From the NCBI GenBank assembly GCA_937872225.1, contig CALMRZ010000047.1:124001-188000 (forward strand): 64,000 nucleotides of DNA, read 5' to 3'. How positions within the stretch are numbered: the stretch's first letter is position 1; the number at the start of each line of letters is the position of its first letter. This document shows, piece after piece, positions 1 through 64,000 of this stretch. The stretch comes from an uncultured Spirochaetota bacterium (GTDB lineage Bacteria > Spirochaetota > UBA4802 > UBA5550). The notes below the pieces were generated by a model. The model saw nothing but the letters and a program-made list of their open reading frames with translations. It was not told where the DNA came from and did no database searches. The position numbers were made by a program, and so were the translations under genes.

Positions 1-921
1 AAAGAATCCACGGCGCAATTATTCAGTCTTCACGGGAGAAATATCTTCCTCAAAATCGACGGGTACCTGTATCTCAAGTATATCTCGACCTATGTGGGGA
101 TAATAGCCCGGGCCTTTGCTGTTGTAAGCAGGATTATAAGCGATTCAAACAAGTTTATTTTTCTTCCCATAGTGAGATTCCTGACCAGCAGGTACCACGG
201 GAAGATAATCCTTCTATCTGACGCTCGAAAAATCATCAGGCTTGATGAGGATGTCGCGGTCCCCGATGATGTCGCTAAGTCGGTCATTCCCTATGACATG
301 GCCTACCAGATCATTTTCCGCAATCCGGACTCTATCGTCGCGGTGGAATGCGCGTGCCGGAACGCCAGGAAGCATGATTGCCAGCCGGCCAACAAGTGCC
401 TGATGATCGGAGAGCCTTTTTCGTCTTTCATGCTGGAGCATAACCGGAAGGCAAACCCGATCAAGCTCACCCGGGACGAGGCCCTTGATCTTCTCGCGCT
501 GTGCAAGGAAAAGGGTTACGTGACGAACGCGTATTGCAAGGACGGCGCCGGAAACCAGATGTACGCCATCTGCAACTGCTGCCCTGAATGCTGCGTATCC
601 ATATCGGCGCACAAGCTGTTCGGATCACTGCATATCAAGGAAAGTTCCCTCGCGCATTCGGGCTACAGCGTATCGATAAATGCCAGAAAATGCGGCTCGA
701 GGAAACGCTGGGATAACGTGGCGTGTGTTCCAATATGTCCCTTCGGGGCGATTTCCATGAAGGAGGACGGATCGGGCCCGGCTGTTGATCCGAAGCTCTG
801 CATGGGCTGCGGGACATGCGCGGAAGCGTGCCCGGAACATGCTATCGAAATGATAACATCAACGGAGAGGGGGGTGCCGCTTAATATACATGAACTGGTG
901 CCGGCCTCTGCCTCAAAGTGA
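1..921 (+). CDS. 4Fe-4S dicluster ferredoxin-like protein (5' partial)
   Basis: The reading frame is open to the left edge of the window and has no ATG there; GTG at 94 is the first possible start, but upstream codons look coding, so I treat the gene as cut by the edge. The C-terminal part carries ferredoxin-type cysteine runs (CVPICPFGAI, then CMGCGTCAEACPEHAI), expected to bind [4Fe-4S] clusters. Upstream are two more Cys-rich stretches, CACRNARKHDCQPANKC and a CNCCPECC group, which suggest extra metal or cluster binding. It is probably a cytosolic electron-transfer protein; partner unknown. No neighbour on the same strand follows, and an intrinsic terminator lies about 80 bases downstream. 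Confidence 0.7.
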   Translation, partial: KESTAQLFSLHGRNIFLKIDGYLYLKYISTYVGIIARAFAVVSRIISDSNKFIFLPIVRFLTSRYHGKIILLSDARKIIRLDEDVAVPDDVAKSVIPYDMAYQIIFRNPDSIVAVECACRNARKHDCQPANKCLMIGEPFSSFMLEHNRKANPIKLTRDEALDLLALCKEKGYVTNAYCKDGAGNQMYAICNCCPECCVSISAHKLFGSLHIKESSLAHSGYSVSINARKCGSRKRWDNVACVPICPFGAISMKEDGSGPAVDPKLCMGCGTCAEACPEHAIEMITSTERGVPLNIHELVPASASK

Positions 922-1000
922 GGTCACGGCAGTTTGTTTGAATTATTCTGATGAAAACGGTGATGATCCATCACCGGTAGAGAAAGACGTGCTCATTTCA

Positions 1001-1024
1001 AGCCGCTCTTCAGCGGCTTTTTTT
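1001..1024 (+). terminator. Rho-independent terminator
   Basis: A perfect 7-bp stem (AGCCGCT / AGCGGCT, 4-base loop CTTC) is followed by a run of T. It ends the 4Fe-4S protein transcript. Its downstream half overlaps the 3' end of the convergent dehydrogenase gene; the opposite strand lacks a T-tract, so it should act on the plus strand only. Confidence 0.8.
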
Positions 1025-1843
1025 ATCATTTCCGTAATGCATCGAAAACATCGAGATAACCAGCCTGTCGAGGAGCCGGTTGGGGACCATGGTCTCCAGC
1101 CATGACAGGAGCCTGTTCCCGGCGATGATGTACCGTTCGCGGGGTCGTTTTTTCGTGACGCACCGGTAGATCTGCTTCGCCGCCTTTTCCGTGTCCATCC
1201 CCCGGGTGCCCCCGGCGATGAACTTTTCCCTGAACAGCCTGAGGGCCGGGCCGTATTTCCGGTCAGCGAAGGAGGAGTCCTGGTTCAGCGCCTTGTTCCA
1301 GATCGGAGTGGCCACGCCCGCCGGTTCCAAGAGGATTGTCCTGATGCCGAAGGGGTTCAGCTCCCTCCGCACGGAATCGCACCAGCCCTCGACGGCGAAT
1401 TTCGAGGCGGTGTAGGGCGACAGGAAGGGAAGGGCGACCCTGCCGGCAAGGGAGCCGTTCACCACGAGGCGGCCCCGTCCCTTGATGAGGCAGGGTACGA
1501 TTTTCTGGGTCAGAATCACCATGCCGAAAAAATTGATCTCCATGACGTCGCGGTAAATGTGGGGAGGAAGGTTCTCGAAGGGCCCCCCCAGGGCCACGCC
1601 CGCGTTATTGATGAAGTATTCAAGGCGGTGCCCCTCGCTGCAGTAGCGGTTGACCAGGGTCGCGAAGGAATTGATCGATGCCTCGTCGCGGAGATCAAGG
1701 CGCCAGGCGATGATGCCGCTCCTGCCGGCAAAGGGATTGGCGTCAAGGTATGATATGATGACCGTGTAGCCTGCATGTGCAAATATGCCGGCCAGCGACT
1801 TGCCGATGCCGCTGTCGCATCCGGTAATTGCAGCAAGTTTCAT
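1010..1843 (-). CDS. Short-chain dehydrogenase/reductase
   Basis: A 277-residue classical SDR with an NAD(P)-binding Rossmann fold. Visible motifs: the cofactor loop TGCDSGIG at residues 7-14, NNAG at 79-82, catalytic Ser131, and the YxxxK pair Tyr144/Lys148 (PYTASKFAVEG). These make it an oxidoreductase acting on a carbonyl or alcohol; the substrate cannot be read from the sequence. The start is supported by AGGAGG about 8 bases upstream of the ATG. It stands alone between convergent and co-oriented genes, with patB 119 bases further upstream on the same strand. The last codons overlap the terminator of the preceding plus-strand gene. Confidence 0.85.
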   Translation of the reverse strand: MKLAAITGCDSGIGKSLAGIFAHAGYTVIISYLDANPFAGRSGIIAWRLDLRDEASINSFATLVNRYCSEGHRLEYFINNAGVALGGPFENLPPHIYRDVMEINFFGMVILTQKIVPCLIKGRGRLVVNGSLAGRVALPFLSPYTASKFAVEGWCDSVRRELNPFGIRTILLEPAGVATPIWNKALNQDSSFADRKYGPALRLFREKFIAGGTRGMDTEKAAKQIYRCVTKKRPRERYIIAGNRLLSWLETMVPNRLLDRLVISMFSMHYGNDKKSR

Positions 1844-1962
1844 GGGGGCGCCTCCTGATCCGAAGTTTGGCGGACGTGCTCAGACAGGGGAACTGTAATT
1901 AATGTAATTTAATACCCGCGGCATGTCAAATAGATAACCGGGGCGGAGAGATCCGCAGGTTG

Positions 1963-3141
1963 TTATAAACCCGCAACCGCTTCCCGCATCCTCTTTAGGG
2001 ACTCTTCCAGTATGGACCGCGGGCAGGCAATGTTGATCCGCTCGAATCCGTCCCCTTCGGGCGACCCGAAGATGTAACCGTCGTCCAGGGCGAGGCGCGC
2101 CTTGTCGCGCATGAGCCGCTTGAGCGATTCCGTATCAAGGCCATAGTCCCTGAAATCGAGCCAGACCAGGTACGTGGCTTCGGGCTCGATTACGCCGATG
2201 CGGGGCATGTGCGCCGCGATGTAATCCTTCAGGAAGGCGAGGTTGCCGGCCAGGTATTCCATCAGCTGGTCGAGCCACGCGCCGCCGTGGCGGTACGCTG
2301 CGATCAGTGCCTCGGCGCCGAAGAGGTTGGGCCACTTGAGGCCCAGGCAGTCGATGGTGCGGGCGTAGCGCTGGCGGAGGTCCGGGGCCGCCATGACCAG
2401 GTTTGCGGTCTGGAGGCCCGCCAGGTTGAAGGTCTTGCTCGGGGCGGTGCAGGTTATGGATTTCATAAGGTAATCCCTGCCGAGTGATCCGAAGGGAACA
2501 TGGCGGTATCCCCGGTAGGTAAGGTCGCAGTGGATCTCGTCGGATACGACAAGGATGTCATGGGCCAGGCAGATATCGCCGATGCGCTTCAGCTCTTCCC
2601 TGGTCCACACCCTGCCCACGGGATTGTGGGGGCTGCAGAGGATCATGAGCCTGGCCGAGGGGTCTTTGGCCTTTTGCTCAAGGTCGTCGAAATCGACGCG
2701 GTACACCTTTTCCTCGAGCCTGAGGGGATTGTTGATGACCTTCCTTCCGTTGTTCTTAATCGAACGCATGAAGGGATAATAGACCGGCTGCTGGACGATG
2801 ACGCCGTCCCCTGGCTCGGTGAAGGTCTGGATGAGAAGGTTCAGCGCCGGCACAACCCCCGGGGCGGTCACGATCCATTCGGGGGCGATCCGCCACGCGT
2901 GGCGCCTCTCGAACCATTCCGCCGCGGCCCGGTAGTACTCCGGCATCGGGGCGGTGTATCCGTATACGCCGTGCCGCGCCCTTTTCACCAGCGCCTCCAC
3001 CACTTCCGGGGGCGACTCGAAGTCCATGTCCGCCACCCAGAGGGGGAGGAGCCCGGCCCCGCCGAAGATGCCGTCCACCAGGTCCCACTTGAACGAGGCG
3101 GTGCCGGTGCGGTCGATGACCCTGTCAAAATCAAATTTCAT
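1963..3141 (-). CDS. patB: PatB/MalY-type cystathionine beta-lyase (PLP aminotransferase fold)
   Basis: A 392-residue fold-type I PLP enzyme. The N-terminus has the PatB/MalY hallmark around LPLWVADMDFESPP (residues 32-45), and the PLP-binding lysine is Lys236 in APSKTFNLAG; DEIH at 201-204 contributes the pyridine-ring Asp. Members cleave C-S bonds (cystathionine to homocysteine, pyruvate and ammonia) or act as C-S lyases or aminotransferases. The location next to metY and cysK, though on the other strand, fits a role in sulfur amino-acid metabolism. No strong Shine-Dalgarno is visible before the ATG. The cystathionine-lyase activity is a family inference and related aminotransferases cannot be excluded. 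Confidence 0.8.
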   Translation of the reverse strand: MKFDFDRVIDRTGTASFKWDLVDGIFGGAGLLPLWVADMDFESPPEVVEALVKRARHGVYGYTAPMPEYYRAAAEWFERRHAWRIAPEWIVTAPGVVPALNLLIQTFTEPGDGVIVQQPVYYPFMRSIKNNGRKVINNPLRLEEKVYRVDFDDLEQKAKDPSARLMILCSPHNPVGRVWTREELKRIGDICLAHDILVVSDEIHCDLTYRGYRHVPFGSLGRDYLMKSITCTAPSKTFNLAGLQTANLVMAAPDLRQRYARTIDCLGLKWPNLFGAEALIAAYRHGGAWLDQLMEYLAGNLAFLKDYIAAHMPRIGVIEPEATYLVWLDFRDYGLDTESLKRLMRDKARLALDDGYIFGSPEGDGFERINIACPRSILEESLKRMREAVAGL

Positions 3142-3211
3142 CTATACGATACTGTCCTGTGGCCTGCGCCGGTAAACACTATACCGGCCGGGGCAACAAT
3201 GTCCAGTCATT

Positions 3212-3601
3212 TCACGCGCAGTCAGAGTTCCGGTGCCTGATTTCCTTCCGCTTCAGGAGGGAATCGGCCGCTGTTCCTATCCTGCCTCCATCATCAAAAT
3301 CATAGGATCCCAGCCGGACCTGCCGGCGAAGCTCTTCAATCCTGGCGGCGCGGCAGGTATCATAATCCTTCTCTAACGCCCGCACCATCTCCCCGATTTC
3401 CCGGGAAAAGCTCATGATCGATTTTACCAGTGGCGTGTTGCTTTTCTCAAGCATCCGCATCCGGGCCGCCTCGGAGATATCGACTATATCTGCTCCCTTT
3501 CCTTCCGTTGTGACCCTGCGGAGGAACCGCGGAGACCGCTCCGGTTCTGACTGCATGCTTTTCCCGTAGTGCCGGTATTCTGTGGTTTTGTTGATCATCA
3601 T
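3212..3601 (-). CDS. FlgM-like anti-sigma-28 factor (divergent)
   Basis: A 129-residue protein without signal peptide or membrane helix. It has two FlgM-like signatures: ADIVDISEAA at 37-46, resembling the conserved D-x-V-x-x-S box, and IEELRRQVRLGSYDFD at 88-103, followed by a leucine-bearing helix, resembling the sigma-28-binding region (I-x-x-L-R-x-x-I-x-x-G-x-Y). FlgM holds FliA inactive until the flagellar hook is finished and is then exported. It is longer than typical FlgM (about 95 residues), with an extra charged helix at 55-85. AAGGAG lies a few bases before the ATG. No flagellar gene is adjacent, so it is an orphan copy. The match is by motif only. Confidence 0.55.
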   Translation of the reverse strand: MMINKTTEYRHYGKSMQSEPERSPRFLRRVTTEGKGADIVDISEAARMRMLEKSNTPLVKSIMSFSREIGEMVRALEKDYDTCRAARIEELRRQVRLGSYDFDDGGRIGTAADSLLKRKEIRHRNSDCA

Positions 3602-5130
<1,529 letters not shown>

Positions 5131-5154
5131 CGGCTTAATACAAGGAGCATGAAT

Positions 5155-6093
5155 ATGAGCAGGATATACAATGACATAACGGAAACCATCGGCCACACCC
5201 CCCTCGTCAGGATCAACAGGCTGAACAAATCGAACGGGGCCGTCATACTGGCCAAGCTTGAGTCGTTCAATCCCCTGTCGAGCGTCAAGGACAGGATCGG
5301 CCTCGCGATGATAGAGGCCGCTGAAAAAGAAGGGAAGGTCAATGACAATACGGTCATCATCGAGCCGACCAGCGGCAATACCGGCATCGCCCTGGCCTTT
5401 GTCTGCGCCGCCAGGGGATACCGGCTGATCCTCACCATGCCGGACACCATGAGCATCGAGCGCCGGCAGCTGCTGCAGATCCTCGGCGCGGAGCTGGTCC
5501 TCACCGAAGGGTCGCAGGGCATGAAGGGGGCCATCGCAAAGGCGGAGGAGCTGGCGAAAACCACGCCGAACAGCTTCATCCCCCAGCAATTCAACAATCC
5601 CGCGAACCCGGAGATCCACCGTAAAACAACGGCCGAGGAGATATGGAGCGACACCGACGGCACGGTCGACATCTTCATCGGCGGGGTGGGCACCGGCGGC
5701 ACCATCACCGGCGTGGGCGAGGCGCTCAAGAAGAAGAAGCCCTCGGTGAGGATCATCGCCGTGGAGCCGGCGGATTCGCCGGTGCTTTCCGGGGGGAATC
5801 CCGGCCCGCACAAGATCCAGGGGATCGGCGCGGGGTTCGTGCCGCAGATCTTCAACAGGGACGCGGTCGATGAGATCATTCCCGCGGTCCACACGGACGC
5901 GGGGGAAACGGCCCGCCGCCTGGCGCGGGAGGAGGGCATCCTGACCGGCATATCGGGCGGGGCCGCCCTGTGGGCGGCGCTGAAGGTCGCCAAGCGAAAG
6001 GAATCTTCGGGGAAGACGATCGTCGTGCTGCTCCCTGACACCGGCGAGCGGTATCTTTCCACCTGGCTTTTCGGGAATAACGGCGCCCGGTGA
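5155..6093 (+). CDS. cysK: Cysteine synthase A (O-acetylserine sulfhydrylase)
   Basis: A 312-residue fold-type II PLP enzyme that makes L-cysteine from O-acetylserine and sulfide. Lys45 in SSVKDRIG forms the PLP aldimine; TSGNTG at 71-76 is the substrate-binding loop and GVGTGGT at 176-182 binds the PLP phosphate. I chose the ATG at 5155 over that at 5149 because AAGGAG (5142-5147) is 7 bases from the former and only 1 from the latter. It sits between metY and the Rrf2 regulator, so cysteine and homocysteine synthesis are co-transcribed. The C-terminus ends normally for the family. Confidence 0.92.
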
Positions 6094-6115
6094 TATTATT
6101 GAAGGAGAACATCCG

Positions 6116-6565
6116 ATGAAGCTTTCCACCCGTTCCCGATATGGCGTCAGGCTGATGCTGGCCCTGGGCATAAGCGAGAAAAAGGACCCTGTCTTTCTAA
6201 AGGACATTGCCCGCGCGGAGGAGATATCGGAAAAATATCTGAGCCAGCTGATCATTCCGCTCAAGGCCATGGGCCTGGTGACCGCGTACCGGGGCGCCCA
6301 TGGCGGATATATCCTGGCCAGGGACCCGGCCCGGATTACCCTGCGTGAAATCATCGAGCCCCTTGAGGGCGAGATGAGCCTGGTCGACTGCGTGTCAAGC
6401 CCGGAAGTGTGCGGGCGCGCGTCGGAATGCGCCACGCGGGACGTGTGGTCCCACATGAGCGTTCTTCTGCTGGAGTTTCTTAATACCTTTACCCTGGCGG
6501 ACCTCATTGAAAAATACAGGGATAAAAGGGAGCACGGCAAATGCCCGGATGATTATTCGATATAG
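6116..6565 (+). CDS. Rrf2-family regulator with IscR-like cysteine trio
   Basis: A 149-residue winged-helix protein of the Rrf2 family; MKLSTRSRYGVRLMLAL and the wing region GAHGGYILARDP (61-72) are diagnostic. Cys92, Cys99 and Cys105 sit where IscR has the three cysteines that bind a [2Fe-2S] cluster, though the first spacing is one residue longer. This suggests an Fe-S or redox sensor rather than a cysteine-free CymR-type repressor that works through CysK. Its position inside the metY-cysK-mnmA operon, 22 bases after cysK with a good GGAG site, suggests autoregulated control of sulfur assimilation. The operator is not proven. Confidence 0.85.
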   Translation: MKLSTRSRYGVRLMLALGISEKKDPVFLKDIARAEEISEKYLSQLIIPLKAMGLVTAYRGAHGGYILARDPARITLREIIEPLEGEMSLVDCVSSPEVCGRASECATRDVWSHMSVLLLEFLNTFTLADLIEKYRDKREHGKCPDDYSI

Positions 6566-6608
6566 CATGGCGGCAGAGTAATATTAATTCATCGAAGGTA
6601 CATGTTTC

Positions 6609-7682
6609 ATGAAAGTGGCGGTTGGCATGAGCGGCGGCGTCGATTCGTCGGTGGCCGCGGTGATATTGAAAGACCAGGGGTACGATGTCATCGGCATTGC
6701 CATGGCCATATGGGACGGCCCGGACGCGTGCGCGTCGGCAGGCAGGCACGCCTGTTACGGCCCGGATGAAAAGGACGATATAGCTGAAGCAGAGCGCGTG
6801 TGCGGGCACATCGGGATCCCGTTCCATGTTTTCGATTGTTCGAAGGAATACCGGCGGACCGTCCTCGAATATTTTAAAAATGAATACCGGTCGGCGCGGA
6901 CGCCGAACCCCTGCGTCGTGTGCAACCATAAAATAAAGTTCGACGCCCTCCTCAGGGAGGCTAAAGCTTCAGGGGTCCCCTTTGATATCTTCGCCACCGG
7001 CCACTACGCCAGGACCGTGGTCGACCGCGGCACCGGAAGGACCCTCCTGATGAAGGGCATGGACCGGAAAAAGGACCAGTCGTATTTCCTGTACCGGCTG
7101 TCCCAGGCTCAGCTGTCGGGAGTCCGGTTCCCCCTGGGTGACCTTTCGAAGGAGCATGTGCGGTCCATAGCGCGCCTCCACGGCCTTGAGGTCTCGGAAA
7201 AGGAGGAGAGCCAGGACTTCTACTGCGGCGATTACCGCGAGCTCCTCGACGTTGAGGATGCCGCCGGCGACATCGTGCTGGGCAGCGGGCAGGTCGTCGG
7301 CAGGCACAACGGCCTCTGGAACTACACCCCGGGACAGAGGAGGGGCCTCGGCGTGGCGTATGCCGAGCCTCTCTACGTGGTGAAGCTTGACGCGCGGAAC
7401 AACAGCGTGATCGTCGGCACGAAGGACGACATGGCCGTGTCGTCATTCGCGGTCAATGACTGCAACTGGATCTCGGTCGAGAGGCCGGCGCCGTCGTTCA
7501 GGGCGTCCGTAAAGATACGGTCATCACAACAGGAGATGGACGCCTTCGTGGAGGTCGAGTCCGAAAACGAGGTCCGCGTGACGCTCCATGACGCGCGCGA
7601 GGCGGTATCCCCGGGCCAGTCCGCCGTGTTTTACAACGGCAATATCGTGATCGGCGGCGGTATTATAGACCGGACCCTTTGA
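6609..7682 (+). CDS. mnmA: tRNA-specific 2-thiouridylase MnmA
   Basis: A 357-residue enzyme that thiolates U34 of Glu, Gln and Lys tRNAs using ATP and a persulfide sulfur. The PP-loop SGGVDSS is at residues 8-14; the catalytic cysteines are Cys102 in TPNPCVVCN and Cys206 in FYCGDY; GMDRKKDQSYFLYRL at 150-164 is the tRNA-binding signature. It is the last gene of the sulfur operon, 43 bases after the Rrf2 gene. In many bacteria mnmA follows a cysteine desulfurase; here cysK and metY take that place and no desulfurase is in the window. AAGGT precedes the ATG. Confidence 0.93.
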   Translation: MKVAVGMSGGVDSSVAAVILKDQGYDVIGIAMAIWDGPDACASAGRHACYGPDEKDDIAEAERVCGHIGIPFHVFDCSKEYRRTVLEYFKNEYRSARTPNPCVVCNHKIKFDALLREAKASGVPFDIFATGHYARTVVDRGTGRTLLMKGMDRKKDQSYFLYRLSQAQLSGVRFPLGDLSKEHVRSIARLHGLEVSEKEESQDFYCGDYRELLDVEDAAGDIVLGSGQVVGRHNGLWNYTPGQRRGLGVAYAEPLYVVKLDARNNSVIVGTKDDMAVSSFAVNDCNWISVERPAPSFRASVKIRSSQQEMDAFVEVESENEVRVTLHDAREAVSPGQSAVFYNGNIVIGGGIIDRTL

Positions 7683-7758
7683 TCATTGTTTGCATATTCC
7701 GGGCCTTTCCTTTTTCCGGCCGGATATAGAAAGAAAAGATATGCTGTCTATTATTTAT

Positions 7759-7786
7759 TTGACATCATCATCGAAAGCGGCATACT
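7759..7786 (+). promoter_or_regulatory. Candidate sigma-70 promoter upstream of the cheD-like gene
   Basis: TTGACA (7759-7764) is separated by 16 bases from CATACT (7781-7786), a 4/6 match to the -10 consensus. It would start a transcript about 140 bases ahead of the CheD homologue. The rest of the 7683-7934 gap holds no gene I can support. Confidence 0.35.
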
Positions 7787-7934
7787 AGCTATTAATGCGG
7801 TTTTTACCGGGTGCTTGAATTAATCCTGTCCTTGTACCCGGTATCAGGCCCGCCTTTGCGAAGAACCGGTTTGGACGTTTTGTCACACGATTGTCTTTCC
7901 CCGGATGCGAAAAAAAGGATGAGCGAGGTATGAT

Positions 7935-8516
7935 ATGACGGATACTGGCAAGAAGCTTTTCGACGAAGGGCTGCACGTACTGAAGCCGGGGGAATATTTC
8001 GCCACCTCGAGCGACCGGATCATCGGCACCGTGACCGGGTCCAGCGTGGTGGTGTGCCTCTATGACCGGGGGAGAGGAATAGGAGGCATGTGCCACTTCA
8101 TCGTGCCGGGGACCATCGGGACCGACGGGATTGTCGCGGATGAGATCGCGCGCCATGGCGTGGCCAGCATGGAATTCCTCCTGGGAGAGATCGTCAAGCT
8201 GGGAGGCGACCGCAAGCAGCTCAAGGCGAAGCTGTACGGGTCGGGATACGTGGGGACCGACCAACAGCGCAGCGATATAGCCATGGGAAACATCCAGTTC
8301 GTGGAGCAGTACTTTGAACTGGAAAAGATCGCCGTCGAGGACGAGGACCTTGGCGGATCGGAGAGAAAAAAAATCGTCTTTGAGCCGAAGACCGGGACCG
8401 TCCGCAAGGATTCAATCAGCAACGATGACGCGGCCCTCTTCGTCAGGCTTGAGGCCGAATACATAGAATCGGTCTTCAAGAACAAGGGTAAGACCGGGGA
8501 CGTGCGCATTTTTTAG
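7935..8516 (+). CDS. CheD homologue lacking the catalytic cysteine
   Basis: A 193-residue CheD-family protein. CheD deamidates glutamines of chemoreceptors and, in some species, binds CheC. The fold is visible: LKPGEYFATSSDRIIGTV at 16-33, the glycine turn TGSSVVV at 34-40, GGMCHFIVPG at 50-59 with the conserved His54, and a later GSGYVG. The catalytic Cys normally follows the GS of the turn (GSC); here codon 37 (8043-8045, AGC) is Ser. Thr32 and His54 remain. The protein should therefore be inactive or greatly slowed as a deamidase and may serve as a binding or scaffold protein. The C-terminus (after about 150) is longer than usual. It is monocistronic with a terminator right behind it. Confidence 0.75.
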   Translation: MTDTGKKLFDEGLHVLKPGEYFATSSDRIIGTVTGSSVVVCLYDRGRGIGGMCHFIVPGTIGTDGIVADEIARHGVASMEFLLGEIVKLGGDRKQLKAKLYGSGYVGTDQQRSDIAMGNIQFVEQYFELEKIAVEDEDLGGSERKKIVFEPKTGTVRKDSISNDDAALFVRLEAEYIESVFKNKGKTGDVRIF

Positions 8517-8531
8517 GAACCGGAAAACCGG

Positions 8532-8556
8532 AAAGCCCCGTAACGGGGCTTTGTTG
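8532..8556 (+). terminator. Rho-independent terminator
   Basis: A perfect 9-bp stem AAAGCCCCG / CGGGGCTTT with a TAA loop, followed by a short T-rich stretch. It lies 15 bases after the cheD-like stop codon. Confidence 0.7.
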
Positions 8557-8594
8557 TCTGCGGATGCCGCCGGATTTATCCGGGATGCGGCGGT

Positions 8595-8942
8595 TCAGCG
8601 TTTCGGAGTTTTGGAATATTTTTCCTGGAGCCTGTTCATCTCCAGCCGGTATTTCCGGGGATCCAGGCTGCTGCCCAGGAGGCACCGGACGATGTTATAA
8701 TTGCTCCTGTCGAGACGTTCCCGTTCTTCTTGGGTCAGAACCGGCCTGTTTTTCCTGTAATCCTCCACGACAGCCAGGTATTTTTCAAAAGTATCGTCGG
8801 CGCATCGGGTCCCCTGGCAGGCGCAGGCTTCTTTCTCGACCGCGGCCAGGCGGTCGGCGTAGGTCTTGCCGCAGCCGGGAGCCGCCGCCAGGAAGCAGGC
8901 GACAGCGATCACTGCAATGCTCTGTTTGATTTTCATTCCCAT
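8595..8942 (-). CDS. Small Cys-containing lipoprotein (paralogue of the next gene)
   Basis: A 115-residue predicted lipoprotein of unknown function. The signal peptide ends in a lipobox-like AAPGC, so the mature protein should start at that Cys. The mature part has a CACQGTRCAD motif, a helix YLAVVEDYRKNRP, and a final conserved NYNIVRCLL segment. All three elements recur in the lipoprotein encoded 78 bases upstream (9021-9341), so the two are a tandem duplication that has diverged. Besides the lipid-attached one, four cysteines remain that could form disulfides. No clear Shine-Dalgarno is seen; either of two close ATGs (8942 or 8936) could be used. Confidence 0.65.
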   Translation of the reverse strand: MGMKIKQSIAVIAVACFLAAAPGCGKTYADRLAAVEKEACACQGTRCADDTFEKYLAVVEDYRKNRPVLTQEERERLDRSNYNIVRCLLGSSLDPRKYRLEMNRLQEKYSKTPKR

Positions 8943-9020
8943 GACGTTTCTGCTATCGCGATCGATCCCGCGGCATGCCGGGCGCCCTGCGCACCCGGCA
9001 TGAGCGGCGTCATGATTTCT

Positions 9021-9341
9021 TTACTTGAATTTCTGCATTTCCTGCTGGATTGTGAGGGGTGAAACACCCTTGGCCATGAGGCATTTGACGATGTTCGCGG
9101 TGCTTGTCCCGAGCTTCTGCCCGTCCTCGTTGGACACCTTCGCCTCGGTTTTCTTCATGTCCTCGACAACGGCCATGAAATCCTTGAAGGCCGCGTCAGC
9201 GCAGGTCTTGTCGGCGCAGGCGCACGCTTTTTTCTCCAGATCGGCCAGCTGAGTAACGTATGACTTCCCCTTGCAGCTGAAAGCCGCTCCCATGACAAAC
9301 CCGATTGCCACTACGATAGCAGTATTTCTTAATAATTTCAT
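9021..9341 (-). CDS. Small Cys-containing lipoprotein (paralogue of the preceding gene)
   Basis: A 106-residue predicted lipoprotein of unknown function. The signal peptide ends in GAAFSC (lipobox). The mature chain shows KKACACADKTCADAAF, then FMAVVEDMKK and NIVKCLMAKG, matching the neighbouring 115-residue lipoprotein position by position. The conserved pattern CAC-x4-C and a later single Cys suggests two disulfides in the periplasm. AAGGAG lies upstream of the ATG. The two genes read in the same direction and may share a transcript. I recognise no named family. Confidence 0.7.
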   Translation of the reverse strand: MKLLRNTAIVVAIGFVMGAAFSCKGKSYVTQLADLEKKACACADKTCADAAFKDFMAVVEDMKKTEAKVSNEDGQKLGTSTANIVKCLMAKGVSPLTIQQEMQKFK

Positions 9342-9428
9342 CCTGACCTGTCTCCTTGGTGGAATTTTATAAATGGTGCATGATTAAATGAAATAGTCAA
9401 GACATAAATTGATCCGGTCTGCTATCAC

Positions 9429-9596
9429 AGACCTCACCCCGCCTCCGGCGTGCACTAAGCGACAGGATGTCGCGCATGCAGCAGCGTACATGGAAGTACT
9501 AGCTGCTGCTTCCCACAGGGAGAGGGCTTCTTGACAAATTAATTTCCCTTTGATCCCCCCTCTCCCTGCGGGAGAGGGGGTTAGGGGGTGAGGTCT
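9429..9596. repeat. C-rich nested inverted-repeat element (MITE/REP-like)
   Basis: A 168-bp non-coding element bounded by perfect 12-bp inverted ends AGACCTCACCCC (9429-9440) and GGGGTGAGGTCT (9585-9596). Inside are three further hairpins: GCGACA-GGA-TGTCGC (9459-9473), GCAGCAGC/GCTGCTGC (9478-9509), and an 11-bp stem CCCCCTCTCCC/GGGAGAGGGGG (9556-9580). No coding potential is seen. It resembles the short palindromic elements that spread between genes in many Gram-negative genomes; mobility is inferred. Confidence 0.65.
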
Positions 9597-9637
9597 TACA
9601 TTCTTCGCGCCCCCTCCGGGGCACCGGGAGGAGTGCG

Positions 9638-12592
9638 TTAAAAATAGGCCCTGGTTTTGAATACGTTCTGGATGTCCATGCCGATGCCGAAGATGAATTC
9701 GAACCCGTAGGGCCGCACGTACACGTCATGCTGGTCGAAGCGGTAATAGCCGCGCACGCCCAGGACAAAGGGGACCTCGATGGAGAAGAAGTGCATTTCC
9801 GCGCAGAGCTCCATGCCGGCGGAGCGGTAGTATTCTTTCACCCGGAGCTTTTTGCCTTTTTCGGCCATGGACACGGCATAGTCGCCGAACAGGTTGGCGA
9901 AGAAGCGCTTGAAGTGGAGCACGTGCACCAGGTTCCAGTCCGGGTTGAAGATCGGGAAGGTGTAATTGAGGCCGGCCTTGGCCGTGTGGCGCGAGAACTC
10001 GTAATCGTAGCCCCGGGCGAAAAGGATCTCGCTGGCGAACTGGTAGTCGCGGGGCGCCTGCAGCTCATAGGCCCCCTGGAGGAAAAGGCTGTGGTGAGGG
10101 AGGACGCCCGGGAAGTAAAAGGTCCCGCTCACCGAGAGAAGGCTCCCCTTCGTGTGGCCCCTGAAGGGAGTGTGGCGATACACGATATCGATCGACTGTC
10201 CCCATACCGGGTACAAATCGGCAAACCATTTGTAGCCGTTGTAGAAGCTGGCGAAATACGAGATCGGCACGAAGCCGCCGTTGTGGTAGCGGTTTGCCGT
10301 GTAATAGCGGGGCAGCAGCTGCATGTCGTACGCCTGGATATAGCTCCCGCGCGCGCCCAGGGTGAGCAGGGTGGTGAAGCGGCTCCGCGAAAGGTCCAGG
10401 GGGACCTTGACGCCCAGCGAGGGACTCAGTTCGCGCCACGTGTAGTGGTAGGTCTCCCGGATGGCCCCGTAATAAAATGACGTGTCATAGGTCGAGGCGC
10501 GGGTGCCGTAGAAAAGGCTGACGTCGATGACCGGGTACAGGCCGCCGTAGCTCACGCTTAAAATGCCGGCGTGGGTCTTCTCGTTCCAGTTGTAGTTGTA
10601 TCCTGCGGCAATCTCCGTGGTCCCCAGGAGGTTCCGCGACGAGACCGTCAGGGTAAGGTTTTCCGAGAAGGGGTCAGCCATGGGCATCCAGCTGTAAATA
10701 TAAAAGAGGTGCGTGAAGTGGTTGAACTTTTTCGACTCGTACGCGCCTTCGGGGATGTCCTTCGTGATGTCTCCCCCCGCCTCCTGGGCGATGAGGGGTT
10801 CGTAGTATTGTACGCTCCGATCCCGCACCTTCTCGATGGGGACCCATTTCGCCGGGTCAAGGTCCATCTCCACCGCCGTGTACCCCTCGGCGGTGACGTC
10901 GTTGAAGGCGAGCTTTTTCCCGTCCGGCGACAGGGACGGGTAATAGGCGCCGAACTTCCTGCTCGTCACCTGGAAGATTTTTTTCGTGGCGATGTTGACC
11001 GCGTAGATGTTGTCGATGCCGGAGTGGGGCGACACGAAATAGATGAACCTCCCGTCCGAGACCGGGTAGTAGAGGTTCTGCGCCGTGTAGGGGACGATGG
11101 TGGCGGACAGGCCGGTATCGCTGTTCACGATGGCGATGGCTTTCCCCTTCAGTCTGTTGATTTTAGTGAATACGATGGATTTCCCGTCAAGGGACCAGTG
11201 CGGTGTCTGGATGAATTCCCTCTCTTCGGCGGCGTACCGATTCAGCTCGGCCCCGGTGTCAGCGTCGATAAGGACCAGGGAGCACTCGTTGGTCGATGTA
11301 TATTCCACGGCGGCGATCTTTTTCCCGTCAGGGGACAGGGCCGGGGCGAAGAGCCTCGTGTTATTGGCGAGGGTGCGCTTTTTCCTCGTCTTCAGGTCGT
11401 AGGTCACGATGACGGAATAGCTGCGCTGGCCCCAGCGTATATCGGGAACCTGCTCCGACCATGCCACGCGGCCCCCCGCCACGGAGGGCGCGGTGAAATT
11501 TATCTGCCCCGGGTAGCAGAGCCGGGATTCCTTTCCCGTCGCCGGGTCTATCCTCATCAAGGAGTAGATGCCCTTCATGCCGTACCGCAGGGTGATGACG
11601 CTCCCGTCCGGCGCGTACTGGGGCGCGTTGTTGTAGGTCCAGTATCTGGGATCGGTCTTGTGGAGCGGCCTGGCGTCGGTGAAGGAGAGTCCGTCGAGCT
11701 GTTCCTTCCAGAGGCGCTCCATTTCGTCCATGGTGTCCTTGTACAGGGAGTAGGCGCTGCTGCCGGTCTTCTTGATCAGCATGAAGTCGAACCAGTGGGG
11801 CACGAAGGGGGCCCAGGTGGCCCGGTACATCATGTCCGCCCACACGTCGGGCCCGTATTTCCGCTTCACGTGGGTCGTCATGTAATAGCCCAGGAGGTAG
11901 GGCGACTTGAGGGGGTCCCAGTCCCTGTAGGAGCCGAAGAGCGCCTTGAAATACTTGTAGCGCTTTCCGGAGAGGAGGAGGGCCCGGAGCTCCACGTCGA
12001 ATTCCGGGATGCGGCCGCGGCCGCTGGAGGTGAGGGCCGTTTCCGTGCCCACGGCGTCCCCCTCGATGAACCACCAGGGCACCGACAGGGCGCCCATGAC
12101 AAAGGCGGCCTGCTCCCCGAATATGACGTACAGGGCCTTGTTGAAGCCGCGGTTCAGGCTGTCCATCTGCACGATGTGCCTGAACTCGTGGATGGCCAGC
12201 TCCGTGTACCAGTCGTTGGTCCCGGCGAAAGACCCTTGGGGCGGTGTGTTCCACCACTGGCTCCGCCGGGGCATGTAGGCCGCCATGCCGTTCGATTCGA
12301 CCGACTGGTTGTAGAGGAGCACGGACAGGCGCTTCGGATGGAACTTCAGGGTCTTGGTGACGTGGGGATAGGCGTGCTCCAGGGTCGCTGCCACGCGCTG
12401 GGCGTCCTTCTCGATTTCCTCCGGATAGATGACCTTGAAGTGGGGCGTCATGATCACGCGCCACCTGAGGCCGCAGGGGTTCTGGTTGGCGTTGATGGCC
12501 ATGGCTGGTGCCAGGCCGGCCATCAGTATGATGGCGCAGGCGATGAAGACCGACAGCGGCCTGTATTTATATCGTGACCTGTAAGAGGGCAT
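9638..12592 (-). CDS. Outer-membrane protein: HExxH domain, TolB-like propeller, C-terminal barrel
   Basis: A 984-residue exported protein with three parts. A signal sequence (about 1-33) leads to a gluzincin-like metallopeptidase domain: HEFRH at 135-139 and a third ligand candidate Glu177 in WWFIEGDA, 38 residues later. Residues about 310-600 hold repeated blades of TolB/PD40 type (SPDGKKIAAV, SLDGKSIVFT, SPDGKKLAFN). The last about 350 residues alternate aromatic strands and end in ...TRAYF, a C-terminal Phe typical of outer-membrane barrels. So it is probably an outer-membrane anchored protease-like protein with a periplasmic propeller. Substrate unknown; catalytic activity is inferred from ligands only. 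It appears monocistronic. Confidence 0.75.
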   Translation of the reverse strand: MPSYRSRYKYRPLSVFIACAIILMAGLAPAMAINANQNPCGLRWRVIMTPHFKVIYPEEIEKDAQRVAATLEHAYPHVTKTLKFHPKRLSVLLYNQSVESNGMAAYMPRRSQWWNTPPQGSFAGTNDWYTELAIHEFRHIVQMDSLNRGFNKALYVIFGEQAAFVMGALSVPWWFIEGDAVGTETALTSSGRGRIPEFDVELRALLLSGKRYKYFKALFGSYRDWDPLKSPYLLGYYMTTHVKRKYGPDVWADMMYRATWAPFVPHWFDFMLIKKTGSSAYSLYKDTMDEMERLWKEQLDGLSFTDARPLHKTDPRYWTYNNAPQYAPDGSVITLRYGMKGIYSLMRIDPATGKESRLCYPGQINFTAPSVAGGRVAWSEQVPDIRWGQRSYSVIVTYDLKTRKKRTLANNTRLFAPALSPDGKKIAAVEYTSTNECSLVLIDADTGAELNRYAAEEREFIQTPHWSLDGKSIVFTKINRLKGKAIAIVNSDTGLSATIVPYTAQNLYYPVSDGRFIYFVSPHSGIDNIYAVNIATKKIFQVTSRKFGAYYPSLSPDGKKLAFNDVTAEGYTAVEMDLDPAKWVPIEKVRDRSVQYYEPLIAQEAGGDITKDIPEGAYESKKFNHFTHLFYIYSWMPMADPFSENLTLTVSSRNLLGTTEIAAGYNYNWNEKTHAGILSVSYGGLYPVIDVSLFYGTRASTYDTSFYYGAIRETYHYTWRELSPSLGVKVPLDLSRSRFTTLLTLGARGSYIQAYDMQLLPRYYTANRYHNGGFVPISYFASFYNGYKWFADLYPVWGQSIDIVYRHTPFRGHTKGSLLSVSGTFYFPGVLPHHSLFLQGAYELQAPRDYQFASEILFARGYDYEFSRHTAKAGLNYTFPIFNPDWNLVHVLHFKRFFANLFGDYAVSMAEKGKKLRVKEYYRSAGMELCAEMHFFSIEVPFVLGVRGYYRFDQHDVYVRPYGFEFIFGIGMDIQNVFKTRAYF

Positions 12593-12836
12593 ATAATTAA
12601 TAAAAAAATTATCTTGATATTTGCCTTGGAATCAATAGACTTGTTTTATGGATTGATAGTATTTAAAAATCTTACCCCGCCGGAAGCGAAAATACTATCA
12701 GTGAATAAAATCCAGTTACAGTGCCGATATAATTTTTCCTTGTCAATTATTAAACTGTAACTTTTGCCGTGGCCCGGGTTCGCATTGCCGTACCGTTTGC
12801 AATGATGTGAAAACCATTCATTCAGGGAGGACCTCA

Positions 12837-13145
12837 ATGCTTATCGTCCATGTCAATGTCCACGTAAAGCCAAACCGGATTGATGATTTCAAAATGGCCA
12901 CCATACAGAACGCATCCGAGAGCGTGCGCGAGCCGGGCATTGCCAGGTTCGACGTAGTCCAGCGGGAGGACGATCCGTCGAAATTTGTCCTGGTGGAGGT
13001 CTACCGCGATACAGACGCAACGTCACGTCACAAGGAAACCGCCCATTACGCGGCGTGGCGCGATGCCGTGGCACCCATGATGGCGGAACCGCGGAGCAGC
13101 GTGAAATACTACGGCGTGTATCCCGATGATGACAGGTGGGCCTAG
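12837..13145 (+). CDS. Antibiotic biosynthesis monooxygenase (ABM)-family protein
   Basis: A 102-residue ferredoxin-like dimeric alpha/beta barrel of the ABM/YgiN/LsrG type. The pattern [12 protein letters not shown], then [20 protein letters not shown] and [12 protein letters not shown] is typical. I start at 12837, where AGGGAGG sits 6-12 bases upstream, rather than at 12807. Members oxidise quinols or isomerise small molecules such as phospho-AI-2; the substrate here is unknown. The stop codon is 2 bases before the alcohol dehydrogenase ATG, so the two are translationally coupled, and it may handle a product or by-product of that pathway. Confidence 0.75.
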
Positions 13146-13147
13146 CC

Positions 13148-14302
13148 ATGACCTTCGAGTTTTCCACCGCCGGCAGCGTTCTCTTCGGCGAGGGGGCTGT
13201 GCGCCGGCTGCCGGAGATAGCGACTGCCTTCGGCAGCAGGGCTTTCGTGGTCACCGGTAAAACGCCGGGCCGGTACGATGCCGCGCTGAATACATTATCC
13301 GCCGCCGGCATGGCCGTGGAGGTTTTTCCGGTGAAGGGGGAGCCCACCGTGGCCATGGTCGGGGAAGGGATTGAGGCGGCGCGGAAGTACGGCGCGCAGA
13401 TAGTTATCGGTATCGGCGGCGGGAGCGTCATTGACGCGGCCAAGGCCATCGCCGCCTTTGTCACCAACAGGGGCGACCTCATGGACCACCTCGAGGTGAT
13501 CGGCGGCGCGCGCCCCCTGGAACTGCCGGCGGCCCCCTGTATTGCCATACCGACCACTGCCGGCACCGGCTCCGAGGTGACCAGGAATTCAGTGATCGCC
13601 TCGCCGGATCACCGCGTCAAGGTAAGCCTGCGGAGCCGGCATATCATGCCGCGTGCCGCCGTGGTGGACCCGGACCTGGCACTCTCCCTCCCGCCGGAGG
13701 AGACCGCCGCCTGCGGCCTCGACGCCCTGACCCAGCTCATCGAGCCCTTCGTTTCATCCCGGGCGAACCCGTTGACGGACGCCCTCTGCCGCGAGGGGAT
13801 GGTGCTTGCCGCTGCCGCTCTTCCCGCGGCATATCATGACGGAAACGATACTGAGGCGCGGCGCGACATGGCCCTTGCAGCCCTCATGAGCGGCATGGCC
13901 CTGGCCAACGCCGGCCTCGGCGCGGTCCACGGCCTGGCGGCCGTGATAGGCGGCATGTTCCCCGCGGCCCCCCACGGGGCCGTGTGCGCGGCCCTGCTCC
14001 CCCGGGCCCTCCTGGCCAACTGGCGCGTGGTGCGGAACCATGGAAAGCCGGAAAGCCTGGACAGGTTCAGGGAGGCGGCCATTCTCATCACCGGCGACCC
14101 CCATGCCGCGGCGGAGGACGCCGTCGACTGGATCGGGTCCCTCTGCGCCGAACTGGCGGTCCCGGGACTGTCCCGCCATGGCGTCGGCGCTGAACACGTG
14201 GACGCCATCGTGGAGCAGGCCCGGAAGGCGAACAGCATGAAGGCAAACCCCGTTGATCTGGCCGCGGAGGAACTGGCGGGCATCGTCCGCGCCGCCCTGT
14301 GA
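13148..14302 (+). CDS. Iron-containing (group III) alcohol dehydrogenase
   Basis: A 384-residue enzyme with NAD(P)-binding GGGSVIDAAKAIA, GTGSEVTRNSVI, and metal-binding histidines in GAVHGLAAVIGG and APHGAV. It interconverts an aldehyde and an alcohol in the cytosol. I place the start at the ATG at 13148 (MTFEFSTAGSVLFGEG), not the GTG 12 bases earlier, because it fits both the family N-terminus and the 2-base gap to the upstream gene. It lies 207 bases before the glycyl radical enzyme. Diol dehydratase-type radical enzymes and sulfonate lyases are commonly paired with such an ADH, so it probably consumes or supplies the aldehyde of that pathway. Confidence 0.88.
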   Translation: MTFEFSTAGSVLFGEGAVRRLPEIATAFGSRAFVVTGKTPGRYDAALNTLSAAGMAVEVFPVKGEPTVAMVGEGIEAARKYGAQIVIGIGGGSVIDAAKAIAAFVTNRGDLMDHLEVIGGARPLELPAAPCIAIPTTAGTGSEVTRNSVIASPDHRVKVSLRSRHIMPRAAVVDPDLALSLPPEETAACGLDALTQLIEPFVSSRANPLTDALCREGMVLAAAALPAAYHDGNDTEARRDMALAALMSGMALANAGLGAVHGLAAVIGGMFPAAPHGAVCAALLPRALLANWRVVRNHGKPESLDRFREAAILITGDPHAAAEDAVDWIGSLCAELAVPGLSRHGVGAEHVDAIVEQARKANSMKANPVDLAAEELAGIVRAAL

Positions 14303-14396
14303 CCATCGCGGCCTTTCCCGCGGATTGGATAAAAATCGTATGACTTTATAATAACGGTCGATTAATAGATAGCCTTATAGTATACTTTTTTTATAG

Positions 14397-14473
14397 CCCC
14401 CTCAATTCCCCGGAGGGGGACTTCGATAAAAGTATCGTTTCCTATTTTATGTGAGCCCCCAAGGGGGGAGGGG
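14397..14473. repeat. C/G-rich palindromic intergenic repeat
   Basis: Between the alcohol dehydrogenase and the glycyl radical enzyme, CCCCCTC (14397-14403) pairs with GAGGGGG (14413-14419), and CCCCC-AA-GGGGG follows at 14456-14467. The first hairpin shares its ccccc...ggggga ct layout with repeats at about 54522 and 60571. The rest of the intergenic stretch is AT-rich with no gene. Confidence 0.55.
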
Positions 14474-14509
14474 TGTGAAGCGATAATGATTTCTTCCCGA
14501 GGTGACCCC

Positions 14510-17467
14510 ATGAATTTCACGAATATCCTTGTCCGTTTCCTGCTGCGGCTGATGGCGGTTATCTACAACCGGCGGCCTTCAAAGAACGCGTACCTGATCT
14601 GCGCAGACGGATGGATAAACTTCACCATCGGGGTCCGCACCGAGGACTCCTGCGTCCGTGCCGCCATCAGGTTCCGGGACGGGACCGTGTCGGTCATGAA
14701 GAACATTCCCGGCGACGCCGACTCGGTCCTTGTCTTCCGGGACGGCCCGTCCATCAGGGAGGCCATCAACCTGCCACCCAACGAGATGGTGCTCTTTTTG
14801 ATCAAGGGGAGGCTCCGGATCGAGGGGAACTTCGTGTATCCCAATATCTTCAACTACCTGATTTCCAACCTCCTGCACGACAGACATAAGAAAATGCAGG
14901 ATAAGATGATACGGGAGCACCGGCGCCAGAAGCTGGCTGATTCGCTCCAGGGGGACCTCAAGCCGGCCCCCGCGGAAAAAAAGGTGAGGGAAGGGATGCT
15001 GAAGGCGACAGTCCGGGACCCGGGCGTTGAGTACCTCGAGGACCAGTTTCTTCCCGAATATTCCCTGGCGGATTTTCCCCGCCTGAAGAAATTCCTCGAT
15101 ATCCATTTCACCGCCAAGCCGGAGATCTGCCACGAGCGGCCACAGCTCATGACGCGCTGGTTCCGCGAGAACGGCTTCGAGAAGAAAAAGGACGGCACGG
15201 ACTGGTCCCCGGAGCTCCGGCAGGCCCACGCCTACCGGTACCTGATGGAGAACCGGAAGCCGATCATCCGGAAGGACGACCTCGTCGCCGGCACCTCCAC
15301 CACGAAGGAGATCGGCGTCATACTGTATCCGGACGCGGTGGCGACCATGATATGGAGCGAGCTCGGCAATGTGGCCGACCGCGAGCTCAATTCCTACGCG
15401 ATTTCGGAGGAATCACGGCGCGTGCTCCACGGTGAGGTTTTTCCCTTCTGGACCGGGCGCAATTTCCGCGAGTGGGTGCGGAAGGAATACGGCAATCCCC
15501 TGTGCCAGCGCATCGACGAGCGCTTCGCCGTGTATTTTCTCTGGAAAACGGTGGCGCTGTCCCACACCATAGCCGATTTTCCGAAGCTCCTCAGGATCGG
15601 AACGAGGGGCTGCATCGAGGAAATACGACGGGAGCTCGCAAAGACGTCCGAGACCGGCAAGCGGAACCTGCTGGAGGCGATGATACTCTGCCTGGAGGGC
15701 CTCGCCGCTTACGCGAAGAACCTGTCGATGCAGGCGGGGCGGGACGCGGGGGATGAGCCGGACATGGCGAGGAAGCGCGAGCTGCTCCGCATCGCCGAGA
15801 TCTGCCGGAAGGTTCCCGAAGGCCCCTGCACGACCCTGGACGAGGCGGTGAACGCAGCGTGGATCGGGTGGGTGGGCCTCCACATGGAGAACACCAATGC
15901 CGGCCTCTCCCTGGGCAGGATGGACCAGTGGTTTCAGCCGTATTTTAAAGCCGACATGGAGAAATGCGCCACACAGGAAGAACGCGACGCCTGCATCAAG
16001 AAGGCCATCGAACTCGTGGGCTGCTTCTACTTGCGCTGCACCGACCACCTGCCCCTGGTTCCGGACATCGGCAACTACCTCTTCGGCGGCAGTTCGTCGG
16101 ACCAGGCCATCACCCTGGGCGGCGTCACCCCCGACGGCGAAGACGCGGTCTGCGACATGACCTACATCTTTCTCAAGGTAACCGAGATGCTCAGCATCAG
16201 GGACCCCAACGTGAACGCGCGCTTCAACCGCGAGAAGAACAGCGAGGCCTATCTCAAGCGCCTCTGCGAGGTGAACCTGATGACCGCGGCGACCCCGTCG
16301 CTCCACAGCGACTCGGCGGTCATGGCCTCCCTGGAGGAGTTCAACTACGACCCGCGGGACCTGCGCAACTGGTCCGCCACGGGGTGCGTGGAGCCGACCC
16401 TGTCGGGCAAGCACATCGGCCACACCAACTGCATGATGATGAACATGGTGGCGGCCCTGGAGATGGCACTGAACAACGGCCGTCACCCCCTCATGGATTG
16501 GAAGGTGGGGCCCGAGACCGGCGTGATCGAAAGCGGGAGCTTCGCCACCTTCGAGGAATTTTACGACGCCTTCGCGAAGCAGTTCCGGTTTCTCATAGAC
16601 AATTCCGTCGAGTACAACAACATGCTGGGGAGGGCCCACGCCTATCTCAGGCCGACGCCGCTCCTGTCGGCCCTCATCGACGGCCCGGTGCGCAAGGGCG
16701 TCGACGTGACGAAGGGCGGGGCGACCTACAACAGCTCCGGCGCGGCCTGCATCGGCCTCGCGGACGTCACCGATTCCCTCATGGCGGTGAAAAAGCTCGT
16801 GTATGACGAAAAACGGGTCACCCTCCCGGAATTCAAAAAGGCCATCGACGCCGACTACGCGGGGCACCCGCAGCTCCATGCCATGGTGATGAACCGGGTG
16901 CCGCGCTTCGGCTCCGGGAGCGACGAGGCCCTGGCCCTGGCGCAGCGGGTGGCGGGATTCGCCCATGACGCGTACTACGCCCATGAAAACTACCGGGGCG
17001 GCCGCTACACCGCCGGGTTCTGGTCCATGTCGAACCACGTGATCTTCGGCAACATGACCGGCGCGCTCCCGTCGGGGAGGCTCGCGGGCAAGGCCTTTAC
17101 GCCGGGCCTTACGCCTGAGCCGAATGCGTCCAGGAACCTGCTGGACAACATCCGCGACGTGGCGCGGCTCGACCCGAAGACCATGAACAACAACATCGCC
17201 TTCAACGTGAAGGTGGTGCCCAGCGCGAGCGAGACCCACGAGGCCATGGTGAACACCATGTACTCCTACGTGAAGACCTATTTCGAGCTGGGGGGAATGC
17301 AGATGCAGATGAACGTGGTATCGTCGGCGGTCCTCCGCGACGCCATGGCCCACCCGGAGAACTATCGGAACCTGATCGTGCGCATATCCGGCTACAACGC
17401 CTACTTCGTCACCCTGAACCGTGAGATGCAGATAGAGCTGATCGAGCGGGCGGAGTACGGGGTATGA
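14510..17467 (+). CDS. Glycyl radical enzyme fused to an N-terminal SCP2-like domain
   Basis: A 985-residue glycyl radical enzyme of the PFL/diol dehydratase superfamily, about 150 residues longer than usual. Numbered from the ATG at 14510 (GAGGTGA 4 bases upstream; an in-frame ATG at 14486 has a poorer site), thiyl-radical Cys626 and base Glu628 lie in ATGCVEPT, and radical Gly961 lies in RISGYNAYF near the C-terminus. The GCVEP signature marks dehydratases and C-N or C-S lyases rather than true pyruvate formate-lyase, which has CC. Residues about 25-125 look like an SCP2 sterol-carrier fold: a strand-rich start, a DSVLVFRDG stretch, then LFLIKGRLRIEGN. Such domains bind lipids, so a hydrophobic substrate is possible. 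Neighbours are an iron ADH before and the activase after. Oxygen-sensitive and cytosolic. Substrate unknown. Confidence 0.85.
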   Translation: MNFTNILVRFLLRLMAVIYNRRPSKNAYLICADGWINFTIGVRTEDSCVRAAIRFRDGTVSVMKNIPGDADSVLVFRDGPSIREAINLPPNEMVLFLIKGRLRIEGNFVYPNIFNYLISNLLHDRHKKMQDKMIREHRRQKLADSLQGDLKPAPAEKKVREGMLKATVRDPGVEYLEDQFLPEYSLADFPRLKKFLDIHFTAKPEICHERPQLMTRWFRENGFEKKKDGTDWSPELRQAHAYRYLMENRKPIIRKDDLVAGTSTTKEIGVILYPDAVATMIWSELGNVADRELNSYAISEESRRVLHGEVFPFWTGRNFREWVRKEYGNPLCQRIDERFAVYFLWKTVALSHTIADFPKLLRIGTRGCIEEIRRELAKTSETGKRNLLEAMILCLEGLAAYAKNLSMQAGRDAGDEPDMARKRELLRIAEICRKVPEGPCTTLDEAVNAAWIGWVGLHMENTNAGLSLGRMDQWFQPYFKADMEKCATQEERDACIKKAIELVGCFYLRCTDHLPLVPDIGNYLFGGSSSDQAITLGGVTPDGEDAVCDMTYIFLKVTEMLSIRDPNVNARFNREKNSEAYLKRLCEVNLMTAATPSLHSDSAVMASLEEFNYDPRDLRNWSATGCVEPTLSGKHIGHTNCMMMNMVAALEMALNNGRHPLMDWKVGPETGVIESGSFATFEEFYDAFAKQFRFLIDNSVEYNNMLGRAHAYLRPTPLLSALIDGPVRKGVDVTKGGATYNSSGAACIGLADVTDSLMAVKKLVYDEKRVTLPEFKKAIDADYAGHPQLHAMVMNRVPRFGSGSDEALALAQRVAGFAHDAYYAHENYRGGRYTAGFWSMSNHVIFGNMTGALPSGRLAGKAFTPGLTPEPNASRNLLDNIRDVARLDPKTMNNNIAFNVKVVPSASETHEAMVNTMYSYVKTYFELGGMQMQMNVVSSAVLRDAMAHPENYRNLIVRISGYNAYFVTLNREMQIELIERAEYGV

Positions 17468-17569
17468 GACGGGCGCGCGCAGGGGCGCGGTTTGCCGTGC
17501 CCCTGCGCGCGCCCGCAACATAAAGTGATAATAATCGCGACCGGACCGTGTCCGCTCTGCCGCAAATGT

Positions 17570-17664
17570 CCCCTCCCTTGATGGGAGGGGCGGGGGGAGG
17601 GTGAACATGTATCTGCCCTAGTAAGATAATCACCCCCGCCTTACCTCCCCCCTCAAGGGGGAGG
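17570..17664. repeat. Paired C/G-rich hairpins between the radical enzyme and its activase
   Basis: Two perfect hairpins, CCCCTCCC-TTGAT-GGGAGGGG (17570-17590) and CCTCCCCC-CTCAA-GGGGGAGG (17644-17664), face each other across a spacer that itself begins GGGTGA and ends TCACCC. The block is therefore an inverted repeat of hairpins, like a BIME. It occupies most of the 225-base gap. It could weaken read-through or stabilise the upstream mRNA end. Confidence 0.6.
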
Positions 17665-17692
17665 AATTTTAGAATGTATCAGTAAAAGAATC

Positions 17693-18613
17693 ATGAATAC
17701 AAGAGTATCAGATCCTCTCATTTTCGAAATAAAGGGAAACTCCCTGGACGACGGGCCGGGGATACGCACCGTGGTCTTCTTCAAGGGGTGTCCCCTGTCC
17801 TGCGCCTGGTGCCACAACCCGGAAAGCAAGCGGCGGGAGCGGGAGCTTTCCTTCGATAAAAAAAAATGCGTGGGGTGCGATGCCTGTATCGCCGTATGCC
17901 CGCAAAAGGCCCTTAACCGGGACAACCCCTATTTTGTCGACCGCGACCGGTGCACCCTCTGCCTTGACTGTGTCGACATCTGTCCCTCCGGGGCCCTCTC
18001 CGCCGTGGGAAAGGCAATGACTGTGGAAGAGATCGTCCGCATCATCGAGAAGGATATCCCGTTCTTCAAAAATTCCGGCGGCGGCGTCACCCTCTCCGGC
18101 GGCGAGCCGACCCTGTTCATGGACTTCACCGCCCGCCTGGCTGCGGAGCTCCGGCGGAGGGGAATTCCCGTGCTTCTGGAAACGTGCGGCCTCTTTAACT
18201 TCGACGCCTTCATTGAGCGGATCTATCCGCACCTGGCCATGATATTCTTCGACATCAAAATGATCGACGGGGACGCGCACCGCCGCCTCTGCGGCCGGCC
18301 CAACGGCGTGATACTGGACAATTTCAGGAAGCTCCATGGGCGCTGCCGTGACGGGGGCATTGCCGTGCTGCCCCGGGTGCCGCTGATCCCGGGCATCACC
18401 GCCACGGAGGAAAACCTTTCCGCCATTGCCGCCTTTCTCCGGGGACTGGGCGCGATGAGGGTGGCCCTGCTTCAGAACAATCCCCTCTGGTTCGAAAAGA
18501 ATGAAATGCTGGGAAGGGCCGCCGATGCCGCCGGCGAGGACATGCGCTCCTGGATAGGCCGGGACCGCATGGGCCTGATACGCTCGATCTTCAGGGATTT
18601 TGAGATCGTATAG
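17693..18613 (+). CDS. Glycyl radical enzyme activase (radical SAM)
   Basis: A 306-residue radical-SAM protein that should install the glycyl radical on the upstream enzyme. The SAM cluster motif is CPLSCAWC (Cys33, 37, 40). An inserted ferredoxin domain binds two extra [4Fe-4S] clusters through Cys59/62/65/69 and Cys87/90/93/97; this insertion is typical of activases for diol dehydratase- and lyase-type enzymes and absent in PflA. GGGVTLSGGEP is the conserved SAM-binding GGE region. It lies 225 bases downstream of its likely partner on the same strand. No clear Shine-Dalgarno directly precedes the ATG. Confidence 0.92.
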   Translation: MNTRVSDPLIFEIKGNSLDDGPGIRTVVFFKGCPLSCAWCHNPESKRRERELSFDKKKCVGCDACIAVCPQKALNRDNPYFVDRDRCTLCLDCVDICPSGALSAVGKAMTVEEIVRIIEKDIPFFKNSGGGVTLSGGEPTLFMDFTARLAAELRRRGIPVLLETCGLFNFDAFIERIYPHLAMIFFDIKMIDGDAHRRLCGRPNGVILDNFRKLHGRCRDGGIAVLPRVPLIPGITATEENLSAIAAFLRGLGAMRVALLQNNPLWFEKNEMLGRAADAAGEDMRSWIGRDRMGLIRSIFRDFEIV

Positions 18614-18627
18614 CGGCAATCCCGGCG

Positions 18628-20463
18628 TCAGTCGTACTTGATCTTGAAGCGGGACATGACCGCCTGGAGCTCCTTCGAGTTTTCCCCGAACTTAGTCGCG
18701 GCGTCCTGGATGATGGACGCCTCTTCCGCCGTTGCCTGTGAAATCGTGTTGATCGATGTCACCGACTTCATCAGCTCGTCGTTGGTATGCTTCTGTTCCT
18801 CGGATGAATTTTTTATCTCGTTCGATATCCTGTTCAGGTCGTCTATCTTGAGCTTGATCTCGTCATTCATCTTCATCAGTTCCTGCGTGAAATCAAAGAC
18901 TTTCCCTATGACGAGGTCGATGCCGCTGATGCTTGCCTTCATGGTGTGAAAGGTGTCCACCGAGCGGGTCATCTGGGAGAGCTCGGTGTTGATGTTCCTG
19001 GTGTGCTCGCTGATCTCTTTCTTGATGATCTTGGCCAGCTCGGTGGTCCGGTCCGCCAGCTTGTTGACCTCGTCGGCTACCACGGCGAAGCCCTTGCCGT
19101 GCTCCCCGGCCCGGGCGGCCTCGATGGCCGCGTTGAGGGCGAGGAGGTTGATCTGGTCGGCAATGTCGTTGATCATGCCCGCGGTCTGGTCGATGGTGTC
19201 CATGTATCCGATGAGGTTGGATATGGTCGACACGGACTTGTTGATCTGCTTTTCCCCTTCCTCCGCTATCGCGACCGAGTCCCGGGCCTTTTCGCTCAGG
19301 GTCCAGGTCTCTTTCGCCAGTATGCCGCTCTGCTCGCTTATGCGGGAGATGTCGTTTTTGACCGATACGGACTGCTGGACCTGACGGGTGACGCTGGCCA
19401 TGTTGGATTCGGACGAGGCCGCCATCTCCTCGAAAGAGCTGGTCAGCTCCTCGATGATGGCCGCCAGCTCCCGGGCCCGGTCGGACTGCTTGTAGGATGA
19501 GTTTACCAGGTCGCCGGTCGATTTCTCGAGGGTCTCCACCGTGCCCGAGATGGCCTCGACCAGGGACTTCAGGTTGTTCCGCATCTTGAATACCGACATG
19601 TTGATGACGGTCAGCTCGTCCATTATGGCTATTTTGGCCGGTGCCGCGACCAGGTCGCCCGTCCCGACCTTGTCCAGGAAATCGATGATTATTTTCACCT
19701 TGTTGATGATGGTCCTGTTCAGCACGGCCGCCACCAAGACCGAGCCGATCAGGCCGATGACGGCAATGATGGATATTTTCACGTATGTCATGGTCTTGTC
19801 AAAGTTGAAGTCCGAAATGAAAACGACAAAATAGGTCAGGAGTATGGCGAAAGGGATGAACGAGATCATCATGATCGAAAAAGTAAGCTTGGCGAAAAGG
19901 CTCATCCTGTTTTTTATCTCGGTCCGGGGCCATCGCGGAAAGATGCCGGTTTTCAGGATTTTCTGGACAATGAGCTCCGTAAGCAGGTAATAGAGCACGG
20001 CGCCCAGGGGAGCGTTGATTATGAGCATCATCCACATGCCGAAGGTCTGCTGGGGCGTCATGGCGCCAATGATCTGCATCGGGATGATGACACCGCCCAG
20101 ACCGGCTACCCATCTGAAAAAGGCGCCGATGCCGTGGATGCGGGGCAGATAGAGCAGCCGGCGGTGGGCCTTCTGGTAATCCTCGTCGGTGACTTCTTTG
20201 CCGCCTAAAATTTTATTGAAATAACGCGAGACCGGCGCCACGGCGATATGGTTGTTGATCTGGGTCGTTATGAAGGAAACCGGCGTGACAATGAGAACCA
20301 TGGTGAAAAAGAGGTCCCACTGCCCGGGCGTGAAATTAAGGCTGGACCATACGTTGAACACGATCAGGGGGACTATGGTGAAATAGCTGATCCCCTCGGT
20401 CCGGATAGTGAATTTGAAGAAGAAGTTCTTTATCAGTTTTTCATAATCTTTCGGTTCTGTCAT
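18628..20463 (-). CDS. Methyl-accepting chemotaxis protein with polytopic sensor module
   Basis: A 611-residue chemoreceptor. The first about 260 residues contain roughly six hydrophobic helices instead of the usual two-helix periplasmic sensor. After a HAMP-like linker comes a long coiled coil with the receptor hairpin tip ([20 protein letters not shown] and [18 protein letters not shown]), which binds CheA and CheW. The membrane module ([20 protein letters not shown], then [14 protein letters not shown]) is clearly related to the N-termini of the two SpoIIE phosphatases encoded at 21755-23551 and 23697-25514. It may thus sense a membrane-borne or intramembrane signal. It is convergent with the activase gene and separated from the phosphatases by a plus-strand TPR gene. 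Confidence 0.88.
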
Positions 20464-20712
20464 GTTCTATCTCTCTCTCCTGATCGCAGGTTAACGATAT
20501 GACGAACCCCCCACTTCTGCCCGGTTATGACAGTATGCATTTACATAACGGGGATGCTATTTTTCAATCATTAATTTGCGTCCGCAAATAATTTCGAAAC
20601 CGGACGCGGGAATAAACTGATTTGAATTTATGTCCATCGAAATAGTTCTTGTCTTAATCGTACCCCTGAATCATCCTGATGCGAAATCATTCCATCAACC
20701 CGGGGGAAATTC

Positions 20713-21729
20713 ATGAAAAAGCCGATAGCCCTGATAACGGCGCTGATACTGCTGGCTGCACTGCGGTTGGTCGCCGATCAGTCCATTGAAAGCCTGAAGC
20801 TCGGCACGGGGGACCTGCCGCAGGGCTATGCCTTCGGCGCGGAGCTCATGGCGGTTTCCGTTCAGCCGGTCACGTTCTACAAGATGCCCGACGCTTCAGG
20901 CCTCATGCCGGGTCCGGTGAAAAAGGACTTCCAGACCTTCCTGTACGAAGGGAAGCCCCGGGGGTCCCTGCTCCTTTTCCAGTACGCCAGCGCCAAGGAG
21001 GCTGACGGAGTGAAAAGCTTCCTCACCGGTCTCCTGTGGGGCGAAGACAGCGGCCCGACGGAAAAGCATCCCGATGAGATGTATGTTCACGAAAATGTCG
21101 TGATGATCTTCTGCTTCGGATACCGGAGCCGGGAGTCGCTGCTGGTGAAATCGTTCCTCCGGGAAAAGAGAAAGATAGACCTCTTCACCCCCGAGGACCG
21201 CTTCATGGCGGTGATCGCCCGGGCCCAGAAGTTCTACAATGTCAGGGACGTGCAGAAGGGGATCGATCACCTGAAAAAGAACTATGACGACATCAGGGCC
21301 CACAGCTTCGGCCACTTCTTCCTTGCCGAGTTCTATTATATGGCCCATGAATGGGACAATGCGAAGACCCATTACCGGAGCGCCCTTGATCTCCATGAAA
21401 AAACAAACAGGCTCCCCGATGAGGGCTCCCTCTGGGCCGCGCATCACGGCCTCGGCATATCCTGCGCCATGACCGGCCGGGTGCAGGAATCGGTGGGACC
21501 CTTCAGGAAGTCCCTGGAGATGGCCCGCGCCCTGAAACGGCCTGCGATGGTGTCCGGATCGGCCTACGACCTGTCGTGCTCCCTGGCGGTTCTCGGGGAA
21601 TACGATGAGGCCTACGAACTCCTGGCGGAATCGATCAGGCTGGAAAAGAAATACCGCGACATGGCGCGGAAGGACGAGTGTTTCAGGGACGCCCTGGTTC
21701 AGAAACGCTTCAGGGACCTCCTCAAGTAG
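20713..21729 (+). CDS. Exported TPR-repeat protein
   Basis: A 338-residue protein with an N-terminal signal peptide (MKKPIALITALILLAALRL) and no other membrane helix. The middle (about 30-150) is unrecognised; from about 165 there are tetratricopeptide-like helix pairs (FGHFFLAEFYYMAHEWDNAK, then GRVQESVGPFRKSLEMAR and GEYDEAYELLAESIRLEKK). TPRs mediate protein contacts, so a periplasmic scaffold role is likely. It sits between the chemoreceptor and the phosphatases but on the opposite strand. A GGGGGAAA-type site precedes the ATG. No enzymatic motif is seen. Confidence 0.7.
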   Translation: MKKPIALITALILLAALRLVADQSIESLKLGTGDLPQGYAFGAELMAVSVQPVTFYKMPDASGLMPGPVKKDFQTFLYEGKPRGSLLLFQYASAKEADGVKSFLTGLLWGEDSGPTEKHPDEMYVHENVVMIFCFGYRSRESLLVKSFLREKRKIDLFTPEDRFMAVIARAQKFYNVRDVQKGIDHLKKNYDDIRAHSFGHFFLAEFYYMAHEWDNAKTHYRSALDLHEKTNRLPDEGSLWAAHHGLGISCAMTGRVQESVGPFRKSLEMARALKRPAMVSGSAYDLSCSLAVLGEYDEAYELLAESIRLEKKYRDMARKDECFRDALVQKRFRDLLK

Positions 21730-21754
21730 GGCCGACAGGCGCCCTGCCGGCCGG

Positions 21755-23551
21755 TTATTTCCGTTTAATGACGATGGCCGTCAGGTCGTCCTTGAGGGCG
21801 GTGTTGCCGTGGAAGGCGGTGAATTCGACGATGATATGGTTCAGGATTTCCTGGGCGGAACCGTTGGGGGCCTTCCGCAGGGCCTCCATGATCCCCGTTT
21901 CGCCGAAGCTGCCGCCGCTGCCGTTTGCCGCTTCCAGCAGGCAGTCGGTATAGAGGAGGAGGCAGTCGCCGCTCCCGAGCTTGAGGGAAAGGGACGGGAA
22001 AGGCTTGTTGATGCCGGCCACGCCGAGAAAGGACGATTTGTTCTCAGTGCCGGTCCTCTCCAGGATCATCCCCACCTTGCCGGAGACGCCCGACCTGAAC
22101 ACGATGTCCGGGTGTGCGCAGTTGACGTATTCAACGCGGTCGTCCAGGAACCTGAGTAAAATCCCCGTGATGTAGTTGTCGATCTGGCCGATCTCTTCGA
22201 CCAACTCCCTGTTGATATTCTCGACGATGCCGCTCAGGGGCTGGTCTTTCCGAAAATTGAAATGCCGTGAAATGATTGATTTCGAGAGGAGGGTGAGGAG
22301 CCCGGATGAAAGGCCATGGCCCGAGACGTCGAATATGCCGACGCCCTTCAGCTCCCCCTCGCTTTCATAGAAATCGAAGAAGTCCCCGGACACCTCGCTC
22401 CAGGGGACGTAGGTGAAGGCGATGTCATAGGATTGGTACGCGGGGGCCTTCCGCGGGAGAAACCCGGACTGGACGCTCCCCGCGAGGTACATGTCCTTCT
22501 TGCGGATCCGTTCCGTATCCTCCAGCTCCCTGTTGACCCGGACCAGGTTGTCGTTCATCGCCTCCAGCTCGTTCATGGCGGCCTCGAGCTCCTCGGTGCG
22601 CTCCGCCACTTTCTTTTCCAGGTTCACGTTCATGTCCAGGAGGAGGTCCCGGGCGACGCGGAGCCGGTTCCTCATGTCGTCGACCTCGGCGATGACATCG
22701 CTGAATTCGTCGTGGGCGATGAGCTCCCGGTGCGGGGCCTCGAGGTCGCCGCCGCCGATGCGTTTCAGAAACGCCACCACGGCGTTCATCCGCTCCCGGA
22801 TCGTCATGTTAAGCAGGATCGGGGTGAAGAGCCCGAAAATAATCGATATTCCGATGATGACGCCGACCCGCACGTACAGCAGCATGGTGCCGATCCTGTT
22901 TGTTTCCACGGTTATGTACATGAACATGAAGAGCAGGAATACCGGCAGGAGCACGGCGGACACGGAGAGGACCGTGAGGCGCTGGACCAGGCTCAGCCGG
23001 GGCGACAGGTCTTCGCTGGTTTTCCGGGAGAACACCCCCCTGTTTATGATGCGCTGTATGTAGAGTTCGGTGATCGTGAAGTAGGACATGATCCCCAGGA
23101 GGGAGCAGAGGGGCGGTCCCAGCCACATGTTGACCGCCTGGGGGACCGTGAGATCGGCCATGATGTTGATCACGAGGATTGGGAGGGAAAGGAGCAGCAG
23201 CCAGCGGAACAGGGCCCCGACGGCATGGATGACCGGGAGCCTGAAAAATCGCTTCTTAGCCCTGGCATATTCCCCGTCCGGCACCTCTTGGCCTTTCCGG
23301 AGTTTTTTAAAGTATTTCAGCACGGGGAGCAGCACGATCCAGTTGTTCACCAGCACGAAGGCGAGGCCGAATGCGAAAAAAGGGGGCCATGTTTTGTTAA
23401 AGAGCTCTAACTGCGCCGGCGTCAGCTGGATGTTGGCCCAGACATAGAACAGCACGATGGGGACCACGACGAAAAAGCTCAGGCCTTCGGTCATGACATT
23501 GAATAGAATAAAAAAGTTCCTGATCGCTTTTTTGTCGGCACCCTGCTCCAT
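21755..23551 (-). CDS. SpoIIE/PP2C-type phosphatase with membrane sensor (copy 1)
   Basis: A 598-residue membrane phosphatase. The start is placed at 23551 (MEQGADKK) because GGGAGGA lies a few bases upstream, although the frame is open further. Residues about 15-280 form the polytopic module shared with the chemoreceptor (GLSFFVVVPIVLFYVWANI). A HAMP-like stretch and a coiled coil (EELEAAMNELEAMNDNLV) lead to a SpoIIE domain: VSGDFFDFYE, FDVSGHGLSSGLL, LLLYTDCLLEA and KDDLTAIVIKRK supply the acidic metal ligands. It should dephosphorylate a Ser/Thr-phosphorylated target such as an anti-sigma-factor antagonist, but no such partner is nearby. YTDC replaces the more usual YTDG. Confidence 0.85.
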   Translation of the reverse strand: MEQGADKKAIRNFFILFNVMTEGLSFFVVVPIVLFYVWANIQLTPAQLELFNKTWPPFFAFGLAFVLVNNWIVLLPVLKYFKKLRKGQEVPDGEYARAKKRFFRLPVIHAVGALFRWLLLLSLPILVINIMADLTVPQAVNMWLGPPLCSLLGIMSYFTITELYIQRIINRGVFSRKTSEDLSPRLSLVQRLTVLSVSAVLLPVFLLFMFMYITVETNRIGTMLLYVRVGVIIGISIIFGLFTPILLNMTIRERMNAVVAFLKRIGGGDLEAPHRELIAHDEFSDVIAEVDDMRNRLRVARDLLLDMNVNLEKKVAERTEELEAAMNELEAMNDNLVRVNRELEDTERIRKKDMYLAGSVQSGFLPRKAPAYQSYDIAFTYVPWSEVSGDFFDFYESEGELKGVGIFDVSGHGLSSGLLTLLSKSIISRHFNFRKDQPLSGIVENINRELVEEIGQIDNYITGILLRFLDDRVEYVNCAHPDIVFRSGVSGKVGMILERTGTENKSSFLGVAGINKPFPSLSLKLGSGDCLLLYTDCLLEAANGSGGSFGETGIMEALRKAPNGSAQEILNHIIVEFTAFHGNTALKDDLTAIVIKRK

Positions 23552-23696
23552 CGATTCCTCCCTGTTGACGGCGCTGTTAGACGGCCTGTGGGTATCATGG
23601 CCCGCCGCGGCCATTATGAAAACATGGAAATGGAAAAGACGCAAGCTTTTTTCTGGGCGCGTACCGAGGGGGTGCGGGGGTGCGGTTGGGCGGGGG

Positions 23697-25514
23697 TCAG
23701 TTTTTCTTTATCAGAATCGCGGTAAGGTCGTCCCTGACGGGGTTTCCTTCCCTGAATTCATTGAACGTGTTCATGATATGGTCCAGCATCTCCCGGGCGG
23801 TCCCCGCGGGGGCGTTCTGCAGCGATGCCATGATCCCCGTTTCCTCATAGGAACGGCCGCGGGGGTTCTTCGCTTCCGCCAGGCAGTCGGTGTAGAAGAA
23901 GAGGCAGTCACCGCGCTCCATGGCCATCGTCACCGCGGCAATGGGCTCCTTCATGGCGGCCACGCCGAGAAAGCGGCCGGTGCAGTTTACGCCGGCGCTG
24001 TCCAGGACCCTCCCGACCCTGCCGGTCGATCCCGACCTGAAGAGCAGGTCCGGTGACGCGCAGTTGACGTACTCGACACGGTCCCCGTTAAACCGGACCA
24101 GCACCCCCGTGACGTACTGTTCCGTGGCGCCCATCTCGGCTATCAGGATGTCGTTGATCAGGTCCATGATGGTCCCGAGACTTTTATCCCTGTTGAGATA
24201 GAAGTTGCGGCGGATGATCGACTTGACCAGGAGGGTGAGGAGGGCCGATGATATGCCGTGGCCCGATACGTCGAAAAGGCCCGCGCCCTTTAACTCGCCG
24301 CCGTCCTCGTAGAAATCGAAGAAATCGCCCGAAACCTCGGTCCACGGCCGGTAGACGAAGGCGACGTCAAGGGTGCGTCCGTGAGGGACGCTCTTCGGGA
24401 GGAAGGAGGCCTGCACGCTCGCGGCCAGGGCCATGTCGTTCCTGCGGACCTGCTCCGCCTCTTCCATGGCCCTGTTCATGGCCACCAGGTTGTCGTTCAT
24501 CGCCTCCAGCTCGTTGTTGGCCGCCTCCAGCTCCTCCAGTGCCGCCGCCAGGTCCTGCGTGCGCTCGGAGACTTTTTTCTCCAGGTTAAGGTTCAGCTCC
24601 AGGAGCTCGCCGCGGGACCGGCGGAGGCGGTCCTTCATGTCGTCCACGTCAGCTATGATGTCGCTGAGCTCGTCCTGTATCGGCACTTCCCGGGGCACGG
24701 CGTTGAGGTCGCCGTCGCCGATCCGCTTGAGGAAGTCCGTTACGATCCCCGTCCGGTGGCGGATGGTCTTGTTGACCAGCGCGGGGCTGAAGAACCCGAT
24801 TATCATCGAGAAGACCACGAACACGGCCATCTTCCCGTACAGGAACGGCGTCCCCATGCCGGCCGTCTCGACCGTGATGATGAAGAAGACGGAGAGGAAG
24901 AGGACCGGCAGCAGGACGGCCGATACCGACAGCAAGGTCAGGCGCTGCAGCAGGGTCAGGCGCGGCTGGTTTTGCGGCCCGGGGCCGGATTGAAACACGC
25001 CGCTGCCGATGAGGTTCTGCACCGCGATTTCAGTTATGGAAAAATAGGAGAACACGCCGACAAAAGCGCATGAAACGGCCCCCATCCACATGGTGGCGAT
25101 CTGGGTGCCCGACAGGTCTGCCATGACAGTCATGAGCGCGATGACGATGCCCAGAAGCACGAGCCAGCGGAAGAAGGAGATGGCGGCATATGTGAAGGGG
25201 AGCCGCAGCAGGCGTTGTTTGGCCTTCAGGTATTCAACATCGCCGACCGGTGTGCCGCTGTTGATGCTCTTCAGATGCCCGGTTATGGGCAGGAGGACGA
25301 GCCAGTTGGTGGCCAGTACGAAGGCAATGCCGAAGAGCAGCATCGGCGGCCAAATGCTGTTGAATATCGCGAACTGCTCCGCCGTGAGCCTGATGGACGT
25401 CCACACGTAGAATATCGTAACGGGGACCACGATGAGAAAGCTGAAGCTGCCCGTGAACAGGTTCAGGGTGATGAAGAAATTCCTGGTTGCCTTTCTGTCG
25501 CTACCGTAATCCAT
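23697..25514 (-). CDS. SpoIIE/PP2C-type phosphatase with membrane sensor (copy 2)
   Basis: A 605-residue tandem paralogue of the next gene downstream. The membrane module starts at FSFLIVVPVTIFYVWTSI and includes LPFTYAAISFFRWLV; then come a HAMP-like linker, a coiled coil (LEELEAANNELEAMNDNLV) and a SpoIIE phosphatase domain with VSGDFFDFYE, FDVSGHGISSALL, FFYTDCLAEA and RDDLTAILIKKN. Metal-binding Asp residues are intact in both copies, so both should be active. The two genes are 145 bases apart and probably co-transcribed. Differences cluster in loops between helices, so the two may respond to different signals through the same output chemistry. Confidence 0.85.
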   Translation of the reverse strand: MDYGSDRKATRNFFITLNLFTGSFSFLIVVPVTIFYVWTSIRLTAEQFAIFNSIWPPMLLFGIAFVLATNWLVLLPITGHLKSINSGTPVGDVEYLKAKQRLLRLPFTYAAISFFRWLVLLGIVIALMTVMADLSGTQIATMWMGAVSCAFVGVFSYFSITEIAVQNLIGSGVFQSGPGPQNQPRLTLLQRLTLLSVSAVLLPVLFLSVFFIITVETAGMGTPFLYGKMAVFVVFSMIIGFFSPALVNKTIRHRTGIVTDFLKRIGDGDLNAVPREVPIQDELSDIIADVDDMKDRLRRSRGELLELNLNLEKKVSERTQDLAAALEELEAANNELEAMNDNLVAMNRAMEEAEQVRRNDMALAASVQASFLPKSVPHGRTLDVAFVYRPWTEVSGDFFDFYEDGGELKGAGLFDVSGHGISSALLTLLVKSIIRRNFYLNRDKSLGTIMDLINDILIAEMGATEQYVTGVLVRFNGDRVEYVNCASPDLLFRSGSTGRVGRVLDSAGVNCTGRFLGVAAMKEPIAAVTMAMERGDCLFFYTDCLAEAKNPRGRSYEETGIMASLQNAPAGTAREMLDHIMNTFNEFREGNPVRDDLTAILIKKN

Positions 25515-25768
25515 GACCCCCCTGTGCCGCGTACAGGCCCCGGTATGTATTGCGGCGAATTTGTTGATCGGTTTTTAACTGGAAGATAACCAATTCCAGT
25601 ATCCTGGACGACCGGGGCGCAACATGCAAGCAATTTTTCGGATAATGACCGGTATCATATAATAATTGACAATGTCCGGCGCGTCATCCATGCTCAGGCC
25701 TGACACGCGGGGCCGGCTGGGGCATCGGTCCGGCCGGACCTGCAAAACCATGCGCACGGGAGGACGCT

Positions 25769-26425
25769 ATGCCGACGCCAGCATCAGTGCAGGCTCTTCA
25801 GGGGCTGAGGGATTTGTCAATGCTCAAATGGTACGTGATCCCGCTTCTGGTCATAGTCGCGTACGTCTACACCATGGAGGTCAAGAAGGCCCGCGAATCC
25901 GGCGTCTGGGACGCGGTCTTTTCCGGGATGACCGTCTTCGGGATGGATTTTTTCAACGAGACCTGGAACGGATGGGTGTTCCACCTGACCCAGTATTCGG
26001 CCTTCTGGACGACGCCGGGCGACACGGCCCTGCGCACCGCGGTCGGATGGAACATCGAGATCATGTTCATGTTCTCCATCCTCGGCATCGTCTACTATCA
26101 TTCCCTTCTGCCGGATAAAACAACACGGATACTGGGGGTCCCGAACCGTTGGTTCTGGGCGGCGGTCTTTGCCGCTGTCTGCGTCTTCATCGAGTGCGTC
26201 CTCAACTGCGGCGGGCACCTGGTGTGGGAATACCCCTGGTGGAACCGCACCTTCGCCGGGGTGTGGCTGATATTCATCTTCGGCTATTTCGAGTTCTTCG
26301 CGGCCGTCATGTTCATGCTGAGCCGGAAGACCATGAAGGGGAAGCTGGCGGTCATCGGCATGATCTACGCGGTGCCGGCCGCGATGAACATCATCGGCCT
26401 GGGTATCCTCGGGTTCACCTACTGA
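25769..26425 (+). CDS. Conserved-looking polytopic membrane protein
   Basis: A 218-residue integral membrane protein with about five hydrophobic helices, for example WYVIPLLVIVAYVY, MFMFSILGIVYYHSLL, WFWAAVFAAVCVFIECVL and LIFIFGYFEFFAAVMFML. It is rich in Trp and aromatic residues between helices (MDFFNETWNGWVFHLT, VWEYPWWNRTF). GGGAGG precedes the ATG. I do not recognise the family. It overlaps the end of the convergent decayed hydrolase by a few bases and lies next to the molybdopterin oxidoreductase, but on the opposite strand. The 254-base gap before it holds nothing I can name. Confidence 0.65.
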   Translation: MPTPASVQALQGLRDLSMLKWYVIPLLVIVAYVYTMEVKKARESGVWDAVFSGMTVFGMDFFNETWNGWVFHLTQYSAFWTTPGDTALRTAVGWNIEIMFMFSILGIVYYHSLLPDKTTRILGVPNRWFWAAVFAAVCVFIECVLNCGGHLVWEYPWWNRTFAGVWLIFIFGYFEFFAAVMFMLSRKTMKGKLAVIGMIYAVPAAMNIIGLGILGFTY

Positions 26426-26958
26426 GCATGCCCGGCGAGCCACGGGAGAACGTCGGGAAAATGATCCCTGACCGGGTCCCGGTGGGTGGCCATGGTCACA
26501 TGGTCGTAGTTATGCAGATTGCCGTTTTCTCTGCTCAGCGGGACATGCCGGTATGCATGGTTCCCCGATTCATGGATGAAGTCCACCACGTCTGAAGGGT
26601 GGCCCAGGGACAGGTCATTCGCGGCCGCGAAATAGAGGGCAGGGGCAGGGTGATCCTCCGCGCCGCTTTGCCATAGTCGAAGCCGTCTTGGGTTTCTATC
26701 CACTCCTTCTCCTCGACCCACCGGACGCAGAAAGCGTGGAACTTCCCGCTCTTGTCGTCGATGCCCAGGCCGAAACGGCTGGACGGGGCATAGTCGAAGA
26801 TGTTCGAGGCCTTTGCCGCTTTCATTGTAGAATCTCCTGCCGTTCTCAATGCCGCCGTGCAGCATAAGAACGGGCGGGTCCTGGGGATCGCGGAACATCC
26901 TCATCACGTGGAGGGTGTCCGTTTGGTTCACGGGTATGAAGACCGGTTCGAAAGTCAC
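26419..26958 (-). pseudogene. Decayed alpha/beta hydrolase
   Basis: The N-terminus (FIPVNQTDTLHVMRMF, then PPVLMLHGGIENGRRFYN with the oxyanion HG motif) and the C-terminus (ALYFAAANDLSLGHPSDVVD and HNYDHVTMATH with the likely catalytic Asp and His) are in one frame. The central piece NIFDYAPSSRFGLGIDDKSG ... RWVEEKEWIETQDGFDYGKA lies in another frame. There are thus two frame changes, and the stretch that should carry the nucleophile elbow GxSxG is missing; the total is about 175 codons where the family has about 280-330. The start codon overlaps the stop of the molybdopterin oxidoreductase, so it was once the third gene of that operon. Confidence 0.7.
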
Positions 26959-29195
26959 GATATCTTCTCCACACTGCAGGGGATGTACCGGTGGAAGGGG
27001 GTTCCGGCAAACCGGTCCCGGTGGGAGCCGCTGGAGAGCCTGTTGGCATTGGCGCCGTAGACCCTACCCTGGTGTTCAAGGCCGAAGCCGTGGGGGATCA
27101 TGACGTATCTTTTACAGGTGCGGTCCGTCACTTCAAGTTCTATTTCCACCGAACCAGCATCGGTTGTTACCCTCACCGTGTCCCCGTCTTTCAGGCCGAG
27201 CTGTTCCGCGTCGGACGGGTTCATGATGCAGGTGCAGGCGCGCCTGCCTTCGTTCCATGCCGGGTCCCGCATGATGGTGTTGGCGTTATAGGGCATGTGC
27301 CTCCCTGACGAGAGAATGAAGGGATGCTTCGCATCATGTTCAAGCTCCTTCCGCTCCCGTTCGGTCTCGATCTCCGAGAGCCAGTCCTTCATTTCAGGGA
27401 CGTGGAGGTTGATCTTCCCGTCTTCGGTGCTCAGGTCGGAGAAGTTGTCTTCCGGGTCCGATTTGCCGATCCAGAGCCCCTCCGGATGGTCCAGTATGGC
27501 CTTGAATATCTCATCGCCCATGAGGGGGCCCTTGGTGAAGCCGGCCCGTACCGCGCACTTCTTGAAGCTTCCCGGGGCGACCATGAGCATGGCCCAGAGG
27601 TTGGCCAGGTTCCCCGATCCCATCTCTTTGCCGAGGGTCTTCGCGACGATGAAGGGCATGACTTTGAGCGCCGCGGGATTGGCCTTGGCGAAGTTCATCA
27701 GCTCCATGCCGAACTTGATCCTGTTCTCCTTCGCCGCGGCGTACAGGGCCTCCGGTATCTCCGGGACGAATCCCATCTTCTCGGCGATGCGCAGGTGGAT
27801 TTCGCCGAGTTCGAGGCGTTCGCCCTCGGGCTCCACCACGGGGCGCCTCATCTGGAAGTATATCTCCGGCCAGGTCCAGGTGAAGAACGTGCTGTCCCAT
27901 GACTCGTACCCGGTCCTTGCCGGGAGCACGTAATGGGCCAGCTTCGCCGTTTCGGTCATGGCCACCTCGCATACGACCAGGAGCTCGAGGTTCGAGAAGG
28001 CCTCCTCGTAGGCGGCGGTGTCGGCGAAGGAGCGGAGGGGGTTGCACTGGGTGCACGTGACGGCGCGGATCCGGTCCGGCCTGCCGCTCATGATCTCCTC
28101 GGGCATGACGTTCGGCGGGAAAACGGCAGCCAGCGCCGGGTAACCGGTCTTCTGCGTGCGCCAGGTCTTCTCGTCGCGCTCGTCGCTGTGGCCCACGATG
28201 GGCATGATCATTCCCGGGATGACATTGCCGCCGGGAACGCACAGGTTCCCGGTTATGGTGAAGAGGATTATTTCAAGATATGTCGTCAGGGTGCTGTGCC
28301 GGTTCATGTACACGCCCAGGTCCGGGTGGCAGCAGGCTTTCCGCAGCCGCATCTGGCGGCAGACTTCCTTCACCTGGTCGTAATCGAGGCCGCAGAATTC
28401 AACGGCGGCCCTGGCGTCGAAACCGGCGAACCAGCCTTTAATCTCTTCATAACCGGAGACGTGGTTCTTGATATATTCCTCGTCGGTCCATCCCTCGTCG
28501 ATCACTATGGAGATCATCGCCTTGGTGAGGAGGGCGTCGGTCCCCGGCCTGATGGCGAGATGTATGTCGGCGATCTCGGCCGTTTCGGTTTTTCTCGGAT
28601 CGATGATCACGAGGAGCTTGTCCGGATTCTTCGCGAATTCGCGGAGAAAGAGCGGGGCCCGCGGCATCTGGTGGCTCACCATGCCGTTCCAGCCGATGCC
28701 CACGAGCATGTCGCAGTTGTGCTCGTCCGGTATGGCGAACTTGTACTGCTTGCCCGTGGCCCGGCCGTAGGCCCAGAAGAGGCCGGTCAGCTCCTGGCCG
28801 AGGGCGTTATAGTGATACCGCGACCCGATGGATTTCATCAGGGTTACGCCGGACGCCGCCTCGAAATGGCACCCCTGTCCGCCGCCTCCCATGTAGGCGT
28901 AGGACTTCGGCCCGTTTTTGCCCACAATGTCTTTCAGCTTTGCCGCGATCTCTTCAACGGCCTGCTCCCATGATATGCGCTCAAAACCCTTGTCCGTCCG
29001 CTTCAGGGGATATTTCAGCCTGTCCTCATGGTGCTGGTGATGGGCTATCTTCATGCCCTTGCGGCAGACGTAACCCTTGCTCCGGGGATTGTCCTTATCG
29101 CCTTTAACTTTTACGATCCGGTTGTTCTCGACCTCGACCTCGAGACCGCAGTTTTGCGCGCAGAGAACGCAGCCCGTTTTTTTCCATTCTCCCAT
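26955..29195 (-). CDS. Molybdopterin-dependent oxidoreductase (DMSO reductase family)
   Basis: A 746-residue catalytic subunit of the Mo/W-bisPGD family. The N-terminal [4Fe-4S] site is Cys9, Cys12, Cys16 and Cys44 (GCVLCAQNC, then YVCRKG). GGGGQGCH near 103-110 places Cys109 at or near the metal-ligand position. Cofactor regions (VIIDPRKTETAEIADIHLAI; the C-terminal DUF-type barrel from about 630, ending in IPHGFGLEHQG) are all present. No Tat signal is visible, so it should be cytosolic. No electron-transfer or membrane subunit lies nearby, so the redox partner and substrate are unknown. It follows the PadR regulator by 11 bases and overlaps the decayed hydrolase. Confidence 0.85.
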   Translation of the reverse strand: MGEWKKTGCVLCAQNCGLEVEVENNRIVKVKGDKDNPRSKGYVCRKGMKIAHHQHHEDRLKYPLKRTDKGFERISWEQAVEEIAAKLKDIVGKNGPKSYAYMGGGGQGCHFEAASGVTLMKSIGSRYHYNALGQELTGLFWAYGRATGKQYKFAIPDEHNCDMLVGIGWNGMVSHQMPRAPLFLREFAKNPDKLLVIIDPRKTETAEIADIHLAIRPGTDALLTKAMISIVIDEGWTDEEYIKNHVSGYEEIKGWFAGFDARAAVEFCGLDYDQVKEVCRQMRLRKACCHPDLGVYMNRHSTLTTYLEIILFTITGNLCVPGGNVIPGMIMPIVGHSDERDEKTWRTQKTGYPALAAVFPPNVMPEEIMSGRPDRIRAVTCTQCNPLRSFADTAAYEEAFSNLELLVVCEVAMTETAKLAHYVLPARTGYESWDSTFFTWTWPEIYFQMRRPVVEPEGERLELGEIHLRIAEKMGFVPEIPEALYAAAKENRIKFGMELMNFAKANPAALKVMPFIVAKTLGKEMGSGNLANLWAMLMVAPGSFKKCAVRAGFTKGPLMGDEIFKAILDHPEGLWIGKSDPEDNFSDLSTEDGKINLHVPEMKDWLSEIETERERKELEHDAKHPFILSSGRHMPYNANTIMRDPAWNEGRRACTCIMNPSDAEQLGLKDGDTVRVTTDAGSVEIELEVTDRTCKRYVMIPHGFGLEHQGRVYGANANRLSSGSHRDRFAGTPFHRYIPCSVEKIS

Positions 29196-29206
29196 GGTGA
29201 ACCTCG

Positions 29207-29806
29207 CTAAACCTTTTTTGTGCTGCCGCTGTAATGTCTGGATTTTTTCGGTTTCTTTTCAGCCGAATTATTTATAAATTCGTTTTCTATCTCCCCGAGC
29301 CACCGGAGCCTCGTCTCCAGGCTCATGATGCAGTACCTGACGATCATGAGGTGCAGGCTGTCGAAATTCCGGCTCTTCATGTCATCGTAGGCGTCCTTGA
29401 AATCCCTGATGGAAGCCTCGGTTTCAGCGATCTGGCCCCGGACCTTGTCCGCGGACGCGGCAGGGTCCAGGAAGCGGAAGTACATGCACTTGTTCAGGAA
29501 CCCGTCCTTGCGGATCATTTCGTACCGGAAGGCCCGTTCCTCGCCCTCCGACCCGGTGAGCCAGGATATGAAATCCTTCCTTCCGGCGTCGGTGATGTGG
29601 TAATTGTGCCGGTTGGGGCCCGTCTCCCGATACTCGATCTCTTTTCTGATCAGGCCTTCATCGGTCATTTTTTTGAGCAGGGGGTAGAGCTGGCCGTCAT
29701 TGATGCCGAACTCCTCCATCACCTTAACCGTGCCTTCCGACTTCAGGCTGTACCCGTGCGCCGGGCCGTTCATCAGGGCCCCCAGTATCATGTGTTTGGT
29801 GGACAT
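29207..29806 (-). CDS. PadR-family transcriptional regulator
   Basis: A 199-residue regulator with the PadR winged helix at 1-85 (MILGALMNGPAHGYSLKSE and DGQLYPLLKKMTDEGLIRKE) and the C-terminal helical dimerisation domain (Vir_act_alpha_C type) with long helices at 120-180. PadR proteins are usually repressors released by phenolics or other small ligands. It is the first gene of an operon with the molybdopterin oxidoreductase, which it presumably controls. A perfect inverted repeat 30 bases upstream of its start is the likely autoregulatory operator. The last about 20 residues are Lys/Ser-rich. Confidence 0.85.
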   Translation of the reverse strand: MSTKHMILGALMNGPAHGYSLKSEGTVKVMEEFGINDGQLYPLLKKMTDEGLIRKEIEYRETGPNRHNYHITDAGRKDFISWLTGSEGEERAFRYEMIRKDGFLNKCMYFRFLDPAASADKVRGQIAETEASIRDFKDAYDDMKSRNFDSLHLMIVRYCIMSLETRLRWLGEIENEFINNSAEKKPKKSRHYSGSTKKV

Positions 29807-29835
29807 ATCTGCACCCTATATATATTAACAATAAG

Positions 29836-29852
29836 GTATATCAAATATATAC
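29836..29852. promoter_or_regulatory. Candidate PadR operator
   Basis: GTATAT-CAAAT-ATATAC, a perfect 6-bp inverted repeat with 5-base spacer in an AT-rich stretch 30 bases before the padR start. PadR sites are typically such TA-rich dyads over their own promoter. The region can also contain the -10 element of the operon. Confidence 0.5.
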
Positions 29853-29945
29853 TATCCTGTCAAGCCGGATTTTTCAACAGCGGGGATCTGTGCGCTGAAA
29901 AAAATTAATGACAGGGAGGTGGCTGCAGGATGATATTCGCCCGTC

Positions 29946-30614
29946 ATGAAAAAGCTGAAACGTGTCATTATTATCACTGCTGCCCTGGGCATTCTTTCCC
30001 AGGCCGCCTGGATCGCGATTTACCTCCATGTCCATTCCGTGGCGGACCGGTATATCGTGAACGATATCGGTGACATTCCACCGGCCCATACCTGCCTGGT
30101 CCTGGGGGCCGCCGTGTATGGGGACGGCAGGGTCTCGGACGTGCTCTATGACCGCATGATGAAGGCCCTTGAGCTGTACCGGGCCGGCAAGGTGAGGAAA
30201 TTTCTTTTGAGCGGCGACCACAGCACCTTCTATTACAACGAAGTGAGGCAGATGAGGGACTTCATGCTGCGCAGGGGCGTGCCGCGGGAAGCGCTCTTCC
30301 TGGACCATGCGGGCATAAATACGTACAGCTCCATGGTGCGGGCACGGAAGGTATTCCTCGCCGATGACTGCATCGTCGTGACCCAGCGGTTCCACCTTCC
30401 CCGCGCCCTCTACATCGCCCGGAAGGCGGGGCTCCGGGCCCGGGGCTTTCCCGCGGACCGGCGGCGCTACCTTCACCGCCACCGCTACGCGGTGCGCGAG
30501 TATTTCGCCTGCGCGAAGGCATTTCTTGATGTCATGATTGACCGGGAGACGCGTTTCCCGGGAAAGATCATCCCCATAACCGGAAGCGGCGCCCCCGGCA
30601 GGGATGCCCGATGA
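29946..30614 (+). CDS. SanA/YdcF-family (DUF218) membrane-anchored protein
   Basis: A 222-residue protein with one N-terminal hydrophobic helix (VIIITAALGILSQAAWIAIY) and a DUF218 domain: CLVLGAAVYGDGRVSDVLYD, ALELYRAGKVRKFLLSGDHS, and VVTQRFHLPRALYIARKAG. SanA in Enterobacteria affects envelope permeability (vancomycin exclusion); the biochemical activity is not settled. The globular part should face the periplasm. It is alone on its strand between the padR operon and an opposite-strand gene. The match to the SanA branch is good, the function in this organism inferred. Confidence 0.8.
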   Translation: MKKLKRVIIITAALGILSQAAWIAIYLHVHSVADRYIVNDIGDIPPAHTCLVLGAAVYGDGRVSDVLYDRMMKALELYRAGKVRKFLLSGDHSTFYYNEVRQMRDFMLRRGVPREALFLDHAGINTYSSMVRARKVFLADDCIVVTQRFHLPRALYIARKAGLRARGFPADRRRYLHRHRYAVREYFACAKAFLDVMIDRETRFPGKIIPITGSGAPGRDAR

Positions 30615-30705
30615 ACCTGCCGCGCGTCCATTGCTCGGGGACTTCACCGGGTTGAGAATTCCACCTTCGATTTAAACGTCGCCCTCCGCCAGGGCAACGG
30701 ACGGG

Positions 30706-31902
30706 CTACATCTTCTTAGCCACCATGATGTTGGACTGGCCGGGACCGAAGAGTATGCCGTACCCGAAATTGAAGGGAAGGGGCGGCACGCCGGCGCTGT
30801 ACTGTTCCTTCAGGTCAGGCTGCGACACGGGCATGCAGTATTTCAGCGCCATGGCGGGGCGGTATTTCCCGAACAGGGAGACCTTCCAGCCCCGGGTGAA
30901 AAAACGGTAGGGAATTCCCGAATCGTCCTGGACCATGACGATGCTCCGCTTCAGGATGAAGTCGCGGACCCCGTCGAAAGGACGATGGTGCAGAAGGTAT
31001 ACCGCTGACTTCATCATGGTCTTCATGCCGTTCAGGCGGCCCAGGTATTTCCCTTCCGGCGTTGACGGGTCCACCGAGCCCGGGCCTATCTTCATCGAAA
31101 GATAGACCAGTTCCCGGGCGCTTCCGTCCCTGCCGGTGAAGAGGATGCGGATCCCGTATATCTTTCCCTTCTCTTTCCGGGGGCTTCCGGGTATGGACAC
31201 GAGATCGCCGGAATCGCCGATGAAAACGTTATCCACGCTTTTTATGACCAGGCCCATGCGCGCCATGAAGATCAGGAGTGCCGGCGCCGTGCCCGGGAGG
31301 AGCCTGTTGGTCATTTCCTGGGACATGACCTTCGACTGGAAGTAGTTGTTGACCCCGTAGAGGTAAATGCTTCTCTCGACCGGCACCAGGCCGTCAATGA
31401 GCCTGCGGGACTGGTGGTCTTTCAGCACCGAGGCGTCGCCCTCGGGCTCCATGGCTATCATGAGGTAGCGGCGCGAGCCGGGAAAGAGGGTGTGAAGGTT
31501 TATGAAGTCGGCGCCGCTCAGGGGATAAAAAGCGGTTGCCCGGCTGCCTGCCGAGGGCACGTTCCTGTCGCGCCACGGTTCAATGATGTCAATGGTTGAT
31601 TTCTGGATCTTGTCCCAGAGCCCGTCCATGAAGCGCCGGTGGTCGCTGTACCGGGGCTCCTTCGTTTTTTCCCAGAGGAGGCTTTTTTCCCGGACTTCCA
31701 TGCCGGCAAGGTACCGGGCAACATCGTTCCAGTAGGGATCGACGGCGACGTCCCGGGGCTGCATCAGGCAGGTAAGATTGGCCCCTGCCGCCATGAGCGG
31801 GAAGACCAGGATGCAAAATATGAGGATACGGTTCACGATATCGACGGGTTTCTTTCTGATGAGGCTTTTCCCGTAGAGTCTCTTGTTCTGGTTCGTTTTC
31901 AT
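30706..31902 (-). CDS. Uncharacterised exported protein
   Basis: A 398-residue protein I cannot assign. A hydrophobic segment near the N-terminus (ILIFCILVFPLMAAGANLTC) looks like a signal anchor or signal peptide with a possible cleavage or lipobox site at the end. The rest is soluble with no recognised catalytic motif; it contains FYPLSGADFINLHTLFPGSR, RYLMIAMEPEGDASVL and a C-terminal SLFGKYRPAMALKYC region. The mention-worthy pattern is a mixed alpha/beta composition of about 350 residues in the periplasm. It reads in the same direction as the gene at 32009-32509, 106 bases away. Confidence 0.6.
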   Translation of the reverse strand: MKTNQNKRLYGKSLIRKKPVDIVNRILIFCILVFPLMAAGANLTCLMQPRDVAVDPYWNDVARYLAGMEVREKSLLWEKTKEPRYSDHRRFMDGLWDKIQKSTIDIIEPWRDRNVPSAGSRATAFYPLSGADFINLHTLFPGSRRYLMIAMEPEGDASVLKDHQSRRLIDGLVPVERSIYLYGVNNYFQSKVMSQEMTNRLLPGTAPALLIFMARMGLVIKSVDNVFIGDSGDLVSIPGSPRKEKGKIYGIRILFTGRDGSARELVYLSMKIGPGSVDPSTPEGKYLGRLNGMKTMMKSAVYLLHHRPFDGVRDFILKRSIVMVQDDSGIPYRFFTRGWKVSLFGKYRPAMALKYCMPVSQPDLKEQYSAGVPPLPFNFGYGILFGPGQSNIMVAKKM

Positions 31903-32008
31903 GGAATGTCCCTGCGTGACGGAATAGTTCTGGGTGCCAACTATATACAGGGCCGTGCGGGTTTAAAGCATTTTTTTCGCTTGCGGGGACCGGGGGCAAA
32001 AAATGATA

Positions 32009-32509
32009 TCATGGAAAATAGAGGTCCCGCACCAGGGACTGGGAGGGCCTGTTCGCGTTGACCGCCAGTGAAATGGGGCCGCCTTCGCGGTACAGCGCCT
32101 TCATTTTTTTTGTGAAATTGAGGCTGGCGGTTTTGCTGTATTCTTTACCTTCATAACTGTAAGTGTATATGATATAGCCGCGTGATCCCTTTATGCGCAC
32201 TATCTTGATGGAGCCGGTGACTTCAGCCCCGTTTTTGAATACGCCGAGGACGGAGAGCAGGCGGGCTGCGATAACACCTGCGGCAAGAAGCGTGGTGCCC
32301 AGGGCCGATTTGAGGTAATTGGGCGCGTCACTCCCGGTCAGGGGGGAGGAACTCCAGAATCCTTCGGGCATAAAGGGATAGATGACTGTCCACAGGCAGA
32401 GGGCCCAGGTAACGGCCGTTATGGCCAGGGCGATTTTGGATGCCTGGTCCGCTTTGATGATGTCAATGACTTTCGGCTTCATTTTTTTACTGCCTGTGCT
32501 TGAATACAT
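32009..32509 (-). CDS. DUF3592-like membrane protein
   Basis: A protein of up to 166 residues with two hydrophobic helices (IALAITAVTWALCLWTVIYP and ALGTTLLAAGVIAARLLSVL) followed by a small beta domain (ITGSIKIVRI-like, then YIIYTYSYEGKEYSKTASL and ISLAVNANRPSQSLVRDLYF). That order, ending in the NP/NRPS...-L-phrase, resembles DUF3592. The start is uncertain: the ATG at 32482 (MKPKVIDI) would remove nine residues. Function unknown. It is divergent from the DUF2007-like gene. Confidence 0.55.
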   Translation of the reverse strand: MYSSTGSKKMKPKVIDIIKADQASKIALAITAVTWALCLWTVIYPFMPEGFWSSSPLTGSDAPNYLKSALGTTLLAAGVIAARLLSVLGVFKNGAEVTGSIKIVRIKGSRGYIIYTYSYEGKEYSKTASLNFTKKMKALYREGGPISLAVNANRPSQSLVRDLYFP

Positions 32510-32586
32510 CTAACATGGCAGTATATTATTATTGCAACCATTTATTGATGCCGGATTGACTGCCGGCTGCCGGAGGACGTGGAGCC

Positions 32587-33057
32587 ATGAAGAAAGAAGG
32601 GTATGTCAAGATATACTCGACCCTCAATATCGCCGAGGCGCATACGATCAAGTTCCTTTTTGAAAATAACGGCATTGAAGCGGTCATCGAGAACCAGGAG
32701 ATGAATCCATTCTTCGGCATGGTCGCGGCAAAAGATGCCGAAGCCCAGGTCTGGGTCCCGGAGAACGCATCGAAGGAGGCGGCGGCCCTGCTGGCGGAAT
32801 CGTCATCGGTCGACCTGGCGCATATCAGGCTGTATAAATGCAGGCGATGCGGCGAAATGGTCTGCACCCTGTTTGATTACTGCTGGAATTGCATGGCGAG
32901 TATGAAGACCGGCAGGGTTGACCTGCCGCTGGAAGAATCCCAAGCTGATGAAGAGAAAAAACAGTCGCGGTTTCCGGCCCTCTACATTCCCTTTGTCATT
33001 ATCATCGCCCTGATGCTGATCGGCTTTGTCGTCAGCCGGTTTTTTCGTGGCGGATAA
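32587..33057 (+). CDS. DUF2007-like protein with zinc ribbon and C-terminal membrane anchor
   Basis: A 156-residue protein of three parts: an N-terminal DUF2007 (putative signal transducing) domain at 5-75 (KIYSTLNIAEAHTIKFLFEN and VWVPENASKEAAALL), a CxxC...CxxC zinc-ribbon at about 84-100 (CRRCGEMVCTLFDYCWNC), and a hydrophobic tail (LYIPFVIIIALMLIGFVVSR). It is likely held on the inner membrane with the other domains in the cytosol. DUF2007 proteins have no settled function. The upstream GGAGGACGTGGAGCC supplies the ribosome site. Confidence 0.65.
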   Translation: MKKEGYVKIYSTLNIAEAHTIKFLFENNGIEAVIENQEMNPFFGMVAAKDAEAQVWVPENASKEAAALLAESSSVDLAHIRLYKCRRCGEMVCTLFDYCWNCMASMKTGRVDLPLEESQADEEKKQSRFPALYIPFVIIIALMLIGFVVSRFFRGG

Positions 33058-33113
33058 GGCGATAACCATCGCTGCTATGGTTAATCTGAAACCGTGACCG
33101 ACCCGGGAATCAC

Positions 33114-33125
33114 CGATAACTATCG
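33114..33125. repeat. CGATAACTATCG short intergenic repeat, copy 1
   Basis: A 12-base dyad (CGATA-AC-TATCG) between the DUF2007-like gene and msrBA. Exact copies occur at 39157-39168 and 42140-42151, and close variants at 33059, 34267, 38474, 38496, 45495, 55820 and 55866. Confidence 0.45.
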
Positions 33126-33131
33126 CCGTAT

Positions 33132-34160
33132 TTACCTCTCCCGGAGGATGTGGCACGACCTGCCGGGATTCTTGCCGAAGTAATCCTGGTGATGTTCTTC
33201 GGCGACGTAAAATTTACCCGCCGGTCTTATTTCCGTAACTGCTGTCTTCTTGAAAACGCCTGACCGGTCGAATTTCTCCTTCGATTTCTCCGCCGCCTTC
33301 TTCTGCTCCTCGTTGTGGTAAAAGATGGCGGAGCGGTATTGCGTGCCGATATCCGGCCCCTGGCGGTTAAGCTGGGTCGGATCGTGGAGGCGCCAAAAGT
33401 AATCAAGGAGCTCCTCGTAGGTTATCACCGCCGGGTCATACTCCACCTGAACCGCCTCGGCGTGGCCGGTATCTCCGGAGGACACGTCCCAATAGCCGGG
33501 ATGCTCGGTTGTTCCCCCGGTGTATCCGACCGTTGTCTTTGCAACACCCCTGACCTTCTTGAATATATGCTCGACGCCCCAGAAGCATCCTGCGGCAAAG
33601 GTGGCCAGCTCGGTTTTTTTTCCGGACGAAACTTCTTTATTAAAGAGCTTTGCGTATTCCCCATATCCTTCCTTCTCGAGGTTTTCCGCCGGAATGAACC
33701 TGAGGGCTGCGGAGTTCATGCAGTAGCGCAGACCCGTGGGCGCAGGTCCGTCCTCGAAGACATGGCCCAGGTGCGAATCCCCTTTTTTGCTGCGCACCTC
33801 GGTCCGCACCATGAAATGGCTTGAGTCTATCTTCGCGACGATGTTCTCTTTTGCCAGGGGCCTGGTGAAGCTCGGCCACCCGGTGCCGGAGTCGAATTTG
33901 TCAAGGGAGCTGAAGAGCGGCTCGCCCGAAACCACGTCGACATAAATGCCGGGGCGGTGGTTGTTCCAGTATTCATTATGGAAGGGCGGCTCGGTGCCGC
34001 ATTCCTGTGTCACCCGGTATTGTTCCCGGGTCAGTTTTTTCCTTAGTTCGGTTTTATCTTTTGTATTCATGGCTGAATACCCCTCTTGTCTACAGGTTGT
34101 GCAGAACGGAAGTCCTGCCAGTAATGCTATTATTAAAGAAAGTTGTATAAACCGGAGCAT
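33132..34160 (-). CDS. msrBA: Secreted bifunctional methionine sulfoxide reductase, MsrB-MsrA fusion
   Basis: A 342-residue exported repair enzyme that reduces both methionine sulfoxide diastereomers in proteins. A signal sequence ends in LAGLPFC (possible lipobox Cys20). The MsrB domain (about 38-170) has GTGWPSF and catalytic Cys147 in RYCMNS; the CxxC pairs that bind structural zinc in many MsrB proteins are absent. The MsrA domain (about 185-340) has catalytic Cys192 in GCFWGVE, and EAVQVEYDP and the [11 protein letters not shown] signature. The B-A order and envelope location resemble extracytoplasmic Msr fusions of pathogens. The electron donor is not encoded nearby. It is convergent with the DUF2007-like gene. 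Confidence 0.9.
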
Positions 34161-34260
34161 AAAGACTCCATAATATTCTAAAATATTAAAATTATGATAA
34201 TGTGTTGTTAATTTTTTATAAAGGATACAAAAAATCCATAAAGGGAGGAAATATAATGAA

Positions 34261-34568
34261 GGGCCGGTAGTTATCGGTATTAATTAAAAGTATCGTGTCT
34301 ATCAAGGATTTCTCATATCGGGGTCAGAGTAAATTCAGAATTTACGTTTTGGAAGTAATCAAACCTTAACATAAAATTATTTTTGTCGATATATAACAGA
34401 TTGTTATCCCCATTATTAGCGGCATCCTGCCCCAATCAAGGCTTCGGTATCCCTGTTTCAGCCTGTTTTCTTGGTTTTATTGCAATACGGTGGTGTCAGA
34501 GTAAAAAAAGCTTGTAATAACCGTTCATTGCGGGTCAAATACATCCATTCCGTAAAAAAGTTCAAGCT
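34261..34568. repeat. Gene-free region with decayed GGGGTCAGAGTAA elements
   Basis: No gene is supported in this stretch. It is AT-richer than its neighbours. GTAGTTATCGGTA (34268-34280) is followed by GGGGTCAGAGTAA (34320-34332), and a second, one-base variant GGTGTCAGAGTAA lies at 34492-34504 in the same orientation. A dyad GTAAATTC-A-GAATTTAC overlaps the first copy (34329-34345). Both motifs recur as the ends and interior of the 114-bp element at 55784-55897, so this is probably a degraded relative. Confidence 0.5.
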
Positions 34569-35123
34569 ATGCCATCATCCATCAGCCATATCGTCGCCGG
34601 CGCGTCCCTGGGATACTCCTTAAGCGGCGGCAGGAGAGGCGCGTTGTTCTTTTTTTCTGCAGCGCTCATCTCCATACTGCCCGACCTGGATGTGCTTGCT
34701 TTCGGTTTCGGCATACCCTATGGAGACATCTTTGGTCATCGGGGATTTTTTCACTCCCTGGTGTTTTCGGCAATCATGTCGCTGGCGACGGTGCTGATAT
34801 GGTTCCGGGGCCGTGATGGTGCGGCAGCGGAGAGGGTCCGGCTTTGTGCAATGCTCTTTATCATCGCGGCCTCTCATCCGGTCCTTGACGCACTGACGAG
34901 CGGCGGACGTGGCATCGGGCTGTTCATTCCTTTCTATAATGAAAGGCTGTTTTTTCCCTGGAGGCCCATAGCAGTTTCGCCAATCGGTGTCAGGGAATTT
35001 TTCAGCGAGTGGGGATTGCGCGTAATGAAGAGCGAATTGCGCTATGTCATTGTACCGTCTTTCATGATGATCATAGTTGCGTTCATTATACGTTTGGCGC
35101 TCAGGCGCGATGTTCAGGATTAG
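34569..35123 (+). CDS. YdjM/DUF457-type membrane-bound metal-dependent hydrolase
   Basis: A 184-residue inner-membrane protein with three to four helices. The family marks are SISHIVAGASLGY at the N-terminus, ILPDLDVLAFGFGIP, HRGFFHSLVFSAIM and ASHPVLDALTS; the His and Asp residues in these would bind a metal ion. LexA-regulated YdjM of E. coli belongs here; the substrate is not known. It overlaps no gene and is followed after 13 bases by the YhhN-like gene, on the same transcript. No convincing Shine-Dalgarno is visible ahead of the ATG. Confidence 0.75.
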   Translation: MPSSISHIVAGASLGYSLSGGRRGALFFFSAALISILPDLDVLAFGFGIPYGDIFGHRGFFHSLVFSAIMSLATVLIWFRGRDGAAAERVRLCAMLFIIAASHPVLDALTSGGRGIGLFIPFYNERLFFPWRPIAVSPIGVREFFSEWGLRVMKSELRYVIVPSFMMIIVAFIIRLALRRDVQD

Positions 35124-35136
35124 GGGGAGGGCGACC

Positions 35137-35922
35137 ATGGATGGTCAGGGTTTCGGGCGAACCGCCGCGGCGGTTTTTGTGTCGAGCGGCATTACCTTCG
35201 CGATGGTCATAGCGCATGAAATGGTGCGGTATTGCACCGGGAGTCCCATCATGGCCATCGACTGGGCCGCGAACGCGCTGATGGTGGCGACAGCGCTGTA
35301 CCTCCGCGGCCGCGTCGACGTGGATCAATTCAGCAGGGCCGTGACTGAGACCGTGCCGGAGGGAAGGCCGGTCAACCCGATGCGCTTCATCAACGGCATG
35401 CCCGCAGCGATTGCCGTCAGCTTCGCGGCGGCAGTCGCGATCCGCTATAATTTCATGGCCGGGATGATCCTCTATCTGGCAATGCAGGTCTTCCTGATCT
35501 ACAGCTTCACGGGGATCCTCCCGCACGGTTTCCGCGATATCCTCGCCGGAACATTGCGCATATATTATACCGTTGTCGCGGTGCTGTGTCTCCTGGTGCC
35601 GGCGGCCATGTTCTACCTGTTCATCCACAACGGCCTGCAGACCCTCGTGGTGGTCCCCTACATGTTGTTCCTGAGCCTGATGACGATGATGACCTATTTT
35701 GCCTTTGCCTCGTCGGACCGGCCTTTCATGTTCAGGCTGGCCCCGGTCATTGCCTCAACGATGTTTGTCGTTTCGGACATCATGGTCGGCTATGATGCCT
35801 TCAGGAACCCCGGCGACAAATGCTATGCCGCCATATCCATGACCTATATCACCGCCATGCTATTATTTAACGTCACGATACTGTTCCTGAGAACTGGAAA
35901 AGGCGAGGAAGTGGTGTCATGA
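35137..35922 (+). CDS. YhhN-like (lysoplasmalogenase family) membrane protein
   Basis: A 261-residue protein with about eight hydrophobic helices. The stretch SDRPFMFRLAPVIASTMF followed by VVSDIMVGYDAF matches the YhhN/TMEM86 signature, whose eukaryotic members hydrolyse the vinyl-ether bond of lysoplasmalogens. I start at 35137 because GGGGGAGGG lies a few bases upstream; a longer frame beginning at 35077 would overlap the previous gene. Its stop overlaps the start of the next gene (ATGA), showing translational coupling. Enzyme activity here is inferred from family resemblance, which is moderate. Confidence 0.6.
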   Translation: MDGQGFGRTAAAVFVSSGITFAMVIAHEMVRYCTGSPIMAIDWAANALMVATALYLRGRVDVDQFSRAVTETVPEGRPVNPMRFINGMPAAIAVSFAAAVAIRYNFMAGMILYLAMQVFLIYSFTGILPHGFRDILAGTLRIYYTVVAVLCLLVPAAMFYLFIHNGLQTLVVVPYMLFLSLMTMMTYFAFASSDRPFMFRLAPVIASTMFVVSDIMVGYDAFRNPGDKCYAAISMTYITAMLLFNVTILFLRTGKGEEVVS

Positions 35923-36419
35923 AATCCAGCGGCAAGGGTGCGGTTATGCGTTTCCTGCCGATCACTGCCTTGGTGCTCTGCGTTATGGCAGTGGTGCATG
36001 CTCCTGCCGAAACCGACAGATTCAAGGCGGACGATGACAGGAAACATGCCGGGGACCGCGGCGCCCGGGCGGATGAAGAAACATCCGGTTTCGGTAACAA
36101 GGCTCTCAAAGAGGCGGAAGAGGAACGGTCGTACCGCAGGGACAATGTCGTCATCACGGTGAGGAAGCTCTATGCCGAGGACCGGTACTACTGGAATTTT
36201 GAGGTCACCGTTGTGAACCAGAATGACATAAAGAAAACGGTGGAAGGCAGAATCTGTCTCTACAACATGTACATACAGCCGCGGGAATGCGGCTCGGAGG
36301 AGTGCGGCGTGAACATGGCGGTCCAGCCTAAGTCAGTCCAGACCCGTAAGTTCAGGTGCAGGGGCAAGATGGACATGAATTCATGGGCCTTCCTGATTGT
36401 AACGGTCCATAGTTATTAG
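35919..36419 (+). CDS. Uncharacterised exported protein
   Basis: A 166-residue protein with a signal peptide (MRFLPITALVLCVMAVVHA, beginning 10 residues after the first Met) and a charged linker rich in Asp, Lys and Glu (about 32-75). The C-terminal 90 residues form a strand-rich domain (NVVITVRKLYAEDRYYWNFE, TVEGRICLYNMYIQPREC, then KSVQTRKFRC) with four cysteines that may pair. It overlaps the YhhN-like gene by 4 bases (ATGA). I recognise no family. It is probably periplasmic. Confidence 0.55.
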   Translation: MKSSGKGAVMRFLPITALVLCVMAVVHAPAETDRFKADDDRKHAGDRGARADEETSGFGNKALKEAEEERSYRRDNVVITVRKLYAEDRYYWNFEVTVVNQNDIKKTVEGRICLYNMYIQPRECGSEECGVNMAVQPKSVQTRKFRCRGKMDMNSWAFLIVTVHSY

Positions 36420-36489
36420 CATCTTCGCGGCCGGGCGCGCTGTGATGTCCGGCCGTCGCAGGATATATACCATTACGGAGGTGAGGATA

Positions 36490-36885
36490 ATGAAAAAGAT
36501 TTTATTGTATTCATGCTCGGTAATAGCGGCATTGTTTTTCGTTGCGGTCGTCGGCCTATCCCAGGACCAGGACCAGGAAGTTGCCCCGAAGGGCGGAAAA
36601 GGCGTCTGCAGGGCGGATGTCGAAAAATTCTGCAAGGGCGTCAGACCCGGGGGCGGCCGCATATGGGCATGCCTAAAGAGCAACGAGGCCGAGATCTCCC
36701 AGCCCTGCAGGGACCGGATGGGCCAGGCCCGGGAGAGGGGAAAGGAATTCCATCAGTCGTGCAGGCCTGATATACAAAAGTTCTGCAAGGGCATACCTCG
36801 CGGCAAGGGCAGGATCATATCGTGCCTGAAGAGCCACGAGGCGGAGCTTGCGGAGCCCTGCAGGGCGTTTTTTAAAAAAAACTGA
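36490..36885 (+). CDS. Exported protein with two Cys-rich GLG1-type repeats
   Basis: A 131-residue protein with a signal peptide (ILLYSCSVIAALFFVAVVGL) and two copies of a four-cysteine repeat: CRADVEKFCKGVRPGGGRI then WACLKSNEAEISQPC, and CRPDIQKFCKGIPRGKGRI then ISCLKSHEAELAEPC. This is the cysteine-rich repeat of the eukaryotic Golgi/FGF-binding protein GLG1 (Pfam family Cys_rich_FGFR), also found in some bacteria. Role unknown; disulfides in the periplasm are expected. Start chosen at 36490 because GGAGGTGAGG lies just upstream; the frame extends to 36442. A terminator follows 25 bases after the stop. Confidence 0.75.
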   Translation: MKKILLYSCSVIAALFFVAVVGLSQDQDQEVAPKGGKGVCRADVEKFCKGVRPGGGRIWACLKSNEAEISQPCRDRMGQARERGKEFHQSCRPDIQKFCKGIPRGKGRIISCLKSHEAELAEPCRAFFKKN

Positions 36886-36909
36886 TTAAAACAAGACTAA
36901 CTGCCGGGA

Positions 36910-36938
36910 AAGCCGTTCCACTAACGAACGGCTTTTTT
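36910..36938 (+). terminator. Rho-independent terminator
   Basis: Perfect 9-bp stem AAGCCGTTC / GAACGGCTT with loop CACTAAC and six T. It ends the Cys-rich repeat protein transcript and separates it from the cluster starting at 37037. Confidence 0.85.
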
Positions 36939-37036
36939 ATTAATATTATAAAATATCACTAAAATAGTTGTATTTAAATGAAACAATATATATATTCATA
37001 TAATTTCAATAATTTTATGGAGGAGAGTCCACAATC

Positions 37037-37489
37037 ATGATGAAATATTCAATAATTACGGTAGCGGGAATAATGATTTTCATATCCGCATATGCGTTTA
37101 CACAACATGGGGGTCGAGAAGCGTCGAAATATGCATCCGAAACCGCTTATGTTTCCCTTGGTGGTACCGGCCATAAAACCAGTATCAGTAAGGACCTTGT
37201 CGTTATCTATGACTTTGATAAAAAACCTACCATGGGGATGGTAATTGTTAAGGTCCAGGTACACAACAAGAAGGGAGACAAGGTGACATCGTTGAAGATA
37301 ACCGGCGATTCCGGTATGCCTTCCATGCGGGGCGCCCATGACTCCGGTGAAATGCTGTTCAAGTTAAACAAGAGAGGTGACTATCTCCTTCCGGTTAATG
37401 TGGTCATGCCCGGCGACTGGCAGATCAAGGTTAAATTCATGAAGGATAACAAAGTCGTTTTTCATGGGGTGATACGCTTTGATGTCTAG
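37037..37489 (+). CDS. YtkA-like exported protein
   Basis: A 150-residue protein with signal peptide (IITVAGIMIFISAYAFTQ) and an immunoglobulin-like beta domain of the YtkA/FixH type: MGMVIVKVQVHNKKGDKV, PSMRGAHDSGEMLFKLNKRG, then LPVNVVMPGDWQIKVKF. Such domains occur in copper and cytochrome-oxidase assembly contexts; the His of RGAHDSG could be a metal ligand. GGAGGAGAG lies upstream of two adjacent ATGs (37037, 37040). Its end overlaps the start of the barrel gene by 8 bases, so the two are coupled. Confidence 0.65.
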   Translation: MMKYSIITVAGIMIFISAYAFTQHGGREASKYASETAYVSLGGTGHKTSISKDLVVIYDFDKKPTMGMVIVKVQVHNKKGDKVTSLKITGDSGMPSMRGAHDSGEMLFKLNKRGDYLLPVNVVMPGDWQIKVKFMKDNKVVFHGVIRFDV

Positions 37490-38471
37490 AGGCGCCATGG
37501 CAGGCGTCCTTGCCTTGCTTCTCATCAAGGCGGCGCCGGTACTGGCCTCGGGCACACTCCTGTATCTTGAGTCCCAGGGTGTTGCGGGATATTCATCTGC
37601 TGAGAATAACGCGATATTTTATTCCATGCACGAGGAAGATTCCATGCAGAAGCCGAGCGCGGGCTTCGATTATATACAGAAATTTTCCGGCGAATCGGGC
37701 GATATAGCGACCCTGGCTGTGCAGATCAGGGCCGCCTTTGACCGGAAGCGCAGCAATGCCATCTATATCGAACCGCAGCTGTACAATGCCTATGTTAAAT
37801 TTAAAACTCCGGCCTTTGATATATGGATCGGCCATGACCGTCCGGCCCTGGGGCTTTCCTCGTATTTTGACAGCCACGGGCTTCTCCTGCCGACCCTGGC
37901 GATGGTGGGGTTCGGCTTCGACCGCGACTGGGGCGGCGGCCTGTACCGGCAGTTTGATTTCGGCGATATGAGCGTGTCCGCAACGACCGGGTCCGGTATG
38001 CCGGTTTATTTCAAGGGGAGCTACTTTACCTCGGCCCGTATCGGCGTGGGTGTCCTCTCACGCGATAACTATACCATAGGTTTTTCCGGGGGGTATGGCC
38101 GGCTTCTTGATACCAAGGGGATCAACATCATGTCGCGGGACCTATATACGTTCGGCATGGGCGGTATTGACTACGCCCAGCTATGGAACAATTTCGAATT
38201 CCGCATTGACGCCCTTGCCGGGAAAAAAGAAGGGGAATTCGCCGTTGCCGCCATGTTCAGGGTGGGGATTAATCTCTTGGAGGAAGACAGGCTGAAAATT
38301 GAAATTCAGCCTGTCTACTGGCGGACAGGCCATGAGAATAATTACCAGGCTTATGGGAGCGTATCCTATGCCATCACGGAATATCTGACGGTGAGGTCTA
38401 TGTATGTGTATGATTATCATGCCAATGACCACAAGGTTGTGGGGCAGTTATATTTTTACTGGAGGGTTTGA
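37482..38471 (+). CDS. Outer-membrane beta-barrel protein
   Basis: A 329-residue protein with a signal peptide (GVLALLLIKAAPVLASG) and alternating amphipathic strands throughout, such as SNAIYIEPQLYNAYVKF, FDIWIGHDRPALGLSSYF and YLTVRSMYVYDYH, ending in LYFYWRV. Aromatic girdle residues and Gly-Xaa turns suggest a barrel of about 14-16 strands. It probably forms a pore or substrate channel. The ATG at 37482 lies inside the YtkA-like gene; a TTG three bases earlier is also possible. It is followed by the FMN-binding-like gene and an ABC transporter, so the barrel may be the outer-membrane part of that system. Confidence 0.7.
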   Translation: MSRGAMAGVLALLLIKAAPVLASGTLLYLESQGVAGYSSAENNAIFYSMHEEDSMQKPSAGFDYIQKFSGESGDIATLAVQIRAAFDRKRSNAIYIEPQLYNAYVKFKTPAFDIWIGHDRPALGLSSYFDSHGLLLPTLAMVGFGFDRDWGGGLYRQFDFGDMSVSATTGSGMPVYFKGSYFTSARIGVGVLSRDNYTIGFSGGYGRLLDTKGINIMSRDLYTFGMGGIDYAQLWNNFEFRIDALAGKKEGEFAVAAMFRVGINLLEEDRLKIEIQPVYWRTGHENNYQAYGSVSYAITEYLTVRSMYVYDYHANDHKVVGQLYFYWRV

Positions 38472-38528
38472 CGGCGATAACTGATCGGTCAAGGAGCGAT
38501 AACTATCTATATAACAGGAGATGCAAGG

Positions 38529-39143
38529 ATGAAAAAAATAATTATTTTTGTAATTATGTTGATCTTTTCCGCTCCACGACTCTACGCCGCCGTGGGATGC
38601 GACCTGAACGATCCGGACCGTGACGTCAAGCGCCTCTTCCCCGGATCCACCGGTTTCAAGACCATCTATGTATCCATTGACCGGAAAGGCGGACAGCCAA
38701 TGCTCCAGCGCATTGAAAAGAGATTGGGGGATTCCTTCCATGGACTGTATGAGACCATTGATGTGCCCTATACCCTGTATGAGATCTACCGGGGCAAGGA
38801 AAAAATCGGCTACATCCATGGCGTGAACCAGAAGGGGCAGTATGGCGGTATCCAGGTTTTCCTGTCCCTCGATCTGAAGGGGGTCATCAGGTCGCTCTAT
38901 TTTCAGAAGCTGACCAACAGGGAAGCGGCGCTGCTCCGGAGCCCGGCCTTCGGCATTCAGTTCACGGGGCTCACGCTGGGCAGTTTTAATGGATATGATG
39001 TGAAAACGGGAACGGCGACGCAGGGACCGGTGGCAGCCATCAGGAACCCCGCCGCGGGGGCTGAGCAGGATTTCAGGGCGACCCTCAGGGCCGTTAAAAA
39101 GAATCTTATCCTCATGGATGAGTTTGTCTTTGGAAGCCGATAG
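38529..39143 (+). CDS. Exported protein resembling FMN-binding domain proteins
   Basis: A 204-residue protein with a signal peptide (IIIFVIMLIFSAPRLYA). The central part YTLYEIYRGKEKIGYIHG, then GGIQVFLSLDLKGVIRSLYF looks like the FMN_bind fold of RnfG/NqrC-type proteins, and FNGYDVKTGTATQGP stands where those have their flavin-attachment Ser/Thr loop; the similarity is weak. It is likely periplasmic. AGGAGATGCAAGG precedes the ATG. It sits immediately upstream of the permease and ATPase genes, so it may be the periplasmic partner of that transporter. A 9-bp hairpin overlaps its stop codon. Confidence 0.45.
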   Translation: MKKIIIFVIMLIFSAPRLYAAVGCDLNDPDRDVKRLFPGSTGFKTIYVSIDRKGGQPMLQRIEKRLGDSFHGLYETIDVPYTLYEIYRGKEKIGYIHGVNQKGQYGGIQVFLSLDLKGVIRSLYFQKLTNREAALLRSPAFGIQFTGLTLGSFNGYDVKTGTATQGPVAAIRNPAAGAEQDFRATLRAVKKNLILMDEFVFGSR

Positions 39144-39156
39144 GTATCGGCTTAAA

Positions 39157-39168
39157 CGATAACTATCG
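39157..39168. repeat. CGATAACTATCG short intergenic repeat, copy 2
   Basis: An exact copy 18 bases before the permease start and next to a perfect hairpin AAGCCGATA-GG-TATCGGCTT (39134-39153). Two near-copies lie in the preceding gap (38474, 38496). Confidence 0.45.
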
Positions 39169-39185
39169 CTATAGGGAGGTCAATC

Positions 39186-40376
39186 ATGATACGGATCTGG
39201 CAGATAGCATATAAGAATCTTCTCCGCAAGAAGGTGCGGAGCATCCTCACCATAACCGGCATTGCCATGTCCGCGTGGGTCCTGGTGAGCCTGCTCGGCT
39301 TCAACAAGGGCTACGAGAACGCCCTGAATAGGGACATCGATTCCATGGGGTACCAGGTCCTTGTCGCGGCAAAGGGGTGCCCCTACGAGGCGGCGACCCT
39401 GATGCTCAAGGGCGGCACCGGGCTCCGGTACATGGATGAAAGTATCGCCCGGGACATTCAGAGATACAGCGAGGTGAAGGTGATCACCCCCATGGTCATG
39501 CAGGCGGTCTTTGACCCGAACAAGGGCGAGAGCGGCGGCATCTCCGCGTACCTGGGCGTGGACCCGAAGACCTTCCCGGGGATGAAGGGATACTTCCAGT
39601 TCCAGCAGGGGAAATGGTTCACTGATCCCAATGCCGCTGAGGCGGTCATGGGCTACGAGGCGGCGGAGTTGGAACAGCGCGAGGTGGGCGATAAGATCCT
39701 CATCCCCGAAAAGAACGTGGAGCTCGCGGTGGTGGGAGTGTTGAAGCGCACCGGGACCCAGGACGACGGCACGATCTTCGTCCCCTTCAGGACCGTCCAG
39801 CGCGTCTTCGGAGTGGCCGGCAAGCTCACCGCCATCGGCGTGCAGGTGGACAAGAACGCCAGGATTGCCGACGTGGAGCAGAAGATGTATGATCTTCCTG
39901 ACGTGCAGGTGGTTTCACTGGCGCAGGTGAAGCAGACCATCATCAGCCTGGTGGCAACGGCCCGGGTCATGGTCTTTTCCATCGCGGTCATCGCGGTGCT
40001 CATCGCCATGGTGGGGGTGGTCAATACCATCCTCATGTCGGTGTTCGAGCGCTTCCAGGAGATCGGCATTCTCAAAAGCATGGGGGCTCTCCCGGGGGAC
40101 GTGTTCAGGCTGATATGGATCGAGACCTTCATCCTCTGTCTGTTAGGCGGGATAGCCGGCAATGCCCTGGCCCTGGGCCTGGTCCGGGTCACCGATATCC
40201 TGATTCGGCGGCTCCTTCCCTATTCGCCCACGGGGTCACTGGTCATGATCGACCTGCCCCTGGCGTCGATCGCCATGGCCGCCATCATCGGCGTCGGGCT
40301 TCTCTCCGGGCTCTACCCCGCCTGGAAGGCGGCGCGGATACGGCCGATTGAATCCATCAGGAGCCAGGAGGCGTGA
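39186..40376 (+). CDS. MacB/FtsX-type ABC transporter permease
   Basis: A 396-residue inner-membrane protein: one helix at the N-terminus (KVRSILTITGIAMSAWVLVSL region), a periplasmic domain of about 220 residues, and three C-terminal helices (AVIAVLIAMVGVVNTILMSV; LIWIETFILCLLGGIAGNAL; IAMAAIIGVGLLSGLYPAW), the FtsX/MacB/LolC topology. The EIGILKSMGA motif that couples to the ATPase is present. These transporters work as mechanotransmitters on envelope substrates rather than importing through the membrane. The ATPase gene starts 1 base after the stop. The periplasmic part contains GCPYEAATLMLKGGTG, which is unusual and may mark a subfamily. Confidence 0.85.
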   Translation: MIRIWQIAYKNLLRKKVRSILTITGIAMSAWVLVSLLGFNKGYENALNRDIDSMGYQVLVAAKGCPYEAATLMLKGGTGLRYMDESIARDIQRYSEVKVITPMVMQAVFDPNKGESGGISAYLGVDPKTFPGMKGYFQFQQGKWFTDPNAAEAVMGYEAAELEQREVGDKILIPEKNVELAVVGVLKRTGTQDDGTIFVPFRTVQRVFGVAGKLTAIGVQVDKNARIADVEQKMYDLPDVQVVSLAQVKQTIISLVATARVMVFSIAVIAVLIAMVGVVNTILMSVFERFQEIGILKSMGALPGDVFRLIWIETFILCLLGGIAGNALALGLVRVTDILIRRLLPYSPTGSLVMIDLPLASIAMAAIIGVGLLSGLYPAWKAARIRPIESIRSQEA

Positions 40377-40377
40377 C

Positions 40378-41061
40378 ATGAATGACACCGGCATCGCGAT
40401 AATCGCTGAACACATCAGCAAGATATATCGCCGGGGCAGCGACAAGATCACGGCCCTTGACGGCGTTTCGCTCCGGATCAGGAGGGGCGATTTCGTCGCC
40501 TTCGTCGGCCCGTCAGGATCGGGGAAGACCACCCTCCTGAACATACTGGGCTGCCTGGACAATCCAACGGACGGGGCCCTCTCGGTCGGCGGAACCGACG
40601 TGTTCGGGGAGGGGACCCGCCTCGGCGAGAAGGAGCTGACGAAAATCCGCCGGCAGCATTTCGGCTACATATTCCAGAACTTTTATCTTCTCCCGACCCT
40701 TACGGTCCGGGAGAACGTCACCGTGCCCTTCTCGTTTTACCGCAAGGATAACGCAGTGACGGACATCCCTGCCCTGCTGGCTTCGCTGGGGATCGAACGG
40801 CGCATGAACCATCTGCCGGGGCAGCTCTCCGGAGGGGAGATGCAGCGGGTGGCCATAGCGCGCGCCCTGGTGAACCGACCGGAGATCCTTCTGGCCGATG
40901 AGCCGACGGGGAACCTCGACTCGAAACGAAGCAGGGACATCGGCGAAGTGCTCGGGTCCCTGAACCGGGACCAGGGCATAACCATCATCATGGTGACTCA
41001 CAACCCCGAGCTGGCCGCGCTGGCGGGCAGACAGATCGATCTGAGGGACGGGAGGATTTAA
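40378..41061 (+). CDS. ABC transporter ATP-binding protein (LolD/MacB type)
   Basis: A 227-residue ATPase with Walker [10 protein letters not shown], the Q-loop [16 protein letters not shown], signature LSGGEMQR, Walker [14 protein letters not shown] and a switch His in VTHNPE. It drives the adjacent MacB/FtsX-type permease from the cytosolic side. I start at 40378, one base after the permease stop; an open frame reaches 40348 but would overlap that gene. It ends the run of co-directional envelope genes from 37037. Substrate unknown. Confidence 0.9.
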
Positions 41062-41223
41062 CATCGAGCCCTTCATGATCCAGCAGCTCTGCTGATAAAA
41101 AATGCGTTCCGAGCGTCCAGGCCGGAAAGCCGGTGTTATTTCAATCGGTAATTGGTTCCTTTCCCTGAAAAGTTCTTGTAAATACCGGGCCCCTGCGGCA
41201 CTTCATGCTCAGGTAGAGAATCG

Positions 41224-41646
41224 ATGAAAAAGCATATTGTCATAACCGCCGCGGCCGTTATCCTGGTGATGGCCTTCGGGTGGGGCTGCAAGAAAAAAGG
41301 CGAGGGAATGGAGGATTTTTCCGGCGCCCTGAACATGCAGTACGAATCGTACAGGATCATTAAAGACAACAGGGACAACCCGGCCCGGGCCGGGAAGCTC
41401 TTCACTGCATATTACAAAAAGAACCGCGACGCCATGGCCGCCGCCTTCAAGCGCTATTACCGGAAATACGGCGACGGGTCGCAGCTTACGAAGGAAGAAA
41501 CGGATTTTCTCGACGGTGAGATGCGGAAGGTGAACGACCTTCTGTCGGACGCTGAAATCCGGAAGGTGATGGACGACCCGGCCTTTATCGAGGAGGCCCG
41601 GGAGGGATCCGGCATACTGACCGGGATCAGGGAGGGGGCGAAATAG
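41224..41646 (+). CDS. Small helical lipoprotein
   Basis: A 140-residue predicted lipoprotein. The signal peptide IVITAAAVILVMAFGWGC ends in a lipobox with Cys as the mature N-terminus, followed by Lys-Lys-Lys. The mature part is mostly helical and charged (NPARAGKLFTAYYKKNRDAM, then TKEETDFLDGEMRKVNDLL) with no cysteines. Family unknown. It lies 28 bases upstream of the PhzF gene on the same strand. No strong Shine-Dalgarno is evident. The 162 bases before it hold nothing recognisable. Confidence 0.65.
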   Translation: MKKHIVITAAAVILVMAFGWGCKKKGEGMEDFSGALNMQYESYRIIKDNRDNPARAGKLFTAYYKKNRDAMAAAFKRYYRKYGDGSQLTKEETDFLDGEMRKVNDLLSDAEIRKVMDDPAFIEEAREGSGILTGIREGAK

Positions 41647-41673
41647 CGGTCCCCGCTCCCGCAGGTTGCATGG

Positions 41674-42564
41674 ATGAAAAAATTCAAGTTCAAGAAAATA
41701 GATGCCTTTGCCAGCGGCTCGTCGACGGGCAATCCGGCGGGGTGCGTGTACCTTGACGGCACCGGCGATATCACCGAGGGGGAGATGCAGTCCATCGCCG
41801 CCCAGCTGAAGGGCTTCGTGAACGAGGTTGTCTACATCTTTCCTGAAGACGGCGGATTTTTCCTGCGCTATTTTTCCTCGGAGCGGGAGGTCGAGTTCTG
41901 CGGCCACGGCACCATAGCCGCCATGTACGACCTGGTCGCGGGCGACGGAAATCTGCGGTCGCAAAATAATCTCTCCATCCGTGTCAGGGATGAGCGCCTC
42001 GATGTGGTCAATGACATCGACGGCGGCGACGCGGTGTACATAACCGCGCCGCTCCCCCTGATCAAGGACACCATGATCGACGCGAAGACGGTATCGGCCG
42101 CCCTTGAGATCGACGCGTCCGCCATCGACACCCGGCAGCCGATAACTATCGTGAACGCGGGCCTGAATACCCTCATAGTCCCCATACATACCCTCGATGA
42201 CTGCCTGAAGATGCATCCGGACCTTGAGGACCTGATGGTTTTCTGCCAGGACCATGGCATTGATATCATACTCGTCTTTTCCGCGGAAACCGCTTCAGGG
42301 CAGCGCCGGTACCGGACGCGCGTCTTTGCGCCGCGGTACGGCTATCTCGAGGACCCGGCCACCGGCTCCGGCAATTCCGCCTTTGCCTGTTATCTCCTCC
42401 ATATCGGCGCGTGGGACGGCGAGGCCCTCGCCATAGAGCAGAACGGCGACCGCTCCAACCCGAACATCATCCGCCTCCGCACCGTCATGAAGGACGGAAC
42501 GCGGCGCGTCCAGTTCGGCGGGGGCGCTGTCGTGAGGATCGACGGCGAGTATATTCTCTATTAA
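41674..42564 (+). CDS. PhzF-family isomerase/epimerase
   Basis: A 296-residue PhzF-fold protein, related to diaminopimelate epimerase and trans-2,3-dihydro-3-hydroxyanthranilate isomerase. Family marks: FKKIDAFASGSSTGNPAGCV at the N-terminus, FVNEVVYIFP with the catalytic Glu, EVEFCGHGTIAAMY, and the second-half repeat DPATGSGNSAFACYLL. The two halves are pseudo-symmetric. Most members of bacterial genomes have unknown substrates; phenazine synthesis is unlikely as no other phz gene is near. A copy of the CGATAACTATCG repeat lies within it at 42140, in codons for SRQPITIVNA-like residues. Confidence 0.8.
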   Translation: MKKFKFKKIDAFASGSSTGNPAGCVYLDGTGDITEGEMQSIAAQLKGFVNEVVYIFPEDGGFFLRYFSSEREVEFCGHGTIAAMYDLVAGDGNLRSQNNLSIRVRDERLDVVNDIDGGDAVYITAPLPLIKDTMIDAKTVSAALEIDASAIDTRQPITIVNAGLNTLIVPIHTLDDCLKMHPDLEDLMVFCQDHGIDIILVFSAETASGQRRYRTRVFAPRYGYLEDPATGSGNSAFACYLLHIGAWDGEALAIEQNGDRSNPNIIRLRTVMKDGTRRVQFGGGAVVRIDGEYILY

Positions 42565-42747
42565 TTCAGACCGTACAGGATGAATAGCCCGCATGCCGTC
42601 ATGTTGAATCCGTGATAAAATCTGCTTGATTTTTTTCTTTGTTAATAGAACAAATCTGGATAACAATCAATCAAATACCTGTACCGCAATCTGCTGGGTT
42701 TCGATCAGAGGCAGAATCAAAATTTTATACATGCAGGCGGAAATGTC

Positions 42748-43977
42748 ATGAACAAGATATGCAGGATAGTTCTGGTCGTTCTTATTATTCCGATCGCAGT
42801 ATACGTGTCCGCCCTTTCAGCTATGGATCAGGAAACAGCCCCGCGGTTGAACAGGCCCGTGGCTGCGAACAACGAGTTTGCCTTCGATATCTACCGGAAA
42901 ATGGCGGCGCCGGGAAAAAACCTTTTTATCTCTCCCCTCAGCATGGTGACGGCCTTTTCCATGGTCTACGCGGGATCACGCGGCGTCACCGCCAGGGAAT
43001 TTGAAAAGGTCTTTCATTTCAAGGTCACCGGCGAAGACATGGCGCGGGACTGGAGCGCTCTGATGGAAGACATGAATACGCGCGCGAAGGGCGGAGCGTA
43101 CCGCCTTGATTCTGCGAACCGCGTATGGATCGGGAAGAACGTAACCCCTGTGGATACCTTCATCGATGTCATGAAAAAGTATTATGATGCCGGGCTGAAG
43201 CAGCTTGACTTCGCCGGGAAACCGGAGGAATCGCGCGCGGCCATCAACAAGTGGGTCGCCAAAAATACCAATGACAAGATCACCGGCCTGGTGCCGGAAG
43301 GGGCGATCACGAAGGCAACGAACCTCGTGCTGACCAACGCTGTCTATTTCCTGGGAACCTGGGAGCGTCCCTTCGACGACAAGGCCACGGCGCGGGCCGA
43401 TTTTTTCGTCACTCCGGCCGTGAAAAAAGAGGTCGACATGATGAAAAGTTTCGGCCATTTTAAATATTTCGAGAACAATGAGCTCCAGGCCGTATCGCTT
43501 CCCTATAAAAACAAGGACGGCAGGGGAGACGGCCTGTCCATGATCGTCCTCCTGCCGAAGGGAAGGGCCGGCATCGCGGGGCTTGAAAAGAAGCTGACAA
43601 TTGATAACTGGAAAAAATGGAACACCCGACTGGAAAAGAACGAGGTCAGCGTCTATCTCCCGCGCTTCGAGGTGACTTCCTTCGCGAGCCTGGCGGAGGT
43701 TCTTCGTCAGATGGGAATGAAAACGGCCTTTACGCCCCGGGCGGATTTTTCCGGCATGGCGCCCGGCGTGGCCATCAGCGAGGCCTTCCACAAGGCCTAT
43801 GTGAAGGTGAACGAGAAGGGCACCGAGGCGGCGGCCGCCACTGCCGTTATTATGGTCAAGGCGAACGGCGGGAAGAAATTCACCTTCCGTGCCGACCACC
43901 CCTTCATGTTCGCCATCTGCGACAACGGCACCGGAGCGATTCTCTTCATAGGCCGCGTCGAAGACCCGGGAAAATAA
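42748..43977 (+). CDS. Secreted serpin (serine protease inhibitor)
   Basis: A 409-residue serpin with a signal peptide (IVLVVLIIPIAVYVSALSA). The fold is complete: NLFISPLSMVTAFSMVYAGS, the breach and shutter elements, LVLTNAVYFLGTWERPFDD, and the C-terminal ADHPFMFAICDNGTGAILFI. The reactive-loop hinge EKGTEAAAATA meets the inhibitory consensus (small residues at P12-P9), so it should trap a protease by loop insertion. Counting from the hinge Glu as P17 puts Ala at P1 (VKA-N), hinting at elastase-like targets; one residue less would make it Lys. The M28 peptidase starts 10 bases later. Serpins are scattered in bacteria. Confidence 0.92.
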   Translation: MNKICRIVLVVLIIPIAVYVSALSAMDQETAPRLNRPVAANNEFAFDIYRKMAAPGKNLFISPLSMVTAFSMVYAGSRGVTAREFEKVFHFKVTGEDMARDWSALMEDMNTRAKGGAYRLDSANRVWIGKNVTPVDTFIDVMKKYYDAGLKQLDFAGKPEESRAAINKWVAKNTNDKITGLVPEGAITKATNLVLTNAVYFLGTWERPFDDKATARADFFVTPAVKKEVDMMKSFGHFKYFENNELQAVSLPYKNKDGRGDGLSMIVLLPKGRAGIAGLEKKLTIDNWKKWNTRLEKNEVSVYLPRFEVTSFASLAEVLRQMGMKTAFTPRADFSGMAPGVAISEAFHKAYVKVNEKGTEAAAATAVIMVKANGGKKFTFRADHPFMFAICDNGTGAILFIGRVEDPGK

Positions 43978-43986
43978 CGGCGCGCG

Positions 43987-45204
43987 ATGGAACGGATCCT
44001 GAAATACCAGCGGGGGTTCATCCAGCGGATCATTGACCGCTGCGGGCCGCGCCTTCCCGGCTCCGAGGAGGAACAGCGCGCCGCCGCCATGATAGCCGAT
44101 GAGTTTATGTCGGTGACGGGCAATGTCACGGTTGAAGAGTTCAACTATGCGGCAAAGGCCTGCATCGCCGCCATCCCGGCCTTTGGGGCCGGCCTCATGG
44201 TGGCTGGCCTCTTCTTCTTCTGGCTGCCCTTGGTGACGCTGGTCATGACGGCGGCCCTGCTTCTCTTTGCCGTCCCGCAGATCATCCTCTACCGTGAATG
44301 GTTTGATGTTTTTTTCCCGAAATCGACTTCGCGCAATGTTTACAGCATCATCGATCCGCCCGGCGGGGCCCGTTACGTGAGGGCGACCCTGGTCTTCTCC
44401 GCCCACCTCGACTCATCGTGGCACTGCCCGCCCTTCGCGGAAAAAAACCGGCTGGCGCGGTACAAGCTTAACTACGGCGCCTTTTCCTCTTTTATGCTTC
44501 TTCTTCTGTCGATCGCGCGCTACTTCGGCACCGATTTTCTGGGGGTGATTCCCTGGACGATGTGGTGGACCATGGCGGTCGTGCCGTTCCTGTTCCCGGG
44601 CTTTTTCTTTCTATTCCGCTATATGATATACGACAAGGAAACGGCGTCACCGGGTGCCATGGACGACCTTTCCGGGATCGCCACGCTTTTGGGCCTGGCC
44701 AGGATATACCGGGCGCAGCGGAAAAAAAGGCCGCGGAACATACGGCTCCTCATGGTCGCCTTCGGCGCGGAGGAGGCCGGCCTCAGGGGATCGCGGGCCT
44801 TCATCAGGCGCCACCGCGACGACCTACTTTTCGGCGACGTGTGGGTCCTCAACGTGGACGGCGTGGCGGACCGGAACGATTTCATCTGCATGGAAGGCGA
44901 GGCCTGGCAGAGGGTCCGCTATGACCGGGATTACGTGGATATGGTGGAGGGCGCCATGAAGGAGATGGGACTCCGTTATCACCGGTGGACCATGGACGCC
45001 GGGGGCACCGACGCGGCTGAATTCGCCAGGGCCGGCATCGCCAGGTCCATAACGGTATCTGCCCAGGACAGGACGCCCGGTTCAAATTACCATACCCGGT
45101 ACGACACCCTGGACCGCATGGACCCGGAGGCGATGACATTGATGAATGATCTGTGCATGCGCGTCATTGCAAAGGTCGATGCCAGGTCGGCGGGGAGCCA
45201 GTGA
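43987..45204 (+). CDS. M28-family zinc aminopeptidase with membrane segment
   Basis: A 405-residue metallopeptidase. Two to four hydrophobic helices at about 55-105 and 165-215 (for example FGAGLMVAGLFFFWLPLV) interrupt an M28 domain whose zinc ligands can be followed: His in FSAHLDSS, Asp in GAMDDLSG, Glu-Glu in GAEEAGLRG, Asp in LNVDGVAD, and His in NYHTRYDT. It should remove N-terminal residues from peptides at the membrane. It is translationally close to the serpin (9-base gap), so inhibitor and peptidase are made together; M28 enzymes are not serpin targets, so the link is regulatory or functional, not inhibitory. Confidence 0.85.
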   Translation: MERILKYQRGFIQRIIDRCGPRLPGSEEEQRAAAMIADEFMSVTGNVTVEEFNYAAKACIAAIPAFGAGLMVAGLFFFWLPLVTLVMTAALLLFAVPQIILYREWFDVFFPKSTSRNVYSIIDPPGGARYVRATLVFSAHLDSSWHCPPFAEKNRLARYKLNYGAFSSFMLLLLSIARYFGTDFLGVIPWTMWWTMAVVPFLFPGFFFLFRYMIYDKETASPGAMDDLSGIATLLGLARIYRAQRKKRPRNIRLLMVAFGAEEAGLRGSRAFIRRHRDDLLFGDVWVLNVDGVADRNDFICMEGEAWQRVRYDRDYVDMVEGAMKEMGLRYHRWTMDAGGTDAAEFARAGIARSITVSAQDRTPGSNYHTRYDTLDRMDPEAMTLMNDLCMRVIAKVDARSAGSQ

Positions 45205-45228
45205 GGATGCCGGCCCCGGAAATTCACG

Positions 45229-45345
45229 GTGCCGCAGACTCTGTATCGGCTCAGTACCGAGGAAAAGATGCTTCTGAATATCTACGGGGATGATTTTGAA
45301 CGGTACCGGGCGTCAACCTGGCGCCTGATACCGCTTGTATTCTGA
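45229..45345 (+). pseudogene. C-terminal fragment of an isoprenylcysteine methyltransferase-like gene
   Basis: Directly after the M28 gene an open stretch with no start codon translates to LSTEEKMLLNIYGDDFERY, then RASTWRLIPLVF and stop. This is the typical C-terminal end of ICMT/PEMT-type membrane methyltransferases (E-E-x-x-L-x-x-x-[FY]-G-x-x-[FY]-x-x-Y). Everything upstream is missing, so it is a remnant of a deleted gene. Confidence 0.6.
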
Positions 45346-45394
45346 AAATGATGTATCAGCTTTACGAAAATCAAGTTTAAGATAAAGCAAATGT

Positions 45395-45835
45395 TCATAC
45401 TTTACGTTTTTCTATGATGTTAACAGAAAAACCCCAGATGAGCTTCCAGAATATTATGTTATCTACCACTTCTCTGATAACCGTATAATTTCGAAATTGA
45501 TAGTTATCGCTAAAATTCCTAGTTAGTACCTCATCTAAATAATTTTCCACTGCATAGGCAAGGAGAAGAGAAACTGACATCTTAAACAGCTTCCGGAGAT
45601 CCAGAAAATATTCATAATCGTCCATCCGAAAACGCACATGAAAGGTGCGCCATTCGTACGGTTTCCTCTTTTTCTGGTATTGAACCATTTTACCCAAGTG
45701 AGTTGTATCGGGAGCATCATTCATAACCTTTTTAATGAGAAGAACAATCATATCTGAACGAGATAGGCCTTTACGTTGTGCGGCCTGTGAGATTTTTAAA
45801 AGAATATCAACTCGTACATTTAACGTGGTTTTCAT
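45395..45835 (-). CDS. AT-rich ribbon-helix-helix-like protein
   Basis: A 146-residue protein encoded by DNA clearly richer in A+T than its surroundings. The N-terminus TTLNVRVDILLKISQAAQ, then GLSRSDMIVLLIKKV fits a CopG/MetJ-like ribbon-helix-helix DNA-binding fold. The rest (EWRTFHVRFRMDDYEYFLDL onwards) is unrecognised and may be a second, related domain. No partner toxin is adjacent. Composition and lack of context suggest recent transfer. A CGATAACTATCG variant lies within the coding sequence near 45495. Confidence 0.5.
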   Translation of the reverse strand: MKTTLNVRVDILLKISQAAQRKGLSRSDMIVLLIKKVMNDAPDTTHLGKMVQYQKKRKPYEWRTFHVRFRMDDYEYFLDLRKLFKMSVSLLLAYAVENYLDEVLTRNFSDNYQFRNYTVIREVVDNIIFWKLIWGFSVNIIEKRKV

Positions 45836-45897
45836 ACTTTATCCGCTCCTGATTCGGTATTTGCAGGATATACGAATAGAGATTACTGATTGTAAAA

Positions 45898-46902
45898 TTA
45901 TTTCGCGGCGGCAATGCGGTTGCCCCCCTTGCAGCGGGCCCTGAACATGGCGTCGCGGGCGCTCTGGGCAAGGGTGGGGGCGTCCAATCCATGGGCGGGG
46001 CGAAGGGATATGCCGATGCTCACGGTGATTTTAACGCCGGGATCGCCGGTTATCTCGCCTATATCGATGCCGTGCATCACGACACCCAGGTCGCGGGCCA
46101 TGGCGATGGCCTCTTCGCGGCCGGTGCCGAGGAGCACCGCGGCAAACTCGTCGCCCTGGAAGCGGACGGCCGTGTCGGTGTCGCGAAGGACCGATTGGAT
46201 GAAAATGGACATGAGGATGAGTATCTTGTCCCCCGCTTCATGGCCGAACCGGTCGTTGATGTCCTTGAAGTTGTCCGGCTTGATGATGAGCAGGGCCAGG
46301 GGCCGTCCGCTTGGGGCGCGCAGCTCGTCGTATTCCTCCAGCAGGTAATACATGTTGTAGAGGCCGGTGAGCTTGTCCACGAGCATCTGCTTCTTGAGGT
46401 CCCGGACCCAGCGTGTCTTTTCGCTGATCATCCGCTGGGTTTTCCTGATGCGCTCCGTGATGATCGCCAGGAGCTTGTATGTCATCCGGGCCGACATCTT
46501 CGGGTACTTCTGCAGAAACATCGGAAACGTCATCCCCTCGCGGGGAAACACGAGCAGGTCGCTGTCCCTCATGGCGACGGCCGTGGCGTCCCTCGGCGTG
46601 TTGCCGATGAGGTCCCATTCCCCGAAGGATTCACCGGCTATGAACTGGGCGATATCGATATCATCATCGCCGCGGTGACGCGTGATGAGCACCTCGCCCT
46701 CCTTGATGACAAAGAGCTCATTGCCCGGCGAGTCTTCGGTGAATATGAGCGATCCCTTGCGGTAGCGGACGACCTGGCTGTTGTAGGCCACTATCTCCAG
46801 CTCATTGCGCTCCAGGGTTGAAAAGATTTCCATCTTGCCGAGGAGATTGATTCTTTCATTTACATTCGGGTCTGTCATTATTGGGTCCCGGCAGCCGGTC
46901 AC
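45898..46902 (-). CDS. Diguanylate cyclase with cNMP-binding domain (QGDEF variant)
   Basis: A 334-residue signalling protein. Residues about 20-135 form a cyclic-nucleotide-binding domain (ESFGEWDLIGNTPRDATAVA is the phosphate-binding cassette region). A helix-rich linker precedes a GGDEF domain with DKLTGLYNMYYLLEE and metal-site Asp210. The signature is QGDEF at 249-253, Gln replacing the first Gly, and an intact inhibitory RxxD site (Arg240-Asp243) lies 5 residues ahead. It should make c-di-GMP under cAMP/cGMP control, if the Gln is tolerated. Starts at GTG 46902, overlapping the upstream stop (GTGA), or at ATG 46878. Confidence 0.85.
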   Translation of the reverse strand: MTGCRDPIMTDPNVNERINLLGKMEIFSTLERNELEIVAYNSQVVRYRKGSLIFTEDSPGNELFVIKEGEVLITRHRGDDDIDIAQFIAGESFGEWDLIGNTPRDATAVAMRDSDLLVFPREGMTFPMFLQKYPKMSARMTYKLLAIITERIRKTQRMISEKTRWVRDLKKQMLVDKLTGLYNMYYLLEEYDELRAPSGRPLALLIIKPDNFKDINDRFGHEAGDKILILMSIFIQSVLRDTDTAVRFQGDEFAAVLLGTGREEAIAMARDLGVVMHGIDIGEITGDPGVKITVSIGISLRPAHGLDAPTLAQSARDAMFRARCKGGNRIAAAK

Positions 46903-47459
46903 TTGCCTTTTCTCGTCAATCGTCCAAACATTCCAGGATAGGTTTTTCGAGATATGAAGCCCGGCCGGTAGGCGCGGACCTCCTCGATGGTGATGAAGGC
47001 GCCCGGCTCCAGGATATTCACGATATCCAGGTAGCGGGCCAGGTTCTTTTTCGGGACCAGGGAATAGATGATGTAGACCGGCCCTTTCAGCCCCAATCCC
47101 TCGCTGATGGTGACCCCGAAGCCTTCACCGCGCAGCATGAGGGGCAGCGCCGACACCTCCTTTGTCGTTATGACCCGTATCGATTTGTAGCCGAAGGGAA
47201 GGCGTGATTCGAGGAGCATTCCCACGTAGTTTCCCGTGGCAAACCCCGCCGCGTACACGAGGTAGCTGTATACGCTTTCCAGGTTGGCCAGGGCCTTGCT
47301 GATGGCGGTGATCCAGATGAGAACTTCAAAAAAGCCGAAGATGGGCGCCACGTACCGGTATCCGCGGGAGATGAGGACGATCCTGACGGTCCCGATGGAA
47401 ACGTCCACAATGCGGGCAAAAAATATGTAAAGCATGGTTAATAGTTCGGCCTGTGACAT
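46899..47459 (-). CDS. UPF0316/DUF2179-family membrane protein
   Basis: A 186-residue protein with three hydrophobic segments in the first 100 residues (LLTMLYIFFARIVDVSIGTV; VAPIFGFFEVLIWITAI; SYLVYAAGFATGNYVGM), with the R-I-V-D-V-x-[IL]-G-T-x-R motif of UPF0316, followed by a C-terminal DUF2179 cytosolic domain (IRVITTKEVSALPLML and YIIYSLVPKKNLARYLDIV). Function unknown; DUF2179 domains in other proteins bind nucleotides such as c-di-AMP. It overlaps the diguanylate cyclase gene by 4 bases, so the pair forms an operon and may share a nucleotide-signalling role. Confidence 0.8.
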   Translation of the reverse strand: MSQAELLTMLYIFFARIVDVSIGTVRIVLISRGYRYVAPIFGFFEVLIWITAISKALANLESVYSYLVYAAGFATGNYVGMLLESRLPFGYKSIRVITTKEVSALPLMLRGEGFGVTISEGLGLKGPVYIIYSLVPKKNLARYLDIVNILEPGAFITIEEVRAYRPGFISRKTYPGMFGRLTRKGK

Positions 47460-47604
47460 GGCATTGATCCATTAATATAAGGCGAGGCCTGTCTGATGCT
47501 GCCCGTATCCCCACACCCGGAGGATGTCATGCGTATGGTATGGATTGCTTATACCGGTTGTCAAAATAATTTTTTGCCTATCAATTTTTTTCAATTGATA
47601 TTAC

Positions 47605-48483
47605 ATGGATGTTGTTTATTATATGATAAACACATTCATTAATGCAATGGCCCGGCGTCGCTTCCAGGCCATTGGCGCGGAACGCGTCATGGTTTCATAT
47701 AAAAACAGGTTTCCCTTTAAAATAGGCACCACCTCGTTTATCCTCCCGGTCAAGGAGGAAAGCGTGGTGGCCAACGTGGTGTATCTCAAGGACAGCTTCG
47801 ACCTGGTGCAGCTCCTGTTCTTCGGCCGGGAATATCTGGACGAGGTGATGTCGCCGAAGATCATCAGGGACTTGAAGGCCATCAGGGACGAAAGCGGCCT
47901 CAGGTACACGGTGCACCTGCCTTCGGACCTGGAACTGCTCAATCCGTCGGCTTCCGCGATGGAGGATTCCATCGGCGTCATTGAGAAGATCATGGCTGAA
48001 ACGGAAATCCTCGATATCGACGGATACGTGCTCCATGTCGACAGGCTGGTCAAGGGCTCGCCCAGCGTCGAACTTGACCGGGAGCAGTTCAACCTGTTCC
48101 ACCGGGCGCTTGACGCCATTTCCGTGAAGCTGGCGAATTCCGCCGGCAATATATTTATTGAAAACACCAACTATGACCTGACGTTTTTCAGCAGCCTCAT
48201 CATGCGGAGCCGGTGCTCGGTCTGCATGGACGCGGGCCATATAACGCTCCATGGCCACGACTACGGGAGGTTCATCGAGGTGTTCCACCGGAAGATCCGG
48301 CAGGTGCACCTCCATGGCGTCAGCGGCGGCAGGGACCACCAGGCATTGACCGCCCTCGATGTCGTTTCATCGGGATTGTTCAACCATTTTCTGAAAGATT
48401 ACACCGGCTCGGTCGTTATCGAGGTCTACAACCTTAAAGACCTGGTGAAATCCGGGGAGTTCGTCGAGCGGTTCTGCAAGTAA
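47605..48483 (+). CDS. CbiR-like cobamide remodelling phosphodiesterase (TIM barrel)
   Basis: A 292-residue protein of the xylose isomerase-like/AP-endonuclease-2 barrel superfamily. After a short N-terminal extension the chain runs FPFKIGTTSFILP, YTVHLPSDLELL, VLHVDRLV, FIENTNYDL, CMDAGHITLHGHD, then VHLHGVSGGRDHQAL; the acidic and His residues at strand ends would bind metal. This strand order resembles CbiR, which hydrolyses the phosphodiester of cobamides for remodelling. No other cobamide gene lies in the window. The extension may be false: the ATG at 47689 (MVSYKNRFPF) is an alternative start. The assignment is from remembered family pattern. Confidence 0.5.
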   Translation: MDVVYYMINTFINAMARRRFQAIGAERVMVSYKNRFPFKIGTTSFILPVKEESVVANVVYLKDSFDLVQLLFFGREYLDEVMSPKIIRDLKAIRDESGLRYTVHLPSDLELLNPSASAMEDSIGVIEKIMAETEILDIDGYVLHVDRLVKGSPSVELDREQFNLFHRALDAISVKLANSAGNIFIENTNYDLTFFSSLIMRSRCSVCMDAGHITLHGHDYGRFIEVFHRKIRQVHLHGVSGGRDHQALTALDVVSSGLFNHFLKDYTGSVVIEVYNLKDLVKSGEFVERFCK

Positions 48484-48650
48484 AAAGGAATGCAGCCGCA
48501 CATAACGACTGGGAGTTTATGCCCGGCTTTATCCGGATAATGTTACAAAAATTTTAAATTTTTCTGGACATTAAAAACTCCGATTATATGGTGTGCTTAA
48601 ATACGTTATAGATCAAATACTTTTATCTTAATGCATTAAGGGGGTTATAA

Positions 48651-49574
48651 ATGAAGAAACTAACTGTTGTAATGCTTGCCGCAGTATTCGCCATCGGTAT
48701 ATGCTTCACGCCTTCCGCTTCGCATGCTGTTGAGGCGAAAGTCGGCCTGTACATGATGGGCGACTGGTGGCAGCCGGGCTTTATCAAATTCGAGAGGGAA
48801 TCCGCCGCAAAGCTCTTCGGCGATAACCTCAAGCATGACAGCGAGGGATCGTTCATGTTCGGTCCCATGTTCTGGGTGCAGCTGACCGGCGCATGGAGCC
48901 TGGGAGGACAGGTCCTCTTCGGCCTCAGCAGGAATGAATTCAAGTACTCGTCAATAGCGGCTGATCTTAATCTGGCAAGGGCGTTCCCGGGAGGTATTTT
49001 TTCCGCGTATTATGACGTGGGAGAATCCAAGTGCCGCAGGTACGATACGGACCTGACCGCGGAGTGGGCCTTCCATAAGTACTTGAACCTTCTCATCGGC
49101 CTCAGGTTTAATTATGATGATGGCGAAGGAGATTCAATCCGCCTGGGTTTTGCCGGCCCATTGCTTGATATGAAAAAAGAAGAATACAGCGCATGGTATT
49201 TCGGGCCCTCCATCGGCGTCGGTTTCCACTATGAATTCATCAAGGGCCTTACCTTGAGCACCGGATTGTCGGCCATCATTCAGTTCGGCGAATACAACAA
49301 TGAAAAGAAATATCTGTGGTCATTCCTCACGATGATCCCCTATGAATATAAAGTCGGGTATTTCTGCATCGGTCTTGACATGAACGTGAAGCTGGCCTAT
49401 CTCATCCAGCCCGCTCACCTCGAAGTGTTTGTCGGCGGCCGGTACATGATGCTGCCCCATATTGCCGCAGGGGATGACAGTTCCGGGCTTGATATCAGCT
49501 ATAAGGACGAGTGGATAAACGGCGAGATCGAGCACTGGGGAGGCATCTTCTTCGGTGCCGCGTACAAGTTCTAA
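48651..49574 (+). CDS. Outer-membrane beta-barrel protein (tandem paralogue 1)
   Basis: A 307-residue protein with signal peptide (LTVVMLAAVFAIGICFTPSA) and alternating strands ending in GGIFFGAAYKF, a C-terminal Phe suited to BAM recognition. Marked stretches are GDWWQPGFIKFER, GSFMFGPMFWVQLTGAW, SAWYFGPSIGVGFHY and EVFVGGRYMMLPH. The next gene encodes a clear paralogue with the same landmarks. AAGGGGG precedes the ATG. A strong terminator follows 30 bases after the stop, so each paralogue has some separate expression. Role unknown; probably a barrel of about 12-14 strands. Confidence 0.75.
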   Translation: MKKLTVVMLAAVFAIGICFTPSASHAVEAKVGLYMMGDWWQPGFIKFERESAAKLFGDNLKHDSEGSFMFGPMFWVQLTGAWSLGGQVLFGLSRNEFKYSSIAADLNLARAFPGGIFSAYYDVGESKCRRYDTDLTAEWAFHKYLNLLIGLRFNYDDGEGDSIRLGFAGPLLDMKKEEYSAWYFGPSIGVGFHYEFIKGLTLSTGLSAIIQFGEYNNEKKYLWSFLTMIPYEYKVGYFCIGLDMNVKLAYLIQPAHLEVFVGGRYMMLPHIAAGDDSSGLDISYKDEWINGEIEHWGGIFFGAAYKF

Positions 49575-49604
49575 TAACGGTCCAGCATAAATACAACACA
49601 TGAT

Positions 49605-49632
49605 AAAACCGCCGCGAAAGCGGCGGTTTTGC
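49605..49632 (+). terminator. Rho-independent terminator
   Basis: Perfect 11-bp stem AAAACCGCCGC / GCGGCGGTTTT with GAAA tetraloop, 31 bases after the first barrel gene. A similar stem (AAACCGCCGC) ends the lipoprotein gene at 59068. Confidence 0.85.
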
Positions 49633-49668
49633 TGTATAAGCCAGGTAAGGGCGCGGGGAGGGATCTTC

Positions 49669-50676
49669 ATGAAAAAGTGCATTCTGATAGTACTTGCTGT
49701 TGTGCTGGTTGCCGGGCCGGCGGCCATTCCTGCCGCGTCAAAGCCGAAAAAGCAGAAACCCAGGAATGTTACTATCACTGCTGTGCCGAAGCCCAGACCG
49801 GCGGGGCTGAAAAATGTCGAGGTGAAGCTTGGCCTCGCCATGGCCCATGACTGGTGGATGCCGTCCTTCGCGCGAATGGAAAACGGCATGAAGGGCAACC
49901 TGACAGCCAGGAACCTGAGGACATCCTGCGGCGGCTCATTCATGATGGGGCCGGAATTATGGATCCGGGTCGGTCCCGCGTGGAACATAGGATTATCGGC
50001 CCTTATCGGCCTCTCGAAGGACAGGATCAAGCATACCACCCAGGCCCTTGACAATAATCTGCTTTATCTCACCATTCCCCAGACCATGGTGAGCGCTTTC
50101 ATTGAAGACGGGACTTCCAGGACCAGAAGGTATGAAGCGGACGCCTCGGCGGCGTATTCATTTCATAAGTTTTTCCGCCTGCTGTTCGGGGCCCGGTTCA
50201 GGTATATCGACGGCAGCGCCAGTTTTCAGAGGTTATCAACCCTATACTTTCCGATAAGCCAGACGAAACAGGAATACAACGCCTGGTATGTGGGCCCGTC
50301 GGCGGGCATCGGGTTTTATTACGGGATAAAAGGTTTTTCGATACAGGCGGGCGTGTCCGCCCTTATCCAGGGAGGCACCTATTACTGCAAGAACAGTTTT
50401 ATCAGCCCCCTGTATGGATTGGTTCCCTTCGCCTACATACCCGATGAATACGCCGTCGCCTACCTTGCCCTGGGCGGGGCGGCGGACCTCCGGCTTGCCT
50501 ATTTCATCAATCGGATCCGACTCGAGGTCTGGATCGGAGGGCGTTATGCCATCCTGCCCCATGTGTCATTGTACGATGCCGGGTCGGCCTATAACGGCAG
50601 TTACAAGAAGGGATGGATCACCGGCGAGTTCGAGCAGTACGGCGGCCTGAATTTCGGGGCGGCGTATAAGTTTTAG
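49669..50676 (+). CDS. Outer-membrane beta-barrel protein (tandem paralogue 2)
   Basis: A 335-residue paralogue of the preceding barrel. Start set at 49669 (MKKCILIVLAVVLVAGPAAI, signal peptide) with GGGGAGGG upstream; the frame is open to 49600. It carries an extra Lys/Pro-rich segment after the signal (SKPKKQKPRN). Shared landmarks: AHDWWMPSFARMEN, GSFMMGPELWIRVG, NAWYVGPSAGIGFYY, EVWIGGRYAILPH, and the same final FGAAYKF. The duplication is old: identity is concentrated in these segments. A long perfect palindrome begins 2 bases after the stop. Confidence 0.75.
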   Translation: MKKCILIVLAVVLVAGPAAIPAASKPKKQKPRNVTITAVPKPRPAGLKNVEVKLGLAMAHDWWMPSFARMENGMKGNLTARNLRTSCGGSFMMGPELWIRVGPAWNIGLSALIGLSKDRIKHTTQALDNNLLYLTIPQTMVSAFIEDGTSRTRRYEADASAAYSFHKFFRLLFGARFRYIDGSASFQRLSTLYFPISQTKQEYNAWYVGPSAGIGFYYGIKGFSIQAGVSALIQGGTYYCKNSFISPLYGLVPFAYIPDEYAVAYLALGGAADLRLAYFINRIRLEVWIGGRYAILPHVSLYDAGSAYNGSYKKGWITGEFEQYGGLNFGAAYKF

Positions 50677-50678
50677 GT

Positions 50679-50722
50679 CTCCTCTGATAGGGCGGGGTTT
50701 AAACCCCGCCCTATCAGAGGAG
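50679..50722. repeat. 44-bp perfect palindrome (left end of HUH transposase unit)
   Basis: CTCCTCTGATAGGGCGGGGTTT followed by its exact reverse complement; centre between 50700 and 50701. The outer arm CTCTGATAG is shared with the palindrome at 51153-51194, while the inner arms differ. It also follows the barrel gene and can act as a transcription-stopping hairpin. Confidence 0.85.
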
Positions 50723-50726
50723 GCAA

Positions 50727-51068
50727 TCATTGATGTTTGATATAATTAAACACCTTGTCAAAGGAACTCCGGTCAACGGTAAAAACTCCATAACCCCTCT
50801 GCCAGTATAGGCCCGGTATTTTATACGACGAATATCCCTTCAAATTCTTAACGATTTCCGATACGCTCCATTTCGGAGGCGCTGAAACCTGGAGATGGAC
50901 ATGGTCTCCCCGGCCGTTAGCGATATGCACAATCAGGCCCAGGTTTCCGGCCTTATCTGCTAAAACGGCCCTGAGCCCTTTCATCAAAGTTGGTGTTATG
51001 ACATCCTCTCTGTTCTTCGTTGAAAAAACGATATGAAAGACGATATCCCGGTATGTATGTTCGTTCAT
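50727..51068 (-). CDS. HUH/Y1 transposase (IS200/RAYT-like)
   Basis: A 113-residue TnpA-type single-strand transposase. The HUH motif is His56-Val-His58 (GDHVHLQ); the nucleophile is Tyr109 in FNYIKHQ, and the core strands FHIVFSTKNR and WQRGYGVFTVDRSSFD match the family. I start at 51068 because GGAGGAATGTC precedes that ATG; the frame is open to 51167. The chain stops four residues after the catalytic Tyr, shorter than the usual 130-150, so part of the last helix is missing, which may weaken activity. It nicks and rejoins single-stranded hairpin ends; the flanking palindromes are the likely substrates. Confidence 0.85.
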   Translation of the reverse strand: MNEHTYRDIVFHIVFSTKNREDVITPTLMKGLRAVLADKAGNLGLIVHIANGRGDHVHLQVSAPPKWSVSEIVKNLKGYSSYKIPGLYWQRGYGVFTVDRSSFDKVFNYIKHQ

Positions 51069-51152
51069 GACATTCCTCCATGATAGGTATATCATGGGTA
51101 CGAACGGGATCGGCGATTGTATAAATATTTTTCTGGTGTGGTGAAACGGTAT

Positions 51153-51194
51153 CCCTCTGATAGCCACGGTTTTAAACCCGTGGCTATCAGAGGG
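51153..51194. repeat. 42-bp near-perfect palindrome (right end of HUH transposase unit)
   Basis: Arms CCCTCTGATAGCCACGG and CCGTGGCTATCAGAGGG around a TTTTAAAC centre, one mismatched pair in 21. It lies 2 bases from the end of carB and can also serve as its terminator. Confidence 0.85.
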
Positions 51195-51196
51195 CG

Positions 51197-54100
51197 TTAC
51201 CCTATCCCCTTATGGTATTCCTGCAGCGATTTCACCTCGCTCTTCCCCTGCTTGATGGCCTGTATCCCCTTCACGGTTGCCAGGGCCGCGGCCATGGTCG
51301 TGAGATAGGGAAGCTTGTAATGGACCGCGGCCTTGCGGATGTACGAATCGTCATACTCGCTCTGCCGGCCGCTCGGGGTGTTAATGATAAGGTGGATCTC
51401 GTTGTTCTTTATCCGGTCGATGATATGGGGGCGTCCCTGGTAAATCTTGAAAACAGGCTCCGTCACGATGCCTTTCTCCGCGAAATAGCGGCTGCAGCCT
51501 TCCGTTGAAAGGACCTTGAAGCCCAGCTCGATGAATTGCTTCGCCGCTTCCGCGGCCTGGGGCCGGTCGTTCTTGTTGACCGTGATGAGCACCGTCCCTG
51601 AAACCGGCAGCTTCATGTTGGCCGCTTCTTCGGCCTTGGAAAACGCCAGGCCGAAGGAATCCGCCATGCCCAGCACCTCCCCGGTGGAACGCATCTCGGG
51701 ACCAAGCACGGGGTCGACCTCGGGGAACATGTTGAAGGGGAAGACCGCTTCCTTGACGCCGAAGTGCTTGACCTCTTTCCGTTTAACCTTCAGGTCCTTG
51801 AGTTTTTTCCCGAGCATAACCTGCGTCGCGATGCGCGCCATGGAAATATTGCAGACCTTGGAGACCAGGGGCACCGTGCGGGACGCCCGCGGGTTGGCCT
51901 CGAGGATGTAGACCGTGTCGTTTGCTATGGCGTACTGGATGTTCATCAGTCCGACGACCCTGAGCTCCATGGCGATTTTCTTCGTGTATTCCTCGATGGT
52001 GGCGATGTGCTTTTTCTGGATGGTGACCGGCGGTATCACGCAGGCGGAGTCGCCGGAATGGATGCCGGCCAGCTCGATATGCTCCATGACGGAGGGGACG
52101 ATGACCTCGGCGCCGTCGCAGATGGCGTCGGCCTCGCACTCGACCGCGTTTTCCAGGAACTTGTCTATGAGGATCGGGCGCTCCGGCGAAACGTCGACCG
52201 CGGCGGCCATGTACTGCTTTAACATGTCTTCGTAATAAATGACCTGCATGGCGCGTCCGCCCAGCACGTAGCTGGGGCGCACCATCAGCGGGTAGCCGAT
52301 CCGCCCCGCAATGGCAATGGCTTCTTCGACGGTGCTGGCCATGCCCGATTCAGGCTGCGGTATGCCGAGCTTCTTCATGACCTGGCGGAACCGGTCGCGG
52401 TCCTCGGCGAGGTCGATTGATTCGGGCGAGGTGCCGATGATGGGCACGCCGGCCTGCATGAGCTGGTTCGCGAGGTTGAGGGGGGTCTGGCCGCCGAATT
52501 GGACGATGACGCCGTCCGGCTTTTCCTTGCCGTAGATCGAAAGCACGTCTTCGGCCGTCAGCGGCTCGAAGTAGAGCTTGTCCGAAGTGTCGTAGTCGGT
52601 GGAGACGGTCTCCGGGTTGCAGTTGATCATGATCGACTCGAGGCCCTCGTCGCGGATGGCGAAGGCGGCGTGGACGCAGCAATAGTCGAACTCGATCCCC
52701 TGGCCGATGCGGTTGGGGCCGCCGCCGAGGACCATGATTTTCTTTCTTGTCGAAACCGGTACCGTGTCCGTGCCGTTGTAGGTCGAATAATAATAGGCCT
52801 TGTTTTCGACGCCGCTCACGGGGACCGCGTCCCAGCGCTCCACAACGCCCATGGCCGTGCGCTGGCCGCGGATATCCTCCTCCTTCATATCGAGGATTTT
52901 TGCCAGGTATTTGTCGGAGAAGCCGTCCTGCTTGGCCTTCTTGAGAAGATCATCGGGCAGCTTCTTCCCCTTGTGTTTCAGCATTTCCTCTTCGAGGTCG
53001 ACCAGCTCCTTCATCTGCTGGATGAACCAGGCTTTAATACTGGTACGCGCGTTCAACTGGGCGATATCGGCCCCTTTGCGGAGCGCCTCGTACATGATGA
53101 ACTGTCGCTCGCTGGTCGCCACGGAAACGAGGCGCATCAGCTCGTCGAGGGGAAGGGAATTGAAGTTCTTGGCGAAGCCGAGGCCGTGGCGCCCGGTTTC
53201 CATGGACCGTATCGCCTTCTGAAAGGCCTCCTTGTAAGTCTTGCCGATGCTCATGGCCTCGCCCACGGCGCGCATCTGGGTTCCCAGCTCGTCCTTCACG
53301 CCCTCGAACTTCTCGAAGCCCCACCGGGCGAACTTGACGACAACGTAGTCTCCGGAGGGGGTGTATTTTTCCAGGGTGCCGTCGCGCCAGTAGGGTATCT
53401 CGTCCAGAGTGAGGCCTCCCGCGAGCATGGAGGACACCATGGCTATGGGGAACCCCGTGGCCTTGGACGCGAGGGCCGACGAGCGGGAGGTGCGGGGGTT
53501 GATCTCGATGACGACGACGCGGCCCGTCTTCGGGTCGTGGGCGAACTGGATGTTGGTGCCGCCGATGACCTGAATGGCCTCGACAATGGAATAGGAGTAT
53601 TTCTGAAGTTTCTGCTGCAGTTCCGGGCTGATGGTGAGCATGGGGGCCGTGCAGTAGGAGTCGCCGGTGTGGATGCCCATGGCGTCCACGTTCTCGATGA
53701 AGCAGACGGTGATCATCTGGTTCTTGGCGTCGCGGACCACTTCGAGCTCCAGCTCTTCCCAGCCCAGGACCGATTCTTCCACCAGTATCTGGTGCACGAT
53801 GCTGGCCGCCAGTCCACGCGCCGCAACGGTGCGCAGCTCCTCGACGTTGTACACCATACCGCCGCCGGTTCCTCCCATGGTGTAGGCCGGGCGTATTACC
53901 ACGGGATAGCCGAGCTCGTCGGCGATCTTCTCCGCCTCTTCAATGGAGAAGGCAGGGTTGCTCCGCGGCATTTCAATGCCGAGGCGGGTCATCGTTTCCT
54001 TGAAGGCGATGCGGTCCTCGCCGCGCTCGATGGCGTCCGCTTCAACGCCGATTATCCTTACCCCGAACTTTTGCAGCACACCGCTTTTGTGAAGCTCGGA

Positions 54101-54397
54101 AGATAGATTCAGGCCGGTCTGGCCCCCCAGGTTCGGGAGGAGGGCGTCGGGTTTTTCTTTTTCTATGATCTTTGTGATTGTTTCTGCGTTGAGGGGTTCG
54201 ATGTAGGTTGCGTCTGCCATGCCGGGGTCGGTCATGATGGTGGCGGGGTTCGAGTTGACCAGGACAACCTGGTATCCGAGCTTCCTCAGGGCCTTGCAGG
54301 CCTGGGTGCCGGAATAATCGAACTCGCACGCCTGGCCGATGATGATGGGACCTGATCCGATGATAAGGACTTTCTTGATATCGTCGCGTTTTGGCAT
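51197..54397 (-). CDS. carB: Carbamoyl-phosphate synthase large subunit
   Basis: A 1066-residue synthase that makes carbamoyl phosphate from bicarbonate, ammonia (from the CarA glutaminase) and two ATP, for pyrimidines and arginine. Two ATP-grasp halves are visible with duplicated starts VLIIGSGPIIIGQACEFDYS and MVLGGGPNRIGQGIEFDYC, GGTGGGMVYN and VLGGRAMQVIY loops, and NPRTSRSSALASKATG and NPRASRTVPLVSKV sites; the last about 140 residues form the MGS-like allosteric domain. I start at 54397 (MPKRDDIKK), normal for the family; an open frame reaches 54436. carA is not in the window. A hairpin followed by a T-run lies in its leader. Confidence 0.95.
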   Translation of the reverse strand: MPKRDDIKKVLIIGSGPIIIGQACEFDYSGTQACKALRKLGYQVVLVNSNPATIMTDPGMADATYIEPLNAETITKIIEKEKPDALLPNLGGQTGLNLSSELHKSGVLQKFGVRIIGVEADAIERGEDRIAFKETMTRLGIEMPRSNPAFSIEEAEKIADELGYPVVIRPAYTMGGTGGGMVYNVEELRTVAARGLAASIVHQILVEESVLGWEELELEVVRDAKNQMITVCFIENVDAMGIHTGDSYCTAPMLTISPELQQKLQKYSYSIVEAIQVIGGTNIQFAHDPKTGRVVVIEINPRTSRSSALASKATGFPIAMVSSMLAGGLTLDEIPYWRDGTLEKYTPSGDYVVVKFARWGFEKFEGVKDELGTQMRAVGEAMSIGKTYKEAFQKAIRSMETGRHGLGFAKNFNSLPLDELMRLVSVATSERQFIMYEALRKGADIAQLNARTSIKAWFIQQMKELVDLEEEMLKHKGKKLPDDLLKKAKQDGFSDKYLAKILDMKEEDIRGQRTAMGVVERWDAVPVSGVENKAYYYSTYNGTDTVPVSTRKKIMVLGGGPNRIGQGIEFDYCCVHAAFAIRDEGLESIMINCNPETVSTDYDTSDKLYFEPLTAEDVLSIYGKEKPDGVIVQFGGQTPLNLANQLMQAGVPIIGTSPESIDLAEDRDRFRQVMKKLGIPQPESGMASTVEEAIAIAGRIGYPLMVRPSYVLGGRAMQVIYYEDMLKQYMAAAVDVSPERPILIDKFLENAVECEADAICDGAEVIVPSVMEHIELAGIHSGDSACVIPPVTIQKKHIATIEEYTKKIAMELRVVGLMNIQYAIANDTVYILEANPRASRTVPLVSKVCNISMARIATQVMLGKKLKDLKVKRKEVKHFGVKEAVFPFNMFPEVDPVLGPEMRSTGEVLGMADSFGLAFSKAEEAANMKLPVSGTVLITVNKNDRPQAAEAAKQFIELGFKVLSTEGCSRYFAEKGIVTEPVFKIYQGRPHIIDRIKNNEIHLIINTPSGRQSEYDDSYIRKAAVHYKLPYLTTMAAALATVKGIQAIKQGKSEVKSLQEYHKGIG

Positions 54398-54748
54398 ATA
54401 ATAACCTCGTTGCGTTTGTAGGAATGGATCGCTCACTGATGAGGCTGTCCTGAATCACACCCTCCCCGGAAGAGGGTTGTTGCGCGGCAGGCGCCGGTAG
54501 GCGCCCGGGTTTAAAAAAGTCCCCCCTTCGGGGGATTTTTGGGGAGTTGCCGGACAGCACCTATCTTTACCGCCCCCGCAGGGCATCCGCCCGCGGGAGG
54601 AACCATGGCTTTGGGCCGGATGGCCGTGGCCATTGGGTTGAGAAAAACTTAACAATCTGCCGGTAAATTAAGTAACACTAAAAAACGTGGCGGATTATGT
54701 CAAGTCTGGATTAATGTTGTGATGAAATAATTTAATTAATTAACGTAT
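54398..54748 (-). promoter_or_regulatory. carB leader region with terminator-like hairpin and C-rich repeat
   Basis: About 350 bases without a gene. On the minus strand CCCCC-GAA-GGGGG followed by GACTTTTTT (54534 down to 54512) looks like an intrinsic terminator about 115 bases before the carB start, followed at once by a second hairpin GGCGCC-TACC-GGCGCC (54504-54489). The first hairpin is also related to the C-rich repeats at 14397 and 60571, so it may be a repeat rather than an attenuator. The upstream part is AT-rich with a likely promoter. Confidence 0.4.
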
Positions 54749-55735
54749 TTACCGCGCCCTGACCAGGTAGGTGAACGCCCAGGCATAATCTTTCGGCCGT
54801 TCAGCCGGGTTTACCCAGCCGATAAGATGATAATCCCCCGGCTTCTGAAATATCGCGTGGATAACAAGATCCTCTTTTTCCCTTGTGACGGTGGGCCGGA
54901 AAAGGGGTTTTCCCGATAAATCGCGCACGCTGACCATGAGGACCAGGTCCCCGGGAACGGCGAATCGAAGTTCCAGTTCGCCGGAACAGGATATGACGTT
55001 GGATTTGTTCCCGTCCAGCTGGCGGAGGCCGTACTGAAAGTATCCATGGCGATAGAAGGGGAGGCCCTCAAAGTCTTTTTTTGATAATTTTTCGGGGATA
55101 AGCTGCCACCGGCGCAGTTCCGGGAGGTTGGTATAGATGAATTCCGCCGGCGGCGTGAGGAAATAATGCTCTCGGTATTCTCGGACATAGCGGCTGCCGT
55201 TGAAATGCCCGGCGCCGTAGGTGCTGTCAAGGAGATACCACTTTCCATCGATCAATACCGCGTTCCATGCATGGTTGTTGGCCACCCGATCGCCTGGGTT
55301 GTAGGCTGAACCCCGGGTGTAGCCGGTGATCTCGATTGCTCTGACCCCCATCCGCCGTGCCAGCTCCACAAAGAGCTCCGAATAGCCCTGGCAGGTGCCC
55401 TTGCGGTCGCGAAGGGTCTCCCGGGCTGAATAGTTTTTCTTGTCGGTATCATAGGAGACAGTGGCGGTTATCCATCGCCATGCTGCTCTGACCCTCCCCA
55501 GTTCGTTAGGGGATGATTTTGACAGGTATAGCGCCAGGGTATCGATCGTTTCCATCGCTGAGGCCGGCGCCTGGAGAGCGTACCGGTCGATTTCATCGAA
55601 TTGGGACGGATCAAAGCGCTGGTTGCCTGCCCGTGCGTTTAAATTGAGGATAACCTGATGCTGCTGCGCCATCAAACATGCGGTGAGGTGGAGTGAACAT
55701 AGGGCAAGAATCAGCAGTGGTGAACGGCGTTTCAT
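54749..55735 (-). CDS. Transglutaminase-like lipoprotein
   Basis: A 328-residue exported protein. The signal sequence ends in LHLTAC (lipobox Cys20). The transglutaminase/cysteine-protease-like core shows Cys115 in KGTCQGYSELF, His155 in NNHAWNAVLIDGKWY and Asp170 in LLDSTYGAGH, an intact catalytic triad of the kyphoscoliosis/TGc type. A C-terminal beta domain (about 240-328) follows. Such bacterial proteins are usually peptidases or amidases acting at the envelope. The substrate is unknown. It stands between carB and the mobile remnants, both separated by gene-free DNA. Confidence 0.8.
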   Translation of the reverse strand: MKRRSPLLILALCSLHLTACLMAQQHQVILNLNARAGNQRFDPSQFDEIDRYALQAPASAMETIDTLALYLSKSSPNELGRVRAAWRWITATVSYDTDKKNYSARETLRDRKGTCQGYSELFVELARRMGVRAIEITGYTRGSAYNPGDRVANNHAWNAVLIDGKWYLLDSTYGAGHFNGSRYVREYREHYFLTPPAEFIYTNLPELRRWQLIPEKLSKKDFEGLPFYRHGYFQYGLRQLDGNKSNVISCSGELELRFAVPGDLVLMVSVRDLSGKPLFRPTVTREKEDLVIHAIFQKPGDYHLIGWVNPAERPKDYAWAFTYLVRAR

Positions 55736-55783
55736 GACATGAAAATGTGGTCAAAACAAAAAACTGTCAAGAAAAATGGCCAT

Positions 55784-55897
55784 GGGGTCAGAGTAAAATG
55801 GATTTTTCGTTTATAAGGACCGATTGTTATCGGTACTACGCCTGATAAAACTGGTGAAGGCGTAGATAGTTATCGGTAAGGCCGTTACTCTGACCCC
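55784..55897. mobile_element. 114-bp inverted-repeat element (MITE-like)
   Basis: Perfect 13-bp terminal inverted repeats GGGGTCAGAGTAA (55784-55796) and TTACTCTGACCCC (55885-55897). Inside, CTACGCC and GGCGTAG form a 7-bp stem, CCGAT-TGTT-ATCGG another, and TTATCGGTA occurs twice. No coding capacity. Decayed versions lie at 34261-34504, and AGGGGTCAGAG recurs at 56274 beyond the IS110 remnant. Confidence 0.7.
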
Positions 55898-55923
55898 TGC
55901 TGAACACCAATAGACAATATGAA

Positions 55924-56014
55924 GTGACCCTCTGCTTGCAATTTCGTGGATTTACCTGCCAATGGCAGGAGTTACCGCATACAAGTAACGCAAAAATCTT
56001 TGCCAGAGGGTCAC
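55924..56014 (+). ncRNA. Structured left-end segment of an IS110-like element (bridge-RNA-like candidate)
   Basis: Immediately before the transposase ATG, an 11-bp perfect outer stem GTGACCCTCTG (55924-55934) / CAGAGGGTCAC (56004-56014) encloses two hairpins: CCTGCC-AAT-GGCAGG (55955-55969) and GTTAC-CGCATACAA-GTAAC (55971-55989). IS110-group elements transcribe a guide (bridge) RNA from exactly this position, upstream of the recombinase. Whether this segment is transcribed, and whether it carries target- and donor-binding loops, cannot be read here. Confidence 0.4.
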
Positions 56015-56016
56015 AA

Positions 56017-56268
56017 ATGGAAACTGCATATCATGTAGGGATGGATGTCCACAAGGAAACTGTCGAATTATCTGTTTTTAGGAATTGGGAGGAAGAGCCT
56101 CTGTTTGAGAAACGGATTCCCAATAGCATGGAAAAGATCATGCCTATTTTTGAGAGATTAGGTCGGGACGGAAGCATCAAGTCCTGTTACGAGGCCGGAT
56201 GCCTGGGTTTCACTCTCCAGCGTCAGCTTGCCCGGGCAGGCATAACCTGCTTGGTTATAGCTCGGTAA
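56017..56268 (+). pseudogene. IS110-family transposase, N-terminal remnant
   Basis: 83 codons beginning METAYHVGMDVHKETVELSV, the RuvC-like DEDD start of IS110 transposases (Asp10, Glu59 in CYEAG). The family has 320-400 residues; here the frame stops right after ITCLVIAR, where complete members continue through PSLIP and the C-terminal Ser domain. A CAGGGGTCAGAG motif adjoins the break. No complete copy is in the window. Inactive by itself. Confidence 0.75.
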
Positions 56269-56295
56269 CAATCAGGGGTCAGAGCAGTATATATC

Positions 56296-56323
56296 AAAAA
56301 AAATCCCCGCTTGCGGCGGGGAT
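56296..56323 (-). terminator. Rho-independent terminator
   Basis: On the minus strand ATCCCCGC / GCGGGGAT with a 5-base loop, followed by eight T. It ends the GH114-like gene, 33 bases after its stop. Confidence 0.85.
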
Positions 56324-56356
56324 AATGTTAAGGAGTAGACGCAAATAAATCATGCC

Positions 56357-57436
56357 TTACCAGTGGTTTTCCCAGTAATCGAAAGCGTCAATAATATCAA
56401 GATAGACCCCGTCAAACCCCGCATCCATGATCTTCTTTAAATACGATGAATCATCGCCGTATATGATGGCCTGCCATGCGGGGTCCCAGTAGCGCACCTT
56501 GTAGTTTCCCGGCCAGCTGGGGTTCCGGGCGCCGAGCCACGGGGGATTCCCCGGGAACCAGCCCGGCTGCCAGTAATAACGGTAGTTTTCCGCCTCGCCG
56601 ATGCTCATGTAGCAGATGACCAGGCGGTCTCCACCGTTATTTTTTTTCTTGAGGGAATCCACGTCTGCCGAGCTCAGCTGGGAGCCGTCATTGAAAAACA
56701 GGTCGATTAGGACAACATCGTAATTGGTGTTCTGCATGGCCCCAAGGAAATTTGCCTTGGTGTCATAGGCCGATGGATTGATAAGGTAGAGAAAATTCTG
56801 CGCATCGGCAAGCATCGTAATGTTGCTGGCATTAACATTATAAGGGACAGCAGGATATGCCGGGATGTTGTCCAAGCCCCGGTGGTTTGCCGCGAAGGAG
56901 ATGTAGCCGTTGGCGTTATTCTTTGAATAGGAATCATCCATAAATGATGTTGTCGAGCAGTAGTCGATGGCAAGGACCTTTTTTTCGTAGGTTCTGGTTA
57001 TATCAAGAAACCCCTTCAGGTAGGCGGATGTATCGGAAGGAGTGGCCACGTTGTCCCCGTTGTACCCGTAATACAGGTCCTCCTGGCCCACGCCGCTGAT
57101 GGCATCAAGGTAGTCTGCCACCGGCGTACCCGCCGTGTCGCCCGTGTCGGTCACCAGTTCTATCCCGTTTTGGGGAATGACGATGAAGCCTGCATCAAAG
57201 CCCCGGGCATAGGAGCTGATCCCCTGGACGAATTCCCGCATTGCCTGGCGGTATCCCTGATCGGGAGTGCCGTCTGTCCAGAGCAGCGTCAGGGGAAGGA
57301 GGTTTTTGCCGCTGCTTTTCACGCAGCCGACCGGTAGCACTATCAACACAGCGGCTATGACCAGCAATAACCGTGACCGGTATAACGGCGAGGAGGAATC
57401 GGCATTTGTATCCTGTTTTTCAAATGTCGTAATCAT
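56357..57436 (-). CDS. GH114/TM1410-like glycoside hydrolase-type lipoprotein
   Basis: A 359-residue predicted lipoprotein. The hydrophobic stretch LLLVIAAVLIVLPVGC gives a lipobox. The mature protein is a TIM barrel of the GH114 (endo-alpha-1,4-polygalactosaminidase)/MJ1477-TM1410 type: VICYMSIGEAENYRYYW, the aromatic linker GWFPGNPPWLGARNPSW, YKVRYWDPAWQAIIYG and a C-terminal MDAGFDGVYLDIIDAFDYW, where the acidic residues are likely catalytic. It may cleave galactosamine-rich exopolysaccharide. The ATG at 57436 is preferred; a TTG start 12 bases earlier is possible. Low-complexity DNA is absent and a terminator follows. Confidence 0.8.
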   Translation of the reverse strand: MITTFEKQDTNADSSSPLYRSRLLLVIAAVLIVLPVGCVKSSGKNLLPLTLLWTDGTPDQGYRQAMREFVQGISSYARGFDAGFIVIPQNGIELVTDTGDTAGTPVADYLDAISGVGQEDLYYGYNGDNVATPSDTSAYLKGFLDITRTYEKKVLAIDYCSTTSFMDDSYSKNNANGYISFAANHRGLDNIPAYPAVPYNVNASNITMLADAQNFLYLINPSAYDTKANFLGAMQNTNYDVVLIDLFFNDGSQLSSADVDSLKKKNNGGDRLVICYMSIGEAENYRYYWQPGWFPGNPPWLGARNPSWPGNYKVRYWDPAWQAIIYGDDSSYLKKIMDAGFDGVYLDIIDAFDYWENHW

Positions 57437-57510
57437 GTTTACAACCAATCTAATCTATAGTGAAAAAAGAAAAACGTCAAATTTATTGATGATTTTTCAC
57501 GGCATTTTCA

Positions 57511-57542
57511 TAAAAAAAAACAAGACCGGGTATCCGGTCTTG
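57511..57542 (-). terminator. Rho-independent terminator
   Basis: On the minus strand CAAGACCGG / CCGGTCTTG with a 4-base loop and a run of nine T. It ends the ferritin-like gene. Confidence 0.85.
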
Positions 57543-57582
57543 TCTGGTTCCTTTTATCTGGATCAGGGACGGCGGCTGAGAA

Positions 57583-58044
57583 TCATGAAAGCTTTTTCGC
57601 CAGGCGGTCCCTGTCCTTGAGAAGAAGGTCGCGGTGGCTGTACTCCTGCCGGGCGATCTCCTCTATCTGTTCTGCGATCATGATGTTGTAATCAGCCACC
57701 TTCTTGAGAAGGCGCGCCATGCTTTCATATAGCTTGCCGAGGGACTCCTCGGAATCGGCCAGGAGCTCCAGGGCCTTGAGGATGTCCTTTTCCTCGGAGA
57801 TTTTCGTGAACACGGCATCGAGGAGATTGTTCTGAAAATCGGTGACCATGGTTTCCCTCATGACCGGCTTTGGAAATTTTTCATTGAACTCTTCTATAAT
57901 CTTCGCGTGCTCGAAGGAGTGGACCTCCATGAACTCCAGAACGTTCCGCGCGCCCTCCAGGCGGGCCACGTTTTTAATCTTCTGGTAAAAAGTCGCCAGG
58001 GTGTTTTCAAGAAAAATGATGAAGTTGATGTATTCATTGGCCAT
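57583..58044 (-). CDS. Ferritin-like/rubrerythrin-fold protein
   Basis: A 153-residue all-helical protein. Start set at 58044 (MANEYINFIIFLENTLATFY) with GAGGCG upstream; the frame is open to 58125. Glu14 of the first helix, EVHSFEHAKIIEEF in the second, ESLGKLYESMA in the third and EIARQEYSHRDLLL in the fourth are spaced as in four-helix ferritin-like diiron proteins, with ExxH-like motifs in helices 2 and 4. It probably binds a diiron centre and has an oxidative-stress or iron role. No rubredoxin-like CxxC domain is attached. The methyltransferase lies 124 bases upstream on the same strand. Confidence 0.6.
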   Translation of the reverse strand: MANEYINFIIFLENTLATFYQKIKNVARLEGARNVLEFMEVHSFEHAKIIEEFNEKFPKPVMRETMVTDFQNNLLDAVFTKISEEKDILKALELLADSEESLGKLYESMARLLKKVADYNIMIAEQIEEIARQEYSHRDLLLKDRDRLAKKLS

Positions 58045-58168
58045 GGCGGCGCCTCGCGATAGGTGTTGAATGTCCGATATACCGGTTCGGCACTTGTTAT
58101 AACCCCCCCCCGGGTTATTCGTCAACCGTAATCAGCTGCCGGTGTTACGGGAAGGATTCCCGGCCGGA

Positions 58169-58885
58169 TTATTTCTGGCGCGCCTTCCTGCACCGGTACA
58201 CGGCCATGAAGTTATCGCCGTAATCCGCCCGGTCGATGTCAAACCCGGCGCGGTAGAGCATCTCTTCCATGACCCAGTCGAAGGTCGAATACTCGTTCCT
58301 GACGTGGTTGGCAAACTTGTCCGCCATGTTGTCGCCGGACGCCTTCCTGAAATCTTCGATGACGTGGTTGACCGTGGCCTCGTACTTTTCCAGTTTCAGG
58401 GAGAACACCACGTCGCGGAGGTAAAGCCTTCCCCCCGGTTTCAGCAGGTCGCGCATCTTGACGAGGGCCACCTGCTTCCAGAAATCCGGAAGGTGGTGCA
58501 GGGCCAGCTGGGTCACGATCGCGTCGAGGGGGCCCCCGTCATGGCGGTAGTTCAGGAACCCCGCGTTGACGAAGCTGATGTTGGCAAGGCCCCGGGAACG
58601 GGCCTTTTTCTCCGCGTAGGCCAGCATGACCGGCGAAATGTCCACGGCGTAGACACGGCTGCACAGCTCGGACGCGGCGCATATGAACTCACCGGTGCCG
58701 GAACCGAACTCGAGGAGATCGCTCCCTTCTGCGAGTTCGAGAGACGAGATGATTTCCCGGATCTCGGCGGGGATGTCCCGTATGGTGGCCATGCGCCGGT
58801 CGTAATCTTCGACCTCCGCCTCGCTGTTGTAGTCCGTGCCGACGTGCCTCATCTCGTCGTACCGCCATGTCTGCGAAGGTGCCAT
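58169..58885 (-). CDS. Class I SAM-dependent methyltransferase
   Basis: A 238-residue Rossmann-fold methyltransferase. Motif I is LLEFGSGTGEFICAAS, motif II VYAVDISPVMLAYAEKKA, and the post-I and motif IV region contains IVTQLALHHLPDFWKQVA. AAGGAG stands 7 bases before the ATG. The N-terminal part (MRHVGTDYNSEAEVEDYDRR) resembles UbiE/Methyltransf_25-type enzymes acting on small molecules, but the substrate is not identifiable. The final residues CRRKARQK-like are basic. It may be co-transcribed with the ferritin-like gene. Confidence 0.85.
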   Translation of the reverse strand: MAPSQTWRYDEMRHVGTDYNSEAEVEDYDRRMATIRDIPAEIREIISSLELAEGSDLLEFGSGTGEFICAASELCSRVYAVDISPVMLAYAEKKARSRGLANISFVNAGFLNYRHDGGPLDAIVTQLALHHLPDFWKQVALVKMRDLLKPGGRLYLRDVVFSLKLEKYEATVNHVIEDFRKASGDNMADKFANHVRNEYSTFDWVMEEMLYRAGFDIDRADYGDNFMAVYRCRKARQK

Positions 58886-59003
58886 GACCTACTCCTTGTG
58901 TAGCAGCTGCCTGAAAAATATTGCTTTGATAAAAATCATAAATACCGTTTGGTTTTACTATATCCCCGGCGTACGTGATCGTAAATAAAAAAATTTTTTA
59001 TAT

Positions 59004-59034
59004 AAATACAAACCGCCGCATAGAGCGGCGGTTT
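59004..59034 (-). terminator. Rho-independent terminator
   Basis: On the minus strand AAACCGCCGC / GCGGCGGTTT with a 5-base loop, followed by a T/A-rich run. It ends the Ser-rich lipoprotein gene. Confidence 0.75.
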
Positions 59035-59067
59035 GTAGCTTCGGCATTAATAACTATAACAGTACTT

Positions 59068-59571
59068 CTAGCCTCCTGAAGTAGTACTGGAGCTGGAACT
59101 TGTACTTGTGCTGGAACTGCTCGATGATGATGAAGAACCTGCTGCGGATTCTGTTTTGTTGTCATCGGTAACTTTATATACAAGAGTCGCTGTATCTGAA
59201 CAATATGTCGAGGTGCTGCTAGTATTGCATGATTGAAGTACAGCATAACCTTTTTCATCAACCTTTCCATTTTTGTAGACCATAATAATTAGGGTGTCGG
59301 TGCTGTCTGCCCTGGTGGCGGTTATAGTCGCTGCCGAAATCTTGCCAGCTGGATAAAAAGTGAAACCTGTTTGTAATGGATATGGCAATAGGGCCCTATC
59401 ATCGACCATAAATGTCGAGGTGAATTGTTGAGAACCGGTTCCGCTGCATATGATCATGATGTTTATATCATAATTTTCCGTATCCTTGAACATGTCGCAG
59501 GACATGAAAACAGCGCTTGCAGCAAGGAAGATTATAACCAGGATTTTCCGGAGATATTTCAATGACATCAT
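59068..59571 (-). CDS. Lipoprotein with poly-Ser/Thr C-terminal tail
   Basis: A 167-residue predicted lipoprotein (signal ends AASAVFMSC). The mature part is a small beta-rich domain of about 110 residues (INIMIICSGTGSQQFTSTFM; GFTFYPAGKISAATITATRA) with two cysteines in CNTSSTSTYC. The last 26 residues are almost only Ser, Thr and Gly (AAGSSSSSSSSSTSTSSSSS). Such low-complexity tails may be linkers to the cell surface or sites of modification; the tract can also vary in length by slippage. Family unknown. Confidence 0.65.
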   Translation of the reverse strand: MMSLKYLRKILVIIFLAASAVFMSCDMFKDTENYDINIMIICSGTGSQQFTSTFMVDDRALLPYPLQTGFTFYPAGKISAATITATRADSTDTLIIMVYKNGKVDEKGYAVLQSCNTSSTSTYCSDTATLVYKVTDDNKTESAAGSSSSSSSSSTSTSSSSSTTSGG

Positions 59572-59715
59572 AATAGTACCCTGCTTGAACTAGCTATACA
59601 TAAAATAATACCAAGACTGTTTTTTTCAACTATTAATTGAGGAAACAGGGATAAAATAATGTTACCCTTCCATAATAACAGCAAGTAAGAAAGGAATTAT
59701 CAGGATTTTTTCATA

Positions 59716-60231
59716 TTACGAAGCGCCGCCCTTCCAGGTGTTGTAATGGATACGGAGGGGATGGAACTCGTTTTTAGGGGGCTTTTTTTCAGCTGGATAG
59801 CCTATGGGGAGAAGGGCAAAGGGGACAATATGGTCGGGGAGGTTCAGGAGCCTGCGGAGCCCCTCGACGCGGTCCTGGCGGGGATACACGCCGAGCCAGA
59901 CCGATCCGAGTCCCAGGGAGGCCGCGGCCAGGAGCATGTTTTCCGTGGCGGCGGAGCAGTCCAGAACCCAATATCCCTCGTGCTTTTCCATCAGCAGGTC
60001 GCCGCACACCAGTATCGCCACCGGCGCCTTCCTGACCATTTCTGCATGGGGATGGACTGACGGTATTTCCTCGAGGATTTTGCGCCGGTCGATGACGATG
60101 AAATGCCACGGCTGTTCATTACCCGCCGAGGGGGCGTTCATGCCGGCCCTGATAATGCTTTCGATGGTTTCCCTGGTGAGGGGTTTCGATGAGTATTTCC
60201 TGATGCTTCGCCTGGCGTATATGGCGTCCAT
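59716..60231 (-). CDS. Nitroreductase-family protein
   Basis: A 171-residue FMN-dependent oxidoreductase. MDAIYARRSIRKYSSKPLT at the N-terminus binds FMN phosphate through the RRSIR motif; NAPSAGNEQPWHFIVI and ENMLLAAASLGLGSVWLG are family hallmarks. It reduces nitro compounds, quinones or flavins with NAD(P)H; substrate unknown. The start is at 60231, giving the standard N-terminus; an open frame reaches 60264 with no added homology. It follows the small membrane protein gene on the same strand. Confidence 0.88.
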   Translation of the reverse strand: MDAIYARRSIRKYSSKPLTRETIESIIRAGMNAPSAGNEQPWHFIVIDRRKILEEIPSVHPHAEMVRKAPVAILVCGDLLMEKHEGYWVLDCSAATENMLLAAASLGLGSVWLGVYPRQDRVEGLRRLLNLPDHIVPFALLPIGYPAEKKPPKNEFHPLRIHYNTWKGGAS

Positions 60232-60281
60232 GGGTGTTTTCCCAGGAAATTCTCCGCAGGTCACCGAGGGGAAACGGCCTG

Positions 60282-60497
60282 TTATTTATTCCCGGACTCC
60301 TGTCCCCTTGCGCGCTTCATGGCTATCACGTCGGCAATGAACGAAGCCGCCACGGCGGCGGTCGTAACGGCGCAGATGACGATCATCGCGCTGCGGCTCA
60401 TATGGAACTTGTCGTAGAATTTCCCGATCAGGAAGCTGTATGAGAGAAAGCATAGGGCAAACGTCAGTGTCATTATGAGCTTGGTTTTTGCGAACAT
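60282..60497 (-). CDS. Small membrane protein with two helices
   Basis: A 71-residue protein with two hydrophobic helices (LIMTLTFALCFLSYSFLIG and SAMIVICAVTTAAVAASFI) and a charged C-terminus. Start at 60497 has GAGGTATGCC upstream. It may share a transcript with the nitroreductase gene, 50 bases downstream. Family unknown. Confidence 0.5.
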   Translation of the reverse strand: MFAKTKLIMTLTFALCFLSYSFLIGKFYDKFHMSRSAMIVICAVTTAAVAASFIADVIAMKRARGQESGNK

Positions 60498-60569
60498 GGC
60501 ATACCTCGTAAAATGATTACTTATGGTCATCGTATAACAGAATCATGGCCTTTCGTCATAAAGCCGACG

Positions 60570-60594
60570 TCCCCCGCCGGGGGATTTGGGGGGG
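60570..60594. repeat. C/G-rich palindromic repeat
   Basis: TCCCCCGCCGGGGGATTTGGGGGGG, related in layout to the repeats at 14397 and 54512 (tccccc...gggggattt...gggg). It lies between the small membrane protein and ribA. Confidence 0.45.
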
Positions 60595-60686
60595 CTCATC
60601 GGACGGCCCTGTTAATATAGTATACTGCTACCAGTGTAAGGTACCGATGTTTTTTGTCAATACAGTTGCGATTTTACCGGTGTCGG

Positions 60687-61397
60687 TCAGAACCGATCAT
60701 CTTCCTCATGGTCAAGGCGGAGCATGTGGCCGAAACGCTCTTTTTTGGTCTCCATGTACCGCCGGGAATACCGGTCAGGGGCCAGTTCGTGGTGGACCCG
60801 CTCCGTGACACGGATCCCGTACTTTTCCAGCTGTTCAACCTTGTCCGGATTATTGGTCATCAGGCGCACGCTCTTCACGCCGATTTTCTTCAGCATTTCC
60901 GCCGGGATGCGGTAGTCCCGCTCGTCCGGCTTGAAGCCGAGGATCGTGTTGGCGTCCACGGTGTCCAGGCCGTGGTCCTGGAGGGCATAGGCCCGGAGCT
61001 TGTTCATGAGCCCGATGCCCCGGCCTTCCTCCATGTGGTAGAGGAGTATCCCCCTTCCTTCCTGTTCTATGATCCCGAGGGCCTCGTGGAGCTGGGGGCC
61101 GCAGTCGCACCGGCGGCTTCCCAGGGCGTCGCCGGTGAGGCAGGAGGAATGGATGCGGGTGGGCATCTCCTCGCCGTCGCCGATTTCCCCTTTCAGCACG
61201 ATGGTGTGGTCCTTCGCGTCCTTGTTGTTGACGAAGCCGATGATCCTGAAATTGCCGTATTCCGAGGGGAAGTCCGCGACGGAAACGACTTTGACGCAGA
61301 TGTCGTCCGGACAGCCGTCGCAGTCAAGCTCGTTGGGACATCGGCGCAGCGATTCGATGTCCTGCCGGATGATCTCTTCAAATGTCGGTGCCTTCAT
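60687..61397 (-). CDS. ribA: GTP cyclohydrolase II with N-terminal Cys cluster
   Basis: A 236-residue enzyme that opens GTP to a 2,5-diaminopyrimidine, the first step of riboflavin synthesis. The zinc ligands are Cys86, Cys97 and Cys99 in CLTGDALGSRRCDCG; GRGIGLMNKLRAYALQDHG and the catalytic TNNPDKVEQLEKYGI are standard. It lacks the RibB domain found in fusions. About 35 residues at the N-terminus are extra compared with E. coli RibA, and contain four cysteines (20, 26, 29, 34: CPNELDCDGCPDDIC) that could bind a metal. No other rib genes lie nearby. Standard for the core, unusual for the extension. Confidence 0.92.
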   Translation of the reverse strand: MKAPTFEEIIRQDIESLRRCPNELDCDGCPDDICVKVVSVADFPSEYGNFRIIGFVNNKDAKDHTIVLKGEIGDGEEMPTRIHSSCLTGDALGSRRCDCGPQLHEALGIIEQEGRGILLYHMEEGRGIGLMNKLRAYALQDHGLDTVDANTILGFKPDERDYRIPAEMLKKIGVKSVRLMTNNPDKVEQLEKYGIRVTERVHHELAPDRYSRRYMETKKERFGHMLRLDHEEDDRF

Positions 61398-61492
61398 TGC
61401 TCGAATCCCCGCTGATAATAAGTGGGTATTAATCTGCAGCGGCGCCGATTATTTGCAATAACATTTTTTCGGCGGGACGGACGGGTTCCGGC

Positions 61493-61807
61493 CTACCGGC
61501 AGAGGCTCCTGACCTGCTGCACGCTCTTGCATTTCAGATCCGTCATTTCCACCGAACAGCCGATGTCGCTCCTCATGCAGCGCCTGAATTCGGCCATGGC
61601 AATCCGGTCCCTGGTTTTACTGTCATTGACGGAGGCATCGCTCTCAAGGACCTTGAAAAATTTGAAGCAGCAGTCGTTTTTAATGCTGTCGGCGGTGCAG
61701 AGGGCGAAGGCCGGCCTTCCGATATGGTACTCCGTGCTGACGCGGGAAAGCGACGCCAGTCCCAGCAGCGGCAGTAGGAGGGTTATGGTGGTGAATATTT
61801 TTTTCAT
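61493..61807 (-). CDS. Small exported cysteine-rich protein
   Basis: A 104-residue protein with a signal peptide (IFTTITLLLPLLGLASLS) and seven cysteines in the mature part (ALCTADSIKNDCCFKFFK; FRRCMRSDIGCSVEMTDLKC; SLC near the end). The pattern suggests three disulfides in the periplasm. Start placed at 61807 (MKKIFTT) after seven less likely residues. I recognise no family. It stands alone between ribA and the TPR gene. Confidence 0.55.
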   Translation of the reverse strand: MKKIFTTITLLLPLLGLASLSRVSTEYHIGRPAFALCTADSIKNDCCFKFFKVLESDASVNDSKTRDRIAMAEFRRCMRSDIGCSVEMTDLKCKSVQQVRSLCR

Positions 61808-61994
61808 GGTATGCTTCTGTAGTAGCAATCGGCGGGATTGATCCCGCGACCCAGGCTTATTTTATCGTGGATTTGAATAATTTTCCGGCACCGGTATTAA
61901 TATTGACAGGTTCATGATGCGGATATATAGTTTTGTCCTGCCGTATCGGCTGCAACAGGCAGTATACGGTATAACTAGATAAAGGGGAATTGCC

Positions 61995-63485
61995 ATGAAA
62001 CGATCGGTCCGCTGTATTCTGACGCTCCTCCTGCTGGCCCCGGCGGCCCTTGGCGCCGCGGATTACAAGATCGTCGTACTGCCCTTCGACAAGATAAACA
62101 AGGAGAAAAACCCCGAGCTGGAGACACTTTCCGTCGGCATCGGGGAGACCCTGTCGGGGGCCCTCTCCAACGTGAACAATTTCATCATCATAGATTCATA
62201 CCGCGTGAAAAAGTACCTCCTCGATAATTCGGAGTTCAGCCAGGCCATCGGCGCCGGCGACGAGAGGAACATGGACCGCCTGCGGAAGCTGACCCAGGAA
62301 AAGCTGAACGGCGATTACATCGTGTACGGCAGCTTTTACACCGTGGGAAAGCAGATCAACCTGGACGCCAAGTTCGTGAACGTGGACAGCGGGAAGATAC
62401 TCAAGGCCGCGTCGGTCCACGGGCCGTACCCTGACCGGATCTTCGAGCTCCAGGAGGACCTGGCGAAAAAGCTGACCAGCGCCATCAACGGCAGGATCAA
62501 CGAGAAACAGTCCGAAAACATGAACGAGTACATCTCGTCCACGAACGACTACATCGCGTACCAGTATTACATACAGGCCAGGATGGAGCACCTCAAGTTC
62601 AATCCGGCCGAGTACGCCAGGGCCATCGAGCTGTACCGGAAGGCGATTGCGCGGGACCCGAAGTTCGCCCTGGCCTATGCCGGCATGTCCGAAGTGAATT
62701 CCCTCTGGGGCTACCACATCAAGTACGGCGGCGGCAACTACCGGCCCAGGCTGGAGCAGTCAATACGGGACGGTAAGAAGGCCGTTGAACTGGGGGGGAA
62801 CCTCTACCAGACGCACCGGGCGCTCAGCCTGGCCTACGTCAACAGCGATGATTTTACCAACGCGCGCCTGGTCATCGACCGGGCCTACGCCCTCAACGAC
62901 AGGGACCCGGAGATCCTCTTCGTCAAGGCCACGGTCACCAACTATGAGTACAAGGAGATGGCCAGGCCGGGGAGCGAGTCGAACCGGTACATAACCCAGG
63001 CCCTCGGCATCAACCCGGAGCTCATCGTGGCGCGCTGGGCGCTGGCCTATTCGCTCTCGGTCCTGGGCAGGAAGGACGAATCGATGGCGGAGTACCGGAA
63101 GATCCTGACGGCCAATCCCCGTCACGCGGCGAGCCTCCATAACATCGCCCTGATCTATTACGAACGGCAGGATTTTCGGAACACGATTGAGTACGCGCGG
63201 CAGGCCATTGACTCGGCGCCGGAGGTCCCGCAGTACCATGTCACCATGGGCCTGGGATACTACGGCCTCAGGGACTGGAGCGGCGCGGAGAAGGCGTACC
63301 GGGCCGCATTGAAGCTGAAGCCCGATATGCCGCTGGCGTTTTTCAACCTGGGCGGGGCGCTCTACATGCAGCGGAAGTACCGGGAAGCGCGCGACGCCTA
63401 TGCCGGCGCGCTGAAGTTCCAGCCGGACTATCCGGAAGCGGAAAAGTGGAGGAAGATCTGCGAAGATTACGTGAATAAAAAGTAA
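61995..63485 (+). CDS. Exported CsgG/TolB-N-like TPR protein
   Basis: A 496-residue exported protein. The signal peptide ends at GALGAADYK. Residues about 24-165 (KIVVLPFDKINKEKNPELE; YIVYGSFYTVGKQINLDAKF; VNVDSGKILKAASVHGPY) form the alpha/beta domain found in CsgG/FlgO/TolB-N-type envelope proteins. Then about eight TPR units follow (AEYARAIELYRKAIARDPKF; GLGYYGLRDWSGAEKAYRAA; REARDAYAGALKFQPDYPEA). It probably serves as a periplasmic assembly factor. AAGGGGAATTGCC precedes the ATG. The cyclase begins 66 bases later on the same strand. Confidence 0.75.
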   Translation: MKRSVRCILTLLLLAPAALGAADYKIVVLPFDKINKEKNPELETLSVGIGETLSGALSNVNNFIIIDSYRVKKYLLDNSEFSQAIGAGDERNMDRLRKLTQEKLNGDYIVYGSFYTVGKQINLDAKFVNVDSGKILKAASVHGPYPDRIFELQEDLAKKLTSAINGRINEKQSENMNEYISSTNDYIAYQYYIQARMEHLKFNPAEYARAIELYRKAIARDPKFALAYAGMSEVNSLWGYHIKYGGGNYRPRLEQSIRDGKKAVELGGNLYQTHRALSLAYVNSDDFTNARLVIDRAYALNDRDPEILFVKATVTNYEYKEMARPGSESNRYITQALGINPELIVARWALAYSLSVLGRKDESMAEYRKILTANPRHAASLHNIALIYYERQDFRNTIEYARQAIDSAPEVPQYHVTMGLGYYGLRDWSGAEKAYRAALKLKPDMPLAFFNLGGALYMQRKYREARDAYAGALKFQPDYPEAEKWRKICEDYVNKK

Positions 63486-63550
63486 ATACGCCCCTCTTTT
63501 CCGCCGAAGTCGGCGAAGGGGGAAACATCATCATAGTAACGAGGAAAACC

Positions 63551-64000
63551 ATGGGAGACCGGAGATCGATAAACAGCAGCGCATCAGAGGACCGTCTTGA
63601 GAAGCTCATAGCGGAGCGCATGAAGCCGGGGGCCGACAAGGAAAAGATCGACGAGCGGATCTGGGACCTCTTCGGAGAGACCTGGTGCGTCATGTTCACC
63701 GACCTGTCGGGATTCTCCCGCGGCGTCGCCAAGTTCGGCATCATCCATTTTCTGCAAACCATCCATGAGTCCGAGCGCATCCTCATCCCTATCATCGAGA
63801 ACAACGACGGCATCCTCCTCAAGGTGGAGGGGGACAGCTTCCTGGTCATATTCCGCAATGTCGCCAAGGCGATCCAGTGCGCGATCACCATGCAGCGGAC
63901 CCTGAAGGCGTACAACGAGGACAAGTCCGACGAGGAAAAGGTGCTCCTCTGCGTGGGACTGGGATACGGGAAGATGCTCAGGATCGGTGATTCCGACGTC
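63551..64000 (+). CDS. Class III adenylate/guanylate cyclase (3' partial)
   Basis: The first 150 codons are in the window; the gene continues past the right edge. CVMFTDLSGFSRGVAKFG carries the first metal-binding Asp and DGILLKVEGDSFLVIFRN the second, as in class III nucleotidyl cyclases. No membrane helix precedes the catalytic domain, so it is probably soluble. GAGGAAAACC lies before the ATG. It may make the cyclic nucleotide read by the cNMP-binding diguanylate cyclase at 45898-46902; that is an inference. Cut by the window edge, so the nucleotide specificity residues are not fully visible. Confidence 0.85.
   Translation, partial: MGDRRSINSSASEDRLEKLIAERMKPGADKEKIDERIWDLFGETWCVMFTDLSGFSRGVAKFGIIHFLQTIHESERILIPIIENNDGILLKVEGDSFLVIFRNVAKAIQCAITMQRTLKAYNEDKSDEEKVLLCVGLGYGKMLRIGDSDV

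Follow-up and report, generated by a model that had tools for sequence, protein, structure and literature searches.

A six-helix membrane module with a HAMP domain, related to cyclase membrane anchors, on a chemoreceptor and two SpoIIE phosphatases of a spirochaete

Three reverse-strand genes of an uncultured bacterium raise the question of how a chemoreceptor and two protein phosphatases come to begin with what looks like the same membrane sensor, and of what kind that sensor is. The genes lie in the window, by which we mean the whole 64,000-nucleotide stretch analysed here, on contig C47 of a Spirochaetota genome of 95 contigs (G000). The first, at 18628–20463 (−), encodes a chemoreceptor (MCP) of 611 amino acids that consists of a six-transmembrane (6TM) module (residues 1–249, 19717–20463), a HAMP domain (residues 250–299, 19567–19716), which was placed from the aligned HAMP region and from Pfam HAMP matches in relatives, and a signalling domain (residues 390–555, 18799–19296; PF00015, E = 2.9e-33) with the conserved hairpin-tip motif. 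The second, SpoIIE A, occupies 21755–23551 (−) and has its catalytic domain at 21761–22342 (PF07228, E = 1.3e-26). Its 629-residue reading frame is open to 23644, and the likely translation start is residue 32 of the frame, at 23551, since this is where the homologous module begins. SpoIIE B (23697–25514, −; 605 amino acids) has its catalytic domain at 23706–24278 (PF07228, E = 1.1e-25).

The first-pass annotation had assigned taxis to one of these proteins and PP2C-type dephosphorylation to the other two, and the Pfam matches bear this out. Both catalytic domains conserve the metal-site aspartates in the motifs GD..D, DVSGHG, TD and DD.T, which in SpoIIE A read GDFFD, DVSGHG, TDC and DDLT. 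Judged from sequence, the MCP and SpoIIE outputs look active. The usual TDG motif is TDC or SDC in both window SpoIIE domains and in four further proteins (L019–L022).

A TPR gene on the opposite strand (20713–21729, +) separates the MCP gene from the SpoIIE pair; its product has an apparent signal peptide, and no such gene stands between MCP and SpoIIE in a related genome, G004. On the other side of the SpoIIE pair, 25769–26425 (+) encodes a conserved membrane protein of an unnamed family, a homologue of which adjoins a SpoIIE gene in genome G003 (77% identical, L049). The MCP has as neighbours an iron alcohol dehydrogenase and a glycyl-radical enzyme with its activase. Among MCP relatives, some are likewise encoded close to iron alcohol dehydrogenases (L061–L063, L067) or to a glycyl-radical activase (L066) and others are not; we take the neighbourhood as a lead toward alcohols or aldehydes as ligands and as nothing beyond that. 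The glycyl-radical enzyme itself (14486–17467, +), of the PFL2-3 type, has about 198 N-terminal residues beyond the family models and scores under all family cut-offs. Farther along the window, 33132–34160 (−) encodes a methionine sulfoxide reductase fusion with SelR and PMSR domains.

Over 298–299 residues the three N-termini can be aligned along their whole length. The common unit is thus about 299 residues long and comprises six transmembrane helices and a HAMP domain, collinear in the MCP and in the two phosphatases, where it covers 22655–23551 (SpoIIE A) and 24621–25514 (SpoIIE B). HAMP, which the first reading of the sequence had overlooked, follows directly behind TM6, is aligned in all three proteins and belongs to the shared unit; Pfam detects it in 7 of 30 relatives (best E = 9.8e-5). 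The two SpoIIE modules are 50% identical to each other, and the MCP module is 29–32% identical to them over this alignment. With HAMP removed, TM1–6 of the MCP still match SpoIIE B (23697–25514) at E = 4e-28 and SpoIIE A (21755–23644) at E = 1e-42 in BLASTP searches. Both sequence signatures originally noted, the stretch Y-F-x-x-V-P-x-x-x-F-x-V-W (including SFFVVVPIVLFYVW / SFLIVVPVTIFYVW) and the loop motif resembling L-P…F-F-R-W (including RLPVIHAVGALFRW / RLPFTYAAISFFRW), were found in the N-termini. Residues T22, S26, P32, Q48, P77, R102, L106-P107, H110, R117, W118, Q139, T162, E163, Q167, G173 and F175 are near-invariant in the 30 relatives; many of them are polar, and the conserved polar set is common to the MCP and SpoIIE modules. 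In profile–profile comparisons, reversed profiles scored at background, as did most of the genome's remaining multi-helix SpoIIE N-termini, which served as decoys and many of which have five to seven helices. All decoys scored at or below 3% save two, L204 (92.8) and L187 (15.5), of which L204 is a true divergent carrier of the module. That the three N-termini resemble each other through hydrophobic composition alone, all of them being multi-pass membrane segments, is contradicted by the pairwise E-values, by the invariant polar positions and by the background scores of the reversed and decoy controls, and is so improbable that we set it aside. The homology extends beyond hydrophobicity, because specific residues are conserved and the controls stay at background, and on these alignments the N-termini are a true homologous module placed on differing outputs.

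The N-termini of L187 and of L203, another SpoIIE protein of the genome, contain LP and FTE/LTE motifs, ordered as in the module, with profile scores of at most 8–16%, and may be additional SpoIIE-borne branches of the module. An internal duplication of TM1–2 and TM3–4, suspected by eye, was unsupported (probability 7.1; reversed 1.2).

To define the topology of the module we examined loop charges across the 30 relatives and modelled structures with AlphaFold. The positive-inside pattern is clean: the N-terminus, the loops between helices 2–3 and 4–5 and the end of TM6 lie inside and three short loops of about 10 residues lie outside, giving six helices with both termini in the cytoplasm. The two models, one of the MCP module and one of that of SpoIIE B, were built from 11 sequences and have mean pLDDT values of 79.9 and 72.6, respectively, and their helices correspond one to one; those of the MCP module span residues 14–41, 46–87, 93–132, 137–171, 189–217 and 223–267. 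Read against the model helices, most of the near-invariant residues (T22, E23, R102, L106-P107, H110, R117-W118, T162-E163 and Q167) would lie at the inner face of the membrane, while Q48 and Q139 would lie in outer loops. For Rv1625c, which belongs to another class of cyclase, a lipid pocket has been modelled with a glutamine of an outer loop as its cap (PMC12505454); the parallel with Q48 and Q139 is an analogy and only suggestive. A fold search of the PDB with the module model gave no confident match (best Foldseek E = 0.77; best VIA Z = 7.3, to a designed bundle), and in a PDB sequence search with the module the best hits were HAMP domains at E = 0.3, the rest being chance matches at E above 0.3.

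Is the module an unnamed domain, as the first-pass annotation had proposed? It is unnamed in the sense that no model in the Pfam and NCBIfam copies searched covers the helices of the window proteins, and a Pfam scan of 30 modules returned HAMP and chance matches only, with no membrane sensor model of the 7TM or MASE type. The helices themselves are homologous to a described group, the membrane anchors of HAMP-linked class IIIb adenylyl cyclases. A profile of the transmembrane part alone matched the anchors of spirochaete 6TM-HAMP cyclases with a probability of 97.7 (P = 1.6e-12, 243 columns; reversed control 0.2), and TM1–4 alone did so with a probability of 95.9 (P = 6.4e-9). The spirochaete anchors in turn matched actinobacterial cyclase anchors with HAMP removed (probability 97.0, P = 7.9e-11), and the actinobacterial profile retrieves spirochaete 6TM-HAMP cyclases. 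Compared directly and without HAMP, the module and the actinobacterial anchors gave a moderate match (probability about 78, P = 1.9e-5), so that the link between them rests on the spirochaete cyclases as a bridge; reversed profiles among the three groups scored at most 2.1. The actinobacterial set consists of six plasmid-borne cyclases from Tsukamurella, Rhodococcus and Nocardia, of 6TM-HAMP-cyclase architecture, with HAMP and PF00211 confirmed by Pfam in the four tested and no helix domain named by Pfam in those checked; Rv3645 enters the comparison by description only, and a plasmid hit in Mycobacterium ulcerans (H68) was left out of the set. The HAMP-linked anchors form a described, mainly actinobacterial cluster, exemplified by Rv3645, with no known ligand (PMC4821796; PMC9995111).

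The window proteins carry no class III cyclase catalytic domain, their outputs being MCPsignal and SpoIIE by Pfam; by domain content it is the sensor alone that is related to cyclases, and the window proteins are not themselves cyclases. Class III cyclases of the same genome have N-termini that differ from the module as judged by eye. At the right window edge, from about 63683 onward (G000:C47:187683–188132), there is a class III cyclase domain match near TPR repeats.

Taken together, these results argue, with a probability that we put at roughly 80%, that the N-terminus common to the three proteins is a mobile membrane receptor of six helices, carries a HAMP transmitter and is homologous to HAMP-linked class IIIb cyclase anchors of the Rv3645 type. 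Our best guess is that it is embedded in the membrane as a receptor, senses a hydrophobic ligand or the state of the membrane and signals via HAMP. The six-helix bundle would dimerise and respond to such a ligand or state; the external loops are only about 10 residues long, and the most likely point of entry for the signal is therefore in the membrane or next to it. HAMP would relay the change to CheA control in the case of the MCP and to the PP2C phosphatase in that of the SpoIIE proteins, and the phosphatase would dephosphorylate a STAS antagonist of the genome's partner-switching network. With 47 SpoIIE and 40 STAS matches in the genome, partner switching is a major pathway there; the network is very large for one bacterium. 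A scan of the neighbouring window genes found no STAS gene.

The module also occurs beyond the window. A profile search of the source genome identified eight clear carriers, the three window proteins and five more MCPs, and together with the divergent SpoIIE protein L204 the genome holds at least six module proteins beyond the window. At least 52 of 393 Spirochaetota genomes carry the module at E ≤ 1e-10, a lower bound with at most six candidates scored per genome. Its carriers in Spirochaetota are mostly MCPs, and a Cache domain is often inserted between TM5 and TM6. An extra domain occupies this position in three of the five further MCPs of the source genome and in many relatives; in L084, L087 and L088 Pfam identifies it as dCache_1, behind the module end and ahead of HAMP. 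These and similar MCPs may hold two sensors stacked in one chemoreceptor. Seen from the Cache-bearing relatives, the window proteins are ordinary TM-loop-TM-HAMP receptors with the loop reduced and four helices added in front. A profile scan of contigs, which reaches close relatives only, retrieved only uncultured Spirochaetota records; tblastn of the MCP module against plasmids gave chance matches only, and none was found in a scan of viral contigs. In the accessible literature, which includes few subscription journals, the module is not described on MCPs or SpoIIE proteins.

A further claim of the first-pass annotation, that the domain had been swapped between outputs at this one locus, does not agree with the history of the module. 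In a module tree rooted with cyclases, the seven window-type SpoIIE modules group together as one clade (100/97) whose sister group is the MCP modules of that type (97/88), and this clade branches ahead of the MCP-module radiation; a divergent SpoIIE module, L106, falls inside another MCP group. A single origin of all SpoIIE modules was rejected on two trees, that of the modules (AU p = 1.3e-4) and that of the SpoIIE domains (AU p = 1.5e-6). In the latter tree the two groups stand apart, and their sister SpoIIE domains are attached to different sensors: L205 has 7TMR-DISM, and L202 has a multi-helix N-terminus that lacks similarity to the module. From both rejections and the unlike sensors of the nearest SpoIIE relatives, we conclude that at least two independent fusions brought the module to SpoIIE. 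SpoIIE–MCP adjacency was observed in no genome other than G000 and G004, which are two species of a single genus. As the two branches are old and the adjacency was seen in these two species only, a swap at this locus is unsupported.

The first-pass annotation also suggested that the neighbouring MCP and SpoIIE proteins could report one cue, which would steer swimming and gene expression alike. In G004 one SpoIIE gene (77% identical) and the MCP gene (79%) adjoin, are co-directional and lie about 50 bp apart; the glycyl-radical activase that adjoins the MCP in the window does so there too, and the conserved polar set is common to the modules. Against this, the window MCP lies outside the SpoIIE operon, the SpoIIE and MCP branches split ahead of the MCP radiation, and in the fetched flanks of SpoIIE genes in G001, G003, G010 and G016, some on short contigs, there is no such MCP. 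At 27–35% identity between the modules, a common cue is possible and not likely by default, and we regard it as doubtful.

It has long been debated whether the membrane domains of adenylyl cyclases sense signals or only anchor the enzyme (PMC4821796), and the module might likewise serve mainly for dimerisation and membrane anchoring, the signal entering elsewhere: through Cache in the Cache-bearing relatives and through partner proteins, perhaps, in the three window proteins. No ligand site was identified in the module, and this and the short external loops would fit such a role. So would the Cache-bearing relatives, in which the TM5–TM6 loop holds a ligand-binding domain of the usual kind and TM1–4 therefore need not be the only sensor. 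However, specific polar residues are strongly kept over very divergent proteins and the module was repeatedly transferred between outputs, both of which exceed the needs of an anchor, and an MCP without a sensor would be unusual. We thus consider a mere anchor rather unlikely and favour a receptor embedded in the membrane. A receptor role of such cyclase anchors has been argued (PMC4821796), and inhibition by fatty acids via the membrane domain was shown for the class IIIa cyclase Rv1625c (PMC12505454).

On this reading, one receptor design has been coupled in nature to the control of swimming, to protein dephosphorylation and to cAMP production. The occurrence of natural homologues of the anchors on chemoreceptors and phosphatases is an independent argument from evolution that such anchors act as receptors. 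The module proteins also allow ligands to be screened by swimming behaviour or by a phosphatase read-out, and annotation databases gain a missing sensor family. More speculatively, the module could be a general membrane-embedded receptor for lipids or hydrophobic signals, with the orphan cyclase anchors as one branch and, in the window, one hydrophobic cue acting on swimming and on partner-switch gene control. We think this improbable as a whole; were it true, ligands of Rv3645-type anchors could be found by taxis assays on the chemoreceptor or phosphatase versions.

The module has counterparts among several known systems. MASE1–5, MHYT, 7TMR-DISM and HisKA_7TM are likewise membrane-embedded sensors on several outputs, but their Pfam models match none of the 30 modules. 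The window SpoIIE proteins share the catalytic domain and metal-site aspartates of SpoIIE/RsbU-type partner-switching phosphatases, whereas their sensor is 6TM-HAMP and not PAS, GAF, RsbU-N or 7TMR-DISM. As in Cache-HAMP-MCP chemoreceptors, TM5-loop-TM6-HAMP-MCP forms an ordinary two-helix receptor, and relatives have Cache in the loop; the window proteins differ in their four extra helices in front and in a loop of about 10 residues in place of Cache. Chemoreceptor and cyclase parts were also swapped across HAMP in the laboratory Tsr/Tar-Rv3645 chimeras (Kanchan et al. 2010, as described in PMC4821796), in which, according to that account, a chemoreceptor sensor was placed on a cyclase, whereas in the window evolution has put a cyclase-type anchor on a chemoreceptor. 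The closest likeness is to the HAMP-linked class IIIb anchors (cluster 2 of PMC4821796; Rv3645/MacE type), with six helices, HAMP right behind TM6, equivalently placed LP…W and (T)E motifs, profile homology of the transmembrane part and elongated helices or loops, described for the cluster (PMC4821796) and likewise present in the module models. The window proteins are set apart by an MCP or SpoIIE output in place of a cyclase, by the motifs VPxxxFxVW and FFRW and residues Q48/Q139, and by an identity of about 14%. On present sequence evidence the module is best filed as a variant of the known but orphan HAMP-linked cyclase anchor, driving chemotaxis and dephosphorylation.
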